Shown here in pieces: positions 1 to 64,000 of a stretch of 64,000 nt of DNA. Source of the DNA: Evansella clarkii (GTDB taxonomy: Bacteria > Bacillota > Bacilli > Bacillales > Salisediminibacteriaceae); contig NZ_MTIV01000022.1 of the NCBI RefSeq assembly GCF_002019695.1, forward strand, positions 1-64,000, given 5' to 3'. The notes under the pieces are model-generated. The model made no database searches. It worked only from the letters and a program-made list of their open reading frames with translations, and was not told the origin of the DNA. The position numbers and the translations under genes are program-made. Each line of letters opens with the position of its first letter. The stretch's first letter is position 1.

Positions 1-11
1 CCCCCCCCCCC
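1..11. repeat. Poly-C tract at the window edge
   Basis: Eleven consecutive C residues open the window. Read on the minus strand they become ATGATGAAG followed by a G run, so an ATG lies directly beside the tract. The same 16 bases (11 C then TTCAT) recur at 3835-3850. The gene, if any, lies outside the window. Confidence 0.5.
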
Positions 12-61
12 TTCATCATTATTTTAAAATTAAAATACCTTACAATACAAGGTATAATCTT

Positions 62-96
62 AAAAAACTATCTACGAATATGTCATTCGTAGATAG
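62..96 (-). terminator. Rho-independent terminator of the 104-895 gene
   Basis: A perfect 12-bp inverted repeat (68-79 and 85-96, loop ATGTC) lies just after the stop of the minus-strand gene. On that strand it is followed by a run of six T (62-67). Confidence 0.8.
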
Positions 97-103
97 ACCT
101 ATC

Positions 104-895
104 TTATTTTCGGTATTGTCTATATCTAAGAGCAAAATCAAAAGTTCCCCAGCTAAGGTTAGGAATCGTTATTTGGTAATAAAAATCCCCAATGCCTAAT
201 ACTGATGCATCGGCATCTAATCCAGTAGAAGTAGCAGTGTACCTTGGCCTTGTTGATGTGATGAGTCGGTCACCTAGTGCTACCATTCTATATAATGAAA
301 AAGTAGCTCTTTGGCTGGTATTTGTAGCATTTATGGACATTGATGATTGCAAGCTCATATTATTGCTATCAATCATTATTCTATTAGTTCTATATGTTTG
401 GCCGTTCATTGATCCAGACCTATTCAGGTAATGCCATCGAGTTATAGCAGGGTAAAAATCATCAGATTGAGAAAATGATAAATCCTCGCTTATCTCAATA
501 TCAACTTCAGGTTGCTCTATAAAAATATGAGTATCTTTTACATGAACAGGCATGGTGTATTTTTCACCTGTTTCGTGAGTCACTTCCACTGTAAAAATGA
601 TTTGATCATCTTTTGAATCTACCCCTATCGCTTCGAGTCCACTAATCGGATCTTGGTTGAGTATACGAGTGTATTCATTCTTAATCTCGTTATCTGGAAA
701 TCTCTGATCGACAGTGATGTTGACAAGTGTCTCTATATCTTTATTTATAAGAGAGTCGAAATACGTGTCCAATAACTCTGTCGCATTGGTCAATTCCTCG
801 TTATCATTGTCAAAATCACTTTCAGCTGCTGCAGGGTTAACCACCATAATAGATACAAATAACAAAATCAATAAAACAATTATTCTCTTAATCAT
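104..895 (-). CDS. Secreted protein of unknown function
   Basis: A 263-residue protein with a typical Gram-positive signal peptide: basic MIKR, a hydrophobic stretch to about residue 20, and AAA-ES as likely cleavage site. After an acidic Asp/Glu/Asn stretch, residues 38-115 resemble the small alpha+beta folds seen in many exported Bacillus proteins. The C-terminal third is rich in Ser, Thr, Tyr and Arg and looks beta-rich. I do not recognise a family. It is monocistronic, with its own terminator at 62-96. The length and signal-peptide-plus-beta-tail plan resemble the secreted protein at 17733-18584, but I could not align the two. An extracellular or wall-associated role is inference. Confidence 0.7.
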   Translation of the reverse strand: MIKRIIVLLILLFVSIMVVNPAAAESDFDNDNEELTNATELLDTYFDSLINKDIETLVNITVDQRFPDNEIKNEYTRILNQDPISGLEAIGVDSKDDQIIFTVEVTHETGEKYTMPVHVKDTHIFIEQPEVDIEISEDLSFSQSDDFYPAITRWHYLNRSGSMNGQTYRTNRIMIDSNNMSLQSSMSINATNTSQRATFSLYRMVALGDRLITSTRPRYTATSTGLDADASVLGIGDFYYQITIPNLSWGTFDFALRYRQYRK

Positions 896-1141
896 TTGAA
901 TTCCTCCCTTAGTTCTCGTTTAGGATCGCACCCCTTATACTCCCCCAAACCTCCTCCCAATATAAGATTTAAAATTAAAGTCTGGAAGGTTAAATCTTCC
1001 ACATCAAGACAAATAAATTATATTATATGGATTTTTTTACCACAAGTTACAATTTTCTGTATATTATAACACCCTGCGATTTAATGTACTATATTCTTCC
1101 ATTTCCTCAATCCACCAAAGGTTTCTATCATAAATCTACTA

Positions 1142-1170
1142 TTGACAAATATTTATATTAAACATATAAT
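1142..1170 (+). promoter_or_regulatory. Perfect sigma-A promoter for the primase operon
   Basis: TTGACA (1142-1147) and TATAAT (1165-1170) are separated by exactly 17 bases in a very AT-rich stretch. Transcription should start near 1177, giving a leader of about 138 nt before the first ORF. Such a strong promoter on a replication gene usually needs a repressor or antisense control. The rest of 896-1314 shows no gene I can support. Confidence 0.75.
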
Positions 1171-1314
1171 TAGTGGTTATCCTCCATAATACCTCGCAAT
1201 AGTCCCACACCCCGAGGCGACCAGTCGATGGCTATGAAAATATAAGACGGTTCCAGGCTCTCACCCATCCACCAATAAACAACAAGAAAAGAGATCAAGA
1301 GAAGGAGAGAATCG

Positions 1315-1401
1315 ATGAAAAAGAGTAAAAGACTTGAAAATTCAAGAGAAGTCACAGCAAAAGGGGTGGGGAAACATGGCATCATCAAAGCAACTGGATA
1401 A
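1315..1401 (+). CDS. Leader peptide overlapping the primase start
   Basis: A 28-codon ORF (starts MKKSKRLENS, ends TAA at 1399-1401) begins 6 nt after a near-perfect Shine-Dalgarno, GAAGGAGAG. It runs in another frame across the primase start at 1376. Ribosomes ending at 1401 would pass over the primase start, so its job may be translational coupling or dampening of primase synthesis. The strong ribosome binding site is the only evidence that it is translated. Confidence 0.45.
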   Translation: MKKSKRLENSREVTAKGVGKHGIIKATG

Positions 1402-3052
1402 ACCTAAAATGGCAAGCTGGCTGGAAAGCTTTTTAGATAATACTCCGAAACCGGCACATCCGACGAAAGAGACGCTTACACAGATCGGAGAGAATGCCCT
1501 TCATGCGAAGTTAATGGACGTCGAGGAGTACAACATGGAAGTGAGCCCACGTCTTAGAAAGCGACTACCTGAACGTTTAGAGTTCAGCGAGATAGCCGCG
1601 ATCTTACTTCACGTCCTGTCGTTTCGGTCGATTGCTACGTCCAAACAGGCAGACAGTGGAACGCTCGGTGTGTATGTGCCAGGAGATAATATCATGTGGC
1701 AGAAAGGATCAAAATTTAAAAACCCCGAAGGTATTTATTCCACGAATGAGAAACTGCTGCAGTATATGATGAGACAGCTCACCGCGGATATTCGGCAAAA
1801 AGAAATTGAAGAAGCGATCGGCATTATCAATACGTATGCTCCCGAAGTGAGTGCCACCACCGACCCGCATCTCTTTCCTGTGAACAATGGCATCTACAAC
1901 CAGAAAACCGGCGTGTTAGAGCCGTTCTCTGAGGATTACGTATTCCTCACTAAAATCAATGTGAACTACGTACCAAACGCACAAAACCCCATGATCCAGG
2001 AGCCTGATGGTACACATTGGGATGTAGAGTCCTGGCTAAACGACCTTTCTGTCACTCCGGAAGTCAACGAGCTCTTATGGCAGGTCATCGCGGCCAGCCT
2101 GCAGCCGAACCGGGGGATGAACAAGTCCATCTGGTTTTATTCCGAATCCGGGAACAACGGAAAAGGTACGGTGGGTCAGCTAATTAAGAACTTGCTCGGC
2201 AAGGGAAACTATTCATCTTTATCTGTGATTGATTTTAACCACGAATTCAAAAAGCAGGATCTGCTTGGTGTAGCCGCAAATATCGCCGATGAGAACGACG
2301 TGGATAAATATATTGATTCTGTGAAGGACTACAAGGCGAGCATCACAGGGGATGACGTGATTATCAACCGGAAGCATAAAGACCCGGTACGGGTGCAGTT
2401 TCGCGGGCTCAACATCCAAATGATGAACGGACTGCCGAAGACGAAAGATAAAACCGGATCGTTCTATCGTCGTTTAATTATCGTGCCGTTTATCAAATCA
2501 TTTACGAATAACGGGGAGAAAAACTATATCAAGAGCGATTATATCGCCAGAAAAGAGGTGCTGGAGTACGTCTTATATAAGGCCCTGTCGCTTGAGTTTG
2601 ACGAGTTCAGCGTTCCGCAGGCGTCGGCATACCTGCTCGATCAGTACCGAGAGAAGAACAATCCTGTGCTGGATTTCTGGAATGAGCTGCGTGAAGAATT
2701 TAAGTGGGATCTGATCCCGAAGCAATTTCTATATGACTTATACCAGAAATGGTTCGAGCGGAGTAATCCGAGCGGGAAGCTGATTGGCCAGCGCACCTTC
2801 TTTGACCAGCTCTCACCGATTATAGACGCGGACGGGGAATGGGAAAACCGCATTGGCGCTGACAAGACCAACATTCGTACCGGGACCAGTATGGATAATG
2901 ATGAGCCGCTCATCACGGAATACGGTCTCGATAAGCCGTACCGAAACGGCGCCCCGTCTCCGTGGGTCAATTCGAGTTATAACGGAACGAATCCTCAAAC
3001 GATTCGTGACTTTACACGAAAGACGAAATACCGGGGCATTCTGAGGAACTGA
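1376..3052 (+). CDS. P4-type primase C-terminal helicase (SF3, D5-like)
   Basis: A 558-residue phage/plasmid primase-helicase. Around residue 260 there is a Walker A loop (SGNNGKGT), around 304 a Walker B-like acidic stretch (ADENDVD), and around 350-365 the SF3 motif C and arginine-finger region (MMNGLPKTKDKTGSFYRR). The N-terminal 200 residues match the D5 N-terminal region that precedes such helicases. No CHC2 zinc-finger primase domain is visible. It probably unwinds plasmid DNA and supports replication initiation. I chose ATG 1376 because AGGGGTGGGG lies just upstream; a TTG at 1334 would extend it by 14 residues that overlap the leader ORF. Confidence 0.85.
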   Translation: MASSKQLDKPKMASWLESFLDNTPKPAHPTKETLTQIGENALHAKLMDVEEYNMEVSPRLRKRLPERLEFSEIAAILLHVLSFRSIATSKQADSGTLGVYVPGDNIMWQKGSKFKNPEGIYSTNEKLLQYMMRQLTADIRQKEIEEAIGIINTYAPEVSATTDPHLFPVNNGIYNQKTGVLEPFSEDYVFLTKINVNYVPNAQNPMIQEPDGTHWDVESWLNDLSVTPEVNELLWQVIAASLQPNRGMNKSIWFYSESGNNGKGTVGQLIKNLLGKGNYSSLSVIDFNHEFKKQDLLGVAANIADENDVDKYIDSVKDYKASITGDDVIINRKHKDPVRVQFRGLNIQMMNGLPKTKDKTGSFYRRLIIVPFIKSFTNNGEKNYIKSDYIARKEVLEYVLYKALSLEFDEFSVPQASAYLLDQYREKNNPVLDFWNELREEFKWDLIPKQFLYDLYQKWFERSNPSGKLIGQRTFFDQLSPIIDADGEWENRIGADKTNIRTGTSMDNDEPLITEYGLDKPYRNGAPSPWVNSSYNGTNPQTIRDFTRKTKYRGILRN

Positions 3053-3091
3053 AATGCCCGGGAATCACTTGCCTATATAGGAGGGATCGGC

Positions 3092-3496
3092 ATGAATGTT
3101 GTTTTATTTATTATCGTGACGATGATTGCCGCCCTGCTTTTAGGTCATCAGACGTTCAAACGCCATCTGGAGAGAAAATCAAGGACGTACGCCAATGAGA
3201 CCTTTCCGGACCGCTATTTCGATACGAAATACCACTTCTTCCGGCAGACCCTCCCACTCAAGGGACACCGGGTGATCCACTGGCATCAGGGGAAAAAGAC
3301 GGTAATTAATCTATACCAGGTCGACCGCGTCAGTGTCCGCCTCTTTCGGCTCGCCATCCACACGAAGAACCAAAAGACCGTACACCTCCCGCTTCGGTTT
3401 GAACGCCTGGTGGAAATCTACGCAATTTTCAAATATCACCGGCCGGACGACTCCCGCACCACCCTTTCGACCCGGTATGCCTATCAGAAGCAGTGA
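3092..3496 (+). CDS. Small membrane-anchored basic protein
   Basis: A 134-residue protein with one N-terminal membrane segment (about residues 3-18) followed by a strongly basic domain rich in Arg, His and Tyr. AGGAGGG stands 8 nt before the ATG. It follows the primase gene by 39 nt and shares its terminator at 3512-3544, so the two are probably co-transcribed. I do not recognise the family. A membrane-tethered, nucleic-acid-binding role would fit its charge and neighbour, but that is inference. Confidence 0.65.
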   Translation: MNVVLFIIVTMIAALLLGHQTFKRHLERKSRTYANETFPDRYFDTKYHFFRQTLPLKGHRVIHWHQGKKTVINLYQVDRVSVRLFRLAIHTKNQKTVHLPLRFERLVEIYAIFKYHRPDDSRTTLSTRYAYQKQ

Positions 3497-3511
3497 TGTC
3501 TCTATTAAAAT

Positions 3512-3544
3512 AAAGGGATTGTCTTTTTAGACAATCCCTTTTTT
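3512..3544. terminator. Bidirectional terminator
   Basis: A 13-bp perfect inverted repeat (3512-3524 and 3529-3541, loop TTTT) with A on one side and T on the other. It serves the plus-strand primase operon and the converging minus-strand ORF at 3562-3744. Confidence 0.9.
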
Positions 3545-3561
3545 ACGTTGAGCCTTATATG

Positions 3562-3744
3562 TCATCCTTCTCTTTTCCCCTTACGGTACTCATCTAAGAC
3601 AAAAACTACCGCCTCTTTAAAATCCATTGATGGGTCACGGTCCCCAAGAATAGCCTGACAGGCATAATCGAACCTGACAGATGGATTCTTGGACCTTATG
3701 TATGCTAAAAATCGATAACTCTTATCGTGGCTCACCATCATCAA
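3562..3744 (-). CDS. Small hypothetical protein, probably a remnant
   Basis: A 60-residue ORF beginning with three ATG codons and ending at the shared terminator. No Shine-Dalgarno is visible. The start overlaps the end of an open frame from the poly-G region (stop at 3722-3724), so expression would need coupling. Its sequence (ILGDRDPSMDFKEAVVF and a basic end) does not point to a family I know. It may be the tail of a decayed gene together with 3819-3953. Confidence 0.4.
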   Translation of the reverse strand: MMMVSHDKSYRFLAYIRSKNPSVRFDYACQAILGDRDPSMDFKEAVVFVLDEYRKGKREG

Positions 3745-3953
3745 CTGATGTTTTTTCTAATTCACCGAAGTCAATATTAACAATTTGCCAAGATTGAATC
3801 CCAACATTATCATCTGGACTAACTCTTATGACCTCCCCCCCCCCCTTCATTTACCAGGGTTTTCTTCCAATTTACATAGAAAAACTGTTCGGGAGTTTCA
3901 TCCATAACTAAAATATTATACATATGAAACGTCAGGTCTTGGATGACGATCAC
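3722..3953 (-). pseudogene. ORF split by a poly-G tract
   Basis: On the minus strand an open frame from GTG 3953 contains MDETPEQFFYVNWKKT. It then enters an 11-G run (C at 3835-3845) and stops at 3819. In another frame the sequence after the run stays open (VIRVSPDDNVGIQSW...) until 3722. Eleven G put the halves out of frame, while ten or thirteen would join them. It is either a slipped or phase-variable gene, a decayed gene, or a homopolymer sequencing error. No clear ribosome binding site precedes it. Confidence 0.45.
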
Positions 3954-4050
3954 CTTGTGATCCGAAGTGATAATTGGTCCTCAATATAAATCATTTAAAT
4001 AGGCACAATTATGTGATTGGTAAACTCAATTACAGCATTACTGTCCCAAT

Positions 4051-4770
4051 TTATTTCTTTAATGACTTCTGTACTAAAGCTGATAAAATTATACTTAATT
4101 CATATAATCCAATTAAAGGTATAGTAATAAGTAGGTCAGTCAAAATATCTGGTGGACTAATGATAACTGAAATTATAACCATAATAAAATAGGATACTTT
4201 CCTAGCTTTCTTTAATATGGTATGGTTTATGATTCCTAATCGGGTTAAAAACATAATTAAAACTGGAAACTGGAACAATACAGTTATGGGGATAACCAAG
4301 TAGAATACAAAGCTAAAGTATTGAATAATCCCAATGGCCTCCGTAGTACCTATTCTCTCTCCTAAAATTTGAGAAAAGTTGAAAACCAAGGGTAGAATTA
4401 TGTAATAAGAAAAAATAAAACCCAAATATAGAAGTATAACTGAAGTTGGAACATATATAAATGTAGCTAATTTTTCATTGCTATGTAAACTGGAGCTAAC
4501 AAATGACCATATTTGGAAAAACATAAAAGGGATTGCTAAGAAAATAGCTATGCCGATAGTAAAAAGAACATATATTCTTATCGTGTCCCAAGGGGAAAAT
4601 ACATTCCAAGATAGTTCTAATGCATGAGGTACATTCTTTAGATAATTTATTACACCATCTGCTAAGAAAAAACTAACAAAAGTCGCAAGTACAATAAAAA
4701 TTAAACTTGAAATTATTTTTCCTCTCAGTATTTCAAAATGTTCAATGAACGTTAAGTTATTTTCAGACAT
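4051..4770 (-). CDS. tatC: Sec-independent translocase TatC
   Basis: A 239-residue polytopic protein of the usual TatC size with the family pattern. The short N-terminus is followed by an amphipathic FIEHFEILRGKI that matches the conserved HLxELRxR region. Six hydrophobic segments follow, with the characteristic FQIWSFVSSSLHSNEK loop after the second. TatC binds the twin-arginine signal of folded export substrates. It is the last gene of the minus-strand cassette and follows tatA after a hairpin. A dedicated Tat substrate lies 2 kb upstream in the same direction, so this pair probably serves it. Confidence 0.92.
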   Translation of the reverse strand: MSENNLTFIEHFEILRGKIISSLIFIVLATFVSFFLADGVINYLKNVPHALELSWNVFSPWDTIRIYVLFTIGIAIFLAIPFMFFQIWSFVSSSLHSNEKLATFIYVPTSVILLYLGFIFSYYIILPLVFNFSQILGERIGTTEAIGIIQYFSFVFYLVIPITVLFQFPVLIMFLTRLGIINHTILKKARKVSYFIMVIISVIISPPDILTDLLITIPLIGLYELSIILSALVQKSLKK

Positions 4771-4790
4771 ATAGAATCTACTCCTATTTT

Positions 4791-4824
4791 GTTGAGATAT
4801 ACCTTAATTTAGGTATATCTCAAC
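4791..4824 (-). promoter_or_regulatory. Hairpin between tatA and tatC
   Basis: A perfect 14-bp inverted repeat (4791-4804 and 4811-4824, 6-nt loop) fills the space between the two genes. It has no T run on the minus strand and is followed directly by the tatC ribosome binding site. It is more likely to stabilise the tatA end or reduce tatC expression than to terminate fully. That fits the excess of TatA over TatC in Tat systems. Confidence 0.6.
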
Positions 4825-4831
4825 AAGTGAT

Positions 4832-5017
4832 CTATTCTTCTTTTCTATCCTCTTGCTCATCTTTTTGGCCATCTGATATGATATCTCTTGTCCCATCCTT
4901 AAATTCTTTTAATGTTCTACCAAACGCTCTTCCGAGTTCTGGCAGCTTATTCGGTCCAAATAAAAGTAGAGCTATTATTACTATTAAAACTAAACTAGCA
5001 GGACCAATATTACCCAT
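4832..5017 (-). CDS. tatA: Sec-independent translocase TatA
   Basis: A 61-residue protein with the whole TatA plan: a short N-terminal membrane helix, the hinge FGPNKLPELG, an amphipathic helix (GRAFGRTLKEFKDGT) and a charged tail. AAGGAGGGG precedes ATG. TatA oligomers form the export pore used with TatC for folded proteins. In Gram-positive minimal systems one TatA and one TatC suffice, as here. Confidence 0.93.
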   Translation of the reverse strand: MGNIGPASLVLIVIIALLLFGPNKLPELGRAFGRTLKEFKDGTRDIISDGQKDEQEDRKEE

Positions 5018-5052
5018 TATTATTTCCCCTCCTTTCTTGAAAGTAGTATTTA

Positions 5053-5499
5053 CTATTCTTTGTTCAATTCATATGTCTTAATGATTTGATCAGATTCATC
5101 TTTTAACACTAAATAAATTGGTCTATTATTGGGGAAATCAATTAAACTAGAAGAGTGTGTAATCCAAAAGGATATTTTACCGTTTTCAGCTGGTATTAGA
5201 ATGGATCTTTTGAGATCACCAATCGACATAATAGTATTAGTGTCATCAATACCAACAATAAATCCTTCTTCACTTTGAATCTCTGCACGATATTCTCCTT
5301 TGGAAAGTCGAGTTATCTCAGCAAGGAAGTATGATATTTCTCCATTATCTAAAAAGTTTACAAAACCTGTTTCGTCTTCACTTGTGACTAGTTGAAATTT
5401 ATTATCCTCAGTATCCACGTTTGATGTATTGCTAAAACACCCTATAGACAACAAAATAAAAAGTAGTAAAATGATAAAGATTAATAACTTATTTTTCAT
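5053..5499 (-). CDS. Putative lipoprotein of the Tat/Mau-like cassette
   Basis: A 148-residue protein with a lipoprotein signal peptide: basic MKNK, a hydrophobic core and the lipobox LSIGC, so the Cys near residue 21 would be lipidated outside the membrane. The rest is a beta-rich soluble domain with no family I recognise. A good ribosome binding site (GGGGG) precedes it. It sits between the membrane protein at 5717-6388 and tatA, all on the same strand. It may hold, receive or protect the exported Cys-rich protein, but this is inference from position only. Confidence 0.7.
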   Translation of the reverse strand: MKNKLLIFIILLLFILLSIGCFSNTSNVDTEDNKFQLVTSEDETGFVNFLDNGEISYFLAEITRLSKGEYRAEIQSEEGFIVGIDDTNTIMSIGDLKRSILIPAENGKISFWITHSSSLIDFPNNRPIYLVLKDESDQIIKTYELNKE

Positions 5500-5588
5500 T
5501 TAATATCCCCCCTCAAATAAGTTTAATTCCGTCACGAATACTTACTTATTCTCTGAATTGTTTGAACACCAAATAGTAGGCTACCCCT

Positions 5589-5720
5589 AATGAGGTGGTT
5601 GAAAAGTTGATCGATAGGGAGAAACAACATGAACTAACCGGTCATTACTTGAAGAAACTCGCTTATTACCTCACTTCAAAGAACTATGACTTGGTTTTCG
5701 TTTGTCGTCAATCTATTTAA
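5589..5720 (+). pseudogene. Coding remnant on the opposite strand
   Basis: A 43-codon open stretch (contains EVVEKLIDREKQHELTG and ends VCRQSI) has protein-like composition but no start codon or ribosome binding site. Its stop at 5718-5720 overlaps the end of the minus-strand gene at 5717. It is probably the tail of a lost mobile or phage gene; I do not recognise the family. Confidence 0.35.
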
Positions 5721-6388
5721 AAAAATAGAAAGAACTCGATATTAAATCTACTAAGCACTAACATTATACTAGTAATATAAACGACAAATAACATTCTTCT
5801 TCTCAATAAACTAAGAGAATTGGTGTTTTTGCACTGATTTTGTGCACTATTTAGGATGAAGTGTCTATAGGAAGTAAACACGGGAGGAACTGATCTAATT
5901 AGTCCATAAATTGCCCCCGCGATAATACTATATAATAAATCACCAATTAAAATGGATGTTATAACATAGAAATGAAATATAGATCCAGCTTGATATGTAA
6001 TAAATCCTAATCCTAAAATCGATCCCCAAAGTAGAGAAGATTTGTTTCCAGCTTGATTGACCCATTCTGCGGGTATCGCAAATTTTCCAGTCGGCAGAAT
6101 TTTGGTTTTATTTGTATACTCTAATAATAGAAATACAATGGTCGTTGTAAAAAGGATAGTCATTCTTGTTTCATAGGTTGCAAACAAAGATATCACTAAC
6201 CCTAATGCGCCTATGCATAAACCAATAAACGTAGAGCTAATAACCATCGATAATATATATTCAACAAAATATTTCACTCTTTTCTTTTGGTTGCCATCCA
6301 GGCTCCCTAAAACGTTTAGCCCTCAAATACTGTCTGAACTAGCTAGGGCTGCTGTTAATGATATTAAACCTAATAAAACAATATCCAT
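5717..6388 (-). pseudogene. Polytopic membrane protein interrupted by in-frame TGA
   Basis: A well-formed gene start (AGGTGG, then ATG at 6388) encodes a membrane segment ending in LASSDSI, then TGA at 6323-6325. The same frame continues open (GLNVLGSLDGNQKKR...) for another 200 codons with about five more hydrophobic segments. A Trp codon (TGG) in place of TGA would give a clean protein of about 223 residues. Otherwise a weak GTG at 6277 could start a shorter form of 186 residues. The length, segment number and setting beside MauE/MauD-like genes recall CcdA- or MauF-like electron carriers, but the paired membrane cysteines of that family are not evident. Confidence 0.6.
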
Positions 6389-6487
6389 CTACTCCACCTC
6401 CTGGAAAAAGTATTGAGGCTGGACAATAACTAAAATGGACCACGATAAAGAATAATGGTTAAATGTTAAAGGATTTTTTAAAGGAGA

Positions 6488-6542
6488 AAATCCGAACTAA
6501 TTCGAATTCTAGCAGTAGAAATATGAATCTTCGTTCGGATTT
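6488..6542 (-). terminator. Possible terminator or attenuator after the Tat substrate gene
   Basis: Ten-base arms (6488-6497 and 6533-6542) flank a 35-nt loop that can itself partly pair. On the minus strand it lies downstream of the Tat substrate gene and is followed by a T-rich stretch. It would separate the highly expressed substrate from the membrane genes. Confidence 0.45.
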
Positions 6543-6588
6543 ACCCTTTGTTTAAAATACTTTTTGTCCCATCCTCTTTTAATATTTA

Positions 6589-7056
6589 TTAATAGTGAGT
6601 TGTACTCCTGCAAGCACAAAGTACATATCTTCCAGATACTTTTGCCCCTCTATCACATCTACTAAAATGAGGGGGATCTGCAGGGCCAGCGATATCAAGT
6701 TTACAATCTCTGCATATATGACCACTTGATCCACCTTCTGAATACCAAAACCCTCCAGCATATGGACACAACCCAGTACCACATGGCGCGTTGGATCTTG
6801 TACAGGTTGAATATGAAGTAGGACAAGTTCCATTCGATAAGCGACATCCACTACACATCTGACCATGAGGAGGAGCACAAGGTGTTCCATGAGCCAGTGC
6901 CATTTGTAATCCATCTCTAGGATTTATTATAAGTATTGCTACTAGACCAGCAGTAGCGACTGCCAATTTGTTTATGAAATTTCTTCTGCTAATTTTTCTT
7001 TGCATCGATGCTACAAACGTTTGTGTTTTAGAGTCTTTGCTGTTTCTCTCCTCCAT
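6589..7056 (-). CDS. Tat-exported 12-Cys protein, MADH light chain-like
   Basis: A 155-residue protein with a twin-arginine signal (SRRNF at 23-27, hydrophobic stretch to about 50, cleavage near ALAHG). The mature part of about 100 residues has twelve cysteines (60-149). That is the number in the methylamine dehydrogenase light chain MauA, which has six disulfides, and the order of Cys-rich stretches is similar (MCSGC...GTCPTS near the start). MauA makes its TTQ cofactor from two tryptophans; here only one Trp (104) is visible, so TTQ cannot form. It is therefore likely a disulfide-rich exported protein of another function. The two genes upstream resemble MauD and MauE, which assist disulfide formation in MauA. 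Confidence 0.75.
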   Translation of the reverse strand: MEERNSKDSKTQTFVASMQRKISRRNFINKLAVATAGLVAILIINPRDGLQMALAHGTPCAPPHGQMCSGCRLSNGTCPTSYSTCTRSNAPCGTGLCPYAGGFWYSEGGSSGHICRDCKLDIAGPADPPHFSRCDRGAKVSGRYVLCACRSTTHY

Positions 7057-7077
7057 TTCATCACCCTCTACTAAAAA

Positions 7078-7626
7078 TTATGCAACCTTATTAGAAACTG
7101 CTTTTAAGTATTTTTCTAGATGTCCATATGTGTTTACAAGCCCTTTCTCTCTCACTACCCCCTCCCCATCAATAGCATAAGCAAAAGGTGTTGCAATAAT
7201 ATCTAACTCTTGCCCGTCTTCTTGTGTTACCTGAACCACTTCGAAATTTACGTTATGCTTTTGGGCATATGTTCTCACGTCTTCAATATCTTCAGATATC
7301 ACCCCCAGTACCATTTTCACATTAGTTTTATTCGATAGATTTATTAAATCTGGAAGTATTTTTGAACACTCTTCACATTTTGTGGAAGCAAACATAACTA
7401 AGGTTGAAGTACCATAGTTATTTTCAATTGACCATTTTAAATTCCTTATCGATTTTAATGGAATCTTAGGTAACTCTCTTCCAATTGGTATTCCACTTTG
7501 ATTAACCCCTCTGGATGTCCCCATAACCATAATTCCAAGTTGTCTATACAGAATTAGATTCATAATAAGAAGAGGGAAAACTAATACCCAAAGTGATATA
7601 TAACTGATCCAAAAAAAATTACTCAT
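7078..7626 (-). CDS. MauD-like membrane-anchored thioredoxin-fold protein
   Basis: A 182-residue protein with one N-terminal membrane helix, the MauD-type stretch QLGIMVMG...GIPIGRELP, then a thioredoxin-like domain. The redox motif is CEEC (about residue 97-100) after LVMFASTK, and the cis-Pro is in ATPFAY. MauD family members act outside the membrane in forming or isomerising disulfides of the MADH light chain. The next gene downstream encodes a 12-Cys Tat substrate, a natural client. It follows the MauE-like gene with a one-base gap, so the two are translationally linked. Confidence 0.8.
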   Translation of the reverse strand: MSNFFWISYISLWVLVFPLLIMNLILYRQLGIMVMGTSRGVNQSGIPIGRELPKIPLKSIRNLKWSIENNYGTSTLVMFASTKCEECSKILPDLINLSNKTNVKMVLGVISEDIEDVRTYAQKHNVNFEVVQVTQEDGQELDIIATPFAYAIDGEGVVREKGLVNTYGHLEKYLKAVSNKVA

Positions 7627-7627
7627 C

Positions 7628-8152
7628 TTAATCTCCTTTCAAGACAAATTTCTTGTATCGGCCAGCTCTAACTTTATATGCTTTATAGGCATACAATGCA
7701 TCTGGATACCCAATAACAATGTATGTGACCAATAAAGTGATAATTAGTTGTGTTAATAGTCCTTCCATAATAGATAATTCTATTAAGATACTAATCTCAA
7801 AATTTACAGTTAAAATAGCTAATAAGCCAAAAAAGACATTAAAAAAGGCAAGTTTCCAGCTTAATTTAGAATTATTTTGAGACCCGAAACACCCGCAATC
7901 AACTTTTCCTTTTTTCACCAAAAAATAACTAACGCCGATAGCTTGACCAAAATATAGAAGACCAATAAGATATAATGCTACCAAGCTAGAGGTGTTTAAA
8001 TAAAAACAAGTAACAATTAAAAGCTGAGATAATGTTAGTATTAGGTGCATTTTTGGTCCTCCTGGGAACCGGTCATCCATATTGAATATAAATGTCCATA
8101 CATATGCAACTATTGAGGCTATAAAAGGTATTGTTAATAAAACCCCTATCAT
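7628..8152 (-). CDS. MauE-like (DoxX-related) redox membrane protein
   Basis: A polytopic protein of about 174 residues with four hydrophobic segments and the hallmark KVDCGCFG motif of the MauE/DoxX redox-associated family. The two vicinal Cys probably pass electrons to or from the MauD-like partner. A longer ORF runs back to 8239, but GGGAGG stands just before ATG 8155/8152, and this start gives the usual family length. It is the first gene of the minus-strand Tat/Mau-like operon. Confidence 0.8.
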   Translation of the reverse strand: MIGVLLTIPFIASIVAYVWTFIFNMDDRFPGGPKMHLILTLSQLLIVTCFYLNTSSLVALYLIGLLYFGQAIGVSYFLVKKGKVDCGCFGSQNNSKLSWKLAFFNVFFGLLAILTVNFEISILIELSIMEGLLTQLIITLLVTYIVIGYPDALYAYKAYKVRAGRYKKFVLKGD

Positions 8153-8295
8153 CATTTCCCTCCCAATGGTAATGTATCTTTGAACACTGCGGTCCCCCTT
8201 CCTATTATATATATTTCTAATTCTACCAAAATATAACATGAATTATATGAATATTCAAGCAATTATAACAAAAAAATGTATTTCCGCTTAAGGAT

Positions 8296-8427
8296 ACTCG
8301 CTTGCTGCAGGCTGGGGCAACAATAAAAGACGTTCAAGAGCGTTTAAGACATAATGACATCCAAACCACAATTAATATCTACACACATGTAACAAATAAA
8401 TCCAAAGAACGTACAAAATTTCCTTAA
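8296..8427 (+). pseudogene. C-terminal remnant of a tyrosine recombinase
   Basis: An open stretch encodes LLQAGATIKDVQERLRHND followed by IQTTINIYTHVT. This is the end of a Tn916/phage-type integrase, including the catalytic His region (LRHND in place of LGHSD) and the Tyr (IYTHV). Everything upstream is missing. It marks an old integration or deletion boundary beside the Tat/Mau-like cassette, which may therefore have been acquired. Confidence 0.8.
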
Positions 8428-8484
8428 CTTTATGATGGAAAATACTCAATAAGTTTAAAGTTGGTCAAAAGTGGGTCATTTTCT

Positions 8485-8770
8485 CTAAAACAACGTAAAA
8501 ACTCTTCTCCTTGGTCGAGAAGACCAAAGAGGGCTGAACGTTGATATAACAAGGATATTAACGCTTCGAGAACTGAGGTGCACGACGAGCAGCTTTAAGA
8601 CCGTATTTCTTACATAGAGATAAAAAGGGTTGACGACAGACCAAATCAGCGTATTGCGCCATTCCCAGCCGCTTTCTTGCAAGTATAATCCTCCACTCGC
8701 CCCTACGATCACTGCTAAAAAAAATGATTCCTCTGACAAACACCTGCTTGGAATCTCTTTTGAATTCCAT
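8485..8770 (-). pseudogene. Small gene with two alternative frames
   Basis: ATG 8770, with an eight-G ribosome binding site, opens a basic 70-residue frame (MEFKRDSKQV... to 8558). In a second frame, from TTG 8739 to 8485, a membrane-like segment (SFFLAVIVGASGG, later TLIWSVVNPF) is open. Adding one T in the T run near 8630 would join the membrane segment to the basic tail CKKYGLKAARRAPQFSKR, a plausible small membrane protein. Which reading is real cannot be settled here. It follows topB on the same strand. Confidence 0.4.
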
Positions 8771-8840
8771 TAACGCCCCCCCCTTTTTTCCCGACAATAC
8801 CATTTCACGCCCGGTATAACCGGGCGCGTTGGGCAATAAA

Positions 8841-11342
8841 TCAGTTGAAATGCGCTTCCAGCCCCCAGAACTTATTCCCTTTGAATTCTTTTAATTCCAG
8901 GGACAGATTGCAGGTAAAGTCTTTCCCTTTCTTACTTTTCGCTGTGACCATGATTTTCCCGCCGGCCCGTACATCCTCAATTTCTTTTTTGGTCAGGCTA
9001 TAACCAGAGAATTCCGGCTTAAACGGTGCGTTTTTACGGGTGTATTTACTTGGATCTTCCCGTTCCTCGAAATGCGGTTCGATCCCCCAGCTCTTGTTGC
9101 CTTTGTACTCCCGCAGCTCAAAGGTGACATCAACCTCGAACGGTTTACCTGTTCTGGCGCTCACTGCTTTGATCCTCACTTTTTCTCCGGCACGCATCTT
9201 TTTCTCGTCTTCTTTTGTGAACGTATATCCAGACCACTCGATCGGGAACGGTGCGGTATCGCGTGTGTAACTGTCTGCTTTTTTACGCTGGAAACCCCAG
9301 AAAGACTTCCCTTTATATTCCCCTTGCTGGAGGGAACCCTCGACGAGCTGCACTTTACCGGTCTTCTGGTTGGTTGCTTGAATCTGAATGGCATCACCGT
9401 TTAATAGTTTCTCGATTTCTTCCGGAGTGAACGTATGGCCGCCCCACTCTTTATTAAAACGAACCTTCTCGCCAGTCGGCTTGTGAACACCTTCTGTTTT
9501 CGGTTTCGGCTGCAGCCTTTGCATCGACGCATCCGGAGAGCCTACTTTTTTCATCAAGGTTTCCGCATTGCGGTAAAAGACCTCTTTATCGTGTTTAATC
9601 AGCGTTGTGGCGGTGTGTAAGACGTCATGAGGTTTGACTTTGAACTCCCCCGCATCTTTCATCGCCTTAAACAGCTTCTCTGTCACACCAGGATCACCGA
9701 TCTGTGACCCTTCGAGAAGTGCTGCAGCAATCTCTCCGATTTTCGTTAGAGTTAGCTTCCCTCTCGCATCGACCAAGAGTGCCGTCTTCCCGGTTGTCAC
9801 TTCACTAAGAGTGCTTACTCTGGTCGCACCAGTTCCCACTTCATATTTGCTGAGCTGTTTCTCCAACCACTTATGAGACGGATGAGGGGGCTTTTTATTT
9901 ACCCCTTCAGCCACGATGGGAGAGCCGTTCTGACCCAGCCCGGTACTCGTAGTATCGTCACCCTCTTCATCAGCGGTCTCTTTATCCGCATCGAATATCG
10001 CTTTGAATCCCTGGTCGATTGGCACACTTACCGTCGTTGTAAACGCCGGATGTTTCTCGATGTGACCTTTAATGCTGTCATACACATAATTTTCTCCGAA
10101 CATGGCCAAAAAGTTTTTCGCAAGCGTCTCGTAAATGGCTTTCCCGCTCGGACCGTATTTCGAGAGCTCGTCCAATGATTTCGGCACGGTAGTACCTGGA
10201 CGATTCGCCCCGTGAGCTCCACCGTCTTTAACGTGCGTTTTTCTCGGTTTACGGTGCGTGAGAAGTGCTGTATCCGCCCCGACAACCCCTGCGATTTTAT
10301 CTACGAGCGGTAGCATCTCTTTGAATTGCTCGGTTGAGATGACTTTATCCTCGGTTCTCGGATAGCTGACGATCTTTGCTTCATACATTTTCTGGTATGT
10401 TGCAAGCACCTCTTTGGATTTGTACCCCCTGGTTCCCAAGATTGAAGCCAGCCCACCGAGATCTAACAGTTTTCCCGGAGCGGTTTCTTTGCGGGTTTTC
10501 GAGTCCTGAATGACCTTAGAAGGTCCGTAACTTTGCATGTCTTTCTCCGCATCCTGCTTGTTGTCATAACGCCAGCTGTCTTTATCCTCATCGAATTTCC
10601 GAGTGAATACGTTCCCGTTTTCGTCTTTGTATTTTACTTCGAAGTACGGTTTTTTCTTATAGGCTTTCACAAGCGCTAACTGATCGGCAACGAGTTTGGT
10701 CATCACGGATTTCAAGCGCCCCTGGCGGACGACGGCATTATACCCTTTGGAACGGGCAGCATGAGTCGCAAGACGCGTCAGCTGCATGCTGATGAAATCC
10801 CACTGACTTCTAACGTTAGCTTTTACATACTCTCCGTCCTTGTTGTAGGACGGCAGGTCAACGATGTTCTTAAAACCGTTCTGGAGCTCTTTTTCGGATT
10901 CATCGATGAAGTACATTCGTTTTACCGGCCCCTTCCAGCCGATCGCCTGAATGACCTCCCAGCCGATGAGCTGACCTTCCCCGGATGGGTCTTTATCCGT
11001 CGCAATCACGATGGCGCTCGCATGTTGCGCCGCCTTCTTCACGTCCTGAATCGCTCCGGCTTTACTCGTTATTTTGCCAGTTTTCATGTTTTTGGATTTC
11101 TGCGCCTGCTTTTTCCAGTTAAGCTGGGAAACATCCCACGGCATCGATCCAGGTTCCCATGATTTAAAATCGTCTTTTTCTCTATCACCGACCATCTCAT
11201 GAGGTTCCACGAACTCCAGCATGTGGCCAAAGAGGGCCTGCACCTGATAGGCTTGTCCGTCATATGTACCGGACATCCCGCCCAGGGCTTTTGCAAAATT
11301 TTTCGCGGCACTCGGTTTCTCTGCTAATAATAAATATGTCAT
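8841..11342 (-). CDS. topB: Type IA DNA topoisomerase III
   Basis: An 833-residue type IA topoisomerase. The N-terminal Toprim domain starts with LLLAEKPSAAKNFA and has the DPSGEGQ acidic loop. The active-site Tyr lies near residue 327 in the SYPRTEDK motif. After the catalytic core come three repeats of about 55-60 residues (near 655-710, 715-770 and 775-833). Each has a W/F-x-G-x-(T/S)-(F/L)-T pattern and ends in a conserved WG, resembling the C-terminal repeats of plasmid TopB/DUF3945 proteins. It cuts and passes single-stranded DNA and probably resolves plasmid replication or transfer intermediates. The next gene downstream on this strand is the small ORF at 8485-8770; the 362-residue gene lies 30 nt upstream. 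Confidence 0.93.
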   Translation of the reverse strand: MTYLLLAEKPSAAKNFAKALGGMSGTYDGQAYQVQALFGHMLEFVEPHEMVGDREKDDFKSWEPGSMPWDVSQLNWKKQAQKSKNMKTGKITSKAGAIQDVKKAAQHASAIVIATDKDPSGEGQLIGWEVIQAIGWKGPVKRMYFIDESEKELQNGFKNIVDLPSYNKDGEYVKANVRSQWDFISMQLTRLATHAARSKGYNAVVRQGRLKSVMTKLVADQLALVKAYKKKPYFEVKYKDENGNVFTRKFDEDKDSWRYDNKQDAEKDMQSYGPSKVIQDSKTRKETAPGKLLDLGGLASILGTRGYKSKEVLATYQKMYEAKIVSYPRTEDKVISTEQFKEMLPLVDKIAGVVGADTALLTHRKPRKTHVKDGGAHGANRPGTTVPKSLDELSKYGPSGKAIYETLAKNFLAMFGENYVYDSIKGHIEKHPAFTTTVSVPIDQGFKAIFDADKETADEEGDDTTSTGLGQNGSPIVAEGVNKKPPHPSHKWLEKQLSKYEVGTGATRVSTLSEVTTGKTALLVDARGKLTLTKIGEIAAALLEGSQIGDPGVTEKLFKAMKDAGEFKVKPHDVLHTATTLIKHDKEVFYRNAETLMKKVGSPDASMQRLQPKPKTEGVHKPTGEKVRFNKEWGGHTFTPEEIEKLLNGDAIQIQATNQKTGKVQLVEGSLQQGEYKGKSFWGFQRKKADSYTRDTAPFPIEWSGYTFTKEDEKKMRAGEKVRIKAVSARTGKPFEVDVTFELREYKGNKSWGIEPHFEEREDPSKYTRKNAPFKPEFSGYSLTKKEIEDVRAGGKIMVTAKSKKGKDFTCNLSLELKEFKGNKFWGLEAHFN

Positions 11343-11371
11343 AGGCGTTCAACCTCTCCCTTTATCTGTTT

Positions 11372-12460
11372 TTATCTGGTGTCTCTCTGCTGCATCTTTC
11401 TCAGGCGTTCCTGCCTTGCGAACATCTTTTGACGTTCTTTCTCTGTCTGTATATGTGTAGATATAGTTTGGTCTGTCTTAATAAGCGTGTCACGGTTTTC
11501 TTCAAGGACACGTACGAATTCCCCAACATCCCTCGGCAGTCCGCCGTTTAAGAGCCCCATACGGTCAAGGAGAACCACGGTCTGCATGATCGTGCTTCGT
11601 TCGGCGTACGCCCGGAACAGTTTCTCCTGCTCGTCCAGTTTGTCGAGAACCCGACCGATCCCCATGTTGACCATCCCGAGCCGTTCAGCGGTCTGGTAAT
11701 CCTGTTCGGACCCAGGCGAGCTGGACGGTTCATTTGATTCGTACTCCTCAGAAGTGTGAGCAACAAACAAAAGCGCGTAAATGTCCAGCTCATCGTTTTT
11801 CGCGCCTAGGTGCGTCTCAGGGTTGAAACCTTCATCGAAGACTGGATGCTGTAAAACGAGCCACTGCTTTGCATACTGGACGTGCGTACCGGCTGCATCT
11901 CGGAACGAATCGAATAATAAATACCGGAGAAGAGATGACTTCGTTGTAAATACCCGGTTCCTTTCAGTGATTTCGTATTCTCCCCATGGGAACGAAACCA
12001 CAGCTCCAGTATGATTTTCTTTCAGGCGCTTTTGAGTAGCAGCAATCAACGGATCGGGGATACCAGAAACCTGTAACCTCTTAATGTTCGGGTTTAACCG
12101 GACCGGCCGATCACCCCCGACATGCTCGAAGATCCCTGACAGCGTTTTGAACCTCTTCCAGTCAATCGGGGGAGCCGCCCCTCTTTTCTCTGTGGATGGT
12201 ACGGCCGACGGAGAAGAAGATGATGCGTCCTCTCCGCCATGGGAATGGGTTAGTGCTTCTGGTTCTAATTCAGAACCATGCCCGGAATTCACCTGCCCGT
12301 CCCCACCTCCATGTTTAGGCGGTAAGCCTTCGGGTCGTACTTCCGGTGCAGGTTTCACCTGTTTAGGTTGCACTTCTGGCTTTTCGGATTTTTCTTTGTT
12401 TTGTCCGCGAATCCCGGCCAGCTCTGCCTCGATGTCTAAACCAATATCGAATTCCGACAT
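11372..12460 (-). CDS. Plasmid protein with disordered N-terminus
   Basis: A 362-residue protein. Residues 1-105 are low-complexity, rich in Pro, Glu, Ser and Gly. Residues 110-260 look folded (contains IDWKRFKTLSGIFEHV and VVSFPWGEYEITERN). The tail is a long charged coiled coil with RQERLRKMQQRDTR at the end. I do not recognise the family. It lies between a ribbon-helix-helix-like gene and topB on one strand with short gaps, so it is likely part of a plasmid maintenance or transfer operon. Confidence 0.65.
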   Translation of the reverse strand: MSEFDIGLDIEAELAGIRGQNKEKSEKPEVQPKQVKPAPEVRPEGLPPKHGGGDGQVNSGHGSELEPEALTHSHGGEDASSSSPSAVPSTEKRGAAPPIDWKRFKTLSGIFEHVGGDRPVRLNPNIKRLQVSGIPDPLIAATQKRLKENHTGAVVSFPWGEYEITERNRVFTTKSSLLRYLLFDSFRDAAGTHVQYAKQWLVLQHPVFDEGFNPETHLGAKNDELDIYALLFVAHTSEEYESNEPSSSPGSEQDYQTAERLGMVNMGIGRVLDKLDEQEKLFRAYAERSTIMQTVVLLDRMGLLNGGLPRDVGEFVRVLEENRDTLIKTDQTISTHIQTEKERQKMFARQERLRKMQQRDTR

Positions 12461-12493
12461 GTTTTCTCACCTCACTTTTGATTCAAGTCTTAT

Positions 12494-12901
12494 TTACGAC
12501 AATTCACCGTCTTCGTCTTCGACCAGGTAGTTATCACCCCGGATAATGCCTAACATCGCATCAAATCCGTTCACCACGGATTTTCCTAAATGGTGTTGAT
12601 TAGTGCTAAGATTCTCGATCGCATCGATCAATTGATTTAATCGCTGAATCTCCGCAGTCGGCAGATCATAATCCTGATTTTGCCACTTCACGTAGTGATA
12701 CATGGCATTGATGAGAAATTCCGTCTGATCCATCCCGAACTTATCCGACCAATACGCGAGATATCTATAATCCTCCGGATACATCCGCATGTTATGGCGC
12801 TCCGTCTTCTTCACCCGGGGAGCCGCCTGCCTTTTCGGCGTGGATGGCTTTGGAGCCGGGAGCGGGACCGCTTCTTTTAACGCACCAGTATGTTCAGCCA
12901 T
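12494..12901 (-). CDS. Ribbon-helix-helix-like plasmid DNA-binding protein
   Basis: About 135 residues: a Pro/Lys-rich N-terminus, then RHNMRMYPEDYRYLAYW with a helical continuation (KFGMDQTEFLINAMYHYV). This has the strand-helix-helix layout of ribbon-helix-helix proteins used by plasmids as repressors or relaxosome accessory factors. A helical, acidic C-terminus follows. ATG 12901 is preceded by GAGGTGAG. It heads the topB-ward operon, so it may be its regulator. No relaxase was found nearby to confirm a transfer role. Confidence 0.6.
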   Translation of the reverse strand: MAEHTGALKEAVPLPAPKPSTPKRQAAPRVKKTERHNMRMYPEDYRYLAYWSDKFGMDQTEFLINAMYHYVKWQNQDYDLPTAEIQRLNQLIDAIENLSTNQHHLGKSVVNGFDAMLGIIRGDNYLVEDEDGELS

Positions 12902-12964
12902 ACGCACTCACCTCTTTCTTTTGTAATTTGTTTTATTTGAGAGCCCTCATAAGAAAATAGGACA

Positions 12965-13180
12965 TTATACTAAATCTCTAATTCTATTCAACTTCTCTTG
13001 CAGTTCCTCGTTCTCTTTAAGCTGCTCGGCAATCTCTTTTAATTCTTTGTGTAATTCTTCTTGTCTTCGCAACAATCTCATTCTTCTCTCAGGTAGCTCT
13101 ACTACTAAATAAGGGATAGTGATTTTCTTTATTCTCCATAATTTATATCTCTTCCAAATCGCATTTGCCCGCATCATCAT
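12965..13180 (-). CDS. Small coiled-coil protein
   Basis: A 71-residue protein starting MMMRANAIWKRYK after AGAGGTGATTGG. The first half is basic and hydrophobic; the second half is a continuous heptad-rich coiled coil (RRQEELHKELKEIAEQL...). No family recognised. A strong promoter on the same strand lies about 75 bp upstream. The following gene (12901) is probably read by the same transcript. Confidence 0.6.
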   Translation of the reverse strand: MMMRANAIWKRYKLWRIKKITIPYLVVELPERRMRLLRRQEELHKELKEIAEQLKENEELQEKLNRIRDLV

Positions 13181-13254
13181 CCAATCACCTCTATTGAGTA
13201 GATCATTATTATGTATCACCTCTCTCACATTAATTGGTAATATATGTAAATACA

Positions 13255-13283
13255 ATTTTACAGTTAAAACGCTGTACGTACAA
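13255..13283 (-). promoter_or_regulatory. Sigma-A promoter of the 13180 operon
   Basis: On the minus strand TTGTAC (13283-13278) and TAAAAT (13260-13255) are 17 bases apart, followed by TTTACATATATTACC. The -10 and the TTTACATA-type sequence resemble the promoters at 45.0 and 61.4 kb, suggesting shared control. Confidence 0.6.
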
Positions 13284-13349
13284 GGGTTTTGTTTAAATTT
13301 AGTTCATTTTCGTGTAACAAAACAACAAAAGGCCAGGTCTTAAACCAAT

Positions 13350-13424
13350 CCCGGACAAGCCGGGCGATAGACAGACTGAAACAAAGTTAAAAAACCGTTC
13401 AAACCATGCGGTGACAAGCACCGC
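13350..13424 (+). repeat. Two GC-rich hairpin elements before the 60-aa gene
   Basis: The first hairpin is CCCGG-ACAAG-CCGGG (13350-13364). The second is GCGGTG-ACAAG-CACCGC (13408-13424), followed by GGGAAAAC and GAAGACGAAAATA. Both follow the sequence AAACCA. They sit in the untranslated leader of the small gene at 13486 and belong to the hairpin family described in the findings. Confidence 0.75.
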
Positions 13425-13485
13425 CGGGAAAACGGGTGAAGACGAAAATACAAAAAAAACTATAAAAATATAGGAGTGGATAAAT

Positions 13486-13668
13486 ATGAAACAGAACACA
13501 ACAGTAGTAGAGGTACGCAGCGCAATCAATGACAACGTGGTGATGAGCTTTGAACATACAAGCGAGGAATCCACAAACATCATCACAGCTGGATTTTCTA
13601 AAATCTGCAACGCACTAAAAATCAACCGTGTGCAGGCGGAAAGTCGTTACTACGTGACAAAAGGCTAA
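13486..13668 (+). CDS. Small hypothetical protein of the hairpin-linked island
   Basis: A 60-residue protein with a strong ribosome binding site (TAGGAGTGG, 8 nt before ATG) and its own terminator. The sequence (MKQNTTVVEVRSAIN...RVQAESRYYVTKG) looks like one compact alpha/beta domain. It is first in a plus-strand run of small genes and has a 5' leader of about 150 nt carrying two hairpins. Function unknown. By analogy with conjugative leading regions, early-expressed protective proteins are a possibility. Confidence 0.65.
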   Translation: MKQNTTVVEVRSAINDNVVMSFEHTSEESTNIITAGFSKICNALKINRVQAESRYYVTKG

Positions 13669-13672
13669 CCCG

Positions 13673-13707
13673 ATAGCGATGTATGTCTCATACATCGCTA
13701 TTTTTTT
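13673..13707 (+). terminator. Terminator of the 60-aa gene
   Basis: Thirteen-base perfect arms (13673-13685 and 13689-13701), loop TCT, and a seven-T tail. Confidence 0.9.
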
Positions 13708-13734
13708 ATGTACTCACAAAAAGGAGTGATTCCC

Positions 13735-13989
13735 ATGAATCAGGAGCAAAACACCAAATTAGACAAACTCATCGCACAAACTGAGCGCCGAATTGCCGTA
13801 GCGAAAGTGCGTGTAGATACCACGAAAGGTCACCTTGCAAGGATTAAGAACAAAGGCGGAATGGTTACCGAGCACGGCGGATGGGAGAAGGGTTATTGGG
13901 AAAGCCGATTGTCAGTGCTTGAGGATACGCTTGATGACCTGAATGAACTAAAGATGCTTGGTGTACAAAAAATTAAAACAGGAGCGTGA
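13735..13989 (+). CDS. Small coiled-coil protein
   Basis: An 84-residue, mostly helical protein (MNQEQNTKLDKLIAQTERR...) with heptad patterning in its first and last thirds. The open frame starts at 13708, but GGAG 8 nt before ATG 13735 decides the start. It is followed closely by the 122-residue gene at 13996 and the 56-residue gene at 14377, forming one operon that ends at 14588. No family recognised. Confidence 0.6.
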   Translation: MNQEQNTKLDKLIAQTERRIAVAKVRVDTTKGHLARIKNKGGMVTEHGGWEKGYWESRLSVLEDTLDDLNELKMLGVQKIKTGA

Positions 13990-13995
13990 TTGATA

Positions 13996-14364
13996 ATGAC
14001 TACTGCAAATCAAACAGAAAAGAAAATTAGCGACACAATGACTACCGGACGGAAAGTCGGTCTCTTAATGGACCATCTGCAGGCAGGCGGAGAAGTAGAA
14101 ATTGACGGGTACACCTGGGTGTGGCTCGACAACCACATCACAGGCTCATCCACCGATGGAAACGGAGAAACCCAATACTGGGGTATAAATGGCCTGGCCA
14201 TCAAGGGTGTGAGCATCAAAAACGGAGTGGAAAAACCGACCTATATGGGGCAAGGTACCATGCCGTTCCAGTCATTTGTGGAGCTTACAAATAAGGTCAA
14301 AGAAGAAGACTGGCTCGGTATGTGTGCCGGTAACGCCCTGAGATCCATGAATAAGAAACGATAA
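13996..14364 (+). CDS. Hypothetical plasmid protein
   Basis: A protein of about 122 residues. After a helical N-terminus (MTTANQTEKK...RKVGLLMDHLQAGG), a beta-rich part follows (EVEIDGYTWVWLDNH and GETQYWGINGLAIKG) and then a helical end. ATG 13996 is favoured by AGGAG at 13979; a TTG at 13990 is an alternative. It is the second of three genes in one operon. Unknown function. Confidence 0.6.
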   Translation: MTTANQTEKKISDTMTTGRKVGLLMDHLQAGGEVEIDGYTWVWLDNHITGSSTDGNGETQYWGINGLAIKGVSIKNGVEKPTYMGQGTMPFQSFVELTNKVKEEDWLGMCAGNALRSMNKKR

Positions 14365-14376
14365 GGGGGAACTACG

Positions 14377-14547
14377 ATGAAGAAACAAGCTGTTATTTTT
14401 GTTACGTATGATACAGAAGAAGAATTGAACACATTGCTCGCCAGTAATTCCACGCATGCAGAGGTGTCTGGCATATACGAGGAAGTCACCGAGACACAAA
14501 CGGTGCAAATCAAAGATATTTTAGATAATACAAGAAGTGAGGAATAG
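14377..14547 (+). CDS. Small acidic protein
   Basis: A 56-residue protein (starts MKKQAVIFVTYDTEEEL, ends TRSEE) with AAGGGGG 7 nt upstream of ATG. It is acidic and Thr-rich, with one predicted beta-alpha unit. It ends the three-gene operon 14 nt before the terminator. Too short to assign. Confidence 0.55.
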   Translation: MKKQAVIFVTYDTEEELNTLLASNSTHAEVSGIYEEVTETQTVQIKDILDNTRSEE

Positions 14548-14560
14548 AAAAAGCGGTACG

Positions 14561-14588
14561 AGCGGAGCTTATGAGCTCCGCTTTTTTT
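14561..14588 (+). terminator. Terminator of the 13735-14547 operon
   Basis: Nine-base arms (14561-14569 and 14574-14582), loop TATG, followed by seven T. Confidence 0.9.
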
Positions 14589-14610
14589 GTTGTGATGATT
14601 TAAGACCGGG

Positions 14611-14628
14611 GCGGTGAGATGTCACCGC
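14611..14628 (+). repeat. GC-rich hairpin element
   Basis: GCGGTGA-GATG-TCACCGC, placed after a terminator and 46 nt before GTG 14674. Same family as the other hairpins of the island. Confidence 0.75.
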
Positions 14629-14673
14629 CAGCTAACTGTATAAGAAGGCGAATACCAAAAAGGAGTGGTAGTT

Positions 14674-14928
14674 GTGGCAGGAAGAAAAGGAATGACGGTT
14701 GGAGAATTCAACGTCCTAATGAAGCGGTGTGATACGGAATATGGGGTGAACTATATACGACCGACTATTCATGCTAGATCCCGCCTCATTACAGCGATCG
14801 ATCTCTTTATGTGTAACGGCGAGACAGCCTCGTTTTCGATTACCAACAATCCGGATAACAAATTCGAACTCACGAAAGCGGTGAACAGTTATCTGGATGA
14901 CCAAGTGAGAAAAAACGAACCCATCTAA
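14674..14928 (+). CDS. Hypothetical protein, hairpin-linked
   Basis: An 84-residue protein starting at GTG 14674 (AAGGAG 9 nt upstream), reading MAGRKGMTVGEFNVLM. The basic N-terminus is followed by mixed alpha/beta sequence (YIRPTIHARSRLITAID). No family recognised. A GC-rich hairpin precedes it and another follows its stop by 6 nt, before the SSB-like gene. Confidence 0.55.
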   Translation: MAGRKGMTVGEFNVLMKRCDTEYGVNYIRPTIHARSRLITAIDLFMCNGETASFSITNNPDNKFELTKAVNSYLDDQVRKNEPI

Positions 14929-14933
14929 ACCAT

Positions 14934-15077
14934 GGCGGTGAGTACCACCGCCCGACAAATTACATGAAGGGAAAGGATAGCAACCTTGCACCTTGACAAT
15001 TAAATAACGAATGACGTATCGCCCGAGAAAACGAGCGAACGAAAAAAGCATCAAACGATTGCGGTGAGTACCACCGC
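14934..15077 (+). repeat. Two GC-rich hairpins before the first SSB-like gene
   Basis: GGCGGTG-AGTAC-CACCGCC (14934-14952) and GCGGTG-AGTAC-CACCGC (15061-15077). The second is followed by GGTAAAAAAGTTGAA, nearly identical to the sequence after the last hairpin before the second SSB-like gene. No other ORF is visible in this 212-nt leader. Confidence 0.8.
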
Positions 15078-15140
15078 CGGTAAAAAAGTTGAAGAATACA
15101 AAATTAAAACTAATAAACCACTTAAAGGGAGAGATTTATC

Positions 15141-15512
15141 ATGGCAAAGAAAGCATTTAACGAATTAACGGAAAAAGGGCAAAAGCAACGTCTGGCAAAA
15201 TATCAGAAAGAGCGTGAAGCTCGCGGAACACAAGAAACGCTTGCTCGTCTGGTGAAACCAGCAACTATCAAAACAATTACTGGTGATAACAAGCTGGCAG
15301 TCTTCCGCTTCGCCGCTTACGATAAAGAAACCGAAGAAACGAACTTCTTCACTGCGAGCGCGTTCATCGCAAAAGGGAAAGACAAGCTCGAATCCTTCTA
15401 CGCTAACCTAGCGAAAGGTCAGTTGGTTGCTGTTGAGTACAAAGAAAACAACGGCTACACAAACATCTATAATCTGATGGACAGAAGTTATGCAGATCCC
15501 CGCAAAAAATAA
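15141..15512 (+). CDS. SSB-like protein, copy 1 (no acidic tail)
   Basis: A 123-residue protein that reads like an OB-fold single-stranded DNA-binding protein. It has a basic N-terminus, then LARLVKPATIKTITGDNKLA and VFRFAAYDK strands, a FFTASAFIAKGKDKLESFYANL segment like the SSB loop/helix, and KGQLVAVEYKENNGYTNIY. It differs from the copy at 19803 at about nine of 118 aligned positions and lacks that copy's acidic tail. Ribosome binding site AAAGGGAG. Binding single-stranded DNA during transfer or replication is inference from fold and position. A group IIC intron sits immediately after its terminator. Confidence 0.65.
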   Translation: MAKKAFNELTEKGQKQRLAKYQKEREARGTQETLARLVKPATIKTITGDNKLAVFRFAAYDKETEETNFFTASAFIAKGKDKLESFYANLAKGQLVAVEYKENNGYTNIYNLMDRSYADPRKK

Positions 15513-15520
15513 GAGCTATA

Positions 15521-15557
15521 AAAAGTGATGTGTCTAAATGACGCATCACTTTTTTTT
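15521..15557 (+). terminator. Terminator of SSB-like copy 1, intron target
   Basis: Fourteen-base arms with one mismatch (15521-15534 and 15540-15553), loop TAAAT, and a T run reaching the intron's first base at 15558. Near copies of this stem occur at 17681-17708 and near 19060-19082. Confidence 0.85.
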
Positions 15558-17421
15558 GTGTGCCCGGCATGTGCATACGCTTTAGGGTTCAAGTCCCGAA
15601 CAGTGAAGGTCGTTGTAACTGCTAGCTAAAGGCAAGGGTGTCCGGGGCGACTCGGAATCTGAAGGAAGCCGGAGGCAAATCTCCGACCCGAGGAACACGA
15701 ATCTCATACAAGGCTGTCTGGTCTGGATGAGGCTGCAAAACAAGTCAAAGTCCTAACGACCGAAGGATCCGGCAGTAAATGAGGCGGGTATATGGAGAGG
15801 AAGTTTATGCACTTACCCGGGGAGGTCTGACAGGAACGCCGTACAAATGCGGTAACTGATTCCAGGAGGAATCACTGAACTGTCAGAAGTCAGCCGAAGC
15901 CATAGTACCACAGATTTCTAGATTTTGTGGGAAGGGCTGAATCATGAAAAGAGTGCTCATCCACCTGCGTACGTATCATTCGATGACACAGAACATACCA
16001 GCTTGCCTAGGAAGCAGAGGTGAATCCCTCCAGGGCTTAGGAAGCGTGGAGAATGATACCACACAATGGAAAGGAAGAGCCACGTGGAGGTTAATGTGAT
16101 GTTGGAAGAGATATTACACCGAGACAATTTGAATAAAGCATATCTCAAGGTAGTCCAAAATAAAGGGAGCCAGGGCGTTGACGGCATTACCACTGCGGAA
16201 CTGAAATCCCAGATCTCCGAAGAATGGTCTGCCATCCGCCAGGGGCTCTTGTCGAGAACCTACCAACCGTCACCGATCCGCCGAGTCGAAATCCCGAAAC
16301 CGGACGGGGGTAAACGGAAGTTAGGGATCCCGACTGTCATGGACCGTCTGATCCAGCAATCCATTAATCTCTACCTTCAACGAATCTATGATCCGACATT
16401 TTCTAAGAACAGTTACGGTTTCCGCCCGAAACGACGAGCCCATGATGCCGTGTTGAAAGCAAAACAGTATATCAACGAAGGGTACACATGGGTGGTCGAT
16501 ATTGATCTGGAGAAATTCTTCGACAAAGTGAACCACGACCGGTTGATGCGAACGTTAAGTTACCGTATTAGCGACAGAAGGGTGTTGAGTATCATCCGGA
16601 AATACCTTCAGGCAGGAATCATGGAAAACGGATTAGTTAGGCAAAACGACATGGGGACTCCCCAAGGGAGTCCATTAAGCCCGCTTCTCTCAAATATTGT
16701 CCTGGATGAATTGGACAAAGAACTGGAGAAACGGAGTATTCGCTTTGTCCGCTATGCGGACGACTGCCAGATTTACACGGGGTCAAAGAAAGCCGCAGAG
16801 CGTATCCGAAAGAACATGATCACCTTCATTGAAGATAAACTGAAGCTAAAGGTAAATCGGGAAAAGAGCGCGGTAGACCGTCCGTGGAAACGAAAGTTCC
16901 TGGGTTTCAGTTTCACAGCTTCTTCTAAAGGAAAAGCGAAAATAAGAATACACAGGGAATCAATCCAACGGGCAAAAGGTCGAATCCGTGAGATTACTTC
17001 CCGAAAGAAAAGTATTCCTATGGAATACAGAATTGGCAAGCTGAACCGGTTTATCGTCGGCTGGAGAAATTATTTCCGACTGGCGGAAACACCCTCGGTA
17101 TTAAAGGAATTAATGAAGTGGATAAGAAGAAGACTTCGAATGGTACGATGGAAAGAATGGAAGAAACCGAAAACAAAAGTCAGAAACCTAATCGCCTTGG
17201 GAGTATCGAAGCAGAAGGCTTATGAATGGGGAAACACAAGAAAAGGCTACTGGCGAGTCGCCTGTAGCCCAATTCTCCACCATACGCTTAATGACGCCTA
17301 TTGGCGCAGGATGGGTTTGAAGTCGTTGATATAACGTTTGATTTTCATGAAACCGCCGTATACGGATCCGTACGTACGGTGGTGTGAGAGGTCGGGGGTT
17401 AGTCACCCCCTCCTACTCGAT
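15558..17421 (+). mobile_element. Group IIC intron with encoded maturase
   Basis: The element starts GTGTGCCCGGCATG, the typical 5' end of group IIC introns of the Oceanobacillus iheyensis/Bacillus halodurans type. It continues with matching domain I pieces (AAGGGTGTCC, GAAGGAAGC, CGAGGAACACGAA). Domain V is at about 17349-17389 (ACCGCCGTATAC...GTACGTACGGTGGT). Domain VI ends in CTACTCGAT at 17413-17421. Insertion directly behind the stem-loop and T run of a terminator is the known habit of class C introns. All parts appear intact, so it may still splice and move. Confidence 0.92.
16099..17334 (+). CDS. ltrA: Group II intron reverse transcriptase/maturase
   Basis: A protein of about 411 residues with all RT blocks: GSQGVDGITT near the start, PKPDGGKRKLGIPTVMDR, SYGFRPKR, VVDIDLEKFFDKVNHD, GTPQGSPLSPLLSN and the catalytic YADD near residue 220. 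The thumb/maturase (X) region follows (GKLNRFIVGWRNYFR). It ends without an HNH endonuclease, as usual in class C. ATG 16099 has GGAGG 8 nt upstream; the frame opens at 16066. It helps its own intron splice and copies it into new terminator sites. Confidence 0.93.
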   Translation: MLEEILHRDNLNKAYLKVVQNKGSQGVDGITTAELKSQISEEWSAIRQGLLSRTYQPSPIRRVEIPKPDGGKRKLGIPTVMDRLIQQSINLYLQRIYDPTFSKNSYGFRPKRRAHDAVLKAKQYINEGYTWVVDIDLEKFFDKVNHDRLMRTLSYRISDRRVLSIIRKYLQAGIMENGLVRQNDMGTPQGSPLSPLLSNIVLDELDKELEKRSIRFVRYADDCQIYTGSKKAAERIRKNMITFIEDKLKLKVNREKSAVDRPWKRKFLGFSFTASSKGKAKIRIHRESIQRAKGRIREITSRKKSIPMEYRIGKLNRFIVGWRNYFRLAETPSVLKELMKWIRRRLRMVRWKEWKKPKTKVRNLIALGVSKQKAYEWGNTRKGYWRVACSPILHHTLNDAYWRRMGLKSLI

Positions 17422-17451
17422 TGAAACAAAAGAGTAGTAAGGGCATCAATT

Positions 17452-17529
17452 ATGTTTTGGTTTATCCTGCTAACATTCATGGGATATCAGACAATAGACT
17501 TCGCTGTGTACTGGTATTCACGGTGTTAG
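17452..17529 (+). CDS. Membrane micro-peptide after the intron
   Basis: A 25-codon ORF (MFWFILLTFMGYQ...WYSRC) with one hydrophobic segment, starting 30 nt after the intron end behind a weak AAGGGC. Before the intron arrived it would have stood right after the SSB-like gene's terminator. Translation is uncertain. Confidence 0.35.
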   Translation: MFWFILLTFMGYQTIDFAVYWYSRC

Positions 17530-17557
17530 TTAAAAAACAAAAGAAGGAAGTGAAAAA

Positions 17558-17680
17558 ATGAGTCAGACGATAAAAGAAATAAAAGAACTCTGCAATCTCC
17601 AAGAAAGTAAACAGATTAGTGAGCAGTGGGCATTATACCAAATCGAAAAATTGATTAAGGAGCAAGCACAAGATACATAA
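17558..17680 (+). CDS. Small helical protein
   Basis: A 40-residue, highly helical protein (MSQTIKEIKELCNLQ...EQAQDT) with AAGAAGGAAG upstream of ATG and its own terminator directly behind the stop. No family recognised. Confidence 0.5.
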   Translation: MSQTIKEIKELCNLQESKQISEQWALYQIEKLIKEQAQDT

Positions 17681-17716
17681 TAGCGATGCGTCTAAGGACG
17701 CATCGCTATTTTTATT
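17681..17716. terminator. Bidirectional terminator
   Basis: Twelve-base perfect arms (17681-17692 and 17697-17708), loop TAAG, T-rich on the plus side and A-rich start. It separates the plus-strand island from the minus-strand gene ending at 17733. Confidence 0.85.
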
Positions 17717-17732
17717 TCGCTGTTAAAGTTTA

Positions 17733-18584
17733 TTAGTATATGTGTGGCGCAGGTGAATGGTATCCGCCAAACTGATTTCCGACAAGTGATACCTTGCAGC
17801 CTGCAGTTTCAAACGTGACTCCTGAAAACCTCCACCTAAACTCACCAACCTTCCACATCTCTGCACTTCGCCCACTATTGAATTGGCGCGTATCATGATC
17901 CTGGAAAGTCCGTGACCACGTAGTATTGTTACCGGTTCTTGCATAATGGTTTGTTAAATTAGCTCTGACCCATTGACCATTATATGTGAAAGTACCTCCG
18001 ACCATTACAGACCATTTTTCTACTCCATATGTGTTTCTCGCTATAATTCTTGTAGAATCATAATTGGTTGTACGCGTAGTCATAATTGATGCATCGCCAG
18101 TACCTTCAAGGCTAGTACCTTTTGGGAGTTGATTTTCCTGAGACGCAGACTCAACAACATAATACGTAGGGGAGTCTGTTAAAAATATTGTAGTTTCATC
18201 GTCTACTATAATTTCTTCGAAACTACCAGAGTCTACACCCGCATCGAGTTCGGAATTAAGGTTATATACTCCCTCTTCATTTTTATTCAACCCTGATATA
18301 TTCCCGTTCTCCTTGTAGTACCAGAGGACATAAGGTAAATATTCTTCTTCATCAACGACGTCTAATTCAGAAAAGTCGACCTTATCGCCATTCTCTCTGG
18401 CCTGTTCAGCAAAATTCCTAATACGCTCCTCCATCTCACTTTTAACCTCTAAGTACTCTTCTTCTGTAATTTGGTTCACCTCATCACTCTCTAGCAACTT
18501 CTCCAATGACATGTCGTCTGAAGCCAAGGTAAAACTAGGAATTGCTAAAAGAAACAACGCGACCAAAAATAAAAGCTTTTTCAC
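17733..18584 (-). CDS. Secreted protein of unknown function
   Basis: A protein of about 283 residues starting at GTG 18584 after AAGGGAGG, with a clear signal peptide (KKLLFLVALFLLAIP, cleavage near TLAS-DD). An acidic helical part follows to about residue 160. A beta-rich C-terminal domain then follows with many Trp, Tyr, Thr and Arg (contains TRIIARNTYGVEKWSVMVGG) and one Cys near the end. This C-terminal composition recalls extracellular beta-sandwich domains. Family not recognised. It is a minus-strand insertion within the plus-strand small-gene island. Confidence 0.7.
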   Translation of the reverse strand: MKKLLFLVALFLLAIPSFTLASDDMSLEKLLESDEVNQITEEEYLEVKSEMEERIRNFAEQARENGDKVDFSELDVVDEEEYLPYVLWYYKENGNISGLNKNEEGVYNLNSELDAGVDSGSFEEIIVDDETTIFLTDSPTYYVVESASQENQLPKGTSLEGTGDASIMTTRTTNYDSTRIIARNTYGVEKWSVMVGGTFTYNGQWVRANLTNHYARTGNNTTWSRTFQDHDTRQFNSGRSAEMWKVGEFRWRFSGVTFETAGCKVSLVGNQFGGYHSPAPHIY

Positions 18585-18684
18585 ACTAAGTCCTCCCTTG
18601 ATAAGATTTAGCAAATTGGAAATTATTTGCTAAACTAAGCATATATTGGGAGAGGTTCCTTGTATAGGTATAATTTTCAAAAAA

Positions 18685-18855
18685 TTAGAAATTCCTACGT
18701 CCTTTTATAAACCTATAGGTCCATAGGAGGACAAAAAAGATTACTGATAGAATTGTGAAGATTATTAACCAGTTTAGAAACAAGTCAAGATAACTTCTCT
18801 CCGCAGGAATTGTGATAACCGCGTACGTTAACAAATAAATCATTATTGCATTCAT
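18685..18855 (-). CDS. Small two-helix membrane protein
   Basis: A 56-residue protein (starts MNAIMIYLLTYAVITIPAER) with two hydrophobic segments and a basic end (FIKGRRNF). AGGAGGGG lies 6 nt before the ATG. It stands upstream of the secreted protein gene on the same strand. Small membrane proteins of this kind serve as toxins, immunity proteins or regulators; no specific assignment. Confidence 0.55.
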   Translation of the reverse strand: MNAIMIYLLTYAVITIPAERSYLDLFLNWLIIFTILSVIFFVLLWTYRFIKGRRNF

Positions 18856-19180
18856 GGTTTAACCCCTCCTTATATTGAAATCCTCTAAAGGTATTCGTTC
18901 AACCTCGGTCTTATTTACCTACCTAATCACTCTTCCATTTTTTTACTTCATGATGAATCTCTTTAATTCTATCAAGCAAGGTGCTGCAACTACAACCTGA
19001 TGGTTAGAAAATGCTCGAATTCCCGCAAAAAGTAATAGCTAATGAAAAAAAGCGATGTGTCTAAGGACGCATCGCTTTTTTTTGTAAAACGGAAAACCCG
19101 GAATGACAAACGATGCGGCGTAAACGCCGCCGGGGAACAGCATGAAAATAAATCACACTAATTCATAGGAGATGATGATA
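18856..19180 (+). repeat. Non-coding stretch with copied ssb 3' end and one hairpin element
   Basis: Near 19020-19088 the sequence repeats the end of the SSB-like gene at 15500-15557: CCCGCAAAAAGTAATAGCT, then the same terminator stem with two changes. So a tail of a third copy or a duplication scar remains here. A hairpin GCGGCG-TAAA-CGCCGC (19115-19130) precedes the gene at 19181. No further gene is supported. Confidence 0.65.
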
Positions 19181-19591
19181 ATGACTCAATCTGTAATCGA
19201 ACGAACTTCTTTCAGTAAACCTGTCAATGGACCTCTTTTCCCTCGCATGCAATTTCCAAAAGAAACCTTTGGTACAGCGACGGACTGTGGGGAAAGATAC
19301 ACGCACTTTAACGTTATCTCTCAATCTCATGAAGAGATCACGCTCCAGGTTGAGCACTGTCACTTTCATTCTCTTATCCTGAAAGATTTCCGCCTTACCT
19401 TCTCTCTTGATATGGATTACATGCAGACAGTCACGCTTACTTCTGGGAATCACAAGATTGATGTGGACACGCTGCCTGAACTTCTATACGTCTTGTTAGA
19501 GAAATTTATAAAAACAGTCAACTATCACTATAGCGACGCATTTACGCATCGTCAGGGGCTCTTATCCGAGCTTAAAATAAAGACAAAGTAA
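19181..19591 (+). CDS. Hypothetical protein, hairpin-linked
   Basis: A 136-residue protein starting at ATG 19181 (AGGAG 10 nt upstream; two earlier ATGs overlap the binding site). It has mixed beta/alpha sequence (RYTHFNVISQSHEEITLQV, KDFRLTFSLDMDYM) and several His and Cys residues but no recognisable motif. It is flanked by hairpin elements and precedes the second SSB-like gene. Confidence 0.55.
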   Translation: MTQSVIERTSFSKPVNGPLFPRMQFPKETFGTATDCGERYTHFNVISQSHEEITLQVEHCHFHSLILKDFRLTFSLDMDYMQTVTLTSGNHKIDVDTLPELLYVLLEKFIKTVNYHYSDAFTHRQGLLSELKIKTK

Positions 19592-19618
19592 GTTGTTCGA
19601 AAAATCCTTTCAAACCAT

Positions 19619-19754
19619 GGCGGTGTGAGCCACCGCCGACCAGATATATGAAGACGAAAATATAAGTCAAAGTCTCGCAGTGTCACCACTGCCGGTAAAT
19701 CAAACGAAGATGAAAGCCTTCAAAACTCTTAAACCATCGCGGTGATACCACCGC
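19619..19754 (+). repeat. Three GC-rich hairpins before the second SSB-like gene
   Basis: GGCGGTG-TGAGC-CACCGCC (19619-19637), GCAGTG-TCAC-CACTGC (19677-19692) and GCGGTG-ATAC-CACCGC (19739-19754). The middle one differs in its arm pair (G-C to A-T) yet still pairs, which is compensatory change. Segments between them repeat GAAGACGAAAATATAAG-like and AGTTGAA sequences. Confidence 0.82.
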
Positions 19755-19802
19755 CGGGAAAAAAGTTGAACTAAACTAATCTAATAATAGGGAGCGATTA
19801 AC

Positions 19803-20225
19803 ATGGCAAAGAAAGCATTCAACGAATTAACGGAAAAAGGACAAAAGCAACGTCTTAATAAATATCAAAAAGAGCGTGAAGCTCGCGGAACACAAGAAAC
19901 GCTTGCTCGTCTGGTGAAACCAGCGAACATCAAAACAATTAGTGGAGACAACAAGCTGGCAGTTTTCCGCTTTGCAGCTTATGACAAAGAATCTGATGAG
20001 ACTCGCTTCTTTACAGCAAGTGCGTTTATCAAGAAAGGGAAAGATAAACTCGAAGAATTCTACGCGAACCTTTCTAAAGGACAATTGGTTGCTGTGGAGT
20101 ACAAAGAGAACAACGGTTATACAAACATCTATAACCTGATGGACCGCTCTTATGCAGACAACCGCAACAACTCTGGCGCTGAAGCATCCGCTCAGGAAGA
20201 AGCCGAAGCGGAACTGGAAGTTTAA
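19803..20225 (+). CDS. SSB-like protein, copy 2 (acidic tail)
   Basis: A 140-residue paralogue of the protein at 15141 with the same OB-fold-like body. It has an extra acidic Ala/Glu-rich tail (SAQEEAEAELEV), as many single-stranded DNA-binding proteins have for partner recruitment. Ribosome binding site TAGGGAG. It is preceded by a leader of about 200 nt with three hairpins and followed by a strong terminator. The two copies suggest a gene dosage need or different timing. Confidence 0.68.
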   Translation: MAKKAFNELTEKGQKQRLNKYQKEREARGTQETLARLVKPANIKTISGDNKLAVFRFAAYDKESDETRFFTASAFIKKGKDKLEEFYANLSKGQLVAVEYKENNGYTNIYNLMDRSYADNRNNSGAEASAQEEAEAELEV

Positions 20226-20231
20226 GACACT

Positions 20232-20268
20232 AAAGGAGCGACTGACACAATCAGTCGCTCCTTTTTTT
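20232..20268 (+). terminator. Terminator of SSB-like copy 2
   Basis: Fourteen-base arms (20232-20245 and 20251-20264), loop CACAA, T run. Confidence 0.9.
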
Positions 20269-20312
20269 ATTTTGAATAACGCACCTATCAATTTATGAGG
20301 AGGAGGATCATT

Positions 20313-20858
20313 GTGATATTTCAAAACACAGTGGGAGTACCATATAGAGTTAGCGCAGCTTTTTGGAAATGTATCGATGACAGCCACACCATTGAAAAAA
20401 TGTATGATGAACATGAAAACGTGCTGGTTACCTTAAAGGATAGTTTCAGCACGGTCCGGTTTATTTACTACAAGGGGCGGGAGAATGAAAGTATACGAAT
20501 CCTAAACGAAGACGATCGGTATGTCGGTCAACTCTGGCGAAACGATAATGATGAAACTGGCTCTGTGGCAGAAGGTGATAAAGGAAAAAGGAAGGTTGTT
20601 CAAATCCTAAAAATGTTTGAAAAATCACTGGCGACCGGACGAATAGAATTGGAGGTAGAGAAGAACGATATGCCACCAAGCCTATATGTCCCACTGTCTC
20701 CAAGAGAGCAACTAATAGTAGATTTATTGAAAAAGGGTCTCCCTTATTCTCATATCAAAGAAAAGTTAGAACTGACACCTTTGAAAAAGAAAAAGATAAG
20801 AAAATCACTTATCCGAAAAGGGGTTATTAAACAGTCTCTGGAAGAGCTGTACTCATAA
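20313..20858 (+). CDS. Regulator with C-terminal LuxR-like HTH
   Basis: A protein of about 181 residues starting at GTG 20313 behind AGGAGGAGG. The N-terminal 120 residues (MIFQNTVGVPYRVSAAFW...) are of unknown type. From about residue 125, LSPREQLIVDLLKKGLPYSH and the following helices match a LuxR/GerE-type helix-turn-helix, degenerate in the second half. The gene at 45295 has the same plan and a similar IFQ(N/E)TV start. Probably a DNA-binding regulator of plasmid functions. Confidence 0.6.
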   Translation: MIFQNTVGVPYRVSAAFWKCIDDSHTIEKMYDEHENVLVTLKDSFSTVRFIYYKGRENESIRILNEDDRYVGQLWRNDNDETGSVAEGDKGKRKVVQILKMFEKSLATGRIELEVEKNDMPPSLYVPLSPREQLIVDLLKKGLPYSHIKEKLELTPLKKKKIRKSLIRKGVIKQSLEELYS

Positions 20859-20872
20859 AGGAGGAACTTACG

Positions 20873-21103
20873 ATGGGTTTTAAAGAGTGGTCTAAAAGGC
20901 AGCAGGACGCGAAACAATTCAGTGAGATATTAATTGACACCTTCCAGGGATGTACGAAAGAAGAAGTATCTGATGTGGATTTTGTGATGAATACATTGCG
21001 AGACAAATATGGGGAGCAACAAATAAAATGGATGTATTCTATCGAACAATCTAGCCGTCAACAAGGGTGGGATAAGTTCAATAGAGAATGTTTGAACATC
21101 TAA
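20873..21103 (+). CDS. Small hypothetical protein
   Basis: A 76-residue helical protein (MGFKEWSKRQQDAKQF...) with AAAGGAGG upstream, 14 nt after the regulator gene, so co-transcribed with it. No family recognised. It ends the plus-strand island before a strong bidirectional terminator. Confidence 0.55.
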   Translation: MGFKEWSKRQQDAKQFSEILIDTFQGCTKEEVSDVDFVMNTLRDKYGEQQIKWMYSIEQSSRQQGWDKFNRECLNI

Positions 21104-21141
21104 GGTTCGTATGAGGAAAGCTAGTTATTCGAAAACAAATC

Positions 21142-21177
21142 AAAAAGACCGACTCTTAAACGAGTCGGTCTTTTTTT
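21142..21177. terminator. Bidirectional terminator
   Basis: Fourteen-base perfect arms (21142-21155 and 21162-21175), loop TTAAAC, with A and T runs on both sides. It separates the plus-strand island from the minus-strand Tad-like operon. Confidence 0.92.
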
Positions 21178-21188
21178 CGTGATACCTA

Positions 21189-21422
21189 TTAATAATGATT
21201 CGTACCACCCCGGATTTTCCCCTGAACGGTGAACATGACCGCCTGGTATCCTGTCAGATGGTCCGCATCGCCGAGATCGGCGTCCATGATGATTTCATAA
21301 TGAGATTTCGCCCGCTCGTCCACTTCGACCATCGGTACTGTGAAAAAGCAGGCGATGATAACAGCGACTGTCATTACACCGCCGATCATCATCATACTTC
21401 GAAACGTATTAGCTTCCAGCAT
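21189..21422 (-). CDS. Pseudopilin-like membrane protein, MLEANT type
   Basis: A 77-residue protein with a short polar start (MLEANTFRS), a hydrophobic segment (MMMIGGVMTVAVIIACFF) and an acidic exterior domain. The start is like that of the 66-residue protein at 40266 (MLESNTDRS...MIGAVIVAA), so the two belong together. It is the last gene of the operon with a TadA-like ATPase and two platform proteins. It may be a minor pilin or assembly factor; no classical prepilin cleavage motif is visible. Confidence 0.6.
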   Translation of the reverse strand: MLEANTFRSMMMIGGVMTVAVIIACFFTVPMVEVDERAKSHYEIIMDADLGDADHLTGYQAVMFTVQGKIRGGTNHY

Positions 21423-21460
21423 TGTCTCTCACCTATCCTTTCTACCCCCTTTGGAACACC

Positions 21461-21949
21461 TTAATGGCTGGCTGTCCCTCTCACACGACTGGCGCTCGTC
21501 CCCACAACCGAAGGCTTAAAGAATGAGCTTTCACCCCAATTCCCGATCTCACGGGTAATAACATAATGGATAGGTGTTCCGTAACGGGCCTGGTTTTCCC
21601 CTCTGTCGTAATAGACGTTCTGACCATCTTCCTGCATCTGATACTCCCGGACGAAAAAGCCGCTTGATTTCACGTTGTCATCGTTGCGATCCTCTTCAAA
21701 CAAGCAAGGAGCGTTATCTTCCGGACTTGCTGCAAGACAACCGCCATAGGCCAGCTTCGCTCTGTCATTAAGTACCACTAAGGCTTCTTCTGTCAATCCG
21801 CCATGGCGTTCAATCTGATGATTCACATCCTGCTGAAAACTATTTACTTCGTTGAGCTGGAACATGAAGATAACCGCCATAGTGATAAAGAAAAAGCTGA
21901 CGATTCCGATAAACCACTTCGCGTATTCCATGATAGCTCCATCGAGCAT
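21461..21949 (-). CDS. TadE-like pseudopilin
   Basis: About 162 residues starting MLDGAIMEYAKWF at ATG 21949 (AAAGGAG 9 nt upstream). It has one N-terminal membrane helix and an exterior domain with a pair of Cys (YGGCLAAS, APCLFEE) and Tyr/Asp-rich sequence. The form fits the small TadE/TadF-like proteins of Tad pilus systems, and its neighbours are Tad-like. The assignment is by layout rather than a diagnostic motif. Confidence 0.55.
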   Translation of the reverse strand: MLDGAIMEYAKWFIGIVSFFFITMAVIFMFQLNEVNSFQQDVNHQIERHGGLTEEALVVLNDRAKLAYGGCLAASPEDNAPCLFEEDRNDDNVKSSGFFVREYQMQEDGQNVYYDRGENQARYGTPIHYVITREIGNWGESSFFKPSVVGTSASRVRGTASH

Positions 21950-22086
21950 ACGCATACACTCCTTTCTGGTAAAATATGGAATATATCTCTATTATACCGT
22001 GTTTTTCCCTCCGGTCACCTATTTTTACGTAATCCGGAGGGTGTTAGACTGTTTGATTGTTGCACGGGTCATTGATTCACAAGAGA

Positions 22087-23139
22087 CTATTGCGAATCTT
22101 CGTCTCCGGTAATAGCATCTTCCTCCTGTGATTCATCCGCTTCGTCACCTATAGACGGTATAGACTCCTCGGGGCTGTTCGTTAGGTCCTGAGCACCCTC
22201 TGCTTGTTCTGTAGGGTCTGCTATCACACCGTTAAAGTCCAAATCTTTGAAGTTATCAAGCATGAGACCAATACCGAGTCCCGCAACGAGGATAAAACTC
22301 GACATAACTACTTTGGTCGGGAACATCACAAACCGGCGCAATTTCATATCAATAATTTCGTCAATGGCGCTCATCATATCCTCACTCGCCATGTGGCCGA
22401 GTTCATCAATGACGGATACATCAAACGTCGACTGTTGAAAATCATAGATTGTGGACATGAACAAATGACTCATATCCGTTCCTGATGAACGTTCAGCGAA
22501 GTCCGTGAACGGCTGAAGGCTCTCCGGGTCATCTCCCATTTCTCCCATTAACTGATACAGGCTACGCCTGTCAGACGGGTCTTCCGTCCTCTGTAAAATC
22601 TTATTAAAAATCGTATACAGCGCTGCCGTTCCACCTGACGCCTTCAAATAAGGGATCACCAGGCGCGTAAACTTCGAGAAGTTCAGCTGGCGCTGGAATT
22701 TCCACGCCTTATAATACGACTCCACCCGCTTTGACTTCATCTTGTAAAAAACAGCTCCCAGGATAGGTCCGGACAGATACAACCAGACGTGCATAAACAT
22801 CCCGGCAAGACAACCAAGAAGGACGATACCCAGGGTCTGCATCACTCGTTTTCTCTGGAACTTATCGATTTTCTGAGTGGTGTCCCCCATCTCTCGGAGC
22901 TGGTGATAGAGCGAATCCTCGGCCATCTTTTCCCATATGGACGGCTTATGTTCCGTCCCAGGGTCCGCTTTCACTTTCTGACCTTTCCTCACCCGCTCTC
23001 TGTTCTTCTCCTTGTTGTCTTTACGTGCTTTTTCCTGTTTCCTGACGTGCTTCGCCTGTCTTAACTCTTTACGCGTCGCCTTGCGGGTTACACGCTCGGG
23101 GGTGTCCGCCGTTTTCGCAGCACCAGTCGCTCGGCTCAT
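22087..23139 (-). CDS. Tad-like platform membrane protein (TadC/GspF-like)
   Basis: A 350-residue protein: a very basic N-terminus (Lys/Arg-rich to about residue 65), two membrane helices near 105-140, a long cytoplasmic helical domain, another helix near 285-305 and an acidic tail (PEESIPSIGDEADESQEED). This is the layout of type II/IV secretion inner-membrane F/TadB/TadC platform proteins. It is next to a second such protein and a VirB11/TadA ATPase on the same strand. The acidic tail is unusual for the family. Confidence 0.65.
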   Translation of the reverse strand: MSRATGAAKTADTPERVTRKATRKELRQAKHVRKQEKARKDNKEKNRERVRKGQKVKADPGTEHKPSIWEKMAEDSLYHQLREMGDTTQKIDKFQRKRVMQTLGIVLLGCLAGMFMHVWLYLSGPILGAVFYKMKSKRVESYYKAWKFQRQLNFSKFTRLVIPYLKASGGTAALYTIFNKILQRTEDPSDRRSLYQLMGEMGDDPESLQPFTDFAERSSGTDMSHLFMSTIYDFQQSTFDVSVIDELGHMASEDMMSAIDEIIDMKLRRFVMFPTKVVMSSFILVAGLGIGLMLDNFKDLDFNGVIADPTEQAEGAQDLTNSPEESIPSIGDEADESQEEDAITGDEDSQ

Positions 23140-23171
23140 AGAGCAGCACTCCTTTCTGATTGAGATATCAT

Positions 23172-23993
23172 TTATTTCTTCCGGATCTCCATCACAGAAT
23201 CATCGAACAGGTATCCAACAAACTGTTTGAAGAATATTGTCAGCATGAGGAGGTACAACCCACTTGAGATGTAACCAACCGGATGCCTCGCGAACGCGCT
23301 CAAGTATGTTTCAAAACCGAAACTGACAGCAAGAGCAATAATCAAAATACCTGTGATAATAATTAACTGCTTCATGTCTTTTAAGTGGCCATTCTTTGCT
23401 CTTTCATAACCATCCTGTTTCTTACGGATATCGTTATGATAAGTCTTAATATCTTTTAACGTATCAATGTTTGTCTTTCCTTCGATCATCGCCGTCTCCA
23501 GCTGTTCCAAATACTGCTGAAAGATCACATCGTCATCGTATTTTTCACTGAACCAGATGACAGACTCTCGTATTCGTTCGTTATCGGCTCCAATCAACAT
23601 CGCATGAAACTTTTTCAAGTCCTCTTTAAACTCCCCAGTCGATCTTGTTGTGACTTTCCGTATGGCCATCAGTACTGTTTGGTTATCATCGGTAAGCACC
23701 TGTGTGATATTGTTCAAAAACTTGTTACGCTGATTAAACGCTTCGTATTCATACTGCTTTTTGACTGATTTAGGGAGCAAAGACGCCAATCCGTAAATCG
23801 CTCCGATGATGACACAGACAGCCGTCACCCAGCCATTGTATAGGAGCAGAAATGAAAACACCCCGAATAGTCCCGCAGGAAGCCCCACGTAATTCATAAA
23901 ATCTTTCACCCCGAGCTTTCCACCATAGGCAACTCGGTAGGCCCTTAGCTCATCCACGTTCATTGATTTCTTCTTTTTTGTCGCGATTGCCAC
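23172..23993 (-). CDS. Tad-like platform membrane protein (TadB-like)
   Basis: A 273-residue protein with two membrane helices near 40-75, a cytoplasmic helical domain (contains LEQLETAMIEGKTNIDTL, like the conserved F-domain helix) and two C-terminal membrane helices. It fits TadB. It lies between the ATPase and the second platform gene, in the usual Tad order ATPase-TadB-TadC. Together they would form the membrane motor base. Confidence 0.68.
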   Translation of the reverse strand: MAIATKKKKSMNVDELRAYRVAYGGKLGVKDFMNYVGLPAGLFGVFSFLLLYNGWVTAVCVIIGAIYGLASLLPKSVKKQYEYEAFNQRNKFLNNITQVLTDDNQTVLMAIRKVTTRSTGEFKEDLKKFHAMLIGADNERIRESVIWFSEKYDDDVIFQQYLEQLETAMIEGKTNIDTLKDIKTYHNDIRKKQDGYERAKNGHLKDMKQLIIITGILIIALAVSFGFETYLSAFARHPVGYISSGLYLLMLTIFFKQFVGYLFDDSVMEIRKK

Positions 23994-24075
23994 GACCCCT
24001 CACCCCTTTCCTTGCCGACTATCCGGCAACCTACCTATTTCATCGTTCTCACAAAAGAGGCGGATGTTCTGCCCC

Positions 24076-25851
24076 TTAGAGATCCTCCTGGCTCAACTGT
24101 CTTCGCTTTTTCATTAAAAGGTCTGAGACAGATGGTTGTTGTGCTGTTGGTTTAGGTTTAGACGATGGTCGCTGTGGGCGACCTTTTTGTTTACTATCAG
24201 CCGACTTCCCGTCCGGTACGATGTCCTGCAAGATACGCTCCACATCTTCACTGATCCCGTCATCCTGTTTTGGTTTCGGGCGAGAAGGTCTAGGTCTAAC
24301 CTTTTCGCTACTGGCAACACGTCGTTTTACCTGGTTGATTTTTTGTGATGCAGCACTTGCAACCGGCGCGGATGATGGATTAACTTCCGGTGCGATATAG
24401 CCGTCCCGGTTCGTCTGATAATCCAGCCCGCCTCCGTCTTCATCCGGATTATACGCAGCTTTCTCCCGACCCATCAGTATTTCGAGGGTTGTCCCCATCT
24501 GCTCGATCTTTGCGTGATCCGGGCGACCGTTTTTATCCAGCGGTATCGTCGATTCAAAGCCGGACGCCTTGGACGGATCAAGCGGACGCTCTGATTTGAA
24601 ATTCGCTGGAAAATCCATATCGACCATGGCTTCTTCCATTTTGTCTTTAAATTTTTGAGAGACATCGAACGTTTCGAACTGGTAAACACCGTCAACGAAG
24701 CGCTGTTTAAATACGGTTCGGTCCCCGTCTGGATGAAACTCAATGATCTCAGATAAATAACGAATCACATGCCCGTGGTATTTTGCCTTTTGGATATGAA
24801 TTCCGAAGTTAAAATACATACGAATATCCTGCTTTAAGGCTTCCTCAGACAGCTCATACCCCATCTTCGCCATATTGATAAAACGGGACGGGATCGCACG
24901 GGCTTCTGTGGCGTGTAGGCTTGTAATGATCGAGTGTCCGGATAATACGGCCTGAATCATCTCGTACGCTTCCTGGCCGCGTGTTTCTGTAACCATGATC
25001 CACGTCGGGTGGTTACGAAGACCCGCTTTAATCAGCTGGGTAACGCTAACTCCGTCGGATGTGACCCAGGAGTACACATCTTTTTCCGGGAACATCTCTT
25101 TCATGAATGTCTCCGGTGTATCTTCGATCAAGAGAATCCGGTCATCGAACGGGATAAACCCGGAGATCAATTTGTGCAACTCTGTTTTACCGGTTCCTGT
25201 CGTTCCCGAGATAACCATGTTCGCTTTTGTGAGTGCAGCGGCCCGGAAAAAGTCGTACATGAACATCGGGGCGAATCCCTCGAAGTTCTCTTTCGTAAGT
25301 GCGAGTTTTGGCCGCACCACACGAAGCGCCATTGTTGTCCCGGATTCCGGCGCGGTGTTTTGTGTGTTAACAGCGTTAATCCGCACGTTTTGGAAACGTC
25401 CATCAAAAATCGGACTTTTCGCTGTGAATTCTTTATTGTTGGCATTGGCGAACTTATTGACAAGACGCACAATGTAGGCTTCTGAGACTTCGAAATTCGT
25501 ATCGAATGTCTGCTTCTTATCGTTCGTCTCGATGATGAGTTCCTTACCGTTATAGCCGATATCTGTGATAGACGGGTCCTGGAGAATCTCTTCGATCACC
25601 CCGGTACCGATCGTTTCACGTACGACATATTCGATGACATCGGGATTATCTTTCGTGGCCTGTTTGAAATCCCGTTTAACGATTTTTTCCAGTCTCGCTC
25701 GAACATCCTTGTCTAGCATCCCCTGCACGACAAGCTCAGCGTGGCTTTCAATCAAGGCTTTTCGTATCTGCTCAACCTCTGAGGAGCTTATAAGCTCATG
25801 AGGTTCCACCTTCTCCTGTACTTGTGGTTGCTTCTTTCTTCCTAACGCCAT
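24076..25851 (-). CDS. Type II/IV secretion ATPase, TadA/CpaF/VirB11 family
   Basis: About 591 residues, starting at ATG 25851 (MALGRKKQ) after GAGGATACGA. The N-terminal domain (VIEYVVRETIGTGVIEEIL, a typical CpaF signature) precedes Walker A SGTTGTGKTE near residue 220. The Asp/His boxes (LLIEDTPET, MVTETRGQEAYEMIQAVLSG, SLHATEARAIPSRF) mark the secretion ATPase family. The tail from about 470 is a Pro/Lys-rich disordered region with no match. It powers assembly or export by the neighbouring platform proteins. Confidence 0.9.
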   Translation of the reverse strand: MALGRKKQPQVQEKVEPHELISSSEVEQIRKALIESHAELVVQGMLDKDVRARLEKIVKRDFKQATKDNPDVIEYVVRETIGTGVIEEILQDPSITDIGYNGKELIIETNDKKQTFDTNFEVSEAYIVRLVNKFANANNKEFTAKSPIFDGRFQNVRINAVNTQNTAPESGTTMALRVVRPKLALTKENFEGFAPMFMYDFFRAAALTKANMVISGTTGTGKTELHKLISGFIPFDDRILLIEDTPETFMKEMFPEKDVYSWVTSDGVSVTQLIKAGLRNHPTWIMVTETRGQEAYEMIQAVLSGHSIITSLHATEARAIPSRFINMAKMGYELSEEALKQDIRMYFNFGIHIQKAKYHGHVIRYLSEIIEFHPDGDRTVFKQRFVDGVYQFETFDVSQKFKDKMEEAMVDMDFPANFKSERPLDPSKASGFESTIPLDKNGRPDHAKIEQMGTTLEILMGREKAAYNPDEDGGGLDYQTNRDGYIAPEVNPSSAPVASAASQKINQVKRRVASSEKVRPRPSRPKPKQDDGISEDVERILQDIVPDGKSADSKQKGRPQRPSSKPKPTAQQPSVSDLLMKKRRQLSQEDL

Positions 25852-26186
25852 TCGTATCCTCATCCTTTCTATTTATCTTTTCAACTTGTTGTCTGCCTAT
25901 TTGCAAACAAACCAGTGTGTACATACGTTTGGAAAAATATTCCATTTATGGTATGTTTCTATTATACGACACATATGACTGTGTGTATAGGGTTTTAATC
26001 TTAATTTGAAGATACATCTGATAGATTCTTAGGGATATGTGGTGACAACTATTTAAAGCAAAAGGAAAAATCAATCAGGGTGTAGGATACACAATTTTTC
26101 GATAAAAAGGGTTGTTCTTTTAAGACTTAAACCCTTTTTATTATTTGAACCCTTTTGTTAGTAAAAAAGGAAAAAGGAGGACGAAT
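25852..26186. promoter_or_regulatory. Divergent regulatory region between Tad-like and sigma genes
   Basis: On the minus strand TATAAT (revcomp of 25961-25966 region) with an adjacent ACACA-N6-TGTGT palindrome near 25970-25985 looks like the Tad-like operon promoter. On the plus side an inverted repeat of 12 bases (26102-26113 and 26130-26141) followed by T residues resembles an attenuator in the leader of the sigma gene. No gene seen. Confidence 0.45.
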
Positions 26187-26765
26187 ATGGCGGAGAATTC
26201 ACTTATACATCTTCTTGATTTTGAACCTGAAAATGTCACAGACCCATTGATGAGGGGTTTTCTGAATATAGACAGTAATTACAATCTGCTGATGAAGGCA
26301 AGGGAACTCCCCTGTGAAGAAAATACTGACGAATTAAATCAAGCATTTAAAAGATACTACACGGAACTCCAATTGATTAACTACATTTCACACCTCATCA
26401 ATCATTACTCCAGAGATTTTTACAGAAAGAAAAACAGAGAAAAGTACTTTTATGTATTCGCTTTTGAAGACGAGTCCCTTTTTGACAGCAAGGTTCCTCC
26501 TAATCAACCAGGAGGCAATACCGTGGGGGAAGAATCATTGATTGAAATATCGTCCCTTTTGGAAGCCATTCAGGATAAAACCATCTATGAAGCGCTGATA
26601 CGTCTCACCGATAGGCAGCTATTTATTTTAAATCTCCATTTTGTCTATCAGTTGAGCCATACTGAGATTGCCGAAAAGTTAAACGTCAGCCAGCAATCCG
26701 TTTCAAAAACTATTAAAAAATCACTGAACAAATTAAGAAATTCTATCGTTTATGGAGGGAAATAA
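26187..26765 (+). CDS. Sigma-O-like sigma factor (region 4 protein)
   Basis: About 192 residues starting at ATG 26187 behind AAAGGAGGACG. The C-terminal part (TDRQLFILNLHFVYQLSHTE, then AEKLNVSQQSVSKTIKKSL) is a clear sigma region 4 helix-turn-helix. The N-terminal half is helical and not a normal region 2. The next gene resembles RsoA, the separate region-2 partner used by Bacillus subtilis SigO, and the order sigO-rsoA is the same. The pair should direct RNA polymerase to dedicated promoters, perhaps the protease gene downstream. Confidence 0.72.
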   Translation: MAENSLIHLLDFEPENVTDPLMRGFLNIDSNYNLLMKARELPCEENTDELNQAFKRYYTELQLINYISHLINHYSRDFYRKKNREKYFYVFAFEDESLFDSKVPPNQPGGNTVGEESLIEISSLLEAIQDKTIYEALIRLTDRQLFILNLHFVYQLSHTEIAEKLNVSQQSVSKTIKKSLNKLRNSIVYGGK

Positions 26766-26767
26766 GT

Positions 26768-27064
26768 ATGAGCACTCCGCTAGGATTGTATGACCTCACC
26801 CAGAAGGTGAAGGGTAGCGCCGATATGAATGTTGAAAACGATGCGATTATGGAAATTATTGATATGTTCGATCCTAAAATTAAAAGTAAAATCAGGACCT
26901 TGGACGAACATGCTGGGGAGGATTTAAAGCAGGAATTGACGTTTGAAATTACGAAAGCGCTACAACGTTTTGATTTAACCAGAGCGCCCAGTTTTATCGA
27001 ATATGTGGAACATAAAAACTGCAGAATAACAGGGAGGAATATCATTGAAAAAGCAAACCGTTAA
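26768..27064 (+). CDS. RsoA-like co-sigma protein
   Basis: A 98-residue protein with FDPKIKSKIRTLDEHAGEDL and a following helix (ELTFEITKALQRFD). This pattern is typical of RsoA and of the N-terminal part of UviA/TcdR-type sigma factors, where it supplies region 2-like contacts to core polymerase. It starts 2 nt after the sigma gene with GGAGGG upstream. Its end overlaps the protease start by 20 nt, so the three genes are translated together. Confidence 0.65.
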   Translation: MSTPLGLYDLTQKVKGSADMNVENDAIMEIIDMFDPKIKSKIRTLDEHAGEDLKQELTFEITKALQRFDLTRAPSFIEYVEHKNCRITGRNIIEKANR

Positions 27065-27980
27065 AGCCATACCCGTATTTGAAGGCACGTACCCGGTGAA
27101 CTCATTAAATACAAAGAACCCGTTAAATACAATCAATGTAGAAACCTATTGGGACTTAGGTATTAAGGGGAAGGGGATCACCATTGCCATTTTAGACAGT
27201 GGTGTTGATACGAATCATACTAATCTTTCTACTAGAATTATAGACGGTGCTAATTTCACAGAAGAAGATGAAGGGGATTTCAAAAAGTTCGAGGACTATA
27301 ACGGGCATGGAACCCATGTGGCCGGCATCGCCTCCTCAAACAATACAGACGGCCAAGCCACAGGTGTTGCCCCTGAAGCGAAATTGATGATCGTCAAGGT
27401 CCTGGATAAAAATGGATCGGGCAACATCAAGGATCTCATCAACGGTATTTATTTTACGGTCAACTGGCGAGGAGAACAGAACGAACGCGTTCGGGTGATC
27501 TGCTTATCGTTAGGTACGGAAGAGGACAATGAAGAACTATATGAGGCGATTAAATTCGCTATCAGCCAAGGGGTCGTTGTGGTAGCCGCTTCAGGTAACC
27601 AGGGAACAGGAAATGTAGACGATGTGAATTTAGGTTACCCTGGCGCCTATAACGAAGTGATACAAGTAGGCGCTATTGATATGAATAAAGAAATCGCGGA
27701 ATTTTCGAATCTAAATAATCAGATGGACATTCTGGCTCCCGGGGTGAACATAAACTCCACTTATCTTGATAGTAGTTATAAATCCATGTCCGGCACCTCC
27801 ATGGCTGCGCCTTTTGTCGTTGGAGCGCTCAGCTTAATTATTCAGGATGTGGAAATCAAGTTACAAAGAACTATTTCAGGGACGGAAATATACGGCCAGC
27901 TGATTAAGAACACTAAAAGGCTGGGGTACCCATTCAATGTCGAAGGAAATGGTCTAATTTATTTAAGCAAAAGGTTGTAA
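27045..27980 (+). CDS. Intracellular subtilisin-like serine protease
   Basis: A 311-residue S8 protease close to Bacillus IspA. The catalytic Asp51 is in AILDSGVD, His88 in NGHGTHVAG, Ser252 in SGTSMAAP, and the oxyanion Asn185 in ASGNQG. It has no signal peptide. The short N-terminal extension (KAIPVFEG) is where intracellular subtilisins carry the inhibitory LIPY-type propeptide. TTG 27045 is the start, with GGAGG 8 nt upstream. It may process a cytoplasmic target under control of the linked sigma pair. The length is normal for the family. Confidence 0.92.
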   Translation: MKKQTVKAIPVFEGTYPVNSLNTKNPLNTINVETYWDLGIKGKGITIAILDSGVDTNHTNLSTRIIDGANFTEEDEGDFKKFEDYNGHGTHVAGIASSNNTDGQATGVAPEAKLMIVKVLDKNGSGNIKDLINGIYFTVNWRGEQNERVRVICLSLGTEEDNEELYEAIKFAISQGVVVVAASGNQGTGNVDDVNLGYPGAYNEVIQVGAIDMNKEIAEFSNLNNQMDILAPGVNINSTYLDSSYKSMSGTSMAAPFVVGALSLIIQDVEIKLQRTISGTEIYGQLIKNTKRLGYPFNVEGNGLIYLSKRL

Positions 27981-28047
27981 TTTTTTTCGCTTTTCCCCTT
28001 TTAAGTATAGAGACAAAAAAATTACGAGTAAACAGGAGGGTTTTACC

Positions 28048-28293
28048 ATGGCTGATTCCATTATTGTATATACGCAGTCTGCTTGCGGTCATTGTCATAG
28101 ACAGATGGACTGGATGAATGAAAAAAACATTCCTTTTGAAGAACGGGAAATATCCAATCAGGAATACAGAGCAGAATTTCTGAATTTAAAAGGAAAAGGT
28201 ACACCTCTTACGCTTATTAAAAAGGCGGATGCTAACGAAGTCGTCACCGGATTTAATCAACAGGCATTGACGGAGAAATTACAAGTGAGGTGA
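28048..28293 (+). CDS. Glutaredoxin/NrdH-like redox protein
   Basis: An 81-residue thioredoxin-fold protein with the redox motif CGHC at residues 13-16 (TQSACGHCH) and cis-Pro in KGTPLTLI. AGGAGGG precedes it. It probably reduces disulfides or ribonucleotide reductase in the cytoplasm. It is followed, with overlapping signals, by a small Cys-containing protein and a tRNA-Cys gene. Confidence 0.85.
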   Translation: MADSIIVYTQSACGHCHRQMDWMNEKNIPFEEREISNQEYRAEFLNLKGKGTPLTLIKKADANEVVTGFNQQALTEKLQVR

Positions 28294-28299
28294 GATCCT

Positions 28300-28473
28300 G
28301 TGAAACGGGAGAACTTATTTCAATGTTATTGTCAGGCCAGAAAAGCGCAAGCCTTTTATTCAAAATGTTTAGATCAGCACGATTATAGTCCAGAAGAAAA
28401 GGAACTTCTTTACGAAATAATCGCAGATGCGGCGAAAACATCCAATAAACTAAAAAATTACTGCAGTGAATAA
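28300..28473 (+). CDS. Small Cys-containing helical protein
   Basis: A 57-residue ORF from GTG 28300, reading MKRENLFQCYCQARKAQAFY and ending KNYCSE, with four cysteines. GTGAGGTGAG upstream overlaps the end of the glutaredoxin gene, so the two are coupled. No family recognised; a substrate or partner of the glutaredoxin is possible. Confidence 0.5.
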   Translation: MKRENLFQCYCQARKAQAFYSKCLDQHDYSPEEKELLYEIIADAAKTSNKLKNYCSE

Positions 28474-28500
28474 CTTTACTCGGCTCAGGCCGGGTTATTC

Positions 28501-28574
28501 GGTGGCATAGCCAAGCGGTAAGGCAAAGGTCTGCAAAACCTTCATCCCCGGTTCGAATCCGGGTGCCACCTCCA
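28501..28574 (+). tRNA. tRNA-Cys (GCA)
   Basis: A complete cloverleaf: acceptor GGTGGCA/TGCCACC, D arm GCC...GGC, anticodon stem AAGGT/ACCTT with loop CTGCAAA (anticodon GCA), T arm CCGGTTCGAATCCGG, discriminator T and an encoded CCA. A terminator follows at 28594-28620. Confidence 0.95.
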
Positions 28575-28593
28575 TCCTATATAATTTATACAA

Positions 28594-28621
28594 AAAAGCC
28601 TCTTTTGATAAGAGGCTTTTA
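28594..28621. terminator. Terminator after tRNA-Cys
   Basis: Eleven-base arms (28594-28604 and 28610-28620), loop TTGAT, bidirectional, also serving the minus-strand gene ending at 28647. Confidence 0.88.
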
Positions 28622-28646
28622 TTAGTTTCTTTTTAAACTCTTCCCC

Positions 28647-29513
28647 CTAAAACGCCGCGAATTGAATATACATAAACCCAGCAAGGACAAGTGACGCGAG
28701 TGCGATCATCAGAAAGCGGGACAGATTTTCGAGCTTCCTAATTTTCAAGTGGCATAGGAACAAGCTAAACCAAGCTAAAATTAACGATAACGGTATCACC
28801 GGGACCGATGTCGGTACGAAGATGATGTACCCTACAAGCCCAAACAAAGCCACACCCAGTACAATTATTCCTGTGAGGATATTAATCAGTAAGGCGCTCC
28901 GGCGTTTCTCATCGGAAAGCATCTTTAAATCTACGTTTACGGGTTGGAACATGGACCCCATGTATATTTGGCTGAACAAAATGGCTGAATGGATCAGAAA
29001 TAATGCAAATAAACCATAATAGACAAGTTGGTTTTGTATAAAGCCATCCATTAAGAGATACCCGTAAAAGCCAAACAAAAAGGTCACTAACAATAGACTG
29101 ATTAACAGTAATCTGCTGGCTGCAGCTCTAGCGGGTTTTTGAACAAAGTAGAAGATCGAAACGTTAGAAATTAGCGTTAGGATAAGCCAGACTAACGGTA
29201 CTATCTCCTGGAACATATAGGTAGAAAAGGTAACCAAAGCTGAAAATAATACGCCAGTTAAACCTGCAATCATAAGAAGTGGTTTTCTAAAGGGGAAGAT
29301 TTCTCTGTTTAACTCTTTACCTATTTGACTACTTACTCCAAAGTCAGATATGGCTGTTTCTTCGGCTTGTTGTTTACTCAATCCTTCTTCTTCGTACACC
29401 TCTGTTTTTTTATTCAAATGAAATGTAAATTCCTCTTTTATATCACGTTTGTTCTCCTGGTTCAGTTCCACGTGATCTAAAACACTCTCAATATATTGGT
29501 CTACCTTACTCAT
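28647..29513 (-). CDS. Membrane protein with HAAS-type N-terminal domain
   Basis: A 288-residue protein. Residues 1-75 form a HAAS/permease-prefix domain (VDQYIESVLDHVELNQENKR, AEETAISDFG). Seven to eight hydrophobic segments follow. This architecture is regularly encoded with a PadR repressor, as here, and is thought to modulate or act with membrane transport. The start overlaps the PadR stop by 8 nt, so the two are coupled. Confidence 0.75.
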   Translation of the reverse strand: MSKVDQYIESVLDHVELNQENKRDIKEEFTFHLNKKTEVYEEEGLSKQQAEETAISDFGVSSQIGKELNREIFPFRKPLLMIAGLTGVLFSALVTFSTYMFQEIVPLVWLILTLISNVSIFYFVQKPARAAASRLLLISLLLVTFLFGFYGYLLMDGFIQNQLVYYGLFALFLIHSAILFSQIYMGSMFQPVNVDLKMLSDEKRRSALLINILTGIIVLGVALFGLVGYIIFVPTSVPVIPLSLILAWFSLFLCHLKIRKLENLSRFLMIALASLVLAGFMYIQFAAF

Positions 29514-29841
29514 TAGGTTCTCCCTCCTTGTTTACTTCACTAATGATTCGATTAACTTGCTTCCAGCCGTTTAATTTCTCTTGATGAACGTCTACCCCGA
29601 GGGGTGTAATCGTGTAATATTTCCGTCTGCCACCCTGAGATTCATCTCCCCAATAAGAGCTAATAGCTTTTTTTCTTTCGAGACGCTTCAATACAGAATA
29701 CAGCGTACCCTCACTGAGCTGATAGCTGCCCTCACTCAATTTATTTACTTTTGAAATAATTTGAAAGCCATACGCGTCGTCCTGGCGCAGTATAGACAAA
29801 ATTAGCAAATCCATATTGCCTTTCCATTGTTCTCTATCCAA
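29506..29841 (-). CDS. PadR-family transcriptional repressor
   Basis: About 111 residues from TTG 29841, preceded by AGGAGGTGG. The winged-helix PadR pattern is clear: LDLLILSILRQ-type start, DDAYGFQIISKV, GSYQLSEGTLYSVLKRLERK and the wing GRRKYYTITPLG. It likely represses its own operon, binding the palindrome at 29881-29909, and responds to a small molecule or envelope stress. Confidence 0.88.
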   Translation of the reverse strand: MDREQWKGNMDLLILSILRQDDAYGFQIISKVNKLSEGSYQLSEGTLYSVLKRLERKKAISSYWGDESQGGRRKYYTITPLGVDVHQEKLNGWKQVNRIISEVNKEGEPNE

Positions 29842-29880
29842 ATCAATCCACCTCCTTATTCTCCTATTAAAACTGTAACA

Positions 29881-29909
29881 CAAAGTACCTCGTTTAACAA
29901 GGTACTTTG
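29881..29909 (-). promoter_or_regulatory. Probable PadR operator
   Basis: A perfect inverted repeat with 10-bp arms (CAAAGTACCT and AGGTACTTTG) and a 9-bp spacer stands 40 nt upstream of the PadR start, in the promoter position. Confidence 0.65.
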
Positions 29910-29989
29910 GAAAAGGTGGTTGTTTATTTTTCCTGTGATTCCTTTTTATTGTATGTAGTTAGCTTTACTACAAAGGGAGGTGAGATTCC

Positions 29990-30157
29990 ATGATTAAAAA
30001 GCAAAATTTAAAAACTACCGACGACGTCAAGGCACAGTTCATCACGTACTGCAAAATCAGTGATGATTTTGAACACTGTATTTTGTGTCTGGCATGCCGC
30101 GTCACAATGGCTGTTTATCCAGATGGTAGCGAGTCCTTCTATCACTGCGGTTGCTAA
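29990..30157 (+). CDS. Cys-rich mini-protein
   Basis: A 55-residue ORF (starts MIKKQNLKTTDDVKAQ) with AAAGGGAGG 9 nt before ATG. The second half carries CILCLACRV and ends HCGC, giving six or seven Cys including two CxxC-like pairs. It could be a zinc-ribbon-like protein or a secreted/modified peptide; no signal peptide or leader is clear. It lies 33 nt before the phospholipase-like gene, so they form one transcript. Confidence 0.5.
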   Translation: MIKKQNLKTTDDVKAQFITYCKISDDFEHCILCLACRVTMAVYPDGSESFYHCGC

Positions 30158-30189
30158 CTTTACCCCCGAAAAAACAAGGAGATGATTGT

Positions 30190-30936
30190 ATGTATCAAAT
30201 TATTGATGGTGCTCGACTAAGAGACGAAGAGATTGCTAATACGTTAGAAGAACTAAAACATTTTGAAGCGTATCAGGAACTCATTGATACTCTCGCTGAA
30301 GCATCAGGTGCTTCCCTGGAGAATTTGAAACTCCAAACCACTTATCAATTCAATGTTGTTAGTGATAAGAACGTGGTCGGAAACGCCTATGTGAAAGCAC
30401 TAAACTTTACTGATGAAGATGAAAAGGTGTTAATCTCATACAACGATATAAACTATGAGAATGACAATTCAGATGATGTTACATTCTTATCTGGAAGTGT
30501 GCTTACTGAGGTTGAAGGAAAGAAAATCCAACGAATTTTCAATGTGGTTGATGGCGGCATTGAAATCGTAGAAAAAGAAAGAGAGCCAGAGTTTGAACTG
30601 AAGGATGCTTACCAAGAAGACCTTCCTGATAACCCTGATTTCAAACCTGGTAACTATTCGACTGATGGAGTGACTGCCAATGCTTGGTATGAATTCTGTG
30701 CGCCAGGTGGTTATCAGCATTGTGGTGCAGGATGTGGTTATAACCTACCTGATGGCGGCGGAGCCCCAATAAATGCAACTGACCGATGTTGCGTAGGGCA
30801 TGACCAATGCTGGGCAGGCCATGGAGATTGGGACCCTTGTTGCGATAGAAACTTTTTAAATTGCTTGGTTGGACAGAGTACCGCCCCGGCAATTGCGGCT
30901 AGAATTATCTTCGGACCGAATTCTCTTAGATGTTAA
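30190..30936 (+). CDS. Phospholipase A2-like protein without signal peptide
   Basis: A 248-residue protein from ATG 30190 (AAGGAG 8 nt upstream). The C-terminal 85 residues contain the secreted phospholipase A2 signature. CGAGCGYNLPDGGG resembles the calcium loop, followed by DRCCVGHDQCW with the catalytic His204-Asp205 pair and many further Cys. The first 130 residues (MYQIIDGARLRDEE...) are an acidic helical and beta domain of unknown type and could keep the enzyme inactive or direct export. Prokaryotic PLA2 proteins act on phospholipids outside the cell, but here no export signal is visible. Confidence 0.72.
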   Translation: MYQIIDGARLRDEEIANTLEELKHFEAYQELIDTLAEASGASLENLKLQTTYQFNVVSDKNVVGNAYVKALNFTDEDEKVLISYNDINYENDNSDDVTFLSGSVLTEVEGKKIQRIFNVVDGGIEIVEKEREPEFELKDAYQEDLPDNPDFKPGNYSTDGVTANAWYEFCAPGGYQHCGAGCGYNLPDGGGAPINATDRCCVGHDQCWAGHGDWDPCCDRNFLNCLVGQSTAPAIAARIIFGPNSLRC

Positions 30937-30943
30937 CCAACCA

Positions 30944-31008
30944 GGTCACCCTCTAGGGTGACCTTTTCTTACGTAAAAAAACCTGCCCGGTATAGCACCA
31001 GGCAGGTT
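30944..31008. terminator. Paired terminators between converging genes
   Basis: AGGTCACCCT/AGGGTGACCT (about 30948-30970, T run after it) serves the phospholipase-like gene. AACCTGCC/GGCAGGTT (about 30979-31006) serves the minus-strand giant gene. Confidence 0.8.
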
Positions 31009-31018
31009 ATATCTCTTA

Positions 31019-34000
31019 CTATTCGCCAGAATCCCAATCTTCCGGGATGTCATTCTGAATCATTGGATGAATCAGCAGTTCATCGTCATCTGGTGTAACA
31101 GAATCCGTATGATGGAACATGTACGCTCTGACATCGACCAGGCGGTCTATCTCGAAATTCATGAAATGAGATCCAAAAGGCGTGGTGTTTGAAATAACCA
31201 TCCCGTATTCGCCCACGTCATCAATCCATACCGGAACGAGCAACCGGTGCCCTGCATCCACCGCATCCTCTAAAAGAAGCTCACCGCTTTCTTTCTGATT
31301 TGCTGTGTATGTCAGCCCTGATCCCTGTTCTAAATAAAAATGGGGCAGCTGATAATCCGATGCTGTTCGATTTACCCCTGGCGATAACCCGTCACGGAGC
31401 AGCGGGATAGTGATGCTGTCATCTCCGCTGTAGCTCGCATCCGAATCATAAAATTCGAGAGACGGATCAAACAGTTTGTGGTGAAACGCCGCATCGATGT
31501 CTGATTCGAATGCGACGCCTTCTACTCGGCTCCGCACCTCGTTCATCACATCGTTTTCGTACTCGACTTTCGCGGTTAGTTCAAAGCCGTAACCCGCTTT
31601 TACGCTCGGATTGTCGATATGGTACACCGTAAGGGTTTCAAAGTATTCTACCATGTCCTGCCCCAACTCCCGCTCGGTCATGACTACGTCCCGGAAAACA
31701 ATATTTCCGTCACTGTCCGCATCGTCCAGTGTGAGCGTCTCTTCTCTGGAAGTGTGACCATTCGTGTCAATCGAGCCCTCTCCGTCACGAACCCAGATTT
31801 TATCTGTATCGTACCCTTCAATTCGGACTTCGTAATTTTTCATCTGATCCGGCTCCAGACCGTCAGAAGGGATCGTAATCCCGTTCTCCCGTTGTAGATC
31901 CCGCTGCAGGTATTCTTTTTCTGTGACTTTGTCACCGGAATCCGTGTCGTAAATCGCAAGGGTGATCGGAAGATCCTTCACGCTGTCCCCATCCAGCACC
32001 ACCTGTGCGACACGAACGCTTGTCGGCAGCCCCTTGCTTGCCTTGTTCGTGAATACCTGGAAGCGCTCCAGCCTTAATTCCAAGTCCGCCCGAATCGTAT
32101 ACCTAACCCTGTTGGAGATCGGTGACAATCGGTAGTTCGTGTCCGAGTTAATCACGGTTTCACTCAAATACCTGTCGCCGAATTCATTCCCTTCGGTCTG
32201 AATTCCAATATTAATTCGAATGTCGTCATGGTTCGTCATTAACCCTTCGACATAAAACAGAAGGCTTACCGCTCCTTCCAGTTCGCTTTCTTCACCTGTA
32301 TATTCATACCAGCCGCCCTGACTTGCGTCAATCTCATGGGGACGGTTGTCATAGACCGGTGACCGGTTCAGGTAAATCTTGACGTCTTTATCTTCGTGAC
32401 GACGATCTTTTATTAAAGAAAGACTCTTCATTGTGGCTGTACCGGAATAATTTGATCCCAAATCATCTCCAGATAGTGGAATAACCGTCAGCCCAGTAAC
32501 CCCTGATTCATCTTCAATCGTAGTATACGGAGAAAGTGTCACCGTATAATCACTGTTTTTATCGCCGTGCGTCTTATCAATCGACTGATAAATTCCAACC
32601 ATTCCTACTTTTAAGATCGTAGCAGACGTGGTTGATGTTCTGAGATTCTCCGGACGCCTGTCCAGTTCTGACTCAATCACGCTTTTTACTTCTACGCTGG
32701 ACTGTACCCCGCTTGAGGAGAGCGCAAACGGATTGATCGTCGTGTCGAATGTGATTCCCGGAATACTGTGATCCCGGTTAGATACGAGCAGTTCCCATGT
32801 GAGTGTTTTCGTACCGTTGGAATGAGTTGTCACTTCCGGGTCAGTCGGTACATCACCGATTTTCCCGCTACCTACTCGGTAATCAAGACCTTGTGGGAGT
32901 GTATGTCTAACCGTTACCCCGGCGTCCAAATCATCTGGAACACCTGACTCTGGCAGCACGATACTGTTCCTTGCAGTCCATGTAATCGTCTCTGAATTGT
33001 AATAAGACGTTTTGTCTGTACTCAGTTGGCTTGCTGTATCCGCTGGAACCACCGCGAGCGTTTCGAAGTTGATCGATCCTCCCGATGGTGTTTGCTTTTC
33101 AAGCATCGTTCCGGTTTCGTCCCAGATAGCAGGGTTATGGTAGGCCCGGTTTGCTGATACATCCACTTCCCGTTCCCGATCTTCGTCCGGGTACGCATAG
33201 AAGTTTGTCACCGCGACGTTTGCCGTACCGTCATATGTTTCTGACCCGATTCCGATATTTTCGTGCTTTACACGAAGCGGAATCTGAACACCAACGGTCG
33301 TTCCTGCCCCGGCAACTGCGGTCACATCGTTCATGATGGCTCCAATCGGGCCATGCTCGACTGCTTCTTCGTAGGTTTCATACCAGTCGTAGTCGTCTTT
33401 TCCTTTTGATGTGAAACTTTCAAAGGAGTTATCATCAAATTTCTGTACGCCATAATATATATGCTGGCGCTCTGTATCTCGCGTGACCGTCTGACGGGCA
33501 ATATTTCTATATCCCGTCGAATAAAAACGATCCCTCGACCAGTCCGCGTATGCTTTTGTCATCTCGAAGGCGTCTGTATTCCAGCGGTACACGTTTCTAT
33601 ATCCGCCGTAAAGTGTCATCCGAGGGTACGAATAACTTACGATCCGAACGTCTTCTCCGATCAATGTGGACGCATCCCCTTTGGAGACGGAACGGTCACC
33701 TACGTTTGGTGTTCCCAGCTCCCCGCCTGCTGGATGAGCGTGAAAGGTTTTATTGACCGAAAACGATCCGCTTGGATTATTTCGCTCCGTAAATGTCTGG
33801 GAGCCGGTTCTCTGGTTTTCAAAATCAGTAGTCACACCATTTTCATCGGTGTAGCTCAGCATCGTCACCGTCGCCCGGTAGTTCACGTTGTTTGCTCGGC
33901 CCTCTGGATTGTTCGGACCTCCGATGCGGTATTCGTTTGGCATTAACACTAAGAACGAATGAGAAGAAAACACCCGCTCATCCACTCCATATAAATACCT

Positions 34001-35200
34001 TCCGACATAGCCGTCCGCCCGATTTCGGGGAAACGTACTTCCGATTACGTAATCAGTATTAAACCCTTCGTAAGAAACAGCATGCTGCCCTTCGTCCATG
34101 CTTGTTAGCTGCCAGTCCCCGCTGTCCCATACCGAATGGTGTGACTGGTTTGGATTGGATAGCTGTGATAACGGGGCGGAGTACCGATTCGAACGGCTGT
34201 AAGAATATGATTCTCCATCCAGCACCGTAAATGGCGAACCGACGGCCGTCCTTGTTGTACTGATTGGCCGGTGATCTAAGATTAAAAATGGCGCATCCCG
34301 GCCTTCGAAATCGAGTGGTTCTCTCAGCGCCGGGTTGTCCCATGCCACTTCCCCGGTGAGGTCGATTTTAAAATTAATCTTCCCCTCCGGATCTGGGAAC
34401 GTCGCCCCGCGAATATTTGATTTACCCGGCAGGTTCACAATCCCCCAGGAGAGAGCGAATGCGTGCGTATTTTCCCTGATAGATAGGTCATTCTGAATAG
34501 AGGCGTATGGATAAAACGGCATTCCCTGACCGGCAAGACCGGACGCTACGATCGGTTTAATGCTTACCTTCGCACTTGTGGTAATGCCAGGGAGGTTATC
34601 AAAATGTGTTATGACACCATCGCTCTCGATGTTCTCCCCGTCCACGCTGACAACCTGCACCTGGATGTCAGGCGTGAGTTCCACGCCGTGTTTTGCCCCA
34701 AGCACTTCGATGGTGACAGGAATCATGATCGAGTTACCAGTCTGTTCGATCGTATAGTCCTGCTCGAAGCTGACGACCCCTGTATCTAAGTTTTCATCTC
34801 CGCCAATGGCGAACTTCGCATTCACGCGTTCCCCAGTAATCCCGTTTTCCAGCTCCCCTGTCAGGCGCAGCTCGATATTTTGAAGCATGTCTGCCTGTTT
34901 CGGATTCACTGTAATCATGACCGGGTAGGTCGCTGTGTCCCAGGAACGGATAATCCCGTTATTCGGCCCTGAGTCATTTCCAGGCTCATCATTATCGTCA
35001 AACCCTTCTGTTCCGTCCACAATATTATTGTGGTTAATCGACGCTTCGAACTCAAACATATCATGCTGCAGGATATCTTCGTCCGTTTCCGCTTCCGCAT
35101 GAACTCCTGGTGCGCAAATACCCGCCAGAAAAACGGCGAGTAGCCCCATCTTTAAGCGAGAATGCCAACTGAACCGTCGCTCTGTACGTTTCCCCTTCAT
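31019..35200 (-). CDS. Giant secreted surface protein 1
   Basis: About 1393 residues from ATG 35200. The N-terminus has a basic start, a hydrophobic helix and a likely cleavage site at VHA-EAE. Next comes an Asp-rich patch (DNDEPGNDSGPNNG), then many beta-sandwich-like stretches with patterns seen in DUF11/isopeptide-type adhesin domains. It ends in LIHPMIQNDIPEDWDSGE. No LPXTG, SLH or membrane anchor is visible, so attachment must be by other means. It alignably matches the next gene over its whole length, so the two arose by duplication. It lies in the region of pseudopilin-like genes and is probably displayed or exported with them. Confidence 0.7.
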   Translation of the reverse strand: MKGKRTERRFSWHSRLKMGLLAVFLAGICAPGVHAEAETDEDILQHDMFEFEASINHNNIVDGTEGFDDNDEPGNDSGPNNGIIRSWDTATYPVMITVNPKQADMLQNIELRLTGELENGITGERVNAKFAIGGDENLDTGVVSFEQDYTIEQTGNSIMIPVTIEVLGAKHGVELTPDIQVQVVSVDGENIESDGVITHFDNLPGITTSAKVSIKPIVASGLAGQGMPFYPYASIQNDLSIRENTHAFALSWGIVNLPGKSNIRGATFPDPEGKINFKIDLTGEVAWDNPALREPLDFEGRDAPFLILDHRPISTTRTAVGSPFTVLDGESYSYSRSNRYSAPLSQLSNPNQSHHSVWDSGDWQLTSMDEGQHAVSYEGFNTDYVIGSTFPRNRADGYVGRYLYGVDERVFSSHSFLVLMPNEYRIGGPNNPEGRANNVNYRATVTMLSYTDENGVTTDFENQRTGSQTFTERNNPSGSFSVNKTFHAHPAGGELGTPNVGDRSVSKGDASTLIGEDVRIVSYSYPRMTLYGGYRNVYRWNTDAFEMTKAYADWSRDRFYSTGYRNIARQTVTRDTERQHIYYGVQKFDDNSFESFTSKGKDDYDWYETYEEAVEHGPIGAIMNDVTAVAGAGTTVGVQIPLRVKHENIGIGSETYDGTANVAVTNFYAYPDEDREREVDVSANRAYHNPAIWDETGTMLEKQTPSGGSINFETLAVVPADTASQLSTDKTSYYNSETITWTARNSIVLPESGVPDDLDAGVTVRHTLPQGLDYRVGSGKIGDVPTDPEVTTHSNGTKTLTWELLVSNRDHSIPGITFDTTINPFALSSSGVQSSVEVKSVIESELDRRPENLRTSTTSATILKVGMVGIYQSIDKTHGDKNSDYTVTLSPYTTIEDESGVTGLTVIPLSGDDLGSNYSGTATMKSLSLIKDRRHEDKDVKIYLNRSPVYDNRPHEIDASQGGWYEYTGEESELEGAVSLLFYVEGLMTNHDDIRINIGIQTEGNEFGDRYLSETVINSDTNYRLSPISNRVRYTIRADLELRLERFQVFTNKASKGLPTSVRVAQVVLDGDSVKDLPITLAIYDTDSGDKVTEKEYLQRDLQRENGITIPSDGLEPDQMKNYEVRIEGYDTDKIWVRDGEGSIDTNGHTSREETLTLDDADSDGNIVFRDVVMTERELGQDMVEYFETLTVYHIDNPSVKAGYGFELTAKVEYENDVMNEVRSRVEGVAFESDIDAAFHHKLFDPSLEFYDSDASYSGDDSITIPLLRDGLSPGVNRTASDYQLPHFYLEQGSGLTYTANQKESGELLLEDAVDAGHRLLVPVWIDDVGEYGMVISNTTPFGSHFMNFEIDRLVDVRAYMFHHTDSVTPDDDELLIHPMIQNDIPEDWDSGE

Positions 35201-35290
35201 TCGTGCATACACCCCTCTCGTATTTTGTTGCAAGTATTTCCATTATTTTCCTTTCTCACTGATTATACAAAATTTTCCAGAAAAAAAGAA

Positions 35291-35306
35291 GCCCCTAAAT
35301 AGGGGC
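35291..35306 (-). terminator. Terminator between the giant genes
   Basis: GCCCCT-AAAT-AGGGGC with a seven-A run just before it (a T run on the minus strand). It ends the upstream giant gene's transcript. A TATAAT on the minus strand near 35265 probably gives the second gene its own promoter. Confidence 0.75.
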
Positions 35307-35340
35307 ATTCTCCTGTGGAGACAATCATTTGTTGCGGATT

Positions 35341-38300
35341 TTACCAATCATCCGGAATCTCATCCTGAACCATCGGGTGAATGAGCAGCTCGTCTTCGTC
35401 TGGTGTCTCAGAGTCCGTATGGCTAAACATGTAGGCATAAACGTTCACGTCACGTTTTACATCGAACCCAATACGGTTTGAACCAATGCGGCGATCGTGC
35501 TGCAGATTCGTCGGGAACATACCCGTATCGTTGATCCAAACAGGTACATATAATCTATATCCACCTGATTGCACCATGCTTTCGTCCACATCTCCAGCCT
35601 CAATCTGTGCGTTCGTGAACGCATATCCTGAACCATGTTCAAGATAGACCGGCGGGAGTTGGTACTGAGTTTCAGAACCAGTCGGCGTGTTATTCACGTC
35701 TTGCCGATCCAATAGTACAGGGGACTGCTCAGCCGAACTGTCGTAGTGTGAGAGCGTGCTGTCAATCAAGTCGTTGGCCACACGGATGATGCTGTCGGTT
35801 TTAAATGGAACACCGAGGCGTTCCCCGACATCGGCTAACAGGTCATTCTCATACGCAATCTCGGTTTGCAGATTGAAAGCGTATCCTGACTTGACTTCTA
35901 GTTCGCTTTCCGGCGTATGCGTGATGGCTATTCGCTCATGAAAATAATCCATCTCCTCTTCCCCAGCAACGCGCTCAGTGGCAACCACTCCTTCATGTCG
36001 GACTATCCCGTCTTCGTGTTCATCATCTTCTGTAAGGGTGACCCGGCTTGACGTGTATCCGTTTGTATCAACCGCTTCCATGCCGGCGATGAGCCAAACC
36101 TTATCGGTATCATAATCTTGGATGCGCACTTCGTAATTTTGCATACTATCCGGTGCTAATACATCTGGCGGAATCATAAGCTCTAAACGGCTCGGTATCT
36201 CCTCCTGCTCAAGTGTTTTTGATACCACCATCTCGCCGCTGTTGGTATTGTAAATCGCAAACGTCAGCTCGGTGTCACGCACGTTATCAGGTTCCAATAC
36301 GACCTGGCTAATCCAGGTGCTTGTCGGGAGCCCGTCAGTATCTGTATTCGTGTAAATGCGGAACCGATCAATGCCGATCTCTAAGTCCGCTCGGATCAGG
36401 TATTGCACCCGGTTGGAAACCGCTGAAAGAGGATAATTCGTGTCCGAGTTAATTACCGCCTCGGTCATGTAGCGATCCCCGAACTCGTTGTCGCTCGTCT
36501 GTATCGTCATGTTGAGAAGCACATCGTCCAAGCTGGAAAGCACTCCTTCGACGTGCAGGAGGACGCTCACAGCGCTTGTCACGTCGGTGGAACCTGTCAT
36601 TTTATACCAACCGCCGGTGCTCGTATCAATGCGGTGCGGTTCATCGCTATATACAGGGTTGTTGTTCAAATACACCGTCACGTCTCCGTCATACTCCCGG
36701 TCAACAATCGTTCGAATGTCAGTAAATACCGCATCCCCGGAATACCTGGAACCAGCCATATCTCCTGAAAGCGGCAGGTGCGTAAGTGTTTTGACGTTCG
36801 ACTCTTCACTGATGGTTGTATACGGGCGCATCGTCACGGTAAATTCGCTGTTGCGATCCCCATGGGTGGCATCGATCATGCCATATACCCCAACCATTCC
36901 GACTTTTAAGATTGTAACGGACGCGCTATCCGATCGGAAATTCTCGGATCGAAGGTCAAGTGGTGATGTAATTACGTTATCTACACGCACTGAACTTTGT
37001 GAGCTGTTTTGATTCAGCGCATGTGGATTGATAGATGTCTGAAACGTAATATCCGGTAGTGATAAATCAACGTCATTAATATGCAAGCGCCATGAGAGCG
37101 TTGTTTTACCATTGGAGTCTGTCACTCCCTCCGGCTCTCGAATCATATCTCCGATTCTCCCGCTACCAGCTACATAGTCTAACCCTCTTGGGAGTGTTTG
37201 TTCCACCCGTATATCCGGATCGATACCTTCTGGGATACCAGCCTCCGGGAGCACGATATTGCTTCGAACAGTCCAATCGATAATGTCAGAGTTGTAATAC
37301 GATGATCTCTCGGCCTCTATCGTGCTGTCTGTTCTCGCAGGAATCACCGCGAGTGTCTCAAAGTTCGTTGCGATTGTCCGAGGGCTCTGCATGTTGAGCA
37401 GGTTACCTTCTGCATCCCACTCGGAGGGATTATTGTAATTATTATTTTCCGTAATGTTAACCATTTCCGATCGATTTCGATCCAAGTAAGCATAACCATT
37501 TGATGTAACCACAATCGCCGTACCATCCTTCGTAACGGCTCCTGTACCAATGTTTTCGTGTTTTACTTTCAACGGTACGCGTACGCTCGAACTAGGACGA
37601 AGCCCAGTAGGCGCTGTGATGTCATTCATTATCGCCCCGATAACCCCGTGCTCGATCGCCTCATTGTACGTATCATACCAGTCGTAATCGTCCTTCCCTT
37701 TTCGCACGAATGTATCGAACTCGTTGTCCGACCGATCAAACCTAGGTACACCGTATCGAATCATCTGATGGGGAGCCGCATCGTCATTACGGTGGCGAAC
37801 AAGAGACAGGTCTTGGTACCCCTCCTGTCGGAAGTTCGCTTCCCCTTCTTCGGCATATCGTTCCGTTAATTCAAATGCGTCGGTATTCCATCGGTATACA
37901 ATTTGCGTGCCGCCTTGAAATGGAAATTGACTTGAAATTCGGGCACGATACTGTACATCCTCACCGATTATAATGCTCGCATCACCTTTTGATCCAGGTG
38001 CTGTTCGGTTTGCACGGTGCGTACCGAGCTCCACATTTGACGGATAGGAGGTAAAATCGTTTTGAAGTGCAAGACCTTCCGGTACGCTGTCTTCTGTGAA
38101 GGAGCGTCGCACACGTTTGTCACCAAGATCATGGTACGCACCATTTTCGTCCACATAACCTTCTAAATACACTTCCATGCGATAGTTGACACTGTTTGAT
38201 CGTCTGTCGGGATTATTCTCTCCACCAAGACGGTATTCATTTGGTGACCTAGCCAAGAATGAATGAGAGGCAAAAATGCGGTCGTCTTCAGAATAAGCTG

Positions 38301-39585
38301 CGCTGAAATTAGCAGAGTAATTTCGCTCCGTCGGAAAGGTACTTCCGATTCTATAATCTGAATTCACACCTCGATAGGTCACAACATGGTCATCGATCTC
38401 TGCGGGGCCTACGCGCCATTCTCCACTATCTAATACAGAGTTTCGCGGTGGTGTGTTTCGCCACTTATCATTCATGAATGAGTGCGGGGCGTTATAACGC
38501 GAACCGTATTGCCACCAGTAACTCCTGCCCTCTGCGAGCATATTCTCCCTACCGATACTGTGCTGCCAGTTAAGCCCGGTCGGGTGGTCGCTGTCAACCT
38601 GCCTCCCGATCGGCATATGGTCATACAGCATAAACGGTGTATCCGTCCCGCTGAAATTCAGCGGCCGTGTCGGTTCATTACCTTGATTCCAGGTAACCTC
38701 CCCGGATAATTCAATCCTGTACTGGATTTCCCCGTCGGCATGCGGGAAGGTAGCTCCGCGATTATCCGTTTTGTTGTCGAGGTTGTCCAGACCCCACGAT
38801 ACCGACACCCCATGAATGTTTTCCACGTCGTCATCGTTTCCTGTGATACCTGAGTACGGATAATACGGCATCCCGAGTCCTGGGAACGCGAGGTCGACAA
38901 ACGGTTTAATATTTACTTTGGCGCTAGTTGTTGTCGTTGGTAAGTTATCAAAGTGAGTGACCATGCTTCCTGGTTCTACATCCTCACCATCTACGCTGAT
39001 AACTTCAACGGAAATCTCCGGTGTTAACTCAACGCCATGCGTTGCTCCGAGTACATCCAAGACGATCGGGAACATAATCGAACTACCCGATTGACCGATG
39101 GTGTACTCTTGTTCAAAAGACACAACACCGTTCTCTATATCTTCAGTTCCGCCAGACGAGAACTTCGCATTCACCCGGTCATCACCGATTCCTCCGTCAA
39201 GTGTTCCGGAAAAACGGAGCACTACATCGTTAACCGCTTCTTCGGTTTTCGAGTTCACGGTGAGCTTTACTGGATACGTGATCGTATCCCATGTCCGGAC
39301 GATACCGTTATGAGGTCCTGCATCATTGCCGGGTTCATTGTCATCGTCAAACCCTTCTGTACCGTCGGTGATTTCACTCGGGTTAATGAATGCGTCAAAT
39401 ATGAACGTATCCCCTTCGTGACTCTCCCCTTGTTCTTCGTCGTCGTAGACGTTTTCATTATCAGCTGCCGCTGTTGCTATAAAGGCAGTAAATGTGGTCG
39501 TCAATAGCGCAAGTACGATCGCAAAAATCGCAGCCGGCGTGCGTGCCAAAAACAGACTCCTCCGGATTTGTCTGGTGGTTATCAT
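35341..39585 (-). CDS. Giant secreted surface protein 2
   Basis: A 1414-residue paralogue of the protein at 31019. The signal region is MITTRQIRRSLFLAR, then a long hydrophobic segment ending ATAAA-DNE. The same Asp-rich motif (DDDNEPGNDAGPHNG) follows, then parallel segments such as TSAKVNIKPFVD, RSENFRSDSASVTILKVGMV and HGDRNSEFTV, ending LIHPMVQDEIPDDW. GGGAGATAAGG precedes ATG. The shared unusual ending LIHPM(I/V)Q(N/D) suggests a functional C-terminus rather than a wall anchor. Function unknown; an adhesin or filament component is the best guess. Confidence 0.7.
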   Translation of the reverse strand: MITTRQIRRSLFLARTPAAIFAIVLALLTTTFTAFIATAAADNENVYDDEEQGESHEGDTFIFDAFINPSEITDGTEGFDDDNEPGNDAGPHNGIVRTWDTITYPVKLTVNSKTEEAVNDVVLRFSGTLDGGIGDDRVNAKFSSGGTEDIENGVVSFEQEYTIGQSGSSIMFPIVLDVLGATHGVELTPEISVEVISVDGEDVEPGSMVTHFDNLPTTTTSAKVNIKPFVDLAFPGLGMPYYPYSGITGNDDDVENIHGVSVSWGLDNLDNKTDNRGATFPHADGEIQYRIELSGEVTWNQGNEPTRPLNFSGTDTPFMLYDHMPIGRQVDSDHPTGLNWQHSIGRENMLAEGRSYWWQYGSRYNAPHSFMNDKWRNTPPRNSVLDSGEWRVGPAEIDDHVVTYRGVNSDYRIGSTFPTERNYSANFSAAYSEDDRIFASHSFLARSPNEYRLGGENNPDRRSNSVNYRMEVYLEGYVDENGAYHDLGDKRVRRSFTEDSVPEGLALQNDFTSYPSNVELGTHRANRTAPGSKGDASIIIGEDVQYRARISSQFPFQGGTQIVYRWNTDAFELTERYAEEGEANFRQEGYQDLSLVRHRNDDAAPHQMIRYGVPRFDRSDNEFDTFVRKGKDDYDWYDTYNEAIEHGVIGAIMNDITAPTGLRPSSSVRVPLKVKHENIGTGAVTKDGTAIVVTSNGYAYLDRNRSEMVNITENNNYNNPSEWDAEGNLLNMQSPRTIATNFETLAVIPARTDSTIEAERSSYYNSDIIDWTVRSNIVLPEAGIPEGIDPDIRVEQTLPRGLDYVAGSGRIGDMIREPEGVTDSNGKTTLSWRLHINDVDLSLPDITFQTSINPHALNQNSSQSSVRVDNVITSPLDLRSENFRSDSASVTILKVGMVGVYGMIDATHGDRNSEFTVTMRPYTTISEESNVKTLTHLPLSGDMAGSRYSGDAVFTDIRTIVDREYDGDVTVYLNNNPVYSDEPHRIDTSTGGWYKMTGSTDVTSAVSVLLHVEGVLSSLDDVLLNMTIQTSDNEFGDRYMTEAVINSDTNYPLSAVSNRVQYLIRADLEIGIDRFRIYTNTDTDGLPTSTWISQVVLEPDNVRDTELTFAIYNTNSGEMVVSKTLEQEEIPSRLELMIPPDVLAPDSMQNYEVRIQDYDTDKVWLIAGMEAVDTNGYTSSRVTLTEDDEHEDGIVRHEGVVATERVAGEEEMDYFHERIAITHTPESELEVKSGYAFNLQTEIAYENDLLADVGERLGVPFKTDSIIRVANDLIDSTLSHYDSSAEQSPVLLDRQDVNNTPTGSETQYQLPPVYLEHGSGYAFTNAQIEAGDVDESMVQSGGYRLYVPVWINDTGMFPTNLQHDRRIGSNRIGFDVKRDVNVYAYMFSHTDSETPDEDELLIHPMVQDEIPDDW

Positions 39586-39652
39586 CCTTATCTCCCACTT
39601 TCCTGTTTATTTATATAGTAGAAACATAATTCGGTACGAAAAAGGCGAACCG

Positions 39653-40156
39653 CTAATTCCTCCGGCTCGCCGCATCGACCGCCACTGTCGAGGTGTACGT
39701 CCACTCTCCGATTCCGTCGCCTTTCTCGCGAACCTTCACGCGTACCGCCTGGACAGGACGACCTGTCATGTATGCCACATGGTCTACGCTCGGGATGTCT
39801 GCTCCCGTTCCTCCAATGATATATGTCGGAGAGGAAACGGTGTGGTTCTCCACATTATCAAAGCGGTCATCTTCCGCGTCGAACATATAATCAAACTGCA
39901 CTTCATCACCATCAGAATAAACAAATTCAAGTCGCTCCCACATGGTCGGTTCAAATGTCTCTGACAGCAATAACGCCCCTTCATACAGTCGTGACGTCTG
40001 ATCCACCTCAGACACCGCCGCTGAAAGTATCGCATCATTGAGCTGTATGGTGGACTCGTCCCGCTGGAACATGTTCAAGTACCAGATAACGAGCAGGACC
40101 ATTGCCCCCAGAGACAAGAACATGAGCAGGTAAACCTTTGGTACGTCTCTCATCAT
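39653..40156 (-). CDS. Membrane-anchored pseudopilin-like protein
   Basis: A 167-residue protein (second ATG at 40153 also possible; GGAGGG upstream). MMRDVPKVYLL leads into one membrane helix. The exterior domain is acidic, with FYSDG-like turns and a basic end (AVDAASRRN). It resembles the TadE-like protein at 21461 in size and plan and stands directly upstream of the giant gene 2 on the same strand. Confidence 0.55.
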   Translation of the reverse strand: MMRDVPKVYLLMFLSLGAMVLLVIWYLNMFQRDESTIQLNDAILSAAVSEVDQTSRLYEGALLLSETFEPTMWERLEFVYSDGDEVQFDYMFDAEDDRFDNVENHTVSSPTYIIGGTGADIPSVDHVAYMTGRPVQAVRVKVREKGDGIGEWTYTSTVAVDAASRRN

Positions 40157-40189
40157 CGTGCATCCCTCCTTTATATGTGCTTCTTTTCA

Positions 40190-40225
40190 GAAAAAAGGAG
40201 CCCTAACAATAGGACTCCTTTCTGT
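40190..40225 (-). terminator. Imperfect terminator hairpin
   Basis: AAAGGAGCCCT and AGGACTCCTTT (about 40193-40218) pair with one mismatch around AACAAT; an A run precedes it, a T run on the minus strand. It ends the 40266-40466 gene. Confidence 0.65.
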
Positions 40226-40265
40226 GTGACTGCTAATTTATTAGGGTGAGTCACCCGCCCTGCTA

Positions 40266-40466
40266 TCAATCAATCCCAGTAGAACCGTCAACGCTATCGA
40301 CGACGCCGCTTGCATTATTGAATAAATTGTCCACCAATGTGAAGAGATACCCGCTTTCACCGAACAACACATCTCTAAAAAGGAACGTCACCCCTGCGAT
40401 CAGAATAGCGGCTACAATAACCGCCCCGATCATGAAGTACGACCTATCCGTATTTGACTCTAACAT
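40266..40466 (-). CDS. Small pseudopilin-like protein, MLESNT type
   Basis: A 66-residue protein from ATG 40466, preceded by GGGGCAGGTG. MLESNTDRSYFMIGAVIV is followed by a single membrane helix and a short polar tail ending DGSTGID. It closely matches the start of the protein at 21189 (MLEANTFRS...MIGGVMTV). The longer frame back to 40523 lacks a binding site. Probably a pilin-like subunit of the Tad-like machine. Confidence 0.58.
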   Translation of the reverse strand: MLESNTDRSYFMIGAVIVAAILIAGVTFLFRDVLFGESGYLFTLVDNLFNNASGVVDSVDGSTGID

Positions 40467-40719
40467 CAGCCATTCACCTGCCCCTTTTGGTAATATTTGG
40501 TGTTTTAGATCTGTCTCTATCATACACCTTCCATATATTGGAAGTCAATGGAATTCTATAAATAAATACTTGCGAAATGTTTAACAAATTAATTATAAAA
40601 TACTGGACATTTAACGTTTTGTTTGTTCTTTTGTGAGTAAATTATATAAGAATGGAGAAAAACCGACCCCAAAGTGATGGTGCCGGCCTCAACCCCTTGT
40701 TATTCGTCTTGTTTTGTTG

Positions 40720-41100
40720 TTATAGTGCTGCCGGAGCCACTTTCGCTACAGTAGTTGCAGCGCTATACAGCTGTGTACGGGTTATCGCTGATACGGTTGT
40801 GGCTACCGCTCCTGCGTTTAACGTACCGATAAATGCAGGCAGTATCGAGTCAACCATTTCGTGGAGCCATTGATTGATTCCTGATGCGAACTCATCCATC
40901 GACCAGTTTGCCGGATTCATCCATGACAGGTTTACCGAGCTAAAATCCAAAATAGGAATTTTTTCCGCATTCCCGCCGAGAATCGCCCCGACTATCCGTA
41001 CGACATTGTCTTCAAAGAACCCGCCAGCAAAACGCAGTAAAATAACAACGAGAAGAAAAAGAACTGCAGATGTCACCATGGTATTTCTTGATTTAAGCAT
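40720..41100 (-). CDS. Small membrane protein of the Tad-like region
   Basis: A 126-residue protein starting MLKSRNTMVTSAVLFLL after GGAGGTGAG. It has one N-terminal membrane helix and a second hydrophobic, Ala/Thr-rich region near the C-terminus. The MLxS/N start again resembles the other small proteins of this system. The promoter lies at 41201-41209. Confidence 0.55.
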   Translation of the reverse strand: MLKSRNTMVTSAVLFLLVVILLRFAGGFFEDNVVRIVGAILGGNAEKIPILDFSSVNLSWMNPANWSMDEFASGINQWLHEMVDSILPAFIGTLNAGAVATTVSAITRTQLYSAATTVAKVAPAAL

Positions 41101-41431
41101 CTCACCTCCACCCCTCTCTGCACACTTTTCACTAAAAGGTGCGAGCCCTCCCTTTTGTAATTATTGGAAAAAATTACAAAAAATAGAGACATTTTCTTTA
41201 TTATAGCATAAACTTGCTCTTTAAAAGTGTATAATCTCTCAGAATTTCCCAATTAAAGTGCATATTGTTGCACAGCTGTCAATATGTAGAGCTAAACGGT
41301 ACGTTATGATTGTACGGGACATTCCCACCCCTTTTCTTGACAGCAAGGTCACATCATGAATTAAGAGTGTCAGAGGGGATATTAAAAAAAGCACAGGTCA
41401 ATAGACCTGTGCTTTTTCTATGTAGCTATTA
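41101..41431 (-). promoter_or_regulatory. Promoter region of the 41100 gene
   Basis: On the minus strand an extended -10 TGC-TATAAT lies at 41209-41201, about 100 nt before ATG 41100, with a weak -35. The plus side holds no supported gene. A terminator of the 42019 gene (arms 41385-41399 and 41404-41417) lies at the other end. Confidence 0.6.
41385..41417 (-). terminator. Terminator of the 41432-42019 gene
   Basis: Fourteen- to fifteen-base arms (41385-41399, 41404-41417) around AATA, with A/T tails on both sides. Confidence 0.9.
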
Positions 41432-42019
41432 TTAGTTTCCACCAGAACCACGGAGAATCCCTGTGTTTGTACTCGTTGTTCCTCTATCTTCCGTAATGAC
41501 TTCCACATGAGTACCTCCAGGATGCCCCTCCGTGTCCTGCGCAATGAAGTTCCCGCTGAGCAGCCCGAACGCAAATACCGAGGCGACAATAACAAAGAAC
41601 ATCGCAGCTGCAAACTGAATAGGTGCGGTATGTCGCTTGATTTCTCGTCTTCGCCCATGCACTTCCTTCCGGCTCGGGGGGCCTTCCGGCTCTTTCGGTT
41701 TAAAATTTTTCGTGAGCCAGTCATCGACCAGCCCGCTCACATCATTACCCCAGTCAATCAGTCGCTCCTCCGTGCGCGTGATGGCGGCCTGTACGGAAGC
41801 AATAGGACTGGCTGAACCGGCCTGGCGGCTACGCCTGGACGGCACATCCTTCGATTGTTGCTCGTCCGTCTTTTGGACACCTCTTGTGGAAGCACGGATG
41901 CGACGCTCCGGTTTATTATTTAGTGTAGTCTTTGGTATATCGTTATTATTTACAGTCGGTCGTGTGGTGTTCGTACCCCTGGTGCTTCGAGTGGACGGTC
42001 GGTTCGAACGGACAGTCAT
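41432..42019 (-). CDS. Single-pass membrane protein with disordered N-terminus
   Basis: About 195 residues from ATG 42019 (GGGGTGGTGGGC upstream). The N-terminal 120 residues are Arg/Thr/Ser-rich and disordered. One membrane helix lies near 150-170 (APIQFAAAMFFVIVASV), then a short exterior tail rich in Thr and Gly. Cytoplasm-in orientation is likely from the charge. It stands between the lipoprotein and the pseudopilin-like genes. Role unknown; coupling between cytoplasmic ATPase and envelope parts would fit. Confidence 0.55.
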   Translation of the reverse strand: MTVRSNRPSTRSTRGTNTTRPTVNNNDIPKTTLNNKPERRIRASTRGVQKTDEQQSKDVPSRRSRQAGSASPIASVQAAITRTEERLIDWGNDVSGLVDDWLTKNFKPKEPEGPPSRKEVHGRRREIKRHTAPIQFAAAMFFVIVASVFAFGLLSGNFIAQDTEGHPGGTHVEVITEDRGTTSTNTGILRGSGGN

Positions 42020-42067
42020 GCCCACCACCCCTTTCTATTTACGCGATTTTCCCTGTGATTCTTATTA

Positions 42068-42745
42068 TTAAGACCCCTCGATCGTTACATTATCTTTTTG
42101 GGTATCTGGATCGTCCAATTTAAAATGCGTTTCCGGATGATCGACGCGGGTGATTAAAATTTCTTCCCTATCGTAGTCTACAACCAATCCGGTATATGTC
42201 GTATCGTATACTGTACCCTGAACGGCGCTGTGTTGTAATGTAAAATCAAAATTAAACCTAAAATCGGACATCACCGTCATTTCTTCCGTATTGTTACCAG
42301 AACCATCGAGCGTAATGTCTAACGAATATTCAACTGGTGTATAGTCTCTATCACGCCCCGTTCGTTCGTCATATGGAGGGATTTCTTCATGAATGTGGTC
42401 TATAATTTCTTCGTTGGACATATCATAGACGTCTTCAATCGTTAATTTTATACCTCCTGTATAGTACTCTTGCACTTTTCCGTTTTCAAAGATATATGTG
42501 TAATTGAGTTGTGTATCTCTCGTTGGCTGACGGAAGGTGCGAAACCAAATGTGCTGTTCTTCCAGGGCGTCACTCACTGATATATAATTTCTAACAGCCC
42601 CGTCCTGCGGACCGTCTTGAGAACCTACTTCCTGCGCTCCTACTTCCCCCGGATCTTCCGTACCCCCACAAGCACCCAAGAGCATTAATCCACCAAGCAC
42701 CAACCCCATACATCCTACGGATAGTAACCTATTCTTTTTTCTCAT
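42068..42745 (-). CDS. Lipoprotein of the Tad-like region
   Basis: About 225 residues from ATG 42745 (AAGGGAGAGAG upstream). The lipoprotein signal has lipobox LLGAC, followed by an acidic Gly/Asp/Glu linker. The main domain is beta-rich and acidic (WFRTFRQPTRDTQLNYTYIF). A Tad-type system in a Gram-positive needs envelope lipoproteins, but no specific family is recognised. Confidence 0.68.
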   Translation of the reverse strand: MRKKNRLLSVGCMGLVLGGLMLLGACGGTEDPGEVGAQEVGSQDGPQDGAVRNYISVSDALEEQHIWFRTFRQPTRDTQLNYTYIFENGKVQEYYTGGIKLTIEDVYDMSNEEIIDHIHEEIPPYDERTGRDRDYTPVEYSLDITLDGSGNNTEEMTVMSDFRFNFDFTLQHSAVQGTVYDTTYTGLVVDYDREEILITRVDHPETHFKLDDPDTQKDNVTIEGS

Positions 42746-42824
42746 TTTTACTCTCTCCCTTTTTTCTCTTCTATTTGGCAAACACTCCTTATTTTACCAT
42801 ACTGTGCAGAATTTGTTGAAAAAA

Positions 42825-42848
42825 TAGAGGTGCATACGCACCCCTATC
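42825..42848 (-). terminator. Terminator after the parM-like gene
   Basis: Imperfect hairpin ATAGAGGTGC-ATAC-GCACCCCTAT with a six-A run before it (T run on the minus strand), 9 nt after the stop of the parM-like gene. Confidence 0.75.
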
Positions 42849-42856
42849 GTCCGTTA

Positions 42857-44098
42857 TTACGCTTTTACCGCTTGTTTTTTACGTTTGGCAGCAGGTCGTA
42901 GACGCTGGGCGACTTGATATAACCCCTGTACGTTCAGGAAACGGGAGAAGTCGCTATCCAGATACACGATCGGAAGCAAGTTATCGTCCCCAAATTCCGC
43001 CACTCGCTGCTGGAGTTTTTCAAACAGGCTCCATTCCAGCGGAGTCGCTCCGCCACCGAAGACGAAAATAACTTCGATGAAACCACCCACTCGGCTGAAC
43101 ACCTTGCTCACTTCGCTGGAAACAACGTCTCCGAAGCGGTTTTCCTCGGCCTGGTTTACGTTTTTCACATACGTCCATTTCTTCTTTGTAAATGGAGACG
43201 GCGCATTATGAATCAGCTCGGATAATTCTTTTCGTGACTTGTACGGATACCCTTCTTCCTGTAATTTAGAAAGCGTGGATTCGAGGACCGAGCCGTACCC
43301 CTGATTCATTGTCGAGCTGGCATCCGAGTTGAACTTTCCGTTTGAGAAGACCGCAAAGTCAATCGTTCCTTCTCCGATGTCGATACCGAGCGTATTCTTC
43401 GCTGTAACTAAGTCTTTTCCTGTGATGTCATTTAGCTCCCCGTTCGGGAATCGTTTTACGGCTTCTCTGTGAATCATATCCAGGAACGCATCTTTTGCAA
43501 ACATGAGTCCGTACTGCGCGCTTTCCCCTTCGTTTGCTACATAAACGTTTTCGAACAGGATTTCCACATGCACTGGACGTTCAAAATTATGGAACGTGAC
43601 CATGTGAGGCATGCCGTCATTCAGGTATTTCTGTCGATACAACTTCGCATGCGGGCGATACTCTCCGATCGGGAGGGCTGTCGCCAGGTCCACTTTCACT
43701 TTGAGCTTGTCTGATGCAGGCAGGCTCTTATTCTGCTCATAATAGTCATACAGTCTGTCAGCGGCAATCGTCGCCAGGGCGAGTACGCCGGACAGATCCA
43801 CCTCGGCTTTGCCTATACGGGCATAGACATCGAACTCTTCCAGGTTCAGGCCGGATTTCAGTGCGCGCTCTCCGAACAGGCGTCGCTCTGTGGATCGAAC
43901 AAGGGGACTGGAGAAGCTCAAATCCATTTGATTGATAATATCATTCATGAACGTTCCGATCTCATCGTCTCCGAGCGGTGTGTGAAGGGCCGTATTGAAT
44001 TGTTTCACGGCAATCGAAGGGAAAACACGAACCAGAGAGTTAATATTTGATTTTACATATCCGTTTCCTAAATCTAATCCTGCAACAATAGCTGTCAT
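42857..44098 (-). CDS. parM: ParM-like plasmid actin
   Basis: A 413-residue actin-like ATPase. The phosphate-1 loop GLDLGNGYVK is at the N-terminus, phosphate-2 is GIDIGEGTIDFAVF (about residue 240), and the adenosine motif FGGGATP lies near 345. A basic Lys/Arg tail ends it. Such proteins polymerise and push plasmid copies apart during segregation. It follows the ParR-like gene in the same operon, the standard type II partition order read backwards (adaptor first here). Confidence 0.88.
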   Translation of the reverse strand: MTAIVAGLDLGNGYVKSNINSLVRVFPSIAVKQFNTALHTPLGDDEIGTFMNDIINQMDLSFSSPLVRSTERRLFGERALKSGLNLEEFDVYARIGKAEVDLSGVLALATIAADRLYDYYEQNKSLPASDKLKVKVDLATALPIGEYRPHAKLYRQKYLNDGMPHMVTFHNFERPVHVEILFENVYVANEGESAQYGLMFAKDAFLDMIHREAVKRFPNGELNDITGKDLVTAKNTLGIDIGEGTIDFAVFSNGKFNSDASSTMNQGYGSVLESTLSKLQEEGYPYKSRKELSELIHNAPSPFTKKKWTYVKNVNQAEENRFGDVVSSEVSKVFSRVGGFIEVIFVFGGGATPLEWSLFEKLQQRVAEFGDDNLLPIVYLDSDFSRFLNVQGLYQVAQRLRPAAKRKKQAVKA

Positions 44099-44151
44099 CG
44101 AACATCTACTCCTTTTTATCTTTCATAGTGTGGTCATTCACGTTTTGTTTC

Positions 44152-44700
44152 TTATTTGCTAAGGGTGCTGCCAATATCGCCCATCATGATTGTGAGAGGA
44201 TCATAATCCGATTCTTTCTTCTCTGTATCTGTGTCAGCGTTCCCGGCCATCATGTCATCGATGTCAAATCCCATCTCGTCATGGGACTCCTCATCCAGTT
44301 CCGGTTCAAGCTCCGGTTCCTGTTCGAGTTTAGGTTCCGTTTCCCGCTCCGGACCCTTACTTACATCCTGATGATCTTCCGGCTCGGATGCAGGCGGCTT
44401 AATCGCTTCTTCTTTTATTTGAGGTGCTGGTGTAGATGCCGGCTCCTGCTCCTGTTCTATCGTCGGGGCGCTTTTCTGCACGGGTTTACGCACCGGTGAT
44501 TCCGGTTCTCCCGTATAATAAGCATTCTCCCGCTGATTCAGGTGGGCTTTAATGACGTCACCCTCCCCGTATTTATGAATCGCATCCACGATGATGAGCT
44601 GCAAGCTCGTACCAAGATCAGACTGCTCATCCAGCCAGGATATTAATTTTTCGGAATCCGGCTCCCAGAAGGATCGTCTCTTGCGCTTTTTACCACTCAT
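44152..44700 (-). CDS. ParR-like partition adaptor
   Basis: A 182-residue protein. Residues 1-50 (KRRSFWEPDSEKLISWLDEQ, LGTSLQLIIVDAIHKYGEGD) match the ribbon-helix-helix ParR-type DNA-binding domain. The rest is an acidic, Pro/Glu-rich disordered tail that ends in a short hydrophobic motif (DPLTIMMGDIGSTLSK), a good candidate for the actin-filament contact. It overlaps the upstream regulator gene by 4 nt. Confidence 0.72.
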   Translation of the reverse strand: MSGKKRKRRSFWEPDSEKLISWLDEQSDLGTSLQLIIVDAIHKYGEGDVIKAHLNQRENAYYTGEPESPVRKPVQKSAPTIEQEQEPASTPAPQIKEEAIKPPASEPEDHQDVSKGPERETEPKLEQEPELEPELDEESHDEMGFDIDDMMAGNADTDTEKKESDYDPLTIMMGDIGSTLSK

Positions 44701-44963
44701 GTCTCACCGCCCCCTTTCGGTTCACTCTGTTTATTTAATGTGGTTGTCATTGTCTCCGTTGATATTGGGGGTGACTGGATGGATCTGGCATACTCCGTTA
44801 ATTTACGGGCGTACCCAAATCGGACGACATCCATTGGTGTCTCCCCTTTCGCAATTCGTGAGAGCGTAGACTCGGAAATCCCCACGTCTTTGCTAATTTT
44901 GTACCTGGAAACTCCACTATCGTGAAGCAACCATTCGATCAAACGACTATCTGCCTCTGCCAT
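44697..44963 (-). CDS. XRE-like regulator of the partition operon
   Basis: About 88 residues from ATG 44963 (GTAGGTGAACG upstream). GVSRYKISKDVGISESTLSR is a clear helix-turn-helix of the XRE/Cro type. It heads the ParR-ParM operon and probably represses it by binding the palindromes between 44970 and 45095. Confidence 0.78.
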   Translation of the reverse strand: MAEADSRLIEWLLHDSGVSRYKISKDVGISESTLSRIAKGETPMDVVRFGYARKLTEYARSIQSPPISTETMTTTLNKQSEPKGGGET

Positions 44964-45013
44964 ATTTGCGTTCACCTACTTTGTCGTTTCACTTTGTTTT
45001 ACCATATATTTAC

Positions 45014-45042
45014 ATTTTAGCATGATACTTTCATAGACGCAA
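45014..45042 (-). promoter_or_regulatory. Promoter of the partition operon
   Basis: TTGCGT (45042-45037), a 17-nt spacer ending TGC (extended -10) and TAAAAT (45019-45014), followed by GTAAATATATGG. The promoter at 61389-61417 is nearly identical over its whole length. Confidence 0.75.
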
Positions 45043-45066
45043 GTATAATTTACATATTTTTACTGT

Positions 45067-45092
45067 TAAAACATATTACATAATATGTAATA
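45067..45092. promoter_or_regulatory. ATATTACAT palindrome
   Basis: CATATTACAT-AATATGTAATATG is a near-perfect palindrome upstream of the partition operon. Related TATATTACRTATTAC sequences occur at 48.9-49.2 kb. Candidate operator of the XRE-like regulator or a centromere element. Confidence 0.5.
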
Positions 45093-45294
45093 TGGTAGAT
45101 ACTCCCTATAAAATTTTCCTGGAAACAGGAAAATCTATGAAAATTGTTGGGTTTTTAATGGAGTATTGGAGAATTTTATGAAAATTATTAGCGATTTATG
45201 TAAAATGAATTCTGTATAAGAAAGAAGACGATAGGAAATTATCGAGGTAGTTTTAGTCAACGGTAAAAAAGTGAAAAGAAAAAGGAGACACAAT

Positions 45295-45776
45295 ATGATT
45301 ACTACTCCGCCTATTTTTCAAGAAACAGTCACATCGTCTGCCACAGACATTTGGACCGGTCTTTTACCCCTTTTTTATCTCTTCCGATCGCCGGGATTGT
45401 TACCAATGAGTTTTTAAAGCGACATACATCCTTAGTTCACTGGCTTATAAAAAAAGACGGGATCTTCCTCGACCCCTCTTTTCATATGTACCTGGCGAAT
45501 GCGATCAGTCATAAAAAAGAAGGGAAAAAAGAGATTGAAAGGTTTCTTGTAGACAGGAAAAAGGTGGCGCACATCTTTAATGAGAAGCAGCAAGATATTT
45601 TACAGCTCCTCTTAGATGGACATACTACCGTAGAAATAGCAGAGAAGTTGTATTTCTCTATCTCTGATATCAGAAGTAATTTCGGCAGGATGTTAAAAAT
45701 AGTAGATTGTGCCGATCGGACACAATTAGCAGTCACGGCGATTCGAAACGGGTGGGTATTTTGTGTACGAAAATAA
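45295..45776 (+). pseudogene. LuxR-type regulator gene with a frameshift at a T run
   Basis: ATG 45295 with AAAGGAG opens MITTPPIFQETVTSS and reads to TAA near 45415. The main 141-residue frame from 45351 has no ribosome binding site. A -1 shift in the sequence CCCCTTTTTTA (near 45368-45378) joins the two, giving a 160-residue protein. Its C-terminal NEKQQDILQLLLDGHTTVEI and following helices are a LuxR/GerE HTH. The N-terminus then matches that of the paralogue at 20313. Slippage, decay or sequencing error cannot be told apart here. Confidence 0.6.
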
Positions 45777-45901
45777 TAGGGGGCGCCAGGTGCGTTCCTT
45801 TTTTCTAATTGTACATAAAATTTTACGCACCCAAATTATTAAAGAAATAGCAAATAAATAACTCGCAAAAGACAGTCTATTTATATAGGAAGAAACTCGT
45901 C

Positions 45902-45925
45902 AAAAAAAGCACCCTATTTGGGTGC
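45902..45925 (-). terminator. Terminator of the ligase gene
   Basis: GCACCC-TATTT-GGGTGC (45909-45925) with a seven-A run before it, a T run on the minus strand. Confidence 0.85.
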
Positions 45926-45936
45926 CTGACTAATCA

Positions 45937-46755
45937 TTATTTCCACGCCACGAAAGAAGGAATTCGCAACAGTCCTTGTTTTGTGAGGTTTCTATATTTC
46001 ACTTTACACGCTATTTGTGGCTCTAAAAAAATAAATTTATCATTCTCATCGACGATCAGCTCTTTATAATGAGCGTAAAACTCTTTTCGGGCTTTCGGCG
46101 GCATAAATTCCATCAGACCCATATACTGGCCGTCTTTCGATGAGAGCAGCAGGCCGAACTCTTTTTTTCGTAGTCCGGAAATGGCCACGTCCGCATACTG
46201 ATAGTTGATGACCTTCAGCCAGTTCCTGGAGCGCTTGTTGATCTCGTATTTAGAATGGGCCTCTTTCATCACGATCCCTTCCAGACTTTGCTGCTGGACC
46301 AGGTCGAAATACGCCTCGGCGTTACCTTCGATCCACTTGGATGTAACTATATGGTTAGAATCCAGCGCCAGATCGGCCAATATTTCTTTTCTTAGATATA
46401 ACGGCAGACTCGTAACCTTCTTATTTTCGTGATAGATAATATCAAACACGACAAACTGAATGGGATGTTGCTTTTTCCTGGACATGAACCGCCCCATCAT
46501 CGCCTCGAAATCCGGCTTGCCTTCCGGTCCGGAGACGATGAGCTCTCCATCCAGGATCGTTCCATCAGGTATATCTATATTTTGAAGTTCCGGGAATTTT
46601 CCTGTGACTTCGTTGTTATGTCTTGTATATAAACGGATCTTGTTGTTCATTTTTGTTAGCAGCAACCTGATCCCATCGAGCTTGAGCTCTGTAATATACG
46701 AATCATTATTAAAGGGGGTATCTGATTTGTGGAGCAACATCGGACTGACAAACAT
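45937..46755 (-). CDS. ATP-dependent DNA ligase
   Basis: About 272 residues from ATG 46755 (GAGGTGATCGAC upstream). Nucleotidyltransferase motifs are in order: I with adenylated Lys in ELKLDGIR, III DGTILDGELIV, IIIa QFVVFDIIYH, IV SLEGIVMKEA and V NWLKVI. A short OB domain follows. This is the minimal phage/plasmid type (like YoqV). It seals nicks, perhaps after plasmid transfer or recombination. Confidence 0.92.
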   Translation of the reverse strand: MFVSPMLLHKSDTPFNNDSYITELKLDGIRLLLTKMNNKIRLYTRHNNEVTGKFPELQNIDIPDGTILDGELIVSGPEGKPDFEAMMGRFMSRKKQHPIQFVVFDIIYHENKKVTSLPLYLRKEILADLALDSNHIVTSKWIEGNAEAYFDLVQQQSLEGIVMKEAHSKYEINKRSRNWLKVINYQYADVAISGLRKKEFGLLLSSKDGQYMGLMEFMPPKARKEFYAHYKELIVDENDKFIFLEPQIACKVKYRNLTKQGLLRIPSFVAWK

Positions 46756-47207
46756 GTCGATCACCTCATTCTCATTTTACTATGACTGGGTGATAAACAA
46801 ATTAGTAATCTACTGGTAATGATTTGTCAAAATCATGAAGAATTAGAGGATTTTCGTATGTAGGAGGGTTTCCAGAGGCGCCTCAGACGACATGAACTGA
46901 CCAATGACCCACGGAATTCAATTTCGATGCGCCTGAGAGGTGCTGTGTGGGTAGAAAACCGCATTAAAAAAGGCGTTCCCCCAACGATAAAGGAACCCCT
47001 TGTAAAATAATAGGAACCCTGCGTCGGGGTTCCTTTGGTTGCTACTATAGCACCCCGGGTTCGTCGCCCAGGGTTTCGTTGTGTCATCTAAATATATTTT
47101 AACATACATTTGCATTGATTAGTTTGCTGCCATTGAAAATTAACCATTCTTATTTATGATTATTGCAAACATATATAATAGGAAGAAACTCGGTTCATTT
47201 TGATGGA
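46756..47207 (+). other. Gene-free stretch with ORF remnant and large hairpin
   Basis: A 48-codon open stretch (46864-47010, contains RRHELTNDPRNSISMRLRG and ends KEPLVK) has coding-like composition but starts right after TAG without a usable start. It ends beside an inverted repeat AAAGGAACCCC/GGGGTTCCTTT (46989-47037). Probably the tail of a lost gene. No other feature seen. Confidence 0.35.
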
Positions 47208-47858
47208 TTAGATATATAAGCGAATCCCGAACCATGCCACGGCAAGAGATTGTGCAAAGAACAGGATTCCCCAGAGCTGCGCCGGAATAATAAACGTCGC
47301 TCTTGCCAGACTCGTTGCGTCTCCAGCATCTCTTGGTGTTTTAAAGCTCATGGTCATGATTGTAAATGCCGACGTGATTGATTTGACGAAAACGACAGCT
47401 GTGATAAACAGCAGCACATTTTCGGTCAGAATGGTGTTGTCCAACCAGAACATCCAGGCGAATAGCGCCCCAAAGGTCAGCACCCACAAAAAGCCGTAAA
47501 CATTACGTATCCATAATAGAAAACTAATCACAAGGACGCCTGCCAGTATGATTAATACCGCGGTGTAATTTTCGATATAAATTAAATATAAAAACAGCCA
47601 CGCCATCGCGCTCGCAAACGGATATCCGGCAGCACTGGTGAAAAGACCACCGAGCCAATGGTTCCTTGTGGATGCGACCCCTTCGGTGTTGGCAAATAGT
47701 TTTATCTTCTCCACACGCCCGCCGGTAACAAGCGCCATCAGGGCATGACCTATTTCGTGAATCAGCGTGTTGATGACGGCGAGGTATTTGCCAAGCACAG
47801 GTATTCGTAAGAGGATTACTGCAATACCGATAAATATAAGCAATTTGGTTAGTGTAAT
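47208..47858 (-). CDS. M50-like membrane metallopeptidase
   Basis: About 216 residues with 6-7 membrane segments and the zinc motif LIHEIGHAL (HExxH) near the start. RNHWLGGLFTSAAGYPFASA contributes the family's typical second loop. AAAGGAGGG stands 6 nt before ATT 47858, which would be a rare start codon; TTG 47843, without good spacing, is the other choice. A site-2-protease-type or M50B-like role in cleaving a membrane protein is likely; the target is unknown. Confidence 0.7.
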   Translation of the reverse strand: MTLTKLLIFIGIAVILLRIPVLGKYLAVINTLIHEIGHALMALVTGGRVEKIKLFANTEGVASTRNHWLGGLFTSAAGYPFASAMAWLFLYLIYIENYTAVLIILAGVLVISFLLWIRNVYGFLWVLTFGALFAWMFWLDNTILTENVLLFITAVVFVKSITSAFTIMTMSFKTPRDAGDATSLARATFIIPAQLWGILFFAQSLAVAWFGIRLYI

Positions 47859-47875
47859 GATAAGCCCTCCTTTGT

Positions 47876-48766
47876 TTACAGGAATTTATCTACGGTTTTA
47901 TCAGACACATTCAAGTAATGCTCCGCGAGTGTCTGGGTGGAGGTATGTCCGGTTTGTTTGCTGATCGTAATGAGATCCGCCCCTTTTTCGTGCATCGTCG
48001 ATACCTGTGTTTTTCTCAGGTTATAGGCCGTGAGGCCAATCGTTCGATTCAAGAATTTCCGGTAGGCTTCTGTTGAGATCCTGGCGCTTAAATACTTTCC
48101 GCTTTTATTCACCCTGCCAACCAGGTAATCGTCTTCTTTTAAGTTGAACTTTGCTTTGTAGTCCTTGACGGCTTTGACGACAAACGGGGTCAATCGTTTC
48201 TCGAACCATCTTTTCTGTTTCTTGATATAAATAGAAACCGAACTGTCATCAAAATCGAAATCCCCTATTTTCATGGCAACCATTTCACTCGGCCTGCTGG
48301 CCGTGACCAGATTGACCAAACAGATCGCTCTTTCTCGAATAGGTAACGAGTTGATTAAATCCAGCAGCCCATTTGCATCGCTCACTCGCTGTTTTCCTCT
48401 CACTCGGATTAAGTCTTTATTTTCTTCATGATTGTAACGGCCACGAAGATAAGATATTTCTTTTAATGTCTCTGGTTCTCTCTCAAAGTCAATATCATAG
48501 GTGACGGATAAATATCTCTTAATGGCAATAACTCTTTTTTCCCACGTATTCTTTTTCACGCGCTGATTCATGATGGAGTCATCCAGATAATCGAGCATCG
48601 ATTCTAAATTTTCAGGCTGGTCTGTATCTACGCAATATTTTTGATATTGCGAAATGTCATATTTATAACCGTCGATTATTTTCTTGGATTCTTCTTCGAT
48701 GTATTTTTTTCTTTCTATGTATCTTTTTTGATTCTGGAAATGCTTTACATTTACAATTTCACCCAT
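47876..48766 (-). CDS. Tyrosine recombinase (XerC/D-like)
   Basis: About 296 residues from ATG 48766 (GGAGGGATAAAA upstream). An N-terminal SAM-like helical domain precedes the catalytic domain: first Arg in TASRPSEMVAM, Lys in IYIKKQKRW, the box II Arg in AYNLRKTQ, His in QTGHTST and the Tyr in AEHYLNVS. The usual His of box II is replaced by Tyr. It may resolve plasmid multimers. A dif-like 11-7-11 palindrome lies 39 nt upstream. Confidence 0.85.
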   Translation of the reverse strand: MGEIVNVKHFQNQKRYIERKKYIEEESKKIIDGYKYDISQYQKYCVDTDQPENLESMLDYLDDSIMNQRVKKNTWEKRVIAIKRYLSVTYDIDFEREPETLKEISYLRGRYNHEENKDLIRVRGKQRVSDANGLLDLINSLPIRERAICLVNLVTASRPSEMVAMKIGDFDFDDSSVSIYIKKQKRWFEKRLTPFVVKAVKDYKAKFNLKEDDYLVGRVNKSGKYLSARISTEAYRKFLNRTIGLTAYNLRKTQVSTMHEKGADLITISKQTGHTSTQTLAEHYLNVSDKTVDKFL

Positions 48767-48790
48767 TTTTATCCCTCCTGCTCTATCTTT

Positions 48791-48833
48791 ATTATAAATC
48801 ATCAAGTTGTGATAAGATAGCATTATCACAACT
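48791..48833 (-). promoter_or_regulatory. Promoter and dif-like palindrome of the recombinase
   Basis: AGTTGTGATAA (48805-48815) and TTATCACAACT (48823-48833) are perfect inverted arms of 11 bp with a 7-bp centre, the geometry of Xer sites. A TATAAT on the minus strand (48796-48791) places this palindrome over the -35 region, so it may equally be an autoregulatory operator. Confidence 0.6.
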
Positions 48834-49202
48834 AATATTTTACCTTGTGCAACTGTCATTATTTTACATGTACCACTGGCTAAAAATTAACATTTATTTA
48901 CATTAAATATATTACGTATTACATGTTGTTAGTAAGTAGAACCAAAATACAAAATTATTTGTATTATGTGAATATAGAAAACTCTTATATTTTTCTATTT
49001 CGTATGAAATACTACTTAATAGTTTTAAAGAATATATTATATATTACGTAATACTTCTTCGAAACAAAAAAAAAGGAAACAGGTTTCTCACTCCTGTTTC
49101 CAACCTCAAGTATGAGCAGGTTCTCCAGCTGCTCCATTTTATAATACTATATTTGTTCAGAAAAAGGAAATATATTACATATTACTTAACAATTCTATTA
49201 TA
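48834..49202. repeat. AT-rich stretch with TATTAC repeats
   Basis: Three copies of a TATATTAC(G/A)TATTAC-like sequence occur near 48908-48924, 49035-49053 and 49170-49188. They match part of the palindrome at 45.07 kb. A terminator (GGAAACAGG/CCTGTTTCC, 49075-49083 and 49093-49101, A run before) serves the minus-strand gene ending at 49203. No gene seen. Confidence 0.55.
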
Positions 49203-49535
49203 TTATTGATTTACAGCAATCCACCAAATAAATGACGTAGTAATCAAAAGGAGTATTGAACTAGTTAAGAAGATTATCAACTGTGACTTGTTTTTTTCCA
49301 GAAAGCCCTCCAAAGCAATGGTTAATCCTCCAAAACACAGGGTATAGAAAAAAATAACAGGATAGGGAAGATCTGGTCCAATATTGAAGATGTTAACAAC
49401 AGTTATAATCACAACAGCAAGCAGGGACGTAAGAAGCAATATCTTGATAATAGGTCTCCGATCTTTGAAGTCCTTATAACCTAACATCTTATTGATCTTT
49501 TTTTCATACGACGAATCGTTAGAAGGCAGCACCAT
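49203..49535 (-). CDS. Membrane protein of divergent pair
   Basis: About 110 residues from ATG 49535 (AAAGGAG upstream): a charged 35-residue start, then three hydrophobic segments. No family recognised. It faces a second small membrane protein across 48 nt, and the two probably share regulation and function. Confidence 0.6.
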   Translation of the reverse strand: MVLPSNDSSYEKKINKMLGYKDFKDRRPIIKILLLTSLLAVVIITVVNIFNIGPDLPYPVIFFYTLCFGGLTIALEGFLEKNKSQLIIFLTSSILLLITTSFIWWIAVNQ

Positions 49536-49583
49536 TTGGAATTCTCCTTTCTCACTACTAATTTTATTTAGGGGGCATAAACG

Positions 49584-50087
49584 TTGTCTGATAATACCGT
49601 ACATCCTTATAAACCATGGTTATTTGGCGTTGGAGCATTGTTTATCATACAACCGATTTCCAATTCACAATATTTATTACAGATGATAATCATGTTCTGT
49701 ACTGGTTTGATTATATCCCTCTCAGCTATTACTTTTTTGTTTAATTCTTCCAATTATACTAGTAACAATATTCCACCAATTAAACACATTAAACAAGGTA
49801 TTCTAGCATTTTTATGTATTGCACCTGTCCTCTTTGTGGCTGGCTCTATCATTCACCAAGAAGCTATCATCCAGAGGGGTGCTTATACGGCCATTTGCAT
49901 GATATTCTTCACACCACTGCTATTGTTCATTAACAAAAAAGTATTACCAAGGATCGAGGAGAGCGGAGAGACCCGCGAGATTGAGGATAGCGAAGAAAAA
50001 GATGGGGGTTCGTCTAACTTGAACACACTTATTTTTTATGGGCTTATTGTACTTGTTGGTGTGGCGATTTACTTTATAATTAATTAA
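49584..50087 (+). CDS. Membrane protein of divergent pair
   Basis: A 167-residue protein from TTG 49584 (GGGGGC upstream), with five to six hydrophobic segments and a charged loop near 125-150 (ESGETREIEDSEEKDGG). Family not recognised. An immunity or transport accessory role would fit but is inference. Confidence 0.6.
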   Translation: MSDNTVHPYKPWLFGVGALFIIQPISNSQYLLQMIIMFCTGLIISLSAITFLFNSSNYTSNNIPPIKHIKQGILAFLCIAPVLFVAGSIIHQEAIIQRGAYTAICMIFFTPLLLFINKKVLPRIEESGETREIEDSEEKDGGSSNLNTLIFYGLIVLVGVAIYFIIN

Positions 50088-50107
50088 AACAATCGGAGGG
50101 GTGAGGC

Positions 50108-50167
50108 ATGAGCGATGCACCCCACACCGTTCATACCTGTTCCGCATGTTTTATAAAGAGAAGCTGA
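50108..50167 (+). CDS. CxxC micro-peptide
   Basis: A 19-residue ORF, MSDAPHTVHTCSACFIKRS, with a very good ribosome binding site (CGGAGGGGTGAGG) and a terminator-like hairpin soon after (50181-50201). Short, but the translation signal is stronger than that of most genes here. A CxxC pair could bind metal. Confidence 0.4.
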   Translation: MSDAPHTVHTCSACFIKRS

Positions 50168-50180
50168 CCTCACTTCTGAC

Positions 50181-50216
50181 AACCTTTTTCGAAAAAAGGT
50201 TTGGTATTTTTTATGA
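50181..50216. terminator. Terminator between converging genes
   Basis: AACCTTTTT/AAAAAAGGTT (about 50181-50201) followed by GGTATTTTTT on the plus strand; likely used from both sides. Confidence 0.7.
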
Positions 50217-51407
50217 TGCCATTTCTTTTAAACGTTCCAGTGTCTCCTCATCTACAATCCCTGTGACTTCTAACCCTTCTTGCTCCTGGAAAGAGCGTAC
50301 GCCGGCCTCTGTTTCATCTCCGAAATGACCATCGACACCAAACTGAGGCAAGTCAATCCCTACCTGAATAAGATCGGATTGAAGTTTTCGTACGGCACTC
50401 CCCCGATTACCGTGCTGCAGCAACGTGGTCTCAAAAGCCTGATCGAGTGCGCCAAAGGTCTGTCTGCCGGCAATACCATCCACGGTTAAGCGATTATGCT
50501 CCTGAAATGTTTTGACACCGGCTTCCGTTTCCGCACCGAAATCCCCGTCTGCTCCAAAATTCGGGAGTTGAATCGTAAAATACATGAGATCCTCTTGGAA
50601 TAAGCGGACACCCCGACCTTGATCCCCCACACGAAATATATTGACTTCTTCGAGCTGCCTCATTGTCACAGAATCAGCAATACCATGCTCCGTGAGGTTA
50701 TATTTTCGCTGCACGTCCCGTACGGCTTCCTCAGTTTCATCCCCAAAATGACCGTCTACTCCGTGAACTGGCAGAGCTTCTTGATTCTCACGGATCAGTT
50801 GGCGCTGAAGCGTTTCCACTTGACGCCCACTGTCCCCGTTCCGTAAGCCCGTCACGGGCAACTCCTCACCATATAAGCGTTGATGGACATCCTGACGAAT
50901 ATCTGGCAGGCGCTGATATATGTTTCGACCTGGACACAGTGTACTGGAAAAATCCTGGTGACCGACGATGTTTTCCGGGTTAATATCAAATTTGTAACAA
51001 AGCCAGGAGATCAAATCGATGGCTTTATCATACTGCGCTTGAGTAAAAGGTCTGGTCTCATAATCTCCATGAAACATCACGGCCACACTGTTCGCATTGA
51101 CAGCTGGTTCATGCCTTCCCCTTTTGTTGTCTGGAGCACCCTCAAAGGCCGTCCCATTTTTTCCGATTCCGTAATGGTAGCCAACATCGCACCACCCTAA
51201 TGTGAGTTGGTGATAGTCTTGCACAAATTGCATTTGTTCTTGTTCTGTCCGTGAGTCCACCGTTGCATTGGGCGTGGCGCAATGATGGATCATCAGATAG
51301 TCATAACTTGTGATATCCTCCGCGCAACTGGCGCGATCTTCATGGGGTCTTCCACCCCATTCACTTTTTGTTAAAATTACTGGTTTTGGTTGCGTGTTTT
51401 TACTCAT
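50211..51407 (-). CDS. N-acetylmuramoyl-L-alanine amidase with three PG-binding repeats
   Basis: A 398-residue protein. The amidase_2 domain covers residues 10-180: zinc ligands in LMIHHCATPNA and GHQDFSSTLCPGR, with the family's GYHYGIGKNGTAFEG and VNANSVAVMFHGDYE. Three peptidoglycan-binding type 1 repeats follow (near 190-250, 255-320 and 325-395), each with DGHFG/DGDFG-xET-E-x-V. TAGGAGG precedes ATG. No signal peptide is visible, so it may leave the cell by a holin-like route or lysis. Cell-wall opening for transfer, or competitor lysis, is inferred. Confidence 0.9.
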   Translation of the reverse strand: MSKNTQPKPVILTKSEWGGRPHEDRASCAEDITSYDYLMIHHCATPNATVDSRTEQEQMQFVQDYHQLTLGWCDVGYHYGIGKNGTAFEGAPDNKRGRHEPAVNANSVAVMFHGDYETRPFTQAQYDKAIDLISWLCYKFDINPENIVGHQDFSSTLCPGRNIYQRLPDIRQDVHQRLYGEELPVTGLRNGDSGRQVETLQRQLIRENQEALPVHGVDGHFGDETEEAVRDVQRKYNLTEHGIADSVTMRQLEEVNIFRVGDQGRGVRLFQEDLMYFTIQLPNFGADGDFGAETEAGVKTFQEHNRLTVDGIAGRQTFGALDQAFETTLLQHGNRGSAVRKLQSDLIQVGIDLPQFGVDGHFGDETEAGVRSFQEQEGLEVTGIVDEETLERLKEMAS

Positions 51408-51542
51408 TTTCTCTACCTCCTAAAATGTGGGATACATCTTAAAGAGAGAAAATGGCGTATAACACAACCTTGAACGTTGATTTTTTAGTTCTAATAAAAA
51501 ACTAATAATAGAATAATAACTATGTTGGGTGCGTAAAATTTT

Positions 51543-51710
51543 ATGAGAAGGCGTGTTAAGGAACTAGTGAAGCGGGTGGTAAGAGCCCGGAAAGAGCTGG
51601 TCTATCTGATGTATTATAAGGTCAGTCAAGATCCAAGCAGCAGAGTTAGGGTTGCTGGAAAGGAAGAATCATGGGGGTCTCAGAGGGTAAATTGCCGTTT
51701 AATATCGTAG
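51543..51710 (+). CDS. Basic small ORF after the GGGTGCG element
   Basis: A 55-residue ORF (MRRRVKELVKRVVRARKE...) starting at the end of the repeated TTGGGTGCGTAAAATTTTAT element. No good ribosome binding site, and it overlaps the next ORF in another frame. Could be a recombinase N-terminal scar, as the same element precedes the recombinase at 56963. Confidence 0.3.
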   Translation: MRRRVKELVKRVVRARKELVYLMYYKVSQDPSSRVRVAGKEESWGSQRVNCRLIS

Positions 51711-51877
51711 ACGATGAAATGACTTTATATCTTCAAGGAGGCATCAGTGTTTCAAGACCATTTGAAATTATTAAAAGACTTTGTACCGTGCATCCAATAG
51801 AGATCCGCGTTTTTTTGATGAGCATTACTTTATTTTTAAGGGCTATAGAAAAGAAGCATTTACATTTAAGAAAATAA
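51671..51877 (+). CDS. Small hypothetical protein
   Basis: A 68-residue ORF from ATG 51671 with AAAGGAAG 5 nt upstream; mostly helical with a basic end (HLHLRK). It stands 64 nt upstream of the CPBP protease gene. Not recognised. Confidence 0.45.
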   Translation: MGVSEGKLPFNIVDDEMTLYLQGGISVSRPFEIIKRLCTVHPIEIRVFLMSITLFLRAIEKKHLHLRK

Positions 51878-51941
51878 GACCATTAAGGGGGTTATAAAAA
51901 AATGGTATAATTAATAATAATTGTAATATAAGGAGAGTATA

Positions 51942-53132
51942 ATGTTGGCTGTCAAAATTTCTATAATAACAGTGACCTTAGTTTTTGTGTTTTTTTCTTT
52001 CACTCGGCTTACTCACGAAATCATAATTAGCCTTTTAACCAATCCCTTATACTTACATTCTATGTTTTTAATATTTTGGTTATATTGTATTGCAAGTCTC
52101 ACAAAACGCTCCAATAATACGGTGAGGGGAAGTTATATCCCCGTTGCGCTACTGAGCTTTTTCTCAATATTTCCTATATTAATGGTCCCGATCGAGTCAG
52201 ACATTATTACAATCATCGTTTCTTTGTTTTTCATTCTTATTAATATAACTATTGCAACAACATATTTTAGGGGTCAAACCTTCGTAATTTCCTATGACAT
52301 TATGAAAAATCCTAAGTTAATTCCTTTCATAAGCTTTATGATTATTAAAATAGTTGTTTTAGCCTTAATGGTAAATTATATGTCATTTTTCAAAGATTTT
52401 TTTGAGCCAATTACTATCAATACATATGGATTATTAAACGAATTGTTATTTGTAAATTTGATACTTTTAGGGTTGTTCCTTCTCTTTTTTAGAATGTTAT
52501 CTAATGAAAAGGTTATAAGGTTAATTGAGAAATCTGGTCTTTTTAATTTTAAAAATTTTGTTGGTGGTATGTTGTTTTTTATCTCTATAGTTATCACAAT
52601 TCACGTTTCTGTTTACCTAATTAATTTAGCCACAGATTACCAACTCATTACTGTATTTAGAGAATTTTCACTAACTGAAATTATGGGGGAATACCTAAGC
52701 CAGATTTTTGGTGTAGCTTTGTTAGAGGAGTTGTTCTACAGGTTTATAGTAATAATATATTTACACCAACTATTTACTAGTAGAACTAAATTAAACCGTA
52801 AAACTATCACGGCTTATACCTTAATAATCTCCCAAGTGTTATTCAGTGTTATACACCTATTGCCCGTATTACTACTCCATGGTATGCCAGATTTATTTAT
52901 CTTATTATTTCAACTGTTGCAGTATATTATTGTTGGCTTTTATCTCTTCTATGCTTTCTATAAAACTAATAATCTGTGGATGGCGATTTTTCTCCATGCT
53001 TTAATAAATACCAATATAACATTGTATTACATTGATAGAACTTTTTTGATAGACTACAGTACCTTGGTAATCCTCTTTTCCTCGTTGATATTGCTTCCAT
53101 TTTATCACTCCAAAACTAAAGAAACTGTTTAG
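51942..53132 (+). CDS. CPBP-family intramembrane metalloprotease
   Basis: A 396-residue protein with about ten membrane segments. The CPBP (Abi/CAAX) motifs lie near the C-terminus: ALLEELFYRF (EExxxR), FSVIHLLPV and FLHALINTNI. AAGGAG precedes ATG. In peptide gene clusters such proteases often give self-immunity or cut leader peptides. The RiPP-like genes lie next to it on the other strand. The N-terminal 200 residues are longer than in typical family members. Confidence 0.85.
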   Translation: MLAVKISIITVTLVFVFFSFTRLTHEIIISLLTNPLYLHSMFLIFWLYCIASLTKRSNNTVRGSYIPVALLSFFSIFPILMVPIESDIITIIVSLFFILINITIATTYFRGQTFVISYDIMKNPKLIPFISFMIIKIVVLALMVNYMSFFKDFFEPITINTYGLLNELLFVNLILLGLFLLFFRMLSNEKVIRLIEKSGLFNFKNFVGGMLFFISIVITIHVSVYLINLATDYQLITVFREFSLTEIMGEYLSQIFGVALLEELFYRFIVIIYLHQLFTSRTKLNRKTITAYTLIISQVLFSVIHLLPVLLLHGMPDLFILLFQLLQYIIVGFYLFYAFYKTNNLWMAIFLHALINTNITLYYIDRTFLIDYSTLVILFSSLILLPFYHSKTKETV

Positions 53133-53146
53133 GGTATAAGGTACTT

Positions 53147-53172
53147 GGAGGGGCTACCCCCTCCGTTTTCTT
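53147..53172. terminator. Terminator between CPBP and ABC genes
   Basis: GGAGGGG-CTA-CCCCCTCC followed by GTTTTCTT (53147-53172). Confidence 0.8.
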
Positions 53173-53218
53173 ATATTCCAAACAGTTTTAAAAAAGTGAT
53201 ATTAATGAGACAGCTACG

Positions 53219-54850
53219 TTAATTAGCAATTTGATTTTCTATTGAAGTATTTCTACTTTGTAAATTTACTATCCTATCGTTATATCCGATTATACTTTTT
53301 TTATGCGTTGTGTAAATAATTGTGGAGTCAACTGTCCTGTTTAAAAAGTTTGACCATACGACTTTTTCAGTGTCAGTATCTAGTGCGGAGGTAGGTTCAT
53401 CCAAGATGATAATATCGGGTTTTGTTAACATTATCCTTGCTAACTCTAATCTTTGCTGCTCACCTCTGGAGATTTTAGTTTTATCTATAATAGAAGCGTT
53501 ATCAATAAAATGCTCCAATTTAACTTCTTTTAAAACTTCCTTAATATCGGTATTGGTTATGGGTATGTTTTCAGTTCCGTAAGTTAAATTCTCTACAACT
53601 GTACCTCTTAGTAGGCTGCATTCGTCAATTAAAAATCCAATCGACGGTTCAGTATTCGATCTTATAGTTATGGTACCTTGATAATTAAATAAACCAGCTA
53701 TGAGTTTACAGAGTGTAGATTTACCAGAACCACTTTGACCGATAATTGCAACTCTTTCACCTCTCTCAACATCAATGTTAAAATCTTTAATTATCAGCTT
53801 ACCATCAACGCTATAGGTTAAGTTTCTACAGGAAATAATGATGTCAGGGTCACTATCGTTGGTATATTCCCTGATACCATATCGCTCATCTCTCTCTAAC
53901 AGTGGTTTAATTCTCTGAAAAGAAGTTGTCATGTCTTTGTAAATAAATGGTACAAAATATAAGCTATCTAGGGGTTGAGCAGTTCGAAACATTATTTGCG
54001 TAAAGGCAAGTAATACTCCAATTGTAGTTTGATTTATACTTATAAGATACGCACCTACTGCTATGATAACCAATTGTTTTGAATTGGCCATTATTCCAAT
54101 AATCGCTTTATGTTTTGCTTGATACAGGGATAGAGATTCCCCTTTACCTAATGCATCTTCATAAACGTTCATATATGATCGTTCTTCATACGAACTGAGA
54201 TTATTTAATTTTATAAAAAGAAGTCTATCCATAAGCTGTTTTAACGACTCCATGGTTTTACTTTCTAAGATTTTCACTTTTTGAACTTTACTTTCATACG
54301 TCTTAGAAAAGAAGAAAGAGTAGATGCTCTCTGAAAAAATGAGAAGAAAAGCTATGGTTGCTAGAAATGGGTTAAAATAAAACATAATAATACATAAAGC
54401 AAGCACTAGAAAAAAATTGAGAGGTATTTCAAGAAATAAATATAATCCCCGTTGGATAATCATTTCTAAATCTTGCTTAGTACGGTAAATAAGATCGCCT
54501 TCGCCAAATTTTTTAATTGACATATAATCTTTGTTTAATATCGAATTTACCACTTGCTTTTGGGTTTTTTGTTTTAAAAAAATATTTGTTTTGAGTTGAA
54601 CTTTGGCTAGAAAATATTCTAAAATGGCAAATAACACTAAAAAGAGTAATAGAAACAGTAGAGTGTTTGTTAAGGTTCCTTTGTCGAAAGTAGGTAGTAT
54701 AGTATCGAATATGTACATCACAATAAAAGCTGGTATTAATGTGAAGAGAAGGAAAATAACTTTCAATGTAAACTGTAATAAAAATAGAAGAAAGGCTTTT
54801 CTATTAATTACATCCTTAAATTGATTATATATTTCAATTAAATTTTTCAT
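53219..54850 (-). CDS. ABC exporter of the RiPP-like cluster
   Basis: A 543-residue half-transporter fusing a six-helix membrane domain (about 1-300) to a nucleotide-binding domain. The latter has Walker A GQSGSGKST, signature SRGEQQR (altered LSGGQ), Walker B DIIILDEPTSALD and the switch His in TTHKKS. There is no N-terminal peptidase C39 domain, so leader removal would need another protease, perhaps the CPBP protein. It follows two Cys-rich precursor peptides and a radical SAM enzyme on one strand, and probably exports the mature peptides. Confidence 0.88.
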   Translation of the reverse strand: MKNLIEIYNQFKDVINRKAFLLFLLQFTLKVIFLLFTLIPAFIVMYIFDTILPTFDKGTLTNTLLFLLLFLVLFAILEYFLAKVQLKTNIFLKQKTQKQVVNSILNKDYMSIKKFGEGDLIYRTKQDLEMIIQRGLYLFLEIPLNFFLVLALCIIMFYFNPFLATIAFLLIFSESIYSFFFSKTYESKVQKVKILESKTMESLKQLMDRLLFIKLNNLSSYEERSYMNVYEDALGKGESLSLYQAKHKAIIGIMANSKQLVIIAVGAYLISINQTTIGVLLAFTQIMFRTAQPLDSLYFVPFIYKDMTTSFQRIKPLLERDERYGIREYTNDSDPDIIISCRNLTYSVDGKLIIKDFNIDVERGERVAIIGQSGSGKSTLCKLIAGLFNYQGTITIRSNTEPSIGFLIDECSLLRGTVVENLTYGTENIPITNTDIKEVLKEVKLEHFIDNASIIDKTKISRGEQQRLELARIMLTKPDIIILDEPTSALDTDTEKVVWSNFLNRTVDSTIIYTTHKKSIIGYNDRIVNLQSRNTSIENQIAN

Positions 54851-54870
54851 AAAACCTCCTAATAAGGCAA

Positions 54871-54900
54871 TGAGGTGAAAACTTTAAAATTTTCACCTCA
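54871..54900 (-). promoter_or_regulatory. Hairpin between peptide 2 and the ABC gene
   Basis: TGAGGTGAAAA and TTTTCACCTCA are perfect 11-bp arms. On the minus strand no T run follows, and the next 23 nt carry the exporter's ribosome binding site. It fits a partial terminator that keeps peptide mRNA in excess over transporter mRNA. Confidence 0.6.
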
Positions 54901-54947
54901 AGTTTCAAGTTCTTTACATACCACCAATTATTAAGTTTTTAACTTAG

Positions 54948-55064
54948 TTATACTCCCCAATTGTTTGTCCAACACCAATTTATTCTACAGTATTGGACAG
55001 CACAAACCAAAGGATCATTGACATCTGTAATTTGAACTTGGTAAGGAGTTGTTATGAATTCCAC
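54948..55064 (-). CDS. RiPP precursor peptide 2 (Cys-rich)
   Basis: A 38-residue peptide from GTG 55064 with AGGTGG 7 nt upstream. That binding site overlaps the stop of peptide 1. It starts MEFITTP, contains DVNDP and then a core with three Cys spaced C-x4-C-x4-CW, ending TNNWGV. The parallel to peptide 1 (ME-x-I-x-TP, NDP, C-IN-x-CWTN) shows a shared leader and core design. It is the likely substrate of the radical SAM enzyme upstream. Confidence 0.72.
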   Translation of the reverse strand: MEFITTPYQVQITDVNDPLVCAVQYCRINWCWTNNWGV

Positions 55065-55075
55065 AGTACCACCAC

Positions 55076-55186
55076 CTAACTGTTTGTCCAACAAATATTG
55101 ATGTTACATGTGTTTATCCCGCACAAGGTCCGGCAACTACCTCCACCTCCTGGATCATTGGAATCTGGTGTTACAATATGTTCCAT
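55076..55186 (-). CDS. RiPP precursor peptide 1 (Cys-rich)
   Basis: A 36-residue peptide from ATG 55186 behind AAAGGAGGTG. It has leader MEHIVTPDSNDP, a GGGG hinge, then a core with four Cys (C-x3-C-x4-C-x4-CW) ending TNS. Short Cys-rich peptides with a leader starting xxIVxP next to a SPASM radical SAM enzyme are typical of sactipeptide/ranthipeptide-like systems (for example Clo7bot-type peptides, a by-eye comparison). The GGGG just before the core may be the cleavage region. Confidence 0.75.
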   Translation of the reverse strand: MEHIVTPDSNDPGGGGSCRTLCGINTCNINICWTNS

Positions 55187-55321
55187 ATCTTTTCACCTCC
55201 TTTACTTAATAGATTCCTATAACATTTTTTTCTGTTATAGTAGTTACCCCTATCCGAAAATGCATAAAATAGGATATGCGATCCCGAAACACTATACCAC
55301 CCCACCTAAAGGCTTAGGTTC

Positions 55322-56647
55322 TTATACTTCTTCTGCAATTAAGTCCTTCTCGATGGTTTGTTTGGAAATAGGGTTCCTTGTATAATATCTGTGCAATCTA
55401 TCTTTGATGTTATATTTTAATTGATCGCATTCAAAATCTTCTTTTTCTAAACTCAAATCAGGACATCTTCCTTTACATAAAGGCATAATATTACACGTAG
55501 TACATTTTTTAGGTAACTGCCAGTTCATCCATTTAGTTAAACGATCATAATTCGTTATGCCGTCTTTTAGTGTTCCAACACGTAATTTTTTGTTACCAAC
55601 TTCATGCCAACATTTAAACAAATCCCCCGCGGCATCAACTACATACGCAGAATTGTCAACTGCCTGGCAAATTCCCCCACCTCTATTAACCGGTAGTAAA
55701 TCTCCCATTTCGAAACCTATGCTGTCAGCATACTCAATCAGCGAAGTTTCCCATTTTGAAAACTCTCTAGTAACTAAACAGGTTTCGCTAATGGATTGAC
55801 ATGCTTCCGTGGAGGCCCCAACAGGAGCAAAATACACTGTTAACTTTTTATTTAATCCTTCCTTTAAAAGTATCGGGAAAAGTTTATATACATCTTCTAC
55901 ATTTTCTTTAGATACGTTTACTCTAATAGCAATATCAACTAAATCATATATTTCCTTAATATTGGATAAGATTTTATCGAATGTTCCTTTTCCATTCCTT
56001 AAAATCCTTGTTAGATTGTGAGTCTCGGGTCCCCCATCGAGAGTTATTTGGACATGGCTTAATTTATATTTTTCCACTAGCTCTAAAGCGGTTTTTCTGT
56101 CAAGCAAATAACCGTTAGTAACCATTGTAGCGGAGTATTCCATTCCTTTTTTTTCACAAAGATCGATTGCATATTCGGAAACATTAGCAATTAATTTTTT
56201 CATAAGTAAGGGTTCTCCCCCGTACCAAGTAACGGAGAGACTTTCTTTATTATTCGTGTTTTGCTGAATAAATTTTTTCAAATCTTCTTCTTTTTCGCCC
56301 TCTAAATACTCATCTACATGTTCTTCATAACAATAAGGGCACCTAAAATTACATTGAAGGGTAGTGGCAACGGTTAAGTGTAAGTTTGTATTACCATAGT
56401 TATACAAGTTATGTTGGTATAAATATAATCCTAATTCATCTCTGTCTTTAGGGACCACAAAGCCAGCACGGGTAAATTCTTCAAGGGCTGTGTTAGGTAT
56501 TTCCTTTCCACTATTTAAGTCTTTTAAGTAGTTTCTATATGTGGCGTTTAATTTCACAAAAGCTCCTGTGTGACTGTTGTACAAAAAGTAAGTATTGTCC
56601 CTCTTATAAGGTACATTATACTGAGACACTTTATACTCTGTTGCCAT
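55322..56647 (-). CDS. Radical SAM/SPASM peptide maturase
   Basis: A 441-residue protein. The N-terminal 90 residues (MATEYKVSQYNVPYKRDNTY...) look like a peptide-recognition domain. The radical SAM core has the Fe-S motif C99-x3-C103-x2-C106 in LQCNFRCPYCYE, then VTWYGGEPLL and ITLDGGPETHN. The C-terminal SPASM domain (about 320-415) has seven or more Cys (ICQAV, FKCWH, KKCTTC, PLCKGRC, ECDQ) for auxiliary clusters. Such enzymes make thioether or other crosslinks on Cys residues of leader peptides. It is first in the operon, before the two precursors. Confidence 0.9.
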   Translation of the reverse strand: MATEYKVSQYNVPYKRDNTYFLYNSHTGAFVKLNATYRNYLKDLNSGKEIPNTALEEFTRAGFVVPKDRDELGLYLYQHNLYNYGNTNLHLTVATTLQCNFRCPYCYEEHVDEYLEGEKEEDLKKFIQQNTNNKESLSVTWYGGEPLLMKKLIANVSEYAIDLCEKKGMEYSATMVTNGYLLDRKTALELVEKYKLSHVQITLDGGPETHNLTRILRNGKGTFDKILSNIKEIYDLVDIAIRVNVSKENVEDVYKLFPILLKEGLNKKLTVYFAPVGASTEACQSISETCLVTREFSKWETSLIEYADSIGFEMGDLLPVNRGGGICQAVDNSAYVVDAAGDLFKCWHEVGNKKLRVGTLKDGITNYDRLTKWMNWQLPKKCTTCNIMPLCKGRCPDLSLEKEDFECDQLKYNIKDRLHRYYTRNPISKQTIEKDLIAEEV

Positions 56648-56962
56648 ACATAAATACCCTCCCGTTCAATAATTTTACAAAAAAATAATAACTATTTTTT
56701 TTTAAAAAATAAAACTAGATTATAGGCTGATAAGCAGGAAGAGAGCCGAATATTGCAAAATTTCATTTTATTTCTCTGTTTTTTTAATAATTTCTTGAAA
56801 TTTTTAAATAATATGATAGTTTTTAGGAGAAATAGTAATAAATATATTACATTTATCTGGAAATAAAATGACTTTTAATTACATTGGATGCATTCACAAA
56901 AAACAATCGATACAATAGTAATTATATTGGGTGCGTAAAATTTGATGCGGAGGTGTACTTTA
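56648..56962 (+). other. Gene-free AT-rich stretch with GGGTGCG element
   Basis: Long A/T runs, a TATATTACATTTAT repeat near 56840, and TATTGGGTGCGTAAAATTTG (56924-56943) directly before the recombinase ribosome binding site. The last matches copies at 51524 and, inverted, 45813. No gene seen. Confidence 0.5.
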
Positions 56963-57880
56963 GTGGAAAATTGGAGCTTACTGGAGCGGTATATCCAGTA
57001 TCTGGAGGACAAAGGCAGGAAGCCTGGAACGGTGAAGCAATATGTGTCGGATCTCAAGCAGTTTATAACCTGGCTGGACTCGACAGCTGACAGAGAGCAG
57101 GATCTTTTAAAGATAGACGGGGCGCATATCGAGGCGTATACCGCTCTATTAAACGAAAAGAAGTTGAGCCGTGCAACCATTAAGCGTCACCTGTCTGCAA
57201 TTAATCGACTGCTGGCGTATTACCGAATCGATCATGTCATGCCGGAACACCACACGACAGACTATTCGGCACCCCCGTTAAAACGAAGCGATTTTGTTAC
57301 GATACATGAAATGCACCAGCTGCTGACGTCGATGAAGCGTCCGATTGGGTCAGCAGCAAGAGACATACTCATTCACAGAAACCTGGCAATCGTTCATTTA
57401 ATCCGGTACAAAGGATTTCGTCCAAAAGAAGTATCTCTGATTAACATGAACATGATAAATATGGGCCAGTCTCAGATAGCGCTCGATCTGTACGACCCGG
57501 AGCCGGTCTATCATTTATCTGATGAACATATGCAGTACATCCGGGATTATTTACAAACGATTGATGCGCCGAAAAGACCGCGCCGGCAATCATCTGATCC
57601 ATTATTCGTGGCCTTTAATAATCGGAGCAATCACTACCAGTTCGATTACGAGCTTGTAAAACCGAAACGATTATCTGTGAGAGGGATACAAAAAATGATA
57701 AAAGAAGAAGTGCAGCACGCCGGTATCCGGAAGCTATCTGCGAAACACTTACGGAACAGCTGCATCCTGGAGCATGTCATGCGAGGGTATGATGAGAAAG
57801 ACATCCAGAGTTATTTTCACTTGACGCACCCCCATTCTTTGTATCGATACAAGGAGTACGGAATATCGGAAAACCCTTGA
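56963..57880 (+). CDS. Tyrosine recombinase
   Basis: About 305 residues from GTG 56963 (GGAGGTG 9 nt upstream). The N-terminal SAM-like domain (SLLERYIQYLEDKGRKPGTV, RATIKRHLSAINRLLAYY) is typical. In the catalytic part, the box I Arg is in YKGFRPKEVSLI, the box II His-Arg in AKHLRNSC, and a late His and Tyr in LTHPHSLYRYKEYG. The spacing is Tn554/XerS-like. It may act at the GGGTGCG element that stands right in front of it. Confidence 0.82.
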   Translation: MENWSLLERYIQYLEDKGRKPGTVKQYVSDLKQFITWLDSTADREQDLLKIDGAHIEAYTALLNEKKLSRATIKRHLSAINRLLAYYRIDHVMPEHHTTDYSAPPLKRSDFVTIHEMHQLLTSMKRPIGSAARDILIHRNLAIVHLIRYKGFRPKEVSLINMNMINMGQSQIALDLYDPEPVYHLSDEHMQYIRDYLQTIDAPKRPRRQSSDPLFVAFNNRSNHYQFDYELVKPKRLSVRGIQKMIKEEVQHAGIRKLSAKHLRNSCILEHVMRGYDEKDIQSYFHLTHPHSLYRYKEYGISENP

Positions 57881-57894
57881 TACCATAGGGTTTT
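57870..57894 (+). terminator. Terminator of the recombinase gene
   Basis: AAAACCCT/AGGGTTTT arms (57870-57877 and 57887-57894) overlap the stop codon; a short T-rich tail follows. Confidence 0.65.
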
Positions 57895-58017
57895 CTCTAT
57901 GTAAATGCAGGTAATCTATGGGTAATTATGGTATAATAGATAGTAGATACACATTCGATTTATCGATGTAGATAAAGGATAGGGTGGTTGGAGTTGTCCC
58001 CGAAAGGGGGTGGTTCC

Positions 58018-58116
58018 TTGACAACATTTCAGGCTTTAACGTTGATGATTTCTTTTTCCACGATGGTCATCGCGCTAATCGCAGTCGTTGTCGCTATTTT
58101 GAACACAAAAAAATAG
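58018..58116 (+). CDS. Holin-like type I toxin
   Basis: A 32-residue hydrophobic peptide from TTG 58018 (GGGGGTGG upstream): MTTFQALTLMISFSTMVIAL and a second half ending NTKK. The pattern (M-x-T-F-x-A-L-x-LMI-x-F) is that of the putative holin-like toxins of Bacillales. The promoter is near TATAAT 57939. Two terminators with convergent layout follow (58114-58152 and 58199-58232), the usual arrangement when an antisense RNA antitoxin overlaps the toxin's 3' end. Confidence 0.72.
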   Translation: MTTFQALTLMISFSTMVIALIAVVVAILNTKK

Positions 58117-58235
58117 CCCCCCTATTCGGCAAATGGGCGAGGGCTATTTTTTCTTTGAGATAAGATAACGCCAATCCCCTATCAGAAGAATGGGTATCTA
58201 TCTGACCACCGTTCCCGCGGTGGTCATTTTTTAAT
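58114..58235. ncRNA. Putative antitoxin RNA region with two terminators
   Basis: TAGCCCCCC.../GGGCGAGGGCTA with a T run (58114-58152) ends the toxin mRNA. TGACCACCG-TTCCCG-CGGTGGTCA with ATTTTTT (about 58202-58231) is a second strong stem. The stretch between is conserved-looking and could be read from the minus strand as antisense to the toxin 3' end. The RNA itself is inferred. Confidence 0.4.
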
Positions 58236-58295
58236 ATATGGGTTGTTACTGTTATCATACCACATTTTCAGAAAAAATACACGGGATGAACAAGA

Positions 58296-58904
58296 TTATT
58301 GATGTCGATCACGCAGCACCCGGTAGGCGTCGACGTAATCCGCATGGTGGTCCAATAATGCCTGCAGGCTTTTCGAGTGAGGCCCTTTAACCGTGACAGC
58401 ACTCATCTCCGCTTCACCTAAATTAAACGCGTGCCGGTGAATAAACGTCGGCATTCCTTCAAATGTCATTTCTGTAATGGGGTTATCACTAAACGCTTCT
58501 GACTGGATCTCCTGTGTGTTCTCCGGCAGAACGAGTTTAGATAGTCTATTATGCTGGAACACGGAACGGGAGATGGTGAAAATGTCTTCTCCAAGCCTTA
58601 ATGTTTCTAATTGGTTATACATAAACGCGCCGTCTTCGATCAGGGCAACGCTTGACGGAATACGTATGTCCGTCAGTTTATTAAACGCGAAGGCGTAAAA
58701 GCCGATAACCGACAAGGTCGGCGGAAGGATCACGGAAGTCAGTCCCTTATTCCAAAAGGCATCCGGCCCGATGGATACCACCTCAACCCCATCGATCTCA
58801 GCAGGGATAACTACATTTGTTTCCTCTCCTTCATAGCCTGTGATTTCTCTTCGGAATTCATCAAATCGAAAATATTTTGCATCCGTTGTTTTGAAATGTA
58901 TCAT
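58296..58904 (-). CDS. BspA-like leucine-rich repeat protein
   Basis: A protein of about 202 residues with several LRR_5-type repeats of 22-23 residues: VVIPAEIDGVEVVSIGPDAF, SVILPPTLSVIGFYAFAFN, DIRIPSSVALIEDGAFMYN and KLVLPENTQEIQSEAFSDN. These form a curved binding surface. No signal peptide, so the protein is probably cytoplasmic. Typical family members are surface proteins; the target here is unknown. Confidence 0.82.
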   Translation of the reverse strand: MIHFKTTDAKYFRFDEFRREITGYEGEETNVVIPAEIDGVEVVSIGPDAFWNKGLTSVILPPTLSVIGFYAFAFNKLTDIRIPSSVALIEDGAFMYNQLETLRLGEDIFTISRSVFQHNRLSKLVLPENTQEIQSEAFSDNPITEMTFEGMPTFIHRHAFNLGEAEMSAVTVKGPHSKSLQALLDHHADYVDAYRVLRDRHQ

Positions 58905-59122
58905 CAATTCGACACGCTCCCCCGTTCTGATTTTCTATATGTTTATTGTACCCTGAACTGGTTGTGATTTACCACTTATTCATTGAAGTATAGCAATTAT
59001 TGGGGGATAAGTTAAAAAATAATAGCTACAGGTTGTAGAATTGATAAGTATCTCCCTTTTATTTAGCAATAGCACGTCACCGGTGACGCTATTAGATAAT
59101 AATAGAAGGGTGGATTATCATT

Positions 59123-59785
59123 ATGTCTTATCAATTCATTTCAAGGAGTGTAGGTCCAACTGTAACATATTGGATATTAAGGACACCCATCTCCAATATT
59201 AGATCATTAATTATTAATAGACCGATCTCAAGTACGTCTAATACTGGCGTTAATGGAGGTTTTTTCGCAGCAGCCAACGGTTATAACAGCCCACCAACTG
59301 GCGGAAGATCAATTTCTTACACTAGGGGCTACTCTACAAACTACCTGTATAACGGAACAGCAAGTAATCCGGTGAGTCGACGTACAGCTGTAATCTACAA
59401 TAATAGAAGAAGTATTACGCGAATGAATGCCGCTAGACTTTCTGAAATCACAAATAGATTCGGTACCGTTGATGTTGCTATTGGGGGAACTGATTTCTCA
59501 TCCTCTAGTTGGAGTTCTACCGCATATTATGGGGCTACAAAGAGGACAGCACTAGCCTGGGAAGGAAGTAACGCCTATCTAATCGTAGTTAGGACTGGTG
59601 TAGTAAATATTCCTGCCCTAAGAAGTGCAATAGATAGCGATTTGGGGTTAGGATTAAGCTCAAGCAATGCCGTAGTTTTAGATGGATCTGGATCAACTTC
59701 CATGCAGGTTTACGGAAATAGTAGTAGAACCTGGCACAACGCGAACAGACACATCTTCAATATGGTGACTTTGGTTAATACTTGA
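59123..59785 (+). CDS. Phosphodiester glycosidase-like (NAGPA family) protein
   Basis: A 220-residue protein with the family's two hallmark motifs: GVNGGFFAAANG near residue 43 and VVLDGSGSTSM near 196 (usual form LDGGGSSTM). AGAAGGGTGG precedes ATG. Members remove N-acetylglucosamine from phosphodiester bonds and are mostly exported. Here no signal peptide is visible and the protein is short. It could act on wall polymers after cell lysis, or on nucleic acid or carbohydrate in the cytoplasm. Confidence 0.8.
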   Translation: MSYQFISRSVGPTVTYWILRTPISNIRSLIINRPISSTSNTGVNGGFFAAANGYNSPPTGGRSISYTRGYSTNYLYNGTASNPVSRRTAVIYNNRRSITRMNAARLSEITNRFGTVDVAIGGTDFSSSSWSSTAYYGATKRTALAWEGSNAYLIVVRTGVVNIPALRSAIDSDLGLGLSSSNAVVLDGSGSTSMQVYGNSSRTWHNANRHIFNMVTLVNT

Positions 59786-59787
59786 TT

Positions 59788-60237
59788 TCAAGAGGGGGAT
59801 TTCCCCTCTTCTTTATATATAAGGAAGAATACTAAGTAGGATAGTGGATAACCGATTGTCGTGATTAAATTAAATGGATTGTTCAAAGCATATCCATTGA
59901 TGTACTCCACCTCATAAAAATACCTTAAAACCGGGCTTAGTATTATACCAATACTCGTAATAATTAATAATCGATAAATCAAATTATTTATATCAAATCT
60001 TAGAAATAATTTATTAATGATTAGAATTATAGGAGTTACTAATATACATGAAAACGGAAAGATAAGAGCTGGGAAGATAACCAATATAAAGAAAATCAAT
60101 TCAGAAGTCATCAGGGTCATTACAGGTTCAATATTTGAATATCGTGCTTCCACTAATGTACTTATAACTGAAAATATAATTGAGCTGAAAAGTGAAATAA
60201 ATAAATACTTAATAATTGTTTTTCTTGCAAAAGCCAT
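59788..60237 (-). CDS. Small polytopic membrane protein
   Basis: About 149 residues from ATG 60237 (GGAGGTGCTTG upstream) with four hydrophobic segments and little else. It converges on the glycosidase gene with a shared hairpin (59790-59810) at the junction. A partner or immunity role is possible; family unknown. Confidence 0.6.
   Translation of the reverse strand: MAFARKTIIKYLFISLFSSIIFSVISTLVEARYSNIEPVMTLMTSELIFFILVIFPALIFPFSCILVTPIILIINKLFLRFDINNLIYRLLIITSIGIILSPVLRYFYEVEYINGYALNNPFNLITTIGYPLSYLVFFLIYKEEGKSPS
59790..59810. terminator. Convergent terminator
   Basis: AAGAGGGG/CCCCTCTT stem at the junction of the glycosidase and membrane protein genes, flanked by T and A residues. Confidence 0.7.
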
Positions 60238-60300
60238 CTTCAAGCACCTCCAATGCGTTATCTAACATATTCTTTACGACGGCAGTATATCCTCCTAAGA

Positions 60301-60333
60301 AAAAATACATGCGATTAAATCGCATGTATTTTT
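60301..60333. terminator. Terminator of the 60341-61348 operon
   Basis: Fifteen-base perfect arms (60301-60315, 60319-60333) around TAA, with A and T runs. Confidence 0.9.
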
Positions 60334-60340
60334 CCGTTTA

Positions 60341-60856
60341 TTATAGGACGATCCGGTATTCCACCTGCACCTGATTGCTATTCTCGTCATACACCAGGTC
60401 ATCTAGTTTCACATACGGAACGAGCATCCCGACGTTGGCCAGAGCAATCCGGGAAATGATGGATTCCTTGCGTCGGTATGGGTGCATTCGCATATAAAGC
60501 AGCAGGTAATCTCCGCGAGTGACATACAGCTGGCCGTGTTTCACCACGTTTTTGTCGCCGTAAACATCGATCAGATATTCCAGCTGTTCTTTTTCCGGAT
60601 GATATTCACTACAAATACTGATGCACGGCTTCAGCATTTGATAATTCTTATGAGAGATATCCCACTTGAGAAGATGATCGAATGCGCTCCGTCCTTCTTC
60701 GACTACTTCCTCCCACGTCTTACACCCCATGTCGTCCAGGCGTTTCGTGTATTTCCCTTTCATGACTCTAAATCCCTTCCTAGCCGATTTCTTCGAAATC
60801 TTGCTTTGAAACGGCTCGATCAGGGTTTGATCTTTTTCTTTTTTAAGTGTCGGCAT
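60341..60856 (-). CDS. Plasmid protein of unknown function
   Basis: A 171-residue protein: basic N-terminal third (KSARKGFRVMKGKYTKR), then a folded alpha/beta part (HKNYQMLKPCISICSEYHPE, GQLYVTRGDYLLLYMRMHPY) and an acidic-basic end. It follows the 158-residue gene by 15 nt in an operon whose promoter copies that of the partition operon and which faces the iteron array. A replication or copy-control role is inferred from this position. Confidence 0.6.
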   Translation of the reverse strand: MPTLKKEKDQTLIEPFQSKISKKSARKGFRVMKGKYTKRLDDMGCKTWEEVVEEGRSAFDHLLKWDISHKNYQMLKPCISICSEYHPEKEQLEYLIDVYGDKNVVKHGQLYVTRGDYLLLYMRMHPYRRKESIISRIALANVGMLVPYVKLDDLVYDENSNQVQVEYRIVL

Positions 60857-60871
60857 CGCAGCGACCCCCTT

Positions 60872-61348
60872 TTAGTATTTGGTAGCATTCTGATGCAACT
60901 CCTCTTCGTCATAAAGCTGCACCATTTTCCAGATGTAGTCTGGCTCGTACTTCATTCCATACACCACTCGCTGAGAAGACTCGGATAAAAACAAATACGC
61001 CTGTTGCGCCTGGAAAGAATATTTCTCTACCGGGCGGATCAATTGATTGAATGCCGGCATGTCCGGCTGTAGCGTTACTCGGCTGACATAATGCCGGATC
61101 GCCATCGGAGCTTTATGATACACCGCTTCCAGCTCTGCTTCGGTCAGGTACCACACCCTCGCAATCAGGCTTTCCCTCGTCTTTGGACCGACGAAACCCT
61201 CCCCGTTCTCCTGTGCCTGACTCTCAAGAAACCTTACACATGCCTTTATCAGCGGTTCCGGCACTTTATTCTGGTCGAGATACTTGGCTATTTGTGTATA
61301 CGTGAAGTTACGTGATTTTGCTCGCATTTTAAACGGATTGAACACCAA
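60872..61348 (-). CDS. Plasmid protein next to the putative origin
   Basis: A 158-residue protein from GTG 61348 (AAGGGGT upstream; ATG 61327 also possible). It is helical, with RNFTYTQIAKYLDQNKVPEP resembling a helix-turn-helix and YHKAPMAIRHYVSRVTLQPD further on. Not a recognised Rep family, but its place directly beside the iteron array makes it a candidate initiator or regulator. Confidence 0.55.
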   Translation of the reverse strand: MVFNPFKMRAKSRNFTYTQIAKYLDQNKVPEPLIKACVRFLESQAQENGEGFVGPKTRESLIARVWYLTEAELEAVYHKAPMAIRHYVSRVTLQPDMPAFNQLIRPVEKYSFQAQQAYLFLSESSQRVVYGMKYEPDYIWKMVQLYDEEELHQNATKY

Positions 61349-61388
61349 AACGACCCCTTAGCCTTCCAAATAATATCCATATATTTAC

Positions 61389-61417
61389 ATTTTAGCACGA
61401 CGCTTACATGCACGCAA
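61389..61417 (-). promoter_or_regulatory. Promoter of the 61348 operon
   Basis: TTGCGT (61417-61412), 17-nt spacer ending in TGC, TAAAAT (61394-61389) and GTAAATATATGG, almost the same as at 45014-45042. Confidence 0.75.
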
Positions 61418-61539
61418 CCATCAATTTGCTGTGCCGACAGCGTTTTGATGACTAAAAGAGGTATTTATCGTACCTGCCTTTTCACACTCAGGTATTTCGT
61501 TTTTCGAAATAAGTTCCTCTGTTCCTGATATATTCGAGA

Positions 61540-61880
61540 AAACTTTATATACGTAACACATGTATATATATATATATTTATATAGTCTTTTTATAAAAAA
61601 AGGAGGAACAAAGGAACATAATCGCGTGCCCCCTTGGTATGAAAGGATTTAGCTGTTCCTTTTTTGCCTGTGACTCCAGGGACATTGGAGGGACATTTCG
61701 GGGTAAAAAGGAACAAACGGCGTATTTTTAGTCAAAATCGAGCAATTACTCGCGTGACCCTAACCGGGAATTTATTAAAAAACAGGCTAATAAGACCTCA
61801 AAAAAGGAACATTTTGGGCGAAAAAGGAACATTTTGACCCTAAAAAGGAACAAACCAGGAACAAAAAAAGCCACACAGAC
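61540..61880. other. Putative replication origin with iteron-like repeats
   Basis: An AT-rich stretch (61545-61600, long TATATA runs) is followed by repeats of AAAAAGGAACA(T/A): 61601-61620 (two close variants), 61654-61666 (inverted), 61704-61717, 61800-61815, 61821-61835, 61842-61854 and 61855-61867. No ORF interrupts 61421-62100. An AT-rich element beside direct repeats is the usual layout of an iteron-type plasmid origin. Confidence 0.6.
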
Positions 61881-61989
61881 ATTCTTAAAACGGGTTTACT
61901 TGTGAGGTGCAAAACAGATAAACGTAGCAATTTCACACGCTAAATACACAACTTTCACAACCGAAATAGCAGTATAATTCGCAAACTAA

Positions 61990-62021
61990 AAAGGCATGAA
62001 GAACCAATTCTTCGCGCCTTT
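61990..62021 (-). terminator. Terminator of the lipoprotein gene
   Basis: AAAGGC..GAAGAA/TTCTTC..GCCTTT stem (61990-62021) with one internal mismatch. Confidence 0.75.
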
Positions 62022-62104
62022 GTTTTCATGTTTGCTTATTTCACTAACGCAACCCGTTTGTTTGAGTACAGTTTTTCACAAACTAAAGTTTTCACTGTAT
62101 AAGA

Positions 62105-62506
62105 CTAACCTTCAATTAACCCAATATATCTGATTTCTTTCCCATCAACAATTGCAATATAAATAGCCCCTCTTTTTTCATTAGGTTTATATATTTTTGT
62201 ACCGACAGGTAGTTCCGTCGCCGTCCCATTCTTAAATTCACTACTATTATTAGTTTGATTAGTAATTTCGGTTACTTCCTCACCTAAAGTTAAATCTAAT
62301 TCCATTACCCAATCGATATCTTCAGCATATGTATAAATAATATCTTCAGTCATAAAAATATCAGCATCCGGGGAACTGGATAATATTTCTTCAGCAGTCG
62401 GATTACTTGTCGCATACTCTTCTTCCTCAACATCTTCGCTGGATTGAACATTACAAGCTGATAATAGCAGGACTACAAAGATAAGTAAGTATGTTTTTCT
62501 TACCAT
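62105..62506 (-). CDS. Small lipoprotein
   Basis: A 133-residue protein with lipobox LLLSAC near residue 18, then an acidic stretch (SSEDVEEEEYATSNPTAEE) and a small beta-rich domain ending VDGKEIRYIGLIEG. AGGGAGGC stands 8 nt before the ATG. Family unknown. Confidence 0.7.
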   Translation of the reverse strand: MVRKTYLLIFVVLLLSACNVQSSEDVEEEEYATSNPTAEEILSSSPDADIFMTEDIIYTYAEDIDWVMELDLTLGEEVTEITNQTNNSSEFKNGTATELPVGTKIYKPNEKRGAIYIAIVDGKEIRYIGLIEG

Positions 62507-62550
62507 TAAATTGCCTCCCTAACTAAAAGACGATGATTGAAAGGTTTTTT

Positions 62551-62952
62551 CTATTCCTCTTCCAACTCTAAAATAAATTCCTCCACTTGGTCATTCCATA
62601 TAATCTCTACTGTATAAGGAGAACCTGTTCTATTTGCCTCGATAAAATAACTATTACCAAAAGGCATGTTTTCTTTTCCTTCAAACTCTTCAAACTGCTG
62701 ACTAACCTTTCCACGGTATTGAAATGCTGTATCTACAATAACCTCAACTTCGCCTGGTACAGGCTCTTCCCCTACATATTCAAAGGTAAGCTCTGCTTCC
62801 TCCGTTACATTTTCACCATAAGGCTTTTCTTCCACAAATAAGGATACTTGCCAGTTTTCTGTTTCTTCATTAAATGAATATGATGCTAATTCTTCGCTGC
62901 CGCAACCTGTAATAAACAGTAAAACAATTGCTGTTATTAATTTGAGTTTCAT
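62551..62952 (-). CDS. Small lipoprotein
   Basis: A 133-residue protein with lipobox FITGC near residue 17, followed by a beta-sandwich-like acidic domain (FEYVGEEPVPGEVEVIVD). GGGGGG precedes the ATG. It lies 44 nt upstream of the other lipoprotein gene on the same strand, so the two form a pair. Confidence 0.7.
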   Translation of the reverse strand: MKLKLITAIVLLFITGCGSEELASYSFNEETENWQVSLFVEEKPYGENVTEEAELTFEYVGEEPVPGEVEVIVDTAFQYRGKVSQQFEEFEGKENMPFGNSYFIEANRTGSPYTVEIIWNDQVEEFILELEEE

Positions 62953-63425
62953 ATTATCCCCCCCTACAATTTATTTTCTTACTTTTGCTAACCTCCCTCT
63001 ATAATCTTTTTGTTTTCTTACGAAAACTCCGTTTATCTAAGGATTTCATAGCTACTCTTTTTCATTAGACATTATTTACATGGTTAGTTTTAGCTTATCT
63101 TCAAGAAAATGGATGTAAGGGGGCTTGTTGACCAGCTCCACTTAAGTATTTTTTTAAAGTAGAGGGGATTTTACGTATGATCGCCACGATGGATCTCCAC
63201 GTTTCTCATGGGGTTAACCCTCCCATGTCTCCCAGAGTCGATGCTCCTACATTCCTTCGTTCAACCTTGCCATGAGGGTGGAGGTCAGATATGCTCCCCG
63301 CCAGGGTCTCTGCCCGTAGTTTTAGTTTATGTTCTGACTTCTCCGTGCTTCAAATGTCTTAGAATATTAGATTAATTAATAATCAGCTTCGATAAATAGA
63401 GTTTTAATAAAACAAAATTATTGAG
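62953..63425 (-). other. Gene-free stretch before the IS110-type transposase end
   Basis: No ORF. The stretch 63180-63340 is unusually GC-rich for this area (CTCCCCGCCAGGGTCTCTGC) and resembles the non-coding part often carried by IS110-type elements downstream of the transposase. Ends of the element are not recognisable. Confidence 0.4.
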
Positions 63426-64000
63426 TTATGCAGCTTCTTGTAAGTTATTAAAATGCGGAATATCACTAAGCATCTTTTCTTCACTGAACTCACATTGTTT
63501 TGTGCCTATTGTAAATAAGATTCGTATTAGTTTATTGCATATGGCAATTAAAGACGGCATCTTTTTTAACGGATTGTCTGGACGGGTAGTATAATACTCA
63601 TGCAGGGCTTTAAAGGCTTGGTTCTTCGCGACTAAAGGCATTACAACTCTAAAGAGGAGAGCTCTTAGCTTCTTTCTTCCTCGTTTTGTAATGGTGGTGC
63701 GTCCTTTATGAAGTCCTGATGTATTTTCCCGTAAGTTTAGTCCAGCTAGTTTAATAATTTGTTTTGGGTGAGAATAGTTTCTTAGATCGCCTACTTCAGC
63801 TAGAAACGCAGCGACAGTATCTTTCCCTATTCCTGTGATTGCCACCATGTTCTGCACACCAGGAACTTGTTTAAGTAATTCATCTAAATGAGCATCTAGT
63901 TCCTCGAACTTTTCTTTGAGTAAATCATATTGAGCCAATAAGGTTTTAAGCTCTAATTTAGCCATGTTATTCCCTTGTTTAATGCCGACTGAACGACTAG
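63426..64000 (-). CDS. IS110-type transposase, C-terminal part (runs off window)
   Basis: The frame stays open from 63426 to the window end, so the N-terminal DEDD part lies outside. The visible piece has the C-terminal transposase_20 domain: QVPGVQNMVAITGIGKDTVA, EVGDLRNYSHPKQIIKLAGL, KGRTTITKRGRKKLRALLF, with the catalytic Ser region in ENTSGLHKG. A start at 63965 is therefore internal. The enzyme cuts and joins DNA for its insertion sequence. Confidence 0.85.
   Translation of the reverse strand, partial: SRSVGIKQGNNMAKLELKTLLAQYDLLKEKFEELDAHLDELLKQVPGVQNMVAITGIGKDTVAAFLAEVGDLRNYSHPKQIIKLAGLNLRENTSGLHKGRTTITKRGRKKLRALLFRVVMPLVAKNQAFKALHEYYTTRPDNPLKKMPSLIAICNKLIRILFTIGTKQCEFSEEKMLSDIPHFNNLQEAA

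Follow-up and report, generated by a model that had tools for sequence, protein, structure and literature searches.

The closest described systems to the locus analysed here include the Clo7bot group (maturase model TIGR04334, peptide model TIGR04333), represented by Paraclostridium bifermentans plasmid NZ_CP079738, and the TIGR04463 maturases with the Cys-every-fifth pair CefA/CefB (NF038108/NF038107), represented by Methylomagnum plasmid NZ_AP019784. Searches of an open-licence library by name or model accession gave no paper on Clo7bot, Cys-every-fifth or the related models. Also among the closest systems are TigE (8vpo), CteA/CteB (SCIFF, thermocellin) and the ranthipeptide system PapA/PapB (freyrasin), in which a local Cys-acceptor motif is repeated (PMC9413430).

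The present locus lies within the first 64 kb (the whole stretch analysed, hereafter the window) of a 234,850-bp contig from Evansella clarkii. As in the Paraclostridium example, tandem Cys-rich paralogues are borne on a plasmid beside an ABC exporter with no peptidase domain among its Pfam hits (in the window, no C39 domain). The Paraclostridium maturase is 33% identical to ours, and the paralogues there have the leader M-x-[FY]-I-x-[KQ]-P. However, it scores 732 bits with TIGR04334 against 293 for the window enzyme (cut-off 600), its precursors lie upstream rather than downstream of the maturase, and its Cys spacing is 4 in 18 of 32 steps, whereas four of the five steps in the window precursors, P1 and P2, are of 5 residues. 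At least one leader-bearing open reading frame (ORF) in that array lacks the Clo7bot label or any annotation. Methylomagnum CefA shares the five-residue Cys repeat, has D or N at 16 of 28 positions three residues after Cys (+3), and contains the unit CGINA, to be compared with CGINT in P1, but is a 679-residue protein with a lectin-like stretch, while P1 and P2 have 36-38 residues. Local motifs are repeated in PapA as in P1/P2, although as CX3D in the former and CX2[N/Q] in the latter; the window maturase, a SPASM protein like PapB, reaches 154 bits with the PapB model NF047865 (cut-off 340). The CteA precursor is unlike P1/P2.

The cassette and its precursors

The original prediction described a plasmid RiPP cluster, and its maturase and ABC exporter (441 and 543 residues) and the two precursors between them (36 and 38 residues) were confirmed (Table 1). 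The plasmid location is likewise upheld, the contig encoding a Rep_3 initiator, ParA, an actin-like protein and a type II/IV secretion ATPase. The contig ends do not overlap and circularity is therefore not established. With the cluster as query, a plasmid nucleotide search gave zero matches, and a maturase alignment scan of viral contigs gave three loci of 28-33% identity over part of the query only.

Table 1. Location of the cassette genes and neighbouring elements in the window.
Feature	Position	Strand	Remarks
Radical SAM/SPASM maturase	55322..56647	-	441 aa; N-terminal RRE-like domain, residues about 1-87
Precursor P1	55076..55186	-	36 aa, 4 Cys; Shine-Dalgarno-like site, shuffles, similarity to L004/L049 precursors
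Precursor P2	54948..55064	-	38 aa, GTG start, 3 Cys; Shine-Dalgarno-like site, paralogue of P1
Hairpin, 13 bp, between last precursor and exporter	54871..54900	-	without U-run
ABC exporter, fused membrane and ATPase domains	53219..54850	-	543 aa; Pfam PF00664 and PF00005
Terminator-like hairpin between convergent ABC and CPBP genes	53146..53165	+	
CPBP/Rce1-like intramembrane protease homologue	51942..53132	+	396 aa, convergent; Pfam PF02517, E 1.1e-12
Left copy of 59-nt imperfect direct repeat	51496..51554	+	80% identical to 56898-56956
Right copy of 59-nt direct repeat	56898..56956	+	overlaps start of recombinase reading frame
XerC/XerD-type tyrosine recombinase	56942..57880	+	Pfam PF02899 and PF00589

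The reading frames of P1 (MEHIVTPDSNDPGGGGSCRTLCGINTCNINICWTNS) and P2 (MEFITTPYQVQITDVNDPLVCAVQYCRINWCWTNNWGV) are not chance occurrences, since they have Shine-Dalgarno-like sites (GGAGGTG and AGGTGG, respectively), are separated by just 11 nt and stand out statistically: when the 471-nt gap between maturase and exporter was dinucleotide-shuffled 5000 times, 3 shuffles contained a precursor-like ORF (at least 30 residues, at least 3 Cys and a leader xxxIx[TK]P), and the true sequence has 2. The elements ME-x-I-x-TP, NDP and C-x-IN-x-CWTN are common to both peptides, letter for letter as first proposed, and the suggested paralogy is matched by a local alignment z of 9.6, with an equally good alignment in 0 of 500 shuffles. 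P1 also resembles the precursors of two other loci, L004 and L049 (z 5.9-9.2). The P1 core divides into CRTL, CGINT, CNINI and CWTNS, that of P2 into CAVQY, CRINW and CWTNNWGV. The predicted terminal CWTN stands, while the Cys spacing has to be corrected to C-x3-C-x4-C-x4-C in P1 (four Cys) and C-x4-C-x4-C in P2 (three Cys). The core had been called unfamiliar, and indeed neither peptide matches any NCBIfam (E<=10), Pfam (E<=1) or PHROGs (E<=0.01) model.

The 97-nt gap between precursors and exporter, which holds the 13-bp hairpin, has a fold z of -2.87. Hairpins of dissimilar sequence occupy the same place in L004 (z -3.58) and L049 (z -4.38), and the window hairpin is perhaps a transcript stabiliser or attenuator.

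The cluster is real, since two relatives, Paenibacillus selenitireducens and one member of its family, keep a maturase (55% identical to ours) together with an exporter and paralogous precursors of their own. Both of these maturases are linked to the same kind of precursor, contrary to the outcome that the original prediction named as refuting it (homologous maturases consistently tied to another precursor). As expected for a RiPP, the precursors are short, combine a conserved leader with a variable core and lie beside a modifying enzyme. The ABC exporter is 37% identical to those of L004 and L049. The cassette, itself of a known broad type, very probably makes two related, chemically cross-linked Cys-rich peptides.

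The suggestion that the CPBP protein cleaves the leader or confers immunity fared less well. That the gene belongs to the unit is favoured by its position inside the AT-rich, repeat-bracketed stretch; its GC content is 0.296, like that of the ABC gene. In the window, as in L004 and L061, 2.2-2.7 kb separate a CPBP gene from the maturase. As a conserved component of the clade, however, CPBP was rejected: the window and L004 proteins could not be aligned, and in one relative, G1042, an S41 peptidase takes its place (pattern-based protease calls being used only where confirmed by Pfam). A role as leader protease or immunity protein is thus weakly supported. Terminator-like hairpins in the region number 3, against 2.5 expected from shuffles.

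Maturase, leader and core repeat

The maturase matches Pfam PF04055 (E 6.5e-20) and contains a CX3CX2C motif at residues 99-106 and seven SPASM Cys (327, 346, 382, 385, 391, 395 and 407); these 10 cluster Cys are invariant in an alignment of 7 maturases. The best NCBIfam models both score under their cut-offs, TIGR04463 at 311 bits (curated cut-off 525) ahead of the Clo7bot maturase TIGR04334. Membership was also rejected for CefB (222 bits against 600), the SCIFF maturase (86 against 425) and the geopeptide maturase (under the model cut-off). On the peptide side, P1 and P2 gave no match to CefA (cut-off 30), and neither they nor four clade peptides matched the Clo7bot peptide TIGR04333 (cut-off 31) at E<=10, while two Clo7bot-type Paraclostridium peptides, employed as positive controls, scored 44.6 and 27.6 bits. 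P1 and P2 make up a small branch whose regular Cys repeat is recognised by none of the family models used here.

Taken alone, the N-terminal domain of the maturase matches RRE structures and is predicted to adopt the RRE fold, a PqqD-like winged helix. TigE (8vpo) is the best match of this domain and, for the overall fold of the maturase, ties with CteB as best match; SkfB is found both among the fold matches and among the three solved relatives by sequence.

The leader peptide is MEHIVTPDSNDP. Of 26 precursor candidates beside maturases 29-55% identical to the window enzyme (a set that includes P1 and P2), 23 have the pattern M-x-[FYWHI]-[ILV]-x-x-P, a count that is an upper estimate because candidate ORFs were selected for a similar start. 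The leader M-x-x-I-x-T-P is neither new nor peculiar to the window cluster, the Clo7bot peptides having it too.

A C-x-[IVT]-[N/Q] unit begins at six of the seven Cys of P1 and P2, the final unit being CWTN, and among six-frame open stretches of at least 25 residues across the whole window only these two peptides contain three or more such units. The +3 position is constrained in relatives as well. Its residues nevertheless vary (N 8, Y 5, K 3 and one each of L, Q, R, I and F; n=21), and 15 of 22 units have T, I or V at +2. Counts of Cys spacing, +2/+3 residues and leaders come from a hand-selected part of the candidate small ORFs, leaving aside the L005 and L055/L056 candidates, some Paraclostridium copies, and duplicates or near-identical copies. 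A narrower +3 constraint of N, D or Y alone failed in 16 further peptides, which were already known, though uncounted, before this test.

Proposed chemistry and alternatives

We favour, with a probability of roughly 0.6, an RRE-guided maturase that forms Cys-to-+3 thioether rings, followed by peptidase-less ABC export and leader removal by a membrane protease. The RRE domain would bind the P1 and P2 leader M-E-x-I-x-T-P as an added strand, the 5'-deoxyadenosyl radical of the radical SAM core would abstract hydrogen from a core residue, and a Cys sulfur near the SPASM auxiliary clusters would bond to the radical-bearing carbon. Pairing of Cys(i) with residue i+3 would join C22-N25, C27-N30 and C32-N35 in P1, and C21-Q24, C26-N29 and C31-N34 in P2, giving three links per peptide, each of -2.016 Da and probably at the beta carbon. 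Such a ranthipeptide-type thioether is suggested by the constrained +3 position and the kinship with CteB and PapB. The products would be exported by the ABC protein, their leader cleaved by a membrane protease for which CPBP is a candidate, and may have an antimicrobial or signalling role.

The same cassette could instead make C-alpha thioethers, as in sactipeptides, or use other Cys partners, the +3 position then reflecting recognition or turn geometry only. The sactisynthase SkfB recurs among the structural and sequence relatives, and the +3 residues are indeed variable, but we consider this unlikely. Quite unlikely is a product free of thioethers, its Cys available for disulfides or metal, in which the beta-branched +2 residue becomes a cyclopropylglycine in the manner of TvgB, or W-T-N/aromatic-x-x-N a cyclophane. 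The tie between CteB and TigE, which is not known to form Cys thioethers, and the frequency of beta-branched residues at +2 would accord with this. TvgB forms cyclopropylglycine from Val, and cyclophanes are proposed for Aro-x-x-Asn repeats (PMC9062424). However, Thr at +2 (6 of 22 units) is incompatible with a route that starts from Val, the +1 residue is not aromatic in most units (CGIN, CNIN, CRIN, CAVQ; CLIR in L004b) and Cys is the invariant residue of each unit. Triceptides, three-residue cyclophanes, are defined by aromatic-x-N/K/R/D at the modification site; W-T-N ends both cores, but the equivalent site in L004b reads L-I-R.

Short Cys-rich peptides may bind metals, and P1 and P2 might be small regulatory, immunity or metal-binding peptides rather than maturase substrates. 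We consider this very improbable: the leader is shared by peptides that carry a Clo7bot annotation and lie beside divergent maturases, and three genomes have paralogous copies flanked by maturase and exporter.

Flanking repeats and wider meaning

Together with the CPBP gene, the cassette forms an AT-rich stretch inside direct repeats spaced 5402 nt apart. The 14-nt core of the right copy also occurs upstream of a homologue on a Virgibacillus plasmid; GGGTGCGTAAAATT (<=3 mismatches, both strands) is absent from four Priestia plasmid loci, which have a different inverted repeat at the corresponding place. The tyrosine recombinase, matched in 62 plasmid records at less than 60% identity throughout, probably belongs to the plasmid backbone. 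A reading of the core as a recombinase-linked viral element was rejected: six viral contigs contain the core, but no relative of the recombinase is encoded in any of these six stretches. From its anatomy, we infer that site-specific recombination at the repeats beside the plasmid recombinase brought in the 5.4-kb unit, or can remove it, and the genes are possibly a swappable cassette.

A tentative extension, somewhat unlikely as it stands, makes Cys-x-x-[polar or Tyr] a substrate rule shared by all maturases of the Clo7bot/TIGR04463/CefB-like group, Cys being tied to the +3 beta carbon almost regardless of side chain. The rule would be seen most cleanly in the tandem C-x-[IVT]-[N/Q]-x pentads described here, carried from replicon to replicon in a cassette with recombination sites on either side. 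If the +3 rule is true, it would aid the calling of short precursors and give a testable acceptor prediction for Clo7bot/TIGR04463/CefB-like maturases. The flanking direct repeats would document a RiPP unit that travels as a recombination module of plasmids.

Organisation of the cassette

The original prediction of a RiPP cassette with a radical SAM/SPASM maturase, two precursors (P1 and P2) and an exporter is borne out, and the cassette is real. At least one leader-bearing ORF of the P1/P2 kind arises in 3 of 5000 gap shuffles, compared with the two observed. Since two ORFs with three Cys appear in 335/5000 shuffles, Cys content alone is unconvincing. Successive gaps between maturase, P1, P2 and ABC exporter are 135, 11 and 97 nt, and both precursors have good ribosome-binding sites. 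The window makes up the initial 64 kb of a contig of 234,850 bp; as this encodes a Rep_3 initiator, an actin-like protein and ParA, it is likely a plasmid.

Features of the window and of related loci
Feature	Record	Position	Strand	Remarks
Maturase, P1, P2, ABC exporter	window	53219-56647	minus	in that order
59-nt direct repeat	window	51496-51554; 56898-56956		copies 80% identical; bracket the AT-rich cassette
Third repeat-core copy	window	45814-45841	minus	opposite orientation; ~5.7 kb left of first copy
Second AT-rich island	window	4000-7000		2-kb windows from 4000 and 5000, GC 0.307 and 0.343
Four tandem precursors	L028	543-1435		C-x-x-D-x units; adjoin a 33% identical maturase
Precursor-like ORF; maturase of same group	L015	1038-1178; 1214-2491		ORF ends CFINY

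The ABC protein shows membrane and ATPase domains only, so that another factor must cut the leader. The CPBP gene is convergent to the exporter, with a terminator-like hairpin between them, in keeping with the placement first described. The gene following the exporter is also CPBP in Paenibacillus selenitireducens, and an S41 peptidase in the second close relative, G1042. Among more distant loci, the L061 maturase has a CPBP gene nearby, and the L050 and L008 maturases have S41 peptidases: proteases recur near the maturases but span more than one family. A passage of a sactipeptide review lists SkfC, of the skf cluster, as a putative protease (PMC8172795). All three close loci have a hairpin between precursors and exporter, differing in sequence (z -2.87, -3.58 and -4.38), which suggests separate control over the amounts of precursor and of exporter.

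Possible mobility, and relatives

GC content is 0.296 for CPBP, 0.308 for the ABC gene and 0.348 for the maturase, against 0.436 for the contig and 0.484 and 0.459 for the flanking amidase (left) and recombinase (right) genes. The drop spans ~51.5 to 57.0 kb, with an additional AT-rich patch outside it, at 49.0-49.8 kb. Of 394 random pairs of 600-nt stretches from the contig, none equalled the score that the two edges of the cassette, where the repeat lies, gave in local alignment. The repeat core, TTGGGTGCGTAAAATTT, has three copies in the genome, all on this contig, and is absent from the 327 further genomes of the order that were sampled; the stretch between the third and first copies may be another module. 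On the right, the repeat overlaps the beginning of the frame of a XerC/D-type tyrosine recombinase, whose closest plasmid homologue (48.8%) is from Virgibacillus and has GGGTGCGTAAAATT immediately upstream of its gene. In local alignment the window and Virgibacillus sites do not outscore shuffles (41 and 33 versus maxima of 44 and 37), and the argument for a site therefore depends on the exact 14-mer in the corresponding position. In four Priestia plasmid relatives of the recombinase, another inverted repeat, GGTAAATTTAATATAC ... GTATATTAAATTTACC, stands upstream of the start, as if each recombinase had a site of its own. We infer that the cassette, of which CPBP forms part, came to be placed between a pair of recombinase sites.

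A single genome_contigs scan yielded nine maturase loci, that of P. selenitireducens (L004) with 55% identity and the rest with 27-36%. Whole-genome searches at E<=1e-60, in which large groups were sampled and the window's own genome is included in each count, matched 1/397 genomes in the order (protein query), 1/378 in the class and 14/398 in the phylum; one genus mate holds a 30% relative (1.8e-45). The family of genome G437 gave matches in 12/394 genomes, two scoring as close kin would (926 and 702 bits) and the other ten no more than 295. The higher score belongs once more to P. selenitireducens (no difference from L004 in the 1 kb compared) and the lower to G1042; each has its own tandem precursors and downstream ABC exporter. 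In a 39-row tree these two maturases and that of the window form one clade (support 100/100), the wider placement of which is weakly supported. The cassette is a small branch under NCBI's current model thresholds, within a known kind of system; its chemistry, protease and biological role we infer.

Two further loci deserve mention. The L015 record, 2.8 kb long, unverified and labelled Enterococcus phage IME_EF3, is possibly host DNA. In L054 six leader-bearing, Cys-rich ORFs adjoin a maturase frame interrupted by two in-frame stops; this cluster has perhaps decayed.

Leader and core of the precursors

Of 26 precursor candidates next to related maturases, P1 and P2 counted, 23 have the leader M-x-[FYWHI]-[ILV]-x-x-P, an upper estimate since part of the ORFs were selected for a leader-like start. 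Peptides annotated Clo7bot on a Paraclostridium plasmid are among them, and the leader is a trait of the group, not peculiar to the window cluster. An N-D-x-G or comparable step preceding the core also occurs in L004 (GNDQG, GNDAG) and, as NDAG, in three of four L028 peptides.

The core unit, C-x-[IVT]-[NQ]-x, is seen in P1 as CGINT, CNINI and CWTNS and in P2 as CAVQY, CRINW and CWTNN. It fits 6/7 Cys (0/20,000 permutations), a figure that only describes P1 and P2 because the motif was derived from them. Five clade peptides not used in its derivation have the narrow motif at 4/26 Cys (14/5000) and a widened form, C-x-[IVT]-[NQDEKR], at 12/26 (mean 2.10, 0/5000). Beyond the clade its frequency is uneven: 7/35 in L028 (7/5000), 3/23 in L061/L062 (80/5000), 5/38 in Clo7bot (42/5000), 2/5 in L015 (651/20,000) and 1/17 in L051/L053 (1963/5000).

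An entropy scan of 11 offsets from Cys in the clade found +2 and +3 tightest (1/4000 each), then -3 (54/4000); in 14 other precursors +3 was strongest (1/4000), then +6 (43/4000) and +2 (201/4000). With the residue set NDYKRQ fixed beforehand, a further 16 peptides had 43/82 at +3 against 0.38 expected (5/4000), 30/65 with one of five L054 peptides retained (48/4000) and 31/52 among those 12 that carry an M-x5-P leader (7/4000); N/D/Y alone gave no signal in the 16 (21/82, 1399/4000). Beyond the clade, then, the +3 constraint is real, though modest. Pairing with the next Cys would show as a constraint at offset -2, but the clade has none there (1440/4000), and the last unit, CWTN, lacks any following Cys; for these reasons pairing with +3 was chosen, whereby each Cys would be linked to its +3 residue. 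This rule is the most useful prediction from the cassette, and the L028 precursors are a good test case for it.
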